Source: a virus. From it: a stretch of 21,796 nucleotides of DNA. Positions 1 to 21,796 of the stretch are shown here, piece after piece. The translations under genes and the position numbers were made by a program. The notes beneath the pieces were generated by a model. It was not told where the DNA came from and did not search any database. It worked only from the letters and a program-made list of their open reading frames with translations. The stretch is taken from IMG/VR virus record IMGVR_UViG_3300028392_000323, positions 1 to 21,796 of that record, one strand, 5' to 3'. How positions within the stretch are numbered: position 1 is the stretch's first letter; the number at the start of each line of letters is the position of its first letter.

Positions 1-32
1 CAAATCATTATTTCAATCGTAAAAATTTAATT

Positions 33-125
33 ATGAAACCAGATAGTTTTGAAATCAAAGGAATTAAAGCAGTAATAGTAATAGTATTATGCTTAGTAAT
101 AGCAATGTTAGCCGATAACTTATAA
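33..125 (+). CDS. Small single-pass membrane protein (30 aa), hypothetical
   Basis: A 30-residue ORF with a short charged N-terminus (MKPDSFEIKGIKA) followed by a strongly hydrophobic stretch (about residues 14-26, rich in V, I and L). This looks like one transmembrane helix. It stops 8 nt before the next gene, in the same orientation and spacing as the other micro-genes of this region. The frame stays open upstream to the window edge, so an earlier start outside the window cannot be excluded. I do not recognise a family. Function is unknown, and the small size limits confidence that it is translated. Confidence 0.45.
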   Translation: MKPDSFEIKGIKAVIVIVLCLVIAMLADNL

Positions 126-133
126 ACCCAAAT

Positions 134-283
134 ATGAAAACAGAAAAAAAAGAAGTAGTCTGCATCCGACTACCCGAATCAATCAAAAAGAAAGTAGATG
201 CCGAAGCTAAAAGGATGTATTTAGCACCAAGTAAATTAGTGTCCATAATTGTACAAAAATATTACGAACCTAAAAACCAATAG
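134..283 (+). CDS. Ribbon-helix-helix (CopG/Arc-like) small DNA-binding protein
   Basis: A 49-residue protein. A short beta-strand-like segment (VVCIRLPESI, residues 8-17) is followed by two predicted helices (KKKVDAEAKRM and APSKLVSIIVQKYYE). This is the pattern of the ribbon-helix-helix fold: strand 'xxIRLPxxL', helix A, turn with a polar cap, helix B. RHH proteins dimerise, and the paired strands bind the DNA major groove, usually as repressors. It ends 1 nt before the next ATG. Its operator is not identifiable here. It is likely an early regulatory protein. The fold call is from pattern only. Confidence 0.6.
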   Translation: MKTEKKEVVCIRLPESIKKKVDAEAKRMYLAPSKLVSIIVQKYYEPKNQ

Positions 284-284
284 T

Positions 285-581
285 ATGAAATTAGATTACC
301 AAGGGAAACAACTAAAACTACACAAAAGAGCAACCTGCCTATTGGAACTATTAAAAAAAGCACAGGCAGAACAATCAAGACAAGAAAAGTTATTATCAGA
401 ATGGAGAGCAGCAGGGAATTATGATAATATTAGATTATTTACACACGAAAATAATTACCTTATTAGAATTGCTGAACTTAATGATGTTCAAAAACGAGTT
501 TTACAAAGTTATTATTGGCTTGTTATAGAATTATATTCTATATCTGAGAACTTTATGTTACCTATAAATATTATCCAATGA
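285..581 (+). CDS. Hypothetical protein, helical and charged (98 aa)
   Basis: I chose the ATG at 285 because it follows the preceding stop by one base. A longer in-frame version from 249 would overlap the RHH gene. The protein is rich in K, Q, E and L (about residues 10-45, KRATCLLELLKKAQAEQSRQ region) and probably helical or coiled-coil, then carries an aromatic, hydrophobic C-terminal half (VLQSYYWLVIELYSI). It overlaps the next small ORF by 4 nt (ATGA at 578-581), which suggests translational coupling. No family recognised. Confidence 0.6.
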   Translation: MKLDYQGKQLKLHKRATCLLELLKKAQAEQSRQEKLLSEWRAAGNYDNIRLFTHENNYLIRIAELNDVQKRVLQSYYWLVIELYSISENFMLPINIIQ

Positions 582-748
582 GTTATACCGATAACAGTAA
601 AGTAGAATTACATCGTCTAATTTACATTTTAGAAGTAGAAAATGAGATGTTAAGAAACCAAATTATTAAACTTAAAATTGAAAAAAATGAACTATTGGAC
701 AATGCCCACATTAAGGGAAAGAGAGAAAGCAATGAGAAAGAGGCTTGA
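578..748 (+). CDS. Small predicted coiled-coil protein (56 aa), hypothetical
   Basis: It starts at the ATGA overlap with the upstream gene and codes for 56 residues. The core (residues 9-41, VELHRLIYILEVENEMLRNQ onward) shows hydrophobic residues at heptad-like spacing between E, K and N, suggesting a short coiled coil. Its 3' end overlaps the DnaA-domain gene by up to about 60 nt, depending on which start that gene uses. That overlap is unusually long for this genome, so either the downstream gene starts later (732) or this ORF is marginal. Function unknown. Confidence 0.45.
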   Translation: MSYTDNSKVELHRLIYILEVENEMLRNQIIKLKIEKNELLDNAHIKGKRESNEKEA

Positions 749-1034
749 TTATGCCGACACCATTATTGAGAATGTTTGCAACTATTATAAGGTTACAAAC
801 AAGGATATAAGAGGTAAAAGCCGAAAATATATCCATACCAAGCCTAGATTTGTTGCTATTTGGCTGATTAAAGAGGAACTAGGGCTGAAATTAACCGCTA
901 TCTCGGATATGTTTGGGCGAAATCATACCACGATTATACATTCGCTTAAAATGATACAAGATAGCCTTTCGCAGAAGTATGATACCGATATATCGGATGA
1001 CATAAAAGAAATAAAAAAGATTTTGAGTTATTAA
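687..1034 (+). CDS. DnaA domain IV-like DNA-binding protein
   Basis: A 115-residue protein from the ATG at 687; starts at 702 and 732 are also in frame and would reduce the overlap with the preceding ORF. Residues about 22-95 resemble the C-terminal DNA-binding domain (domain IV) of the bacterial initiator DnaA: an N-terminal helix (ADTIIENVCNYY), a basic segment (RGKSRKYIHTKPRFVAIWL), and the signature helix-turn-helix FGRNHTTIIHSL (76-87), equivalent to the GRDHTTV.HA signature that reads the DnaA box. The AAA+ ATPase and domains I-II are absent, so it can bind DNA but cannot assemble or hydrolyse ATP as DnaA does. It may act at a phage origin, or compete with or repress through DnaA boxes. 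That role is inference; the domain call is strong. Confidence 0.82.
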   Translation: MNYWTMPTLREREKAMRKRLDYADTIIENVCNYYKVTNKDIRGKSRKYIHTKPRFVAIWLIKEELGLKLTAISDMFGRNHTTIIHSLKMIQDSLSQKYDTDISDDIKEIKKILSY

Positions 1035-1080
1035 CAAAAAAGTTTATTTTTAATTTTTAAACATTATAAAAACCACTAGT

Positions 1081-1635
1081 ATGAAGGAATTAACAACAAA
1101 ACCACTTATGAACATTTACAAGGCAATTTCTGACTTTCAGCAGGAATGTCCTGTAATTCATAAAGGCACAACAGGGCATAATTATACTTATGCAGATTTG
1201 CCTACTATTTTAGAAGTTATTTATCCATTACTCAAAAAACACAAATTAGGGTTTATTCAACCTTTAGATGGGGATGCCTTAAAAACTATTGTTTTCCATA
1301 TTGAAACAGGGGAACAAATAGAAAGTTCAGTTATTATCCCACAAATTACATTAAGGGGAATGAATGAATTTCAGTCACTTGGGTCGGGGATATCGTATTT
1401 TCGCAGATATGCTCTTAGTTCGTTTTTCGGTTTAGTAAGCGACAAAGATACAGATGCAGCAGGGGAAAAAGCTACTGCAGTATTTATTAAAAAACATAAA
1501 TCAGTATTGGATTTAACACTTGCTATTGATATGTGTGAATCTCTTGCAGAATTAAAAAAATTACATACTTTAAATTCTGATTTAATGAACGATGGTATAA
1601 TTGCATTATTCACATCTAAAAAAGCAAATTTATGA
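1081..1635 (+). CDS. erf: ERF-family single-strand annealing recombinase
   Basis: A 184-residue protein matching the ERF family (essential recombination function, as in P22 Erf). Visible are the N-terminal helix (NIYKAISDFQQECPVI), the YTYADLPTILEVIYPLL block (about 35-50) and the hallmark GSGISYFRRYAL block (101-112), followed by the acidic SDKDTDAAGE segment. ERF proteins bind ssDNA and anneal complementary strands during phage recombination and repair or genome circularisation. The C-terminal 50 residues are less conserved. The gene sits 46 nt after the DnaA-domain gene and overlaps the next ORF by 4 nt (ATGA). Its partners here would be the NinG-like nuclease and the SSB-like protein. Confidence 0.88.
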   Translation: MKELTTKPLMNIYKAISDFQQECPVIHKGTTGHNYTYADLPTILEVIYPLLKKHKLGFIQPLDGDALKTIVFHIETGEQIESSVIIPQITLRGMNEFQSLGSGISYFRRYALSSFFGLVSDKDTDAAGEKATAVFIKKHKSVLDLTLAIDMCESLAELKKLHTLNSDLMNDGIIALFTSKKANL

Positions 1636-1862
1636 TTGACTACAAACTACAAAAATTAAGAGAATTAGTTGAGTATTATAATTGGAAATATGAATGTACT
1701 CGCCATATTGGTAAACATTCAGCTTGGGATGATTTAATACAAGCTAAAAAAAATCTAAAGGAATACAAAGCTAAAACCTATCCAGTAACAAGATTATTAA
1801 CCCCTGCTCAACCATTTTTAAGAATGAATGATTGGACAGAACAATACGAAAATTATGAATGA
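1632..1862 (+). CDS. Hypothetical protein (76 aa)
   Basis: It begins inside the erf stop (ATGA overlap), so it is probably translationally coupled to it. The 76 residues are rich in K, Y, W and E, with an N-terminal helical segment (YKLQKLRELVEYYNWKYE) and a second lysine-rich one (AWDDLIQAKKNLKEYKAK). No family recognised and no catalytic motif seen. Position next to erf suggests an accessory role in DNA metabolism, but this is guilt by association only. Confidence 0.6.
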   Translation: MIDYKLQKLRELVEYYNWKYECTRHIGKHSAWDDLIQAKKNLKEYKAKTYPVTRLLTPAQPFLRMNDWTEQYENYE

Positions 1863-2034
1863 ATTTCCTAGCATTGATTTAATGATTGGTCAATTACATA
1901 AATCAATTACAGAGATAGAATCTACAAGCCTTTCAAAAGAAAATTTTGTATTAAAAACTTTACAAACTGCACTTAGATTAGCTTTAGATATTAAATCCGA
2001 AGAATTAAATTATTTTAAAACTAAAAACAATTAA
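1855..2034 (+). CDS. Hypothetical protein (59 aa)
   Basis: I chose the ATG at 1855, which overlaps the upstream stop by 8 nt; the in-frame ATG at 1828 would lie deep inside the previous gene. The 59-residue product is predicted to be all-helical (IDLMIGQLHKSITEIES and FVLKTLQTALRLALDIKSEEL). It has no recognisable motif. It is followed after 1 nt by the Cys-rich mini-protein. Function unknown. Confidence 0.55.
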   Translation: MNEFPSIDLMIGQLHKSITEIESTSLSKENFVLKTLQTALRLALDIKSEELNYFKTKNN

Positions 2035-2035
2035 T

Positions 2036-2206
2036 ATGGCAATTAGTACTTGCTGCGGAGCAGAAACCGATATGGATGAAATGGGCATTTGTCCTGAATG
2101 TTTAGAGCATTGTGACTGTGAAGAAGAAGACGAAGAAGAAATACAAAAGGATTTAAATGTAGAAAACCAAATCGAAGAAGAAAAAATTAATAACCAAAAC
2201 AAATAA
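2036..2206 (+). CDS. Cys-rich, acidic zinc-ribbon-like mini-protein (56 aa)
   Basis: A short ORF one base after the previous stop. Its N-terminal 28 residues hold six cysteines (C6, C7, C19, C22, C26, C28) in the pattern CC-x11-CPEC-x3-CDC, which suggests one small zinc-binding knuckle. The second half is a long acidic run (EEEDEEEIQKDL) and a lysine/asparagine tail. I recall similar 'CCGA...ICPEC..HC' mini-proteins from Bacteroidota phages and hosts, but their role is unknown. Zinc binding is inferred from cysteine spacing only. Confidence 0.6.
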   Translation: MAISTCCGAETDMDEMGICPECLEHCDCEEEDEEEIQKDLNVENQIEEEKINNQNK

Positions 2207-2208
2207 AA

Positions 2209-2478
2209 ATGATAGTATTATCAATTGAAAAAGAAGCCGTTAAATGGAAAAAATCCGAAAAGAATGGCAAAGAGTATGCAACAGTAGTAGTAGAAAAACG
2301 AAAAGAAAAGGATAAGTATGAGAATACTCATTCAGTATCTAATTCGCAATCTAAGGACGAAAGGGCAGAAAAAAAGAAAAAAGAGTATGTAGGTTCAGGT
2401 AAGGAATATATCTTCGAAAAAAAGGAATATCCTAAATCAGTTAACCAACAAGAATCTGAAGATGATTTGCCTTTTTAA
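2209..2478 (+). CDS. Small protein with SSB-like acidic C-terminal tail
   Basis: An 89-residue protein. The N-terminus alternates hydrophobic residues in strand-like fashion (IVLSIEKEAVKW, then KEYATVVVEKRKE). A lysine-rich middle follows (DERAEKKKKEYVGSGKEY). The last residues, ESEDDLPF, look like the acidic tip of bacterial single-stranded DNA-binding proteins (…DDxPF), through which SSB recruits recombination and replication proteins. Length is about half that of a normal SSB, so a full OB fold is doubtful, though a minimal one is possible. Sitting between erf and the replication gene fits an ssDNA-binding role. Alternatively it is a decoy tail that binds host SSB partners. Confidence 0.55.
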   Translation: MIVLSIEKEAVKWKKSEKNGKEYATVVVEKRKEKDKYENTHSVSNSQSKDERAEKKKKEYVGSGKEYIFEKKEYPKSVNQQESEDDLPF

Positions 2479-2499
2479 TAACAATCTAAAAACAAAAAA

Positions 2500-2703
2500 A
2501 TGAGTCAAAAACAACAGGTTGCCAACTACCTACAAAGTGGCAAAAGTTTAACACCAATCCAAGCGTTAACTAAATTCGGAAGTTTACGATTAGCAGCGAT
2601 TATTTTTAATTTAAAAGCTGATGGGTTCAAGATTAAAACTGAATTAATGAATATAGGAACTAAGAAAAAACCACGAAATGTGGCTAAATATTCAATAAAT
2701 TAG
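2500..2703 (+). CDS. Helix-turn-helix protein (HTH_39-like), 67 aa
   Basis: A 67-residue winged-helix-like domain occupying nearly the whole protein: helix (QVANYLQSGKSLTP), the recognition region (IQALTKFGSLRLAAIIFNLKADGF) and a C-terminal strand pair (KIKTELMNIG…NVAKYSI) that would form the wing. The 'xxYLxxGKSLTPxQALxxFGxxRLAAxIxxL' pattern matches small phage HTH proteins (Pfam HTH_39 type, from memory). Probably a DNA-binding regulator of early or middle genes, or a replication accessory protein. It is directly followed by the promoter-like box and structured segment at 2706-2800. Confidence 0.7.
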   Translation: MSQKQQVANYLQSGKSLTPIQALTKFGSLRLAAIIFNLKADGFKIKTELMNIGTKKKPRNVAKYSIN

Positions 2704-2705
2704 TT

Positions 2706-2713
2706 TATCTTCG
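2706..2713 (+). promoter_or_regulatory. Possible Bacteroidota promoter -7 box (TATCTTCG)
   Basis: TATCTTCG differs at one position from the Bacteroidota consensus TAnnTTTG. It lies just after the HTH gene stop and would start a transcript near 2718-2720, just before the structured segment. No good -33 TTG is seen at the usual distance. Weak by itself; supported by its location in one of the few intergenic gaps. Confidence 0.35.
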
Positions 2714-2717
2714 CTAA

Positions 2718-2800
2718 AGGTGTAGGATACCTAATTTTAAACTTATTGGCTCGAAGCTGAACCCCTAATCCTACTGGGGGGGATGCCTAGAGCTTTTTTT
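2718..2800 (+). ncRNA. Structured, T-tract-ended leader or small RNA (possible attenuator)
   Basis: This 80-nt non-coding stretch can fold. GGCTC (2748-2752) pairs with GAGCT (2790-2794, one G-U) and is directly followed by seven T's (2794-2800), as in a Rho-independent terminator. Inside it, CCCC (2762-2765) can pair with the G-run 2776-2782. The loop of that inner hairpin contains ATCCTAC (2768-2774), which is perfectly complementary to GTAGGAT (2722-2728) upstream, so a pseudoknot or an alternative fold is possible. The T-tract ends 5 nt before the next ATG. It could be a short independent RNA, a terminator/attenuator for the replication gene, or a protein-binding leader. It does not match any riboswitch class I know, and I could not fold it into a tRNA. 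Confidence 0.45.
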
Positions 2801-2805
2801 ATTTT

Positions 2806-3507
2806 ATGAAAAGCAATACATATTATTTCAGCCATGATTATAACGCTGCAAATGATACAAAAGTCCTTTTTTTAAGGCATCAATTAGGTATGGAAGGTTA
2901 TGGCATTTATTGGTATTTAATAGAGCAATTAGCAAATGCAGGTGGGAAATTGCCTTTAGAATTAATCCCTGTTTTAGCTATGCAGATGCATTGTACAGAT
3001 GTAAAAGTAAATGGAGTTTTAATGAATTTTGGGTTGTTTTCAATTGAATCGGGAGAATTTTGGTCAGAAAGGCTTCAAAATCATTTAGAATTAAGGCAAA
3101 AATTAAGCGAAAGCGGTAAAACAGGAGCAAATAATAGGTGGGGCAATAGGGTGGCTATTGGGGAGGGCAATGCAAAGGAAAGTAAAGAAAAGGAAATAAA
3201 AGAAAAGGAAATTAAAATAAAAGAAATAAATATTGATTTTGATTTTTTTTGGGACTATTACGATAAGCGTGTAGGGGAAAAAAGTAAAATAAAAAAGAAA
3301 TGGGATAATTTAACTGATGAAGAACGAGAAAAAGCCTTTAAATTTATAGAATCATACAAAATAGTTCAACCTGACAAACAATTTAGGAAAAATCCTGAAA
3401 CATTTTTAAACAATAAATCTTGGAACGATGAAATCATTAAACCAACTTCTAGTACAAAACTTACCTATGCAGAACGTGAATGGGAAAAGTTTAAAAACTT
3501 GGGATAA
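2806..3507 (+). CDS. DUF4373/Lin1244-type phage replication protein
   Basis: 233 residues. The N-terminal ~110 residues (KSNTYYFSHDYNAANDTKV…GMEGYGIYWYLIEQL…GKTGANNRWG) match the winged-helix 'Lin1244/Lin1753-like N-terminal domain' (DUF4373) found in phage replication initiators and DnaD-like proteins. A highly charged linker follows (about 123-142, repeats of K-E-K-E-I). The C-terminal domain (FFWDYYDKRVGEKSKIKKKWDNLTDEER…NPETFLNNKSWNDEI) is typical of replisome-organiser C-termini, in which the '..pxxFLxxxxWxDE' block recurs. Likely role: origin recognition or helicase-loader recruitment. It follows the structured leader, which may control its expression. Confidence 0.78.
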   Translation: MKSNTYYFSHDYNAANDTKVLFLRHQLGMEGYGIYWYLIEQLANAGGKLPLELIPVLAMQMHCTDVKVNGVLMNFGLFSIESGEFWSERLQNHLELRQKLSESGKTGANNRWGNRVAIGEGNAKESKEKEIKEKEIKIKEINIDFDFFWDYYDKRVGEKSKIKKKWDNLTDEEREKAFKFIESYKIVQPDKQFRKNPETFLNNKSWNDEIIKPTSSTKLTYAEREWEKFKNLG

Positions 3508-4129
3508 AGATGAATTGGTAGTATTTCAAGCAATGGAATCAATGGGAATAAAACAATGTTCTAGGATTGAAGTATTAGAACATTTAAAAACTTGTCTTGC
3601 TTTAAGTGGCACACAAGTACCAACAAATGAAATTTTTAATCTATGTGTATCATTTATTATAGAATCTTATGGACAATACAAACTTAAAGAACTAGGGACT
3701 GCTTTTAAAATGTTTGCAGAGGATAAATTTTCTATTGATAAGCATATAAACTTTAGTCCTAAGTTAATTGGTGAGGTAATGAATGCATATAAGAAAATAG
3801 CAGTACAAGTAAGAAATAAGATTGAAGTAAACGAAATAAACGAAACACCTATGGAAATAGATGAAGAACAAGTAATGAAAGATGAAGCCGAATATTGGAA
3901 GACATCAAAGAAGGATTGGCGGTTTTTAAACTATCAATGTTTTGATTATCTATGGAAGCGTAAGTTAATCAAAATAAGTCCTGAAAAGGCTGATTTTATA
4001 AAAGCTAGGGTAAATGCCTATAATTTGGCACAGGCTAGAAAACCTGAAGATATTTTAACAGATGAAGAAACTATTAGGCAACAATGCAAAAAATATTCAT
4101 TAAAACTTTATTACGATAACGAGTTATGA
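3467..4129 (+). CDS. Hypothetical early protein, about 200-220 aa
   Basis: The start is uncertain. An ATG at 3428 would overlap the replication gene by 80 nt, one at 3467 by 41 nt, and ATG 3533 lies 26 nt after the stop; a TTG at 3515 is also in frame. The segment between the upstream stop and 3533 still looks protein-like (WDKDELVVFQAMESM), which favours an early start. The protein appears all-helical, with an acidic middle (NEINETPMEIDEEQVMKDEAEYW) and a basic C-terminal half (KRKLIKISPEKADFIKARVNAYNLAQARK). No catalytic motif is recognised. Being next to the DUF4373 gene, it may be a replication partner such as a loader. It ends in an ATGA overlap with the first micro-gene. Confidence 0.6.
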   Translation: MQNVNGKSLKTWDKDELVVFQAMESMGIKQCSRIEVLEHLKTCLALSGTQVPTNEIFNLCVSFIIESYGQYKLKELGTAFKMFAEDKFSIDKHINFSPKLIGEVMNAYKKIAVQVRNKIEVNEINETPMEIDEEQVMKDEAEYWKTSKKDWRFLNYQCFDYLWKRKLIKISPEKADFIKARVNAYNLAQARKPEDILTDEETIRQQCKKYSLKLYYDNEL

Positions 4130-4305
4130 TAGAAACATACATACCTATGGAAGATGTGCTTATTAGGGTAAAATACCATCCTGATATAACAAAAGAAGAA
4201 AAGGCACAATTTGAAGAAATAGTTAAAGGTCTTTATATGACCGATAAAAGAAAAGAAAAAGTATTTAAACCTATAATTAAAAACCAAAAACGTAAAAAAC
4301 TATGA
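4126..4305 (+). CDS. Hypothetical small protein (59 aa), first of a micro-gene string
   Basis: It starts at the ATGA overlap with the previous gene. A 59-residue protein with an acidic N-terminal part (MIETYIPMEDVLIRVKYHPD) and a very basic C-terminus (KRKEKVFKPIIKNQKRKKL). The basic tail could bind nucleic acid. No family recognised. Its own stop overlaps the next ORF by 4 nt. Confidence 0.5.
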   Translation: MIETYIPMEDVLIRVKYHPDITKEEKAQFEEIVKGLYMTDKRKEKVFKPIIKNQKRKKL

Positions 4306-4382
4306 AAATCATTATTGGATTAATCTGTATCTCATTGATATGGTTTATCTATCAAATTAAAAACTCAAACTACGAAAAATGA
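4302..4382 (+). CDS. Predicted membrane micro-protein (26 aa)
   Basis: A 26-residue ORF: one hydrophobic helix (KIIIGLICISLIWFIYQI) and a polar tail (KNSNYEK). It is embedded between two 4-nt ATGA overlaps. The overlap pattern is the main evidence that it is translated, because an ORF this short would otherwise be unconvincing. Likely a single-pass inner-membrane peptide; the polar tail side cannot be assigned with confidence. Confidence 0.45.
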   Translation: MKIIIGLICISLIWFIYQIKNSNYEK

Positions 4383-4492
4383 AACAAACATTAGAACTAA
4401 TTAAATTCTTCTTTATTTCAGTCCCAGTATTCCTAGTTGTTTACTGCACTGCAATGATTTGTATTGAAATTAAAGACCTAATAAAACGATGA
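4379..4492 (+). CDS. Predicted membrane micro-protein (37 aa)
   Basis: 37 residues with a polar N-terminal dozen, then a long hydrophobic segment (FFFISVPVFLVVYCTAMICI) and a charged C-terminus (EIKDLIKR). A single transmembrane helix is predicted by eye. It is linked on both sides by ATGA overlaps. It could be a membrane-modulating early protein; a lysis role (holin) is possible but there is no endolysin nearby. Function unknown. Confidence 0.45.
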   Translation: MKQTLELIKFFFISVPVFLVVYCTAMICIEIKDLIKR

Positions 4493-4563
4493 AAGCATTA
4501 ATTGTCATATTGATTTGGGAATTACTAAAAGAATTATACTATTATCTTATAAAAAAACTATGA
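4489..4563 (+). CDS. Predicted membrane or amphipathic micro-protein (24 aa)
   Basis: 24 residues (MKALIVILIWELLKELYYYL and a short basic end), mostly hydrophobic with two glutamates and a lysine in the middle, so either a membrane helix or an amphipathic one. It is joined to its neighbours by ATGA overlaps on both sides. It may simply serve to keep ribosomes coupled through the string. No family recognised. Confidence 0.35.
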   Translation: MKALIVILIWELLKELYYYLIKKL

Positions 4564-4757
4564 AAGGACACGAGAATGCACAACCTGTGAGAATGATATT
4601 CCTAGACACTAAAGAAGAAATAGAGTTTAAATCAGTAGCCTATGCCACAAGGATAACAGGAGTAAATGAATACCAAATAAAGGAATCCTTTAGCCCTATT
4701 AAAAAGAAGCGATTTGAGTACCAAGACCGAAAAATAACGTTTCGTATCAAAAAGTAA
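4560..4757 (+). CDS. Hypothetical small basic protein (65 aa)
   Basis: The ATG at 4560 was chosen because it forms an ATGA overlap with the preceding micro-gene; the frame is open further upstream. 65 residues: beta-like N-terminus (PVRMIFLDTKEEIEFKSV), a short helix (AYATRITGVNEYQIKESF), and a basic end (KKKRFEYQDRKITFRIKK). The arrangement 'hydrophobic strand, KSVAYATRITGVNEYQIKES' is reminiscent of the small helix-turn-helix-like modules seen beside homing endonucleases (NUMOD-type), but that is a weak resemblance. It ends 14 nt before ninG, with a promoter-like box in between. Confidence 0.5.
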   Translation: MKGHENAQPVRMIFLDTKEEIEFKSVAYATRITGVNEYQIKESFSPIKKKRFEYQDRKITFRIKK

Positions 4758-4759
4758 CT

Positions 4760-4767
4760 TAGTTTTG
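4760..4767 (+). promoter_or_regulatory. Bacteroidota promoter -7 box (TAGTTTTG)
   Basis: TAGTTTTG fits TAnnTTTG exactly and lies 4 nt before the ninG ATG (4772). Transcription would then begin at or very close to the start codon, giving a leaderless mRNA. A TTC at 4741-4743 is in roughly the right place for a degenerate -33 element (spacer 16). The box starts 2 nt after the upstream stop codon. Confidence 0.5.
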
Positions 4768-4771
4768 CATT

Positions 4772-5143
4772 ATGGCACTACCTACGATTCCTAAATTAAC
4801 GGCAAAGGCTCAAACAATATTTAATCGATATATTCGTACAAGGGATTCACAAGATGGATTTTTTACTTGTATTTCTTGCGGTCAAGTTAAAGGACACGAA
4901 GTTATGGATGCAGGGCATTACGTTCCAGTCAAAGGAAGTTCTGCATTAAGATTTGATGAGTACAACGTTAATGGAGAATGTAAGTCTTGCAATGGCTTCG
5001 ACCAATTTCATCTAATAGGCTACCGAAAGAATTTAATAGATAAAATAGGCGAAAGAATGGTTTTACATCTAGAAAGCCAACATAGGCTAATAAAACGTTG
5101 GTCAAGAACTGAATTAAACGAAATAATCGAAAAGTACAAATAA
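4772..5143 (+). CDS. ninG: NinG-like recombination nuclease
   Basis: 123 residues resembling the phage lambda NinG (Rap) family, structure-specific endonucleases acting on branched recombination intermediates. Key features are two cysteine pairs, C33-x2-C36 (TCISCGQVKG) and C70-x2-C73 (ECKSCNG), the AGHYVPVKGSSALRF block (47-61) and the N-rich YNVNGECKSCN segment, as in NinG and related HNH-like zinc-stabilised nucleases. The C-terminal 40 residues are basic. It is shorter than lambda NinG (about 200 aa), containing mainly the conserved core. Functional partner: the ERF annealing protein upstream. It overlaps the next small gene by 1 nt. Confidence 0.83.
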   Translation: MALPTIPKLTAKAQTIFNRYIRTRDSQDGFFTCISCGQVKGHEVMDAGHYVPVKGSSALRFDEYNVNGECKSCNGFDQFHLIGYRKNLIDKIGERMVLHLESQHRLIKRWSRTELNEIIEKYK

Positions 5144-5262
5144 TGGCTAAACTAAATGCAAATGGCAAAGTTTCCTTTGGAGCAAGGAAAAAAGGCAAGG
5201 CAAAAAAATCTTATAATAAACATACACCAAAACCAAAACCTAGTCGTGGACAAGGTAAGTAA
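5143..5262 (+). CDS. Small highly basic protein (39 aa)
   Basis: It starts in a taATG overlap with ninG. Of 39 residues, 13 are K or R, together with G, P and S (GARKKGKAKKSYNKHTPKPK and a SRGQGK end). It is likely unstructured and nucleic-acid binding. Short basic proteins with the same '…KKGKAKKS.NKH…RGQGK' style are, as I recall, common next to ninG or replication genes in Bacteroidota phages. Function unknown. It stops 2 nt before the ParB-like gene. Confidence 0.55.
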   Translation: MAKLNANGKVSFGARKKGKAKKSYNKHTPKPKPSRGQGK

Positions 5263-5264
5263 CT

Positions 5265-5834
5265 ATGAAAATACAAGAAATCAAACCCAACCCCAACAAC
5301 CCCAGAATTATCAAAGACCACAAGTTTAAGCAACTTGTTAAGTCTATTCAGGATTTCCCTCAAATGCTAGAACTTAGACCTATTGTAATAGACGAGAACA
5401 ATATGGTATTGGGTGGAAATATGAGGCTAAAAGCTTGTTTAGAAGCTGGATTGACTGAAGTACCTGTAAAAATAGCTTCAGGTTTATCAGTGAAACAACA
5501 GAGAGAATTTATAGTAAAAGATAATGTAGGATATGGAGAATGGGATTGGGATTTATTGGCAAACGAATGGGATTCTGAAGATTTATCTGAGTGGGGTTTA
5601 GATGTGCCAAAATTTAATTTTGATAATGACGAAGAACCAGAAATAGACAAAAATTTATTAGGGAATACTTTAGATAAATATTTAAATAATAATATAAAAC
5701 AAATAGTACTTTATTTTGAAAATGAAAATTATGAACCTACAATGATAAGATTAGATTCTATTGCAAAAGCAAATGATTTAGAAGATAATAGTCAAGTATT
5801 GTTATTATTGTTAGAAAAATATGAAACAAAATGA
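5265..5834 (+). CDS. ParB/Srx-fold protein (ParB-like nuclease domain)
   Basis: 189 residues. The N-terminal ~110 residues match the ParB/Srx fold: KIQEIKPNPNNPRII (strand and 'N-P-R' block), FKQLVKSIQDFPQML, RPIVIDENNMVLGGNMRLKACLEAG (GGNMRLKA at 50-57, the GxxR-type nucleotide-binding motif), LTEVPVKIASG, then QQREFIVKDNVGYGEWDWDLLANEWD. Phage proteins of this kind usually lack the KorB-type helix-turn-helix, as here. They act as CTP/ATP-dependent enzymes or nucleases and often sit beside DNA methyltransferases or base-modification genes. The C-terminal third (about 125-189) is acidic and more AT-rich. It overlaps the glycosyltransferase gene by 4 nt (ATGA), so it is probably part of the same cassette; its exact role is unknown. 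Confidence 0.8.
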   Translation: MKIQEIKPNPNNPRIIKDHKFKQLVKSIQDFPQMLELRPIVIDENNMVLGGNMRLKACLEAGLTEVPVKIASGLSVKQQREFIVKDNVGYGEWDWDLLANEWDSEDLSEWGLDVPKFNFDNDEEPEIDKNLLGNTLDKYLNNNIKQIVLYFENENYEPTMIRLDSIAKANDLEDNSQVLLLLLEKYETK

Positions 5835-6730
5835 ATTTAGTTTTAAGTTTTTTAAAATGTGGCAAACAAAGCATACAACCATCTAATAAAATAGCCGTAT
5901 GGATTTCTAAATTATTAGAATATAGATTAATAGATACAAAAGAAAAAGCAGAATTTGCTTTAAATTATAATATTGATACATTAATAATTGTAAACGGGAT
6001 TACACTTTTTTGTGAATTTAGAGAAGAAGCTAAAAAACTAATTTATAATGCTAAAAAAATAATATGGATTGGGAACGACTATAGCATTAAAATACCTTCA
6101 TTATTAAAAAATAATTTGAATGGTAAATCTATAATTAGAATAGCTCAATATGATAATTTTGATAATATAAAAAATCATTATACTTTAGATTTAAATAAAC
6201 TATTATCAAAAAATGATATGCCAAAAAATATATACGATATATCTGGATTGTTTTATTATGGTGCTTTTAGAGAAGGTAGATTGAATAGTTTCAATAAATA
6301 TTTGAAATTTAATAAAAATTTAGATATACATATTTTAAGTAGTAAAAATAATGCAGAAAATTATTATAAAATAAATAGTAAATCTAATATTTATACAAAT
6401 AAAACAAACGTATTAGATGTTTTACCTAAATTTCAATGTTCAATATATATTGAAGATGATTTTTCTCATAAAAATATTATGACACCAGCTAATAGATTTT
6501 ATGAAATAATATCTTGTAAAACACTTTTATTTTATGATTACGCTTGTAAAAAAACATTAGAAAACGCAGGTTATTGGGATGAAGATTTTGCAGTTAATAG
6601 TCAAGATGAAATTATAGAAAAATTAAAAAATTATAACGAATTAAGAGAAAAACAAATATTAAAGTATTCTGAAAAAAATTTTAAAAAAGAATTAGATAAC
6701 GATTTCAAAAAAATATATTTTTCTATATGA
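5831..6730 (+). CDS. Predicted GT-B-like glycosyltransferase (putative DNA base glycosyltransferase)
   Basis: 299 residues. The N-terminal half has alternating strands and helices (NLVLSFLK; DTLIIVNGITLF; KKIIWIGNDYS), Rossmann-like. The C-terminal half carries glycosyltransferase-like blocks: GLFYYGAFREGRLNSFNKYL (139-158, resembling the 'YyGsfR.gR...f.kyl' segment of phage GT-B enzymes) and TPANRFYEIISCKTLLFYDY (218-237), equivalent to the 'P.NRfyEal..g..lf.D' donor-binding region of GT-B folds. Wedged by ATGA overlaps between the ParB-like and TET/JBP-like genes, it most likely glycosylates the hydroxymethylated base made by the latter. A capsid or lipid glycosylation role cannot be excluded. 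The gene is visibly more AT-rich than the terminase and capsid genes, suggesting separate acquisition. The family call is from motif memory, not a search. Confidence 0.62.
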   Translation: MNLVLSFLKCGKQSIQPSNKIAVWISKLLEYRLIDTKEKAEFALNYNIDTLIIVNGITLFCEFREEAKKLIYNAKKIIWIGNDYSIKIPSLLKNNLNGKSIIRIAQYDNFDNIKNHYTLDLNKLLSKNDMPKNIYDISGLFYYGAFREGRLNSFNKYLKFNKNLDIHILSSKNNAENYYKINSKSNIYTNKTNVLDVLPKFQCSIYIEDDFSHKNIMTPANRFYEIISCKTLLFYDYACKKTLENAGYWDEDFAVNSQDEIIEKLKNYNELREKQILKYSEKNFKKELDNDFKKIYFSI

Positions 6731-7626
6731 AAATAATAGAATTAAAATCTAAAATTATTGATTTATCTGTTTATAAAAAAAGAACAGCTTTAGATTCTGA
6801 CGCAGAACAATTAATAAATTATGATTGTTTGATTACAGAAAATGGCGTTCCTAAAATATTGTATGTTAAATTAAAAAATGATACTGACGCTTTGAGATGG
6901 GCAGTAAAAAATATCAAATATTCTACTTCAATTCGTTCTGCAGGATTAAAAACTCAATCAGCAATATTTGGTTATAAACCTAAAATAGTAATGAGGTCTG
7001 ATTTTTGTAGTTCAACAAGTATGATTAATAATTTCCCGAAACAACATTATTTTATTACGGAATATGCTAAAAAATTAACTGATTATTATAAAGAATATTT
7101 CCCAGATATATTTAATATACATGAAAAAATAGTAAAAGAAAAAATATTAAATGAATGGACTATAGAAAGCACACCTTTTACTAGCGGCATTGTTAATAAA
7201 GATAATGCTTTAAAATATCATCACGACGCAGGAAATTTTAAAGGAGTACTTTCAAATATGGTGGCTTTTAAAAGAGGAATGATTGGAGGTAGATTAGTTT
7301 TTCCTGAATACAATATTAAATTTGAAATTGATGATAATACGTTATCGGTTTTTGATGGTCAAAGCATTTTGCATGGAGTAACTAACTTTGAAAAAGAAAA
7401 CGAACAAGCGTATAGATATACTATTGTTTATTATTCGCTTGAACAAATGTGGAAATGTGATTCTATAAACGAAGAATTAAATAGGATAAGAAAGAAAAAA
7501 AAAGAAAGGGAATTTAATAGAATAAATCCTGAACATTTAAAAACTTTAGTTAAAGCTAAAAAAAATTTAGATATAGCTTCAGATAAAGCATATCAAGCAC
7601 ATTTTAATATTAATAAAAATGAGTAA
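6727..7626 (+). CDS. TET/JBP-family 2-oxoglutarate/Fe(II) dioxygenase (putative DNA base hydroxylase)
   Basis: 299 residues. The catalytic core (about 145-240) shows the 2OG-Fe(II) double-stranded beta-helix signature: H165 and D167 in YHHDAGN (the HxD iron ligands), GGRLVFPEY (187-195), FDGQSILHGVT with the distal iron ligand H216, and R230 in YRYTIVYY for the 2-oxoglutarate carboxylate. The order 'N..…HxDAGN…GG.L.FPEY…FDG…HGVT…R.TIVYY' fits the TET/JBP family, which oxidises 5-methyl groups of pyrimidines in DNA. A conserved-looking N-terminal region (SAGLKTQSAIFGY…RSDFC) precedes it. The C-terminal 50 residues are lysine-rich (NRIRKKKKEREFNR), perhaps contacting DNA. It overlaps the GT gene by 4 nt and terS by 8 nt. 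Substrate (thymine or 5-methylcytosine) cannot be read from sequence. Confidence 0.82.
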   Translation: MKIIELKSKIIDLSVYKKRTALDSDAEQLINYDCLITENGVPKILYVKLKNDTDALRWAVKNIKYSTSIRSAGLKTQSAIFGYKPKIVMRSDFCSSTSMINNFPKQHYFITEYAKKLTDYYKEYFPDIFNIHEKIVKEKILNEWTIESTPFTSGIVNKDNALKYHHDAGNFKGVLSNMVAFKRGMIGGRLVFPEYNIKFEIDDNTLSVFDGQSILHGVTNFEKENEQAYRYTIVYYSLEQMWKCDSINEELNRIRKKKKEREFNRINPEHLKTLVKAKKNLDIASDKAYQAHFNINKNE

Positions 7627-7963
7627 TGATAATTTAAAACCTTTCCAAAAAGGTGTAAGCGGGAATCCTACAGGAAGACCAAAAGGTGTGTTGAATAGTA
7701 AAACAAGATTACTTCGTTTATTGGAATTAGTTACTACAACTAAAAATCCAGTAACAGGCGAAATGGAAGAATTTAGCATTGCCGAACAACTAGATATGAA
7801 AATTATAGCTAAAGCAATGAAAGGAGATATAAGGGCTTATCAAGAATTGCTTGATAGATTAGAAGGCAGAGCCAAACAAACAAACGAAATAGAATTAAGC
7901 GGCGGTTTAAATATTACTTGGGAAGAAAAGAAAAACTACATTGAAAAAAAAGGAACTATTTAA
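7619..7963 (+). CDS. terS: Terminase small subunit-like protein
   Basis: 114 residues starting FQKGVSGNPTGRPKGVLNSKTRL, the 'FxxGxSGNPxGRPKG' N-terminal motif of the DUF5681-type proteins that precede large terminases in many phages. A helical middle (SIAEQLDMKIIAKAMKGDIRAYQELLDRL, 'kAlkGD..A...lldR..Gk') completes the pattern. It recognises phage DNA and delivers it to TerL; family members are small DNA-binding proteins. It overlaps the TET/JBP gene by 8 nt and terL by 1 nt (taATG). The assignment rests on the motif plus the position directly upstream of terL. Confidence 0.8.
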   Translation: MSNDNLKPFQKGVSGNPTGRPKGVLNSKTRLLRLLELVTTTKNPVTGEMEEFSIAEQLDMKIIAKAMKGDIRAYQELLDRLEGRAKQTNEIELSGGLNITWEEKKNYIEKKGTI

Positions 7964-9273
7964 TGGAACTATCCATCAAGCAAACAACTGCTTTAGACTT
8001 ATTAGAAGATAAAACAACAAATGAAATACTATTTGGAGGCGGAGCAGGTGGCGGGAAAACTGCTTTAGGTTGTTATTGGCAGTTAAAACAAAGATTGAAA
8101 TATCCCAATACAAGAGGACTAATTGGCAGAGCAGTATTGAAAACACTTAAAGAAACAACCCTTGTTTCGTTCTTTCAAATAGCTAAAATGCAAGGATTAG
8201 AAGCAGGTAAGCATTATAAGTTTAACGGACAATCTAGCCAAATAGAGTTTCCTAATGGTTCAACAATCCTACTTAAAGACCTTTACTCCTACCCTTCCGA
8301 CCCAAACTTTGATGAATTAGGTTCATTAGAAATTACAGATGCTTTTATAGATGAGGCTAACCAAGTAGATGACAAAGCAAGAAATATTATTAAATCAAGG
8401 ATAAGATTCCAACTTGACCAAAACGATTTAGTACCTAAGATTCTTTACACTTGTAACCCTGCAAAAAATTGGGCTTACTCGGAGTTCTACAAGCCACAAC
8501 AAGACGGAAGCATAGCAGACAATAAAAGATTTATTGTTTCGTTAATAGATGATAACCCTTACATATCCAAGCACTATAAGGAAAACCTTTTAACTTTAGA
8601 TAAAGTCAGCAAAGAAAGATTGCTATTTGGTAACTGGGAATATTCTTCTGACCCTGCACAATTAATAGACTATGAAAAAATACTTGATTCATTTAGGAAT
8701 GACTTTGTGCCTAGTGGTCCTTCTTACATTACTTGCGATGTGGCACGTTTTGGCTCTGATAGTACTGTCATTGGGATATGGAGTGGAATGCGTGTTAAAC
8801 TTTATCAATACAATGGCAAGTCGGTTGTTGAAGTTGCTGAACTTATAAAAAACTTTGCATTGGAGTATAAAGTACCTTATTCAAATATTGTGGTAGATGA
8901 AGATGGGGTAGGTGGTGGGGTAGTTGATATTCTAAGATGCAAAGGATTTGTAAATAATAGTTCAGCTTTAAAGAACCCAATAAGCCACGCTAAGGAAAAC
9001 TTTGACAATCTTAAATCACAATGCTATTATAAACTTGCCGAATTAATAAATGATAGCAAATTGTATATCAATGCTGACGGCAAACAAAAACAAATGATAA
9101 TTGAGGAATTGGAACAAGTAAAACAAAAATACGTTGATAATGATTCAAGTAAAGGTATAATACCAAAGGATAAAGTCAAAGCAGCGATAGGTCGTTCCCC
9201 AGACTTTTCGGATTGTTTAGCTATGAGAATGTATTTTGAATATACTCCTAAATTCGTTGTCTCTGTATTTTAG
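7963..9273 (+). CDS. terL: Terminase large subunit (DNA packaging ATPase/nuclease)
   Basis: 436 residues with both terminase modules. ATPase: Walker A GGAGGGKT (26-33), Walker B with catalytic acid FIDEA (128-132), coupling motif TCNP (163-166). Nuclease (RNase H-like): CDVARFGSD with D259, IVVDEDGVGGG with D312/D314, and PDFSDCLAM with D414/D417, the three acidic clusters that bind metal. TerL docks on the portal, pumps DNA into the prohead and cuts it at termination. Length is normal for the family. It abuts terS upstream and precedes the portal after a 35-nt gap containing a promoter-like box. Confidence 0.95.
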   Translation: MELSIKQTTALDLLEDKTTNEILFGGGAGGGKTALGCYWQLKQRLKYPNTRGLIGRAVLKTLKETTLVSFFQIAKMQGLEAGKHYKFNGQSSQIEFPNGSTILLKDLYSYPSDPNFDELGSLEITDAFIDEANQVDDKARNIIKSRIRFQLDQNDLVPKILYTCNPAKNWAYSEFYKPQQDGSIADNKRFIVSLIDDNPYISKHYKENLLTLDKVSKERLLFGNWEYSSDPAQLIDYEKILDSFRNDFVPSGPSYITCDVARFGSDSTVIGIWSGMRVKLYQYNGKSVVEVAELIKNFALEYKVPYSNIVVDEDGVGGGVVDILRCKGFVNNSSALKNPISHAKENFDNLKSQCYYKLAELINDSKLYINADGKQKQMIIEELEQVKQKYVDNDSSKGIIPKDKVKAAIGRSPDFSDCLAMRMYFEYTPKFVVSVF

Positions 9274-9284
9274 TATAAAATAAC

Positions 9285-9292
9285 TAACTTTG
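9285..9292 (+). promoter_or_regulatory. Bacteroidota promoter -7 box (TAACTTTG)
   Basis: An exact TAnnTTTG match in the 35-nt gap between terL and the portal gene, 16 nt before the portal ATG (9309). A TTG at 9257-9259 is 25 nt upstream, slightly outside the usual 17-23 spacing. Would start a transcription unit for portal and head genes with a short leader of about 10 nt. Confidence 0.45.
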
Positions 9293-9308
9293 ACTAAATA
9301 TTAATAAT

Positions 9309-10730
9309 ATGGCTATTTGGGATTTCTTATCCAAGAAAAAAATTTCTGCCGTTAAACCTTTGCAATCTGTTCTACCAATGACTGGTCCTTTAGGTTCAAG
9401 TGTTGCAATAAATAGAGGGATAGTAACTTGGCAAGGTGCAGATGCACAATCTTTTGTTAATGATGGATATGTTGGTAATGATATAGTTTATTCAATTGTT
9501 AGACTTATTACCGATAAAGCAAAACTTGCTCCTTTCGGTGTTTTTAAAGTTATTAATGAAACAGCAGCTAAAAAATATAAGGCTTTAATGAGCCAACCTG
9601 AAAAGATAAAGAATTGGAAAGATGTTTTGGAATTAAGAAGCAAAGCATTTGAAGAATATACAGGCGACCAAAGATTAAATGAATTGCTTAAACATCCTAA
9701 CGAAGAAGATTCTTGGGCAGATGTTGTTGAACAATGGTGTGCATTTAAATTAGTTACAGGTAATAGTTTTGTTTATGGTCGTCTTATTGAAGGTGGTGCC
9801 AATATGGGTAAGCCTTTAACGATTAATGTACTTCCTGCTCAATATATGGCTATTATAGCAAACGTAGAGGTATTCCCTCCTGTTGTTGCAGGGTATCAAT
9901 TATATTTTGGTAAACTTTGGTCATTTAAAAGAGAAGAAATTTTACACGATAAATATTTTAACCCACAATGGAATATTACGGGCAACCAACTTTATGGGCA
10001 AAGTCCACTCAAAGCTGCATCACGGACTTTAACACGTTCGAACGAAGCGAAAACCGCAGCAGTATCTGCATTTCAAAATGGTGGACCTGCTGGAGTATTG
10101 TTTATGAACGACGATAGATTCGACCCAATAAGTGGTGGCGAACAAGCAGCAGCATTAAAGAAATCAGTTAGTGAAAAAGCAGGTTCCTCAAACTACAATC
10201 AAATTGCAGTAAGTGGTTATAAAGTAGATTGGAAAGAAATAGGATTAAGTCCTGTTGAATTAGGAATACTTGAAAGTGAAAAGTGGGATATGGTTTCTCT
10301 TTGTAATGTTTATGGAGTACCTAGTCAATTAATGAATGATGCATCTAATAAAACTTTTAATAATCAACAAGAAGGGGAAAAGGCTTTAACACTTCGTTGT
10401 GCTATTCCTTTGTTAAATGAAATTAGAGATGACTTTAATAAGAAACTTCATACAGATTGGGGATATGCAAACCAACAAGATATATTTATTGATTATGATT
10501 TAACTGTCTACCAAGAACTTGAAGCTAATAAAGTACAACAAGTTGATTGGTTAGATAAAGCTTGGTGGTTAACTCCTATTCAAAAATATGAGGAAATGGG
10601 TATTCACGTTCCTGATGAATTAAGAGATGAATTAAGTAAAATATATATCCCTAGTAATTTACAAGCATTAGATACATTCCAACCAATGGAAGCACCAAAG
10701 AATCTTAACGACCTTTTAAATAATAAATAA
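9309..10730 (+). CDS. Portal protein (HK97 family)
   Basis: 473 residues with the typical portal organisation: N-terminal variable part, then VYSIVRLITDKAKLAPFGVF (start of the conserved core), VVEQWCAFKLVTGNSFVYGRL ('l..G+af..' block), TINVLPAQYMAII, REEILHDKYFNPQ, LYGQSPLKAASRTLTRS ('yG.SplkaA...i'), FQNGGPAGVL, and LCNVYGVPSQLMND ('fgvP..ll.d'). Twelve copies form the ring at one capsid vertex through which TerL pumps DNA and to which the neck attaches. The C-terminus (about 420-473) is a proline- and acid-rich tail. It overlaps the next gene by 1 nt. Length is standard. Confidence 0.92.
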   Translation: MAIWDFLSKKKISAVKPLQSVLPMTGPLGSSVAINRGIVTWQGADAQSFVNDGYVGNDIVYSIVRLITDKAKLAPFGVFKVINETAAKKYKALMSQPEKIKNWKDVLELRSKAFEEYTGDQRLNELLKHPNEEDSWADVVEQWCAFKLVTGNSFVYGRLIEGGANMGKPLTINVLPAQYMAIIANVEVFPPVVAGYQLYFGKLWSFKREEILHDKYFNPQWNITGNQLYGQSPLKAASRTLTRSNEAKTAAVSAFQNGGPAGVLFMNDDRFDPISGGEQAAALKKSVSEKAGSSNYNQIAVSGYKVDWKEIGLSPVELGILESEKWDMVSLCNVYGVPSQLMNDASNKTFNNQQEGEKALTLRCAIPLLNEIRDDFNKKLHTDWGYANQQDIFIDYDLTVYQELEANKVQQVDWLDKAWWLTPIQKYEEMGIHVPDELRDELSKIYIPSNLQALDTFQPMEAPKNLNDLLNNK

Positions 10731-11242
10731 TGATAAACGATTTAGAAAAACAAATCAGCCAATTAGAAGCACAATACAAAGAATTGAAAGCCTTTAGTGA
10801 TGTAGAAATGTCTTCAACTGAAACCCCTATAATGGGTGCTGAACCTGTTGAAAACGAACCAATGGAAGATACTCCAATGGATAATTTTGTAGACTTAGTT
10901 TATTGCTTAAAGCAATCTAACGAACAAGCTATTGTATTTCATCATCAAACTACTTCATTCTCTTGCCATAAGGCTATGGATAATTATTATTCATCTATAG
11001 TAGGTTTAGTAGATGGCTTAGTAGAAAGCGTAAGTGGTATTTATGGTAGACCAATGGGATATGAATTAGTTAACCCAATAGATTATCAAAGCGTTGAGCA
11101 AGTTATTGCATACTTTCAAGCATTATATACAGAAGTTCAAACTGAAAGAATGGTAACATTCCAAGAATCTTGGATACAAAATCAAATAGACGGAATAGCT
11201 GAATTAATAGCTTCAACACTTTACCTTTTAACACTTAAATAG
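10730..11242 (+). CDS. Hypothetical protein between portal and MuF-like genes (170 aa)
   Basis: It starts in a taATG overlap with the portal gene. The N-terminus is a short coiled coil (MINDLEKQISQLEAQYKELK), followed by an acidic, Pro/Met-rich linker (about 28-52, ETPIMGAEPVENEPMEDTPM) and a helical hydrophobic C-terminal domain (residues 53-170). No known family recognised. The position suggests a structural or assembly role, such as a portal accessory or part of the MuF machinery. The coiled-coil plus acidic linker would suit a scaffold-like function, but scaffold genes normally lie next to the capsid gene, so this is speculative. Confidence 0.65.
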   Translation: MINDLEKQISQLEAQYKELKAFSDVEMSSTETPIMGAEPVENEPMEDTPMDNFVDLVYCLKQSNEQAIVFHHQTTSFSCHKAMDNYYSSIVGLVDGLVESVSGIYGRPMGYELVNPIDYQSVEQVIAYFQALYTEVQTERMVTFQESWIQNQIDGIAELIASTLYLLTLK

Positions 11243-12114
11243 TGACCCCTCAATACAAGCAATTGTATAATAGAGCATTAAAGACGTATTCACCAAAGTT
11301 TAAAAAAGAACTTCAAGCACAGGTGGATACGTTTTGTCGTACACAATCATTAGAGGATTTACCCACTAAAGGCTTAAAACAGACGATTTATTCACTTCAT
11401 ATAGCGATGGGTACACAAATGGCAGATAATGCCTACAAAGGGCTTAAAAAGGGCATTAAATCGAATCTACCTAACGAATACAAAGGATATTTTACAGATT
11501 TATGGCAAAATGTAATAGTTCGCTACTTAGATTATAAAGGATTATCCCAACTTATTAAGGATATTACCGACACTACTAAGGAACAAATTAACCGATATAT
11601 CAGGAAAGGAGTAGATGAAGGATTGACATTACAACAAACAATAAAGAATTTAAAGACTGCAGGGATTACGGATTATAGAGCCGAACTTATCGCACGAACA
11701 GAAACGGCAAAAGCAGCAAATACAGGTTCAGTAGTTGGTGCTATTTCAACAGGATTAAGAACAAATAAGATTTGGATTAGTACGTTAGATAACCGTACAA
11801 GAATTATGCCTAGAGATAGAAGCGACCATTATCATATGAATGGAATACAAGTACCAATAGATACAAAATTTGAGGTGCCTACATTAGATAATATGGGTTT
11901 TGAATATATGGATTATCCAGGCGACTTTCACGCATCAGCAGGAAATGTATGTAATTGCCGTTGCACTATTGGTTATGCAGTTGTTAAAGATAACAATAAC
12001 GACTATATAACTTATGACAATAATCCACCAAAAGGAGATATGGGTAAGATATGGAGTTTATTAAATGATAGCAATACTAATGATGTTTATTCTTTAATTT
12101 CTCAAAGATTATAA
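11242..12114 (+). CDS. Phage head morphogenesis protein, MuF-like
   Basis: 290 residues from a GTG start that overlaps the previous stop by one base (tagTG). It holds the Mu gpF-like domain: GLTLQQTIKNLKTAGITDYRAELIARTETAKAANTGS (the 'R..lIArTE...a.n.g' signature), then KIWISTLDNRTRIMPRDRSDHYHMNGIQVPID ('W.st.D.rtR..H..ldG..v') and a terminal CNCRC (Cys-rich 'H..CrC' end). MuF proteins sit inside or near the portal and help early capsid assembly, sometimes being injected. No fused toxin domain is present: the C-terminal tail after CNCRCTIGYAV is only about 50 residues. Confidence 0.85.
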   Translation: MTPQYKQLYNRALKTYSPKFKKELQAQVDTFCRTQSLEDLPTKGLKQTIYSLHIAMGTQMADNAYKGLKKGIKSNLPNEYKGYFTDLWQNVIVRYLDYKGLSQLIKDITDTTKEQINRYIRKGVDEGLTLQQTIKNLKTAGITDYRAELIARTETAKAANTGSVVGAISTGLRTNKIWISTLDNRTRIMPRDRSDHYHMNGIQVPIDTKFEVPTLDNMGFEYMDYPGDFHASAGNVCNCRCTIGYAVVKDNNNDYITYDNNPPKGDMGKIWSLLNDSNTNDVYSLISQRL

Positions 12115-12122
12115 AAAAATAA

Positions 12123-12130
12123 TAACTTTG
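12123..12130 (+). promoter_or_regulatory. Bacteroidota promoter -7 box (TAACTTTG)
   Basis: Exact TAnnTTTG, 4 nt before the protease ATG (12135) and in the 20-nt gap after the MuF-like gene. Same TAnnTTTG-N4-ATG layout as before ninG and before the last gene, which predicts a leaderless message. No -33 TTG at 17-23 nt upstream. Confidence 0.45.
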
Positions 12131-12134
12131 TTAT

Positions 12135-12836
12135 ATGGGTAAAGTACAATTAAAAGATATTAACGATTCTATAATGGACGTTAGTACAAAGACAAGGACT
12201 GTAAAAGCAGTATGGTCAAGAATGAATAATATTGATTTAGACAATGATATTATAGTTCCTGAAGCATTCACTAAGACATTAACTGAACGTGGACCAAAAG
12301 CTAAAAATATGATTTGGTCATTGGTAGACCACAAAGCAGATATGAATCACGTAATAGGTAAACCTAGTGAGCTTTATGTTGATGGCGACAAATTGGTAGC
12401 CGTTACACAAATAGTAAAGACACAAGCAGGAGAAGATTTAATTAAACTTTATGATGCAGGTCTTATCAATCAACATTCTATTGGATTTAGTACAATAAAA
12501 CAAACAGAAGAAAAAAGTGGTGTAAGAACAATTAGTGAATTAAAACTTTACGAAGGTTCAGCAGTTCTTTGGGGTGCAAATCCTGAAACACCAACTTTAG
12601 GTTTTAAAAGCGAATCTAGAGAATCATTATCTTTGCGTTTAGACAATCTATTAATAGCAATTACTAAAGGGAATTATTCCGATAGTACTTACCAATTAAT
12701 GGAATCCGAAATAAAGAGAATACAGGAATCTTTATTGACAATCACTCAACCCGCAGCAGCAGTCGAGCCGAAATCAACAGAAGAAACTGATATTGTCAAA
12801 GCAATTAAACAATTTAATCAATTATTCAAAAAGTAA
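12135..12836 (+). CDS. Prohead protease (HK97 gp4-like, S78)
   Basis: 233 residues. The N-terminal ~155 residues show the HK97-type prohead protease fold: RTVKAVWSRMNNIDLDNDIIVPEAF ('…D..gDii.pgAF'), WSLVDHKADMNHVIGKP with the catalytic His H66, LINQHSIGFS with the nucleophile Ser S115, and ELKLYEGSAVLWGANPET with E140 nearby ('l.E.S.v..pan..t'). It cleaves the delta domain of the major capsid protein and itself during maturation. The C-terminal ~75 residues are helical and likely link to scaffold function. It lies 2 nt upstream of the capsid gene. Confidence 0.9.
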   Translation: MGKVQLKDINDSIMDVSTKTRTVKAVWSRMNNIDLDNDIIVPEAFTKTLTERGPKAKNMIWSLVDHKADMNHVIGKPSELYVDGDKLVAVTQIVKTQAGEDLIKLYDAGLINQHSIGFSTIKQTEEKSGVRTISELKLYEGSAVLWGANPETPTLGFKSESRESLSLRLDNLLIAITKGNYSDSTYQLMESEIKRIQESLLTITQPAAAVEPKSTEETDIVKAIKQFNQLFKK

Positions 12837-12838
12837 AA

Positions 12839-13921
12839 ATGGAAAATTTAGACTTAATTAAAGAAATGGCTGAAAATGTGAAGGGATTCGCAGGTCAAAT
12901 CGAAGATGTAAAATCATCTGTAAGCGTCGTTAAAGACGAAATGCAAAAGCAAATCGACGTAGCTTTCGCACAAAAGAAAACTGCTGCTTCTAAAGAAGTA
13001 AAATTCTTTGATGAATTAGTAGTAGAGAAAATGGAAGGTAGAATGGACGAATTAGAATCAACTTTAAAAAAAGGTGGTAAATTCCGTATCGAAATGCCTG
13101 AAGCAAAAACAATGACTATCGCAGGTAACGTAACAGGAAATCCTGTGACTACTTATGCTTTACGTCCAGCTTTGCAACCAGCTCAATTAGTTAACTTCCG
13201 TGATTTAGTACCAACTGTAAGAAGCGAAAGCGGTCTTTACACTTTCTACAAAGAAAACACAGGAGAAACTAACAACATTGCTTCTCAAACTGAAGGTGCT
13301 GCTAAAGGTCAAAATGACTACAACTTGACTGAAACTAAGATTGTAAACTCTTACATCGCAGGTTTCTCTCGTTTCTCTAAGCAAATGATGAAATCTTTAC
13401 CTTTCTTGTCTCAATCTTTGCCAAGAATGTTACAAAGAGATTTTTTCAAAGCAGAGAATGCTTCTTTCTTCGGTACTGTTAGTGGTGCTGCAACTGGTAA
13501 TACTACAATGGTTCAAACTGTTGACTTAAAGCAATTAGTTGAATTAATCGCAAACCAAAAAGCTGCAAACTTTAACCCTTCTTACATTTTAGTATCTCCT
13601 GCTCAACAATCAAAAATCTTGATTGACACAATCAACGCAGGTTACTATGTAGGTTCAGGTAGTGTACAAATCGGAACTGGTGGTGACATCACAATTTGGG
13701 GTGTACCTGTTATTTCTGCTACTTGGGTTACCAACGATAAAGCATTAGTTATTGATGCTGATTACATCGAGAGAGTAGAGGTAGAAGGAATTGCAATCGA
13801 ATTCTCTTATGAGGATAGCGACAACTTCCAAAAGAACTTAGTAACTGCTCGTATCGAGTGTTATGAGGCAATCAACTTAATGTTGCCAGGTTCTGCTATC
13901 TATGCTACATTGAATGCATAA
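12839..13921 (+). CDS. Major capsid protein (HK97 fold)
   Basis: 360 residues. The first ~100 are a charged coiled-coil segment (ENLDLIKEMAENVKGFAGQI…FDELVVEKMEGRMDELESTLKKGGKFRIEM), the delta/scaffold domain removed by the protease. The HK97 fold follows: LVNFRDLVPTVRSESGLYTFYKE (E-loop region), AEGAAKGQNDYNLTETKIVNSYIAGFSRFSKQMM, spine helix (LPRMLQRDFFKAENASFFGT), and the A domain (PSYILVSPAQQSKILIDTINAG… VISATWVTNDKALVIDADY). Codon choice differs from its neighbours, with more C-ending and 'preferred' codons, as expected of the most highly expressed gene. It is followed by a strong terminator. Confidence 0.93.
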   Translation: MENLDLIKEMAENVKGFAGQIEDVKSSVSVVKDEMQKQIDVAFAQKKTAASKEVKFFDELVVEKMEGRMDELESTLKKGGKFRIEMPEAKTMTIAGNVTGNPVTTYALRPALQPAQLVNFRDLVPTVRSESGLYTFYKENTGETNNIASQTEGAAKGQNDYNLTETKIVNSYIAGFSRFSKQMMKSLPFLSQSLPRMLQRDFFKAENASFFGTVSGAATGNTTMVQTVDLKQLVELIANQKAANFNPSYILVSPAQQSKILIDTINAGYYVGSGSVQIGTGGDITIWGVPVISATWVTNDKALVIDADYIERVEVEGIAIEFSYEDSDNFQKNLVTARIECYEAINLMLPGSAIYATLNA

Positions 13922-13945
13922 TTCTAATGGTTAGATAAATAAATT

Positions 13946-13975
13946 ACCCTCTACTTAAAACGTAGGGGGTTTTTT
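13946..13975 (+). terminator. Rho-independent terminator after the capsid gene
   Basis: ACCCTCTAC (13946-13954) and GTAGGGGGT (13962-13970) form a 9-bp stem with one G-U pair around a 7-nt loop, directly followed by a T-tract (13970-13975). Placed 24 nt after the capsid stop, it would end the head-gene transcript; a promoter-like box follows 13 nt later. Confidence 0.85.
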
Positions 13976-13988
13976 ATTATAATTAATG

Positions 13989-13996
13989 TAAATTTG
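13989..13996 (+). promoter_or_regulatory. Bacteroidota promoter -7 box (TAAATTTG)
   Basis: Exact TAnnTTTG between the capsid terminator and the connector gene, 13 nt before ATG 14010. Would restart transcription of the tail genes after the terminator. No clear -33 TTG; the region upstream is a T-tract. Confidence 0.5.
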
Positions 13997-14009
13997 TAAA
14001 AAAGAGATT

Positions 14010-14561
14010 ATGTCTTTCTATAATTATTTGATTGATTTTACCCTTACTAATGTAGGAACTCCAACAGAACCAGTAACACTTGCCGAAGCTAAAAACTATT
14101 GTCGTGTAACTACATCAGCAGATGATGCTTTAATTACCGACTTAATTACCGAAGCAAGAGAAGCTATTGAAAAGGCAACAGGACTTTGCATAGTTCAAAA
14201 GACAGTTAAGATATGGTTTAATAACCCAGCTAGTAATTTTAGCATTCCTTATGGACCAATAGACCCAACAACTTTTAAACTTTATGATAATGTTAATAAT
14301 ACAGAAATTTTAGCTATTAATTATCGTTTAGTCGGTGGGCAATATCCTAGCCTTAATTTTCCTATTTGGAATCAATTGAGGGCAGAATATACAAGTGGGT
14401 TTATAACCCTCCCTAAAGAGCTTAAAATAGCCATTTTGGACCAAATAGACTTTGACTACGAAAATAGAGGAGCAGATATAGAAAGATACGACCAATCAGG
14501 GGTATGTCAAAAGGCTTGGAGAACTTGTCAAAGATATACTAGAACTAGCCCAATATTATAA
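14010..14561 (+). CDS. Head-tail connector protein (HK97 gp6-like)
   Basis: 183 residues. The N-terminal part PVTLAEAKNYCRVTTSADDALITDLITEAREAIEKATG (19-56) is the classic gp6/DNA-packaging 'vtl.eak.hlrid..ddd..l..li.aA...ie..tg' signature. It is followed by beta-strands (VQKTVKIWF, FSIPYGPIDP, RAEYTSGF) and a C-terminal helix (PKELKIAILDQIDFDYENRG). It forms the adaptor ring below the portal, onto which the head-closure protein is added. It is the first gene after the capsid terminator, behind its own promoter-like box. Confidence 0.85.
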   Translation: MSFYNYLIDFTLTNVGTPTEPVTLAEAKNYCRVTTSADDALITDLITEAREAIEKATGLCIVQKTVKIWFNNPASNFSIPYGPIDPTTFKLYDNVNNTEILAINYRLVGGQYPSLNFPIWNQLRAEYTSGFITLPKELKIAILDQIDFDYENRGADIERYDQSGVCQKAWRTCQRYTRTSPIL

Positions 14562-14562
14562 T

Positions 14563-14904
14563 ATGCAAATAGGTCAAAAAAAAGGCAGAAATGTTAATTC
14601 CTCTACGATGACTAGAAGGGCAGATTTATATGCTCCTACTATTACAAGTGATGGCGAAGGTGGTTATAATACTGCTTTTACTTTACAAGAAACTGTATGG
14701 GGAGATTTTAGACCTGCTCATAGTATTAGAACATTACTAGAAGATGAAAAGACTTTTTATCAAGATGCTAAACTTTATATTCGTTATGGAACAACTATAA
14801 CAGAAGAATATCAAGTATTTGTAGAGGGTAAAACATATACAATTCAATCAATAAATGATGTTGATAATCAGCATCGTTTTTTAGAAATTAATTTTTATGG
14901 TTAA
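14563..14904 (+). CDS. Head-closure / head-tail joining protein
   Basis: 113 residues matching the phage head-tail joining family (PF05521 type, SPP1 gp16/HK97 gp7-like). Visible: RADLYAPTITSDGEGGYNTAFTLQETVWGDFRPAHS (…'d..Ggy...w.....vwa.i.p'), then KLYIRYGTTITEEYQVFVEGKTYTIQSINDVDNQHRFLEINFYG ('..ir....i...~ri...g..y.I..i.d.d.r...l.l'). It closes the connector after packaging and joins the tail. It starts 1 nt after the connector gene and overlaps the next by 8 nt. Confidence 0.8.
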   Translation: MQIGQKKGRNVNSSTMTRRADLYAPTITSDGEGGYNTAFTLQETVWGDFRPAHSIRTLLEDEKTFYQDAKLYIRYGTTITEEYQVFVEGKTYTIQSINDVDNQHRFLEINFYG

Positions 14905-15310
14905 TGTAGAAGCTGGATTTGGTATTAATAATCTTAATGGTCTTGGAGAAAAGATACAAAGAGCATTAATAGGTGCTTTACAAGAAGCAGCATTAAACAT
15001 AGAAACTGCAGCTAAAATTGATTGTCCTGTACATATGGGTGTTTTAAGAAATTCTATACATATTGAATCTGTTAGACAAGAAGATTATTATGGTTATAAA
15101 ATAGGTTCTTATTTGCCTTATGCTCCTTATGTAGAATTTGGAACAGGTACATTGGTATCTGTGCCATCTGATTATAAAGAATTTGCTTTACAATTTAAAG
15201 GTCAAAAGGAAGTTGCAGGTATGAATGCTCAACCATATTTATTACCTAATTTTGAGATGCAAGTAGAAAATTTTAAAAATAATATAGAAAAAACATTAAA
15301 AGATGTATAA
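14897..15310 (+). CDS. HK97 gp10-like neck/tail protein
   Basis: 137 residues of the HK97 gp10 type. Key segments: IQRALIGALQEAALNIETAAKIDCPVHMGVLRNSIHIESV ('a...ak..aPv.tG.Lr.si'), YGYKIGSYLPYAPYVEFGTGTLV ('v.....YA.yvEfGT.') and NAQPYLLPNFEMQVENFKNNIEKTL ('.aqPflrPAl......f...i...l'). Found between the head-closure and tail-completion genes in most siphoviruses; thought to act at the tail end of the neck. It overlaps both neighbours by 8 nt. Confidence 0.85.
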   Translation: MVNVEAGFGINNLNGLGEKIQRALIGALQEAALNIETAAKIDCPVHMGVLRNSIHIESVRQEDYYGYKIGSYLPYAPYVEFGTGTLVSVPSDYKEFALQFKGQKEVAGMNAQPYLLPNFEMQVENFKNNIEKTLKDV

Positions 15311-15710
15311 TCCTAATATTGACATAAAAAAATGGTTTTATACTAATTTAGTATCAGCAACAGGACTAGGTGTTTATGATGGAATTGCTCCTGTAACTGC
15401 AGGAAATGAGTACCTTATTTTAACCGATAGAACATCAAGTCAAGTACAAGGCAAAAACGGATATACAAATACATTAGTGTTTATGATAGACATTGTTACA
15501 AAAAATGCTAACTTTGGCTTTAAACGTGCTGAAACAATTAGCAATTTGATTTTAAGTGCTATAAATTCGGATACAACAATAACACTACCAACAGGATGGA
15601 AAGCATCTAGTTTAAGTGTTGGAGGTATTAGAAATTTATCGGCTTTAAATCCACTTGACAATGTATTCAGAACATTAATAACATATAATTTAACAATAAC
15701 TCAAAATTAA
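15303..15710 (+). CDS. Tail completion/terminator protein (DUF3168-like)
   Basis: 135 residues: IKKWFYTNLVSATGLGVYDGIAPVTAGNEYLIL, then QGKNGYTNTLVFMIDIVTKNANFGFKRAETISNLILSAIN ('..v.idiv......g...a..i...i...l') and a C-terminal strand pair. This is the pattern of DUF3168 tail-terminator proteins, which cap the tail tube and join it to the neck. Gene order (gp10-like, then this, then tail tube) supports it. Overlaps the preceding gene by 8 nt. Confidence 0.7.
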   Translation: MYNPNIDIKKWFYTNLVSATGLGVYDGIAPVTAGNEYLILTDRTSSQVQGKNGYTNTLVFMIDIVTKNANFGFKRAETISNLILSAINSDTTITLPTGWKASSLSVGGIRNLSALNPLDNVFRTLITYNLTITQN

Positions 15711-15716
15711 AATAAA

Positions 15717-16172
15717 ATGGCAGAATCTAAAGTATCAGCTAGAAGTTACTTACTATTTGCAGACGAATCCAATACTGGAACCTACAAAGTAGTAGCTTGT
15801 TTAACTTCAAACGCTATTACATCAAGTAATAACGTAATCGATGCATCTTCTAAATGTGGAGATGACTACGAACCAGGACCAAACTTTAAGCAAACAATTA
15901 AAGCAGAAGGATTTGCAATTGACCAAACAGGAGCAGAAAGTAAGGATTCTTACGATATGCTTTACTCTTTGCACGTTGCTAAAACTAAGTTTGCTATCAA
16001 AATGGGACCATCTAGCCCATCGGCTGGTAATGTAACTTATGGTGGTACTGCTACTGATTTAGTGTTTATTTCTAATTGGGACTTAACTGCTCCTGATAAA
16101 GAAGATGTGAAGTTTACTGCAACTTTTGAAGTAGTAAATCCTCCATTATCACAAGCTAGAGTAACATCATAA
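15717..16172 (+). CDS. Major tail protein (tail tube)
   Basis: 151 residues, beta-rich: KVSARSYLLFADESNTGTYKVVACLTSNAITSSNNVIDASSKCGDDYEPGPNFKQTIKAEGFAI, typical of TP901-1-type tube subunits ('..g....l.i......~y..v....~~~s~~~~~id.tsk..~~....~g......i...g'), followed by DLVFISNWDLTAPDKEDVKFTATFEVVNPP ('…v...~~~~~~~~v..~a~f~~~G'). Located directly before the tail-assembly chaperones, the standard place of the tube gene. Codon use is more C-rich than that of the chaperones, in keeping with high expression. Confidence 0.82.
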   Translation: MAESKVSARSYLLFADESNTGTYKVVACLTSNAITSSNNVIDASSKCGDDYEPGPNFKQTIKAEGFAIDQTGAESKDSYDMLYSLHVAKTKFAIKMGPSSPSAGNVTYGGTATDLVFISNWDLTAPDKEDVKFTATFEVVNPPLSQARVTS

Positions 16173-16185
16173 AAACCTAAAAACT

Positions 16186-16548
16186 ATGTTTGAATTAAGA
16201 CTGAACAACAACACAATCCATTTAAAGTGGGGGACTTGGGCTATGCGTGAGTTTTGCATAGAATACAATATTACTTTAGAAAAGTATTTTGAGATTCTTG
16301 CTACTTCACAAAAGGACATTAGCGTAATTATTAAACTTTTTTATATTGGTTACAAATCAGGTTGTATCAGTAAAAAAGAAGAAATAATTTATAAAGAAGA
16401 AGATGTCTGTGAATGGATAGATGAAATAGGTTCTATTTTTAAAGTTGATGGTCAATTGGTAGATTATTTTAAATATATCTTATCAAATACTAATATTAAT
16501 GTTAGTACGACAAAAGAAACTGAGAAAAAAAAAGCCTCAAAAAGTTAA
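16186..16548 (+). CDS. Tail assembly chaperone, short form (gpG-like)
   Basis: 120 residues, zero-frame product: FELRLNNNTIHLKWGTWAMREFCIEYNITLEKYFEIL and a helical body ending in a lysine-rich tail. The fold pattern (short strand pair, then helices) and position between tube and tape-measure genes match the G protein of the lambda G/GT system, which coats the tape measure during tail assembly. Nine A's at 16525-16533, near the 3' end, allow a -1 frameshift to make the longer GT-like form (see next feature). Confidence 0.78.
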   Translation: MFELRLNNNTIHLKWGTWAMREFCIEYNITLEKYFEILATSQKDISVIIKLFYIGYKSGCISKKEEIIYKEEDVCEWIDEIGSIFKVDGQLVDYFKYILSNTNINVSTTKETEKKKASKS

Positions 16549-16853
16549 CTTGGGATGATATTCTAGTTAAGGCTGCAGAATGTGGAATAAAACCAAGTGA
16601 ATTTTGGGAAATGACTTGGAAAGATTATAGTATAATAGTTTTGGGAACAGAACGCAAAGAAGTAAATGATTGGGCGAGGACAAGAAACCTCGCCTATATT
16701 ATATACTTAACAAATACTTCTGAAAAGCATCCTAAATCCTTAAAATCATTTTGGCATATTCCACAAATAGATGATATTGATGAGCCTGAAGAAGAACAAT
16801 ATTTATCAAGTGACCAACTTTTACGAACTTTGGAGTTGTACGGAATAAATTAA
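16186..16853 (+). CDS. Tail assembly chaperone, long form by -1 frameshift (gpGT-like)
   Basis: In the zero frame the codons at the site are GAG AAA AAA AAA GCC; slipping back one base on A_AAA_AAA (16527-16533) moves reading into the -1 frame. That frame is open from before the site to 16853. The first residues after the slip read SLKKLTWDDILVKAAECGIKPSEFWEMTWKDYS, a typical start of the T domain ('w..i...a...G..P.efW.mt..e...'). The fusion would be 222 aa (116 zero-frame codons plus 106). The T-domain ORF has no good start of its own: its first ATG (16611) falls inside the conserved block. Same gene arrangement as lambda G/GT and most siphoviruses. Confidence 0.8.
16525..16533 (+). promoter_or_regulatory. 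Slippery A9 site for programmed -1 frameshift
   Basis: Nine consecutive A's in frame as AAA AAA AAA, satisfying the X XXY YYZ heptamer A_AAA_AAA. It lies 12 nt upstream of the zero-frame stop (16546) and inside the region where both frames are open. No obvious strong stem-loop directly downstream was found by eye; A-rich sites can work without one. Confidence 0.75.
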
Positions 16854-16858
16854 AATAA

Positions 16859-19006
16859 ATGGCAAATCAAATAGCTGAATTTTTTGCACGGATATTTCTT
16901 AAAAATGAAATATCTCCAGAGTTAGATAAGATTATTGATGAATTATTATCATTAAATAAAACTATTGAAAATTCAAAACATCCTGAATTACTTGTACAAG
17001 AAAAGGCTAGAGTAGATGAATTAACACAATCATTTATACAAAATGGTGGTCAAGCCAAAGAATTATCACAAATTTTAACATATCAAGGAGCAGAAGGTGC
17101 AAGTCGGTTTAATAAGGAAGTAGAGAACCTTACCAATAGTTCATATAATAATTTTCGTGCCATAGGTCAAATGGATAGAGTTACTCGTGAATTTGCTTCA
17201 GGAGGATTAAATCAAGGTTTGAATGGGTTAACAATGTTTGGTAATTCATTAACTCGTTTAGCGGTTCAAGAAGGCGGGTTTAAAAATGCTCTAACAGGAT
17301 TAGTTCAAGCATTTACTGGACCTGCTGGTATTGTATTAGCGGTATCTGCAGCAATAGGTTTTTTTGAAGAATGGCAAAAAACGCAAAAAAAAGCTGAAAC
17401 TGCAACACAAAAACACGCTAAAGAAATTGAAAAAGAAAAGCAGGATATTGACCAACTTTATGAATCAACTGCAAAAGAAGCAACTCAAGTAACTTCTTTA
17501 ATTGCAGTTTTAAGTAATGAAACAGAAACTAGAAATAGGAAAACAAAAGCATTAGATGAATTAAAGAAAATAAATCCTGAAATATTTAAGGGTTTAAAAT
17601 TAGAAGAAGGAGTTGTTATTGGTTTAAATACTGCTTATGAAAATTATATAACAAATTTAAGTTCTGTTATTGCTTTAAAAATTAAGCAAAAAGAAATTGA
17701 AGATGTTACTGAAAAAATATTAAAAGCTCAAGGGGTAACTACAACTCAAGCTGAAAAAGATATTAAAGCTACTGGTAAGACTTTAAAAGATTCTTTAGAT
17801 TTAAAGAAAACAGATTATCAATTAAGAAAAGAATCTACTGAAGCTACAATAAAAGAAAATAAAGAAAATATAATATTAAATGGTTTATTAGAAGAACGTA
17901 AAAAATTATTTAATTCTTTAAGAGAATTATCTCCACAAGTTAAAATAACTGGAGAAGGAGATGTATCTAAAGAAAAAACTAAACCAACTGATAAATCTAA
18001 TTTAGGAGTTTTAAAAGCATATCAAGATTTTTATAAAGAAGATATTTATATTTATAAAGATTATGCAGATGCTATAACTAAAGAAGAAGAAAAACTTGCA
18101 ATAAATAAAGCAAAAAAAGAAAAAGCTAGTGTTGATGAGATTTTAAGAATACATCAAAAAGCAAAAATAGATTTAGAAACTAATCAAAAAGTTTTAGGGC
18201 AAGAAATTGCAAAAATGCTTGATAAAGATGCTAAGGAACAACAAAAACAACAAAAAATAGATGATAAAGAATCATTAAAAGACCAAGAATATTTTGCCGA
18301 GCAACGAATAAAAAATATAGAAGGGCAATTAGATGTAGAATTAAAATTACATAAAAAAAATAGTGATTTACAAAGACAAGATTATCAAAAAGCTATGGCA
18401 CAACTTGCCGTATTGGCAATGACATCTTTTAATCCTACAATTGCTCAAAAATTTATAGAAGCATTAAATAATTTAAGTTATAAAGAAGCAGGGCTTGAAT
18501 CTCAAACATCACAACTTGCTAAATTAATTTCTAAAGATTTAACTGGTGCATTAGTTGGTATGTATGATGCTGTGCAGCATAATGAACCCCCATTACAAGC
18601 ATTGGGTGATTATTTTGCTAAATTGGCTGAACAAATTGCAGCAGCAGCAGTTGAAGCAGCTATATTTGCTGCTATAATGGTAGCATTAGACCCAACAGGA
18701 GTAACTACATTTTTAGGAGGTGGGGCAAAAGGCGGTGGATTCCTTTCAATGTTTAAAAGTTTGATAGGTTTGCATGCTGATGGTGGTATAACAACTGGGC
18801 CATCATTGGGGGTAATTGGGGAAGCTGGTCCTGAAGCAATTATGCCATTAAGTAAATTAGGTAATGTTATAAATAATTCTTTTGATGCAGGTACAATGAA
18901 GAGCAATGATAATAGCAATAATGGTCAATTTGTTTTGAGAGGTAGCGATTTAGTTTTAGCTTTACAAAGGTCAAATGTTTCATTAAATCTTAGAAGAGGT
19001 GCATAA
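16859..19006 (+). CDS. Tape measure protein
   Basis: 715 residues, the longest tail-assembly gene after the chaperones. A helical N-terminal region, a hydrophobic segment (about 146-169, LVQAFTGPAGIVLAVSAAIGFF), a long charged coiled-coil region (180-520), a second Ala-rich hydrophobic segment near 590-620 (AEQIAAAAVEAAIFAAIMVA) and the tape-measure C-terminal signature LHADGGITTGPSLGVIGEAGPEAIMPLS (638 onwards). It sets tail length and enters the host membrane during injection. With roughly 0.15 nm per helical residue the tail would be near 100 nm (inference). It overlaps the next gene by 1 nt. Confidence 0.9.
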   Translation: MANQIAEFFARIFLKNEISPELDKIIDELLSLNKTIENSKHPELLVQEKARVDELTQSFIQNGGQAKELSQILTYQGAEGASRFNKEVENLTNSSYNNFRAIGQMDRVTREFASGGLNQGLNGLTMFGNSLTRLAVQEGGFKNALTGLVQAFTGPAGIVLAVSAAIGFFEEWQKTQKKAETATQKHAKEIEKEKQDIDQLYESTAKEATQVTSLIAVLSNETETRNRKTKALDELKKINPEIFKGLKLEEGVVIGLNTAYENYITNLSSVIALKIKQKEIEDVTEKILKAQGVTTTQAEKDIKATGKTLKDSLDLKKTDYQLRKESTEATIKENKENIILNGLLEERKKLFNSLRELSPQVKITGEGDVSKEKTKPTDKSNLGVLKAYQDFYKEDIYIYKDYADAITKEEEKLAINKAKKEKASVDEILRIHQKAKIDLETNQKVLGQEIAKMLDKDAKEQQKQQKIDDKESLKDQEYFAEQRIKNIEGQLDVELKLHKKNSDLQRQDYQKAMAQLAVLAMTSFNPTIAQKFIEALNNLSYKEAGLESQTSQLAKLISKDLTGALVGMYDAVQHNEPPLQALGDYFAKLAEQIAAAAVEAAIFAAIMVALDPTGVTTFLGGGAKGGGFLSMFKSLIGLHADGGITTGPSLGVIGEAGPEAIMPLSKLGNVINNSFDAGTMKSNDNSNNGQFVLRGSDLVLALQRSNVSLNLRRGA

Positions 19007-21162
19007 TGTCATATACAAATCCACTATATAAAATAACTGCGGCAAGTAAATCAAATAAAATTATATATGTTTATTTGACAGATAACTCAAGTTATACTGG
19101 AAGTCCTATTGAATATCTTTCAACTAATTTATCCTTACAATATTTGCCTCAAAGTGATGATACTTTTGAACCTATTATTGCAAGTCAATTAAATCTTACA
19201 ATAGATGTAACAGATAATCAAGAAAATATGCCTGACTTTACATCTTTAGATGATAGAAAATATTTAGTACAAGTTTATATTGGGTCAACAATTTATTGGA
19301 CAGGATGGTCAATGAGTGATAGTGTAACAATAAGCTATACAACAGGAAGAAAAGAAGTATCATTTAATGCAATTGATGGTCTTGGAATGTTGAATAAAAT
19401 ATTATACCCAATTTCAACAAGTTTTTATCTTACAGGATTAGATACTTGTACAGATTATATTTTAAATTCTTTACAACAAATACAATTCCCAACTGGTTTA
19501 AATATAATTAATGGTATAAGTTATTTTGCAGATGGGATGTTAAATAGAACTGACGGAAGTGAACATACTCCTTTTAGCCAAACATTTATAAGATTAACTA
19601 CATTTTTAGATGATGCTAGTGTTATAACAAATTGTTTAGATGTATTAAAACAAATATTAAGTTCTTTTGGTGCTAAAATATATCAAGCAGAAAATAAATG
19701 GTTTATTGTTACTCCAACTCAATTTGCTCAATCTTCTTATTATTATACAGAAACATTAAGTGATGGAACTTTAGTTGGTAGTGGTACAAGAACATCAACA
19801 AAACAAATACAAGCATTTACAGGTAATACAAGTGGATTATATTTTGTGGACAATAGTCAAAATAAAATATTAAAAAAAGGTTATAATAAAATAAAATATA
19901 TAAAAGATATAAATTATCCATCTAATTTTATATCAAATGCAAATTTAAAAATATTTACAGGGGATACAGCTTTTGCTTGGACTACTTATGCAACAAGTGG
20001 TTCTGATTATGTTAAATTAAAAAATTATACAAATGCACCAAATAACTCTTGGGTTATAAGTGGTTATACAAATTCTGCAGGTATTATTCCATTAAATATT
20101 CCTGCAGTTAAATTTAATGATACTATTTCTTTATCTATAGATTTTACTAATATAGTCCCAAATTCAACTTTAACTAAAATTTGTTATGTAAAAATAACTT
20201 TAATAAGTGGCGGAATAAATTATTACTTAAATCATAATTCAGGTTGGACTACAATAGGAACAGATTATTATTATGTAAAATATGATGGCGGAGTATATCC
20301 TGCTGCCGCTCCTTCTTTAACAAAAACAGAAACAATAAATTTACCTCCAGCACCAATTGCAGGTCCATTATCAATAACTGTATATAATGATACCACTTGT
20401 ATATCTTGGTGTGAAATATCAAATATGCAATTAAATGTTACTCAATTATTTAAACAAGTAACAACAGAATCATATATTAATAATATAGATGAATATGTTT
20501 ATGCACCAAATATTTCATTAGGTTATAATTATTCGATAAGTGGAAAATATTATTATAGAGGTTTTTTATCTGATAGTTCAGGTAATATTTTAACCAATTG
20601 GTATAGAATGGAATACCCTAGTGATTATTATAATTCTTTATGTGAATTAATTATTAAACAATATTCAAATATATTAGAAAATAATATTATAAATATTGAT
20701 AGTAGTATTTATGGGGTAGATAATAGTACAAGAACTTTAAGTATGGGTTGGATGTTAACTTCAACAGATACAGATACAGTTAATTCGGTTTCATCTAATA
20801 AATATTTAATTGGAAATTCTACTTTTAATTTAGTATCAAATGAAATACAGGCAACTTTATTAGATATAAATGATACAAATATTTCTACAACTTTAATAAC
20901 AACTTATATAAATACTAATCCTGCTAGAGTTTTTGGAAGACAAAGGTCAGCAGGTCAAACAACAAGTATTGGTGCTATGGCTGCACCATTAACTTCTAAT
21001 TTATTATGGCAAAATGGTCAATATTTCTATACAGATAGTAATGTTTCTTTAGCTTTTAATGGTGGTAATTTATATTATAAAGTTCAATCTGAAGATGTGG
21101 TTAGTACTCAAATATGGCATATTGACCCTGCTGGTAAAATTATAGGATTTGGTCCACGTTAA
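19006..21162 (+). CDS. Minor tail / tail-tip protein (distal tail or hub-like)
   Basis: 718 residues starting in a taATG overlap with the tape-measure gene. The N-terminal ~160 residues are beta-rich (KIIYVYLTDNSS; LSTNLSLQYLPQSDDTFEPIIASQLNLTIDVTDN; KYLVQVYIGSTIYWTGWSM; VSFNAIDGLGMLNKI) and resemble the distal-tail/hub beginning of Bacteroidota siphophage tail-tip proteins, with the 'v.~ya.DGLg.L.~i' block. The rest is rich in S, T, N, Y and G, predicted beta, as in receptor-binding or tail-fibre regions. No lysozyme or peptidase motif noted. Position after the tape measure fits a tail-tip role; exact part unknown. Confidence 0.68.
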   Translation: MSYTNPLYKITAASKSNKIIYVYLTDNSSYTGSPIEYLSTNLSLQYLPQSDDTFEPIIASQLNLTIDVTDNQENMPDFTSLDDRKYLVQVYIGSTIYWTGWSMSDSVTISYTTGRKEVSFNAIDGLGMLNKILYPISTSFYLTGLDTCTDYILNSLQQIQFPTGLNIINGISYFADGMLNRTDGSEHTPFSQTFIRLTTFLDDASVITNCLDVLKQILSSFGAKIYQAENKWFIVTPTQFAQSSYYYTETLSDGTLVGSGTRTSTKQIQAFTGNTSGLYFVDNSQNKILKKGYNKIKYIKDINYPSNFISNANLKIFTGDTAFAWTTYATSGSDYVKLKNYTNAPNNSWVISGYTNSAGIIPLNIPAVKFNDTISLSIDFTNIVPNSTLTKICYVKITLISGGINYYLNHNSGWTTIGTDYYYVKYDGGVYPAAAPSLTKTETINLPPAPIAGPLSITVYNDTTCISWCEISNMQLNVTQLFKQVTTESYINNIDEYVYAPNISLGYNYSISGKYYYRGFLSDSSGNILTNWYRMEYPSDYYNSLCELIIKQYSNILENNIINIDSSIYGVDNSTRTLSMGWMLTSTDTDTVNSVSSNKYLIGNSTFNLVSNEIQATLLDINDTNISTTLITTYINTNPARVFGRQRSAGQTTSIGAMAAPLTSNLLWQNGQYFYTDSNVSLAFNGGNLYYKVQSEDVVSTQIWHIDPAGKIIGFGPR

Positions 21163-21168
21163 AATAAG

Positions 21169-21176
21169 TAAATTTG
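21169..21176 (+). promoter_or_regulatory. Bacteroidota promoter (TTG-N17-TAAATTTG)
   Basis: TAAATTTG matches TAnnTTTG, with TTG at 21149-21151 exactly 17 nt upstream, inside the 17-23 range reported for Flavobacterium. It sits 4 nt before ATG 21181, giving a likely leaderless transcript. The best supported of the promoter boxes in this window. Confidence 0.6.
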
Positions 21177-21180
21177 CAAT

Positions 21181-21796
21181 ATGAATAATGTAACTGGTAA
21201 GAATATAATGTTGTACTATCACAATCCGATTACTAATACGGATATTCCTTTTGCGTGTTCAACAAATTGTACTTTTAGTGTTCAAGTAGGGCAAAAAGAG
21301 GTTACAAGTCAAAGTTCGGCTTGGTATAAAGAATACAAAAATGATATTGCTTCGTGGACTATTTCTTGCGATGGGTTAATAACTTTAGAAAACTATGGTT
21401 ATTTATATCTTTTAAATCTTCAGCAATCTAGGGCATCAATACAAGTTAAATTTGTGGTAGACAATGGTTCTTTGGGATTAGTTATAATTTCAGGTACTTG
21501 TAATTTAACAAGTTTACAAATAAATGGTCCTTGGAAAGATATAGCTACTTACGCAGTTAGTTTACAAGGCACGGGTGCTTATGGAACAACAGGTACATCG
21601 GTAACTCCAGGTGGAACTGTGATAGTTGCAGGTGGTGTAGTTTCAGATAAACAATATACGGCAGCAGGTGGCGAAACAACAATAACTTGGACGGATATGA
21701 TAGGCAAGACTTGTCTTTATGTTTCAAGAGGCGGAGTAGATGTAAGGGATATATTAAGTTCAACTCCTTCGGGGGAGCAAGTGCAATGGAACTCTA
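21181..21796 (+). CDS. Tail-tube-like/structural protein, 3' end outside window
   Basis: Open from ATG 21181 to the window end (205 codons, no stop). The first ~130 residues read as a tube-type beta domain: KNIMLYYHNPITNTDIPFACSTNCTFSVQVGQKEVTSQSSAWYKEYKNDIASWTISCDGL ('…t....~~e.~~tt~k~s~~~~~~~~g~~~w~is~~g~~'), as in TP901-1-like major tail proteins. A Gly/Thr/Val linker (TGAYGTTGTSVTPGGTVIVAGG) leads into a second segment (YTAAGGETTITWTDMIGKTCLYVSRGGVDV) that looks like a surface add-on domain. Being after the tail-tip gene, it may be a decoration or second tube-like protein instead of the main tube subunit. It has its own promoter-like box. Confidence 0.7.
   Translation, partial: MNNVTGKNIMLYYHNPITNTDIPFACSTNCTFSVQVGQKEVTSQSSAWYKEYKNDIASWTISCDGLITLENYGYLYLLNLQQSRASIQVKFVVDNGSLGLVIISGTCNLTSLQINGPWKDIATYAVSLQGTGAYGTTGTSVTPGGTVIVAGGVVSDKQYTAAGGETTITWTDMIGKTCLYVSRGGVDVRDILSSTPSGEQVQWNS

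Follow-up and report, generated by a model that had tools for sequence, protein, structure and literature searches.

The stretch of DNA analysed here (the window) is a virus record of 21,796 bases, probably a fragment, in which three overlapping genes lie just upstream of the terminase genes on the + strand. Its relevant features are the following.

5265..5834, + strand: ParB-like protein, 189 aa (PHROGs, Pfam, relatives)
5831..6730, + strand: glycosyltransferase-like protein, 299 aa, judged GT-B-like and distinct from the TET-Associated Glycosyltransferase TAGT; exchangeable slot (weak Glyco_trans_1_2 match, phage homologues)
5847..6726, + strand: segment exchanged relative to the related locus L004 (blastn)
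6727..7626, + strand: Tet_JBP 2OG-Fe(II) dioxygenase, 299 aa (PF12851, AlphaFold2 model)
7219..7227, + strand: HxD metal ligands, codons H165-H166-D167 (H and D invariant in 67/67)
7372..7374, + strand: second metal-binding His, codon H216 (invariant in 67/67)
7414..7416, + strand: 2-oxoglutarate-binding Arg, codon R230 (invariant in 67/67)
7619..7963, + strand: DUF5681 protein at the position of the terminase small subunit (PF18932, 56.7 bits)
7963..9273, + strand: terminase large subunit (PF04466, 43.1 bits; 53% identity to that of Flavobacterium phage 11b)

The order ParB-like, glycosyltransferase-like, oxygenase had been read in a first-pass annotation of the sequence and was recovered here, both junctions consisting of an ATGA (5831-5834 and 6727-6730) in which each ATG overlaps the preceding TGA by 4 nt. 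The DUF5681 protein, which is outside the modification chemistry, and the terminase large subunit form a conserved right flank in relatives, the terminase being usually located 3' of the cassette. Its identity with the terminase of phage 11b supports the assignment of the window to a Bacteroidota phage. A small ORF at 678-1034 encodes a DnaA-like DNA-binding domain standing alone (Bac_DnaA_C, PF08299, 71.6 bits).

Searching Pfam with the oxygenase returned Tet_JBP (PF12851) as the sole domain, with 47.3 bits (E 1.8e-12) for a cut-off of 34.9, and 48.6 bits in a second search. The catalytic residues are intact: H165 and D167 of the HxD motif, H216 and R230 were present as first described and all four were invariant in the 67 distinct relatives. 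An AlphaFold2 model was obtained from a 25-sequence alignment (pLDDT 88.8). The first 26 rows returned by Foldseek with this model were CcTet, CMD1, NgTet1 and TET2, and VIA-align gave Z scores of 19.6 for TET2, 19.0 for NgTet1, 18.8 for CMD1 and 17.2 for CcTet, against 15.5 for the best non-TET fold, a bacterial 2OG oxygenase, and 13-15 for AlkB/FTO (up to 15.2). A PDB search with the oxygenase sequence alone gave no match, and profiles were needed. The annotation had made its reading depend on a Tet_JBP profile match and on a structure resembling TET2; both were found, and the oxygenase is a true TET/JBP-fold dioxygenase. The name 'queuine tRNA-ribosyltransferase', carried by phrog_6059 and by RefSeq entries, was rejected as a misannotation, because the proteins so named match Tet_JBP (for example at 807-1670 in L079 and 4911-5696 in L083).

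Relatives were collected by scanning viral contigs with the window's own TET as query, which yielded 75 loci; the family counts given here therefore describe its clade and not all phage TETs. In 58/58 loci having at least 1.8 kb of upstream sequence, a ParB-like gene was found at a distance of up to 3.5 kb from TET and in the same orientation, and most related loci share the 4-nt junction that precedes TET, indicating that the association is not due to chance. The ParB-TET pair is also present in phages of Mycobacterium, Gordonia, Rhodococcus, Arthrobacter, Microbacterium, Prochlorococcus and Pelagibacter, and a search of bacterial genomes recovered a single locus, in one Ignavibacteria MAG. 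The ParB-like protein comprises an N-terminal ParB/Srx-type domain and a conserved C-terminal part (IKQIVLYF...). It matches phrog_620 (ParB-like, E 1.9e-26), its residues 1-127 match phrog_498 (DNA methyltransferase, E 1.7e-27), and it scored 23.9 bits against Pfam ParB_N, just below the cut-off of 26.3. The phrog_498 match is consistent with a role as a DNA-modification helper.

The protein encoded between ParB and TET matched Pfam Glyco_trans_1_2 with 20.6 bits, under the cut-off of 25, and had no match in PHROGs. Its only full-length phage homologues were found in Escherichia phages EP_H11 and IME392 (27% identity). Since these homologues also match Glyco_trans_1_2 weakly and other glycosyltransferase families occupy the slot in relatives, the glycosyltransferase call is supported; from the weak profile match, we judge the protein to be probably GT-B-like. 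It gave no match to TAGT (PF20691) in Pfam and an hhalign probability of 1.9% against it, and appeared unrelated by hhalign to the slot family c10. Three viral scans for relatives returned the identical locus or nothing, leaving no alignment for modelling, and the resulting AlphaFold model (pLDDT 36.6) was therefore unusable. Neither the alignment of the window glycosyltransferase nor three slot families gave a useful match when searched as profiles against PDB. The earlier reading thus stands as to a sugar-transferase-like gene in the cassette; this gene, however, shows no detectable relation to the known TET-associated glycosyltransferase and fills an exchanged slot. In EP_H11 and IME392, the homologues immediately precede HMUDK_hel, a 5-hmdU DNA kinase domain, and a thymidylate-synthase-like gene is located nearby. 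In EP_H11, the homologue is part of a cluster (L110, 2289-7921) together with PIG-L (GlcNAc-PI de-N-acetylase-like), HMUDK_hel, a nucleotide-kinase-like protein and a divergent thymidylate synthase, which suggests an amino-sugar on hmU in this coliphage.

The content of the slot near TET varied widely. Counted by records, it held family c4 in 22, c5 in 20, c8 in 13, c10 in 9 and c82 in 1; the family of the window in 3, namely the window itself, L001, which is its own copy, and L002, which is identical to it; c5 together with c10 in 1; and none detected in 10, L029 and L032-L034 being examples of loci where a slot glycosyltransferase was undetected. Family c5 is TAGT, a GT-A enzyme, c4 and c8 are its distant relatives (hhalign 98.4% and 96.5%, respectively), and c10 is a GT-B-like family. 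Cyanophage MED4-184 has an FkbM methyltransferase in the slot, Pelagibacter phage HTVC112P has an FkbM gene after TET, and in L040-L046 a glycosyltransferase-family gene is found just 3' of TET and not in the slot. Two further loci were observed. In L038, the gene directly 5' of TET (8157-10004, 4-nt overlap) encodes a protein of 615 aa whose N-terminal part matches a nucleotidyltransferase (PF00483) and which might produce the activated donor. In L065, ParB and TET are 669 nt apart (4367-5037), and this interval, where relatives have a c4 glycosyltransferase, is possibly a broken glycosyltransferase gene.

Four TETs that are close in the tree (those of the window, L004, L003 and L013) are associated with four different slot families. 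By blastn, the window is 78.5% identical to L004/L005 over 5140-5846 and 78.8% over 6727-7890, with no match in between. The TET of L004 is 84% identical to that of the window; DNA homology with L004 stops 16 nt inside the glycosyltransferase gene and is found again from 6727 on, exactly where the start codon of TET begins. Such exact boundaries indicate gene-precise cassette exchange. ParB and TET make up the constant core, for which the glycosyltransferase would serve as a swappable decorator.

We propose that the Tet_JBP dioxygenase, with Fe(II) and 2-oxoglutarate, would hydroxylate, on its 5-methyl group, a pyrimidine that is already part of phage DNA; with thymine, the most likely substrate, the product would be 5-hydroxymethyluracil. 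Using a nucleotide sugar of the host, the glycosyltransferase would then attach a sugar to the new hydroxyl, and the bulky sugared base would block host nucleases. The ParB-like protein would most likely bind and/or open DNA and bring the oxygenase to its sites. The position of the cassette just upstream of the terminase suggests that it acts on DNA no later than packaging. That a DNA pyrimidine is first hydroxymethylated and then glycosylated, as put forward at first pass, is the best reading of a TET/JBP-fold oxygenase in a ParB-GT-TET cassette. We are rather confident in the general mechanism, in which a DNA pyrimidine is oxidised and then decorated; a post-replicative hypermodification cassette with thymine as its substrate appears probable, with appreciably less assurance.

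Which pyrimidine would be modified was approached through the genes associated with TET. The annotation had seen neither a C5-methyltransferase nor a dUMP/dCMP hydroxymethylase, and searches of the window, a partial record, with PF00145 and PF00303 likewise gave no match. PF00145 was detected in 2/45 same-clade records (the window and 44 others), both hits being the related pair L056/L057, and in none of the seven complete isolate genomes of the clade. A first set of 39 records had given these two hits, and Melnitz-3 was the sole hit in a second set of 21. The C5-methyltransferase-like gene of L056 (2524-3120) and L057 (9259-9855) directly follows TET and encodes 198 aa that match only the first 79 of the 324 profile positions. 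In Melnitz-3, an HhaI-type C5-methyltransferase adjoins a TET of the other clade; the split between the window TET clade and the TET adjoining a C5-methyltransferase had a support of 100/98 in a tree where MED4-184 and Melnitz form long branches of unsure placement. PF00303 was found in none of the 44 related records. Actinophage TETs of the same clade are followed by ADDT (PF18724, amino acid:DNA transferase) and/or the P-loop kinase PF18751. In thymidine hypermodification, ADDT and the P-loop kinase act after 5-hydroxymethyl-deoxyuridine. Taken together, the near-absence of C5-methyltransferases, the lack of thymidylate synthase matches, the hmU-tailoring neighbours and the position of the glycosyltransferase homologues beside a 5-hmdU kinase favour thymine by association; this indirect evidence points to thymine as a more likely substrate than cytosine and lends support to the direct thymine oxidation that the annotation had raised as an option.

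Caulobacter phage Cr30 (L103), whose TET belongs to the other clade and is annotated as 'putative SNF2 DNA repair protein', carries ADDT about 2 kb away and no C5-methyltransferase, which suggests hmU chemistry there too. The presence of ADDT outside the window clade counts against the thymine reading, although Cr30 also has a full thymidylate synthase. The residue three positions past the metal-binding Asp is Asn in the window clade and mostly Asp in the other clade. This Asn was considered as a thymine marker and rejected, human TET2 having Asn and Cr30, with Asp, having ADDT. The YHHDAGN and HGVT blocks highlighted by the annotation are likewise no guide to whether an enzyme acts on thymine or on 5mC.

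The main alternative is a cytosine route, in which a C5-methyltransferase of the host, or an unsampled one of the phage, would produce 5mC, TET would convert it to 5hmC and the glycosyltransferase would glycosylate the latter, as Burke et al. 2021 reportedly found for phage TETs. We consider it unlikely, while far from negligible. In the accounts of Burke et al. 2021 given by PMC12730594 and PMC11404850, 5mC is the substrate of those phage TETs whose activity has been demonstrated, one phage TET type having been described there. TAGT of the T-even phages T2 and T6 adds a second glucose to glucosylated 5hmC (PMC13216743). The Melnitz TET adjoins its HhaI-type C5-methyltransferase, L056/L057 have the short C5-methyltransferase-like gene, the Asn is common to TET2, a 5mC enzyme, and a host methyltransferase could supply 5mC to a phage known from a partial record. 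However, the C5-methyltransferase is missing from the window and from 42/44 other same-clade records, the seven complete isolate genomes included, and the hmU-tailoring partners occur within the same TET clade. Reliance on host methylation would moreover confine the modification to host sites.

Much less probable is that the oxygenase modifies DNA while the middle gene works elsewhere, for instance on a surface glycan, the base being plain 5-hydroxymethyl-pyrimidine or a further oxidised form. The weak glycosyltransferase profile match and the relatives in which no slot glycosyltransferase was detected (L029, L032-L034) would fit this possibility, but the 4-nt overlap between the glycosyltransferase gene and TET is conserved, the slot has been repeatedly refilled with glycosyltransferases, including TAGT, and the homologues of the window protein adjoin a 5-hmdU DNA kinase. 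Finally, an action on RNA, or a repair or demodification system rather than protection, is very improbable: the model also resembles AlkB/FTO (Z 13-15), but TET-family matches are clearly higher (Z 17-20), and both the ParB-like partner and the terminase-side position are DNA-related.

If thymine is the substrate, these phages would need no dedicated nucleotide pathway to have hydroxymethyluracil in their DNA and would use the chemistry by which kinetoplastids form base J. The exchangeable slot could let phages evade defences aimed at one sugar-modified base, and it would supply new DNA glycosyltransferases. The full proposal, that in Bacteroidota-type phages a ParB-guided TET/JBP enzyme oxidises thymine in DNA to which an exchangeable sugar is added, as a counterpart of base J with gene-precise swaps comparable to serotype switching, seems to us evenly balanced between right and wrong.

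Iyer reportedly predicted, in 2009 and 2013, the association of phage TET/JBP genes with glycosyltransferases and ParB-like genes. TET/JBP-ParB-GT operons are thus already known; the unclassified slot glycosyltransferase, the gene-precise swap and the indications for thymine mark the window cassette as a variant of them. The oxygenase shares with TET2, NgTet1, CMD1, CcTet and kinetoplastid JBP1/2 the PF12851 match, the HxD...H...R residues and Z scores of 17-20, but it is only about 14% identical, short, phage-borne and associated with a ParB-like partner. With the phage TET-GT systems that include a C5-methyltransferase, as Burke et al. 2021 is related in the two accounts cited above, it would have in common the TET oxidation of phage DNA as a first step. 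Compared with the C5-methyltransferase systems represented by the Melnitz pair, the window TET falls into another clade (100/98) and is accompanied by a ParB-like gene, the C5-methyltransferase not being found in the partial record. Many relatives of the window phage have TAGT in this slot, whereas the window glycosyltransferase has no detectable relation to it (hhalign 1.9%) and appears GT-B-like by its weak profile match.

Phages M6, ViI and phiW-14 perform thymidine hypermodification with a 5-hmdU DNA kinase and ADDT/aGPT-PPlase. Such tailoring enzymes adjoin the same-clade actinophage TETs and the coliphage homologues of the window glycosyltransferase. In these pathways, however, a relative of thymidylate synthase makes 5-hmdU at the nucleotide level, whereas the window phage probably oxidises thymine in DNA. 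Base J is synthesised in kinetoplastids by JBP1/2 and JGT, and its sugar is beta-glucose. The base-J-like mark envisaged at first pass is supported as to oxidation followed by glycosylation, the best reading, and not as to the name, which implies beta-glucose. The chemistry proposed here, from thymine to hmU and to glycosylated hmU, would be the same as that of base J, but it would take place in phage DNA, and the likeness lies in this proposed chemistry, beta-glucose being a feature of base J.
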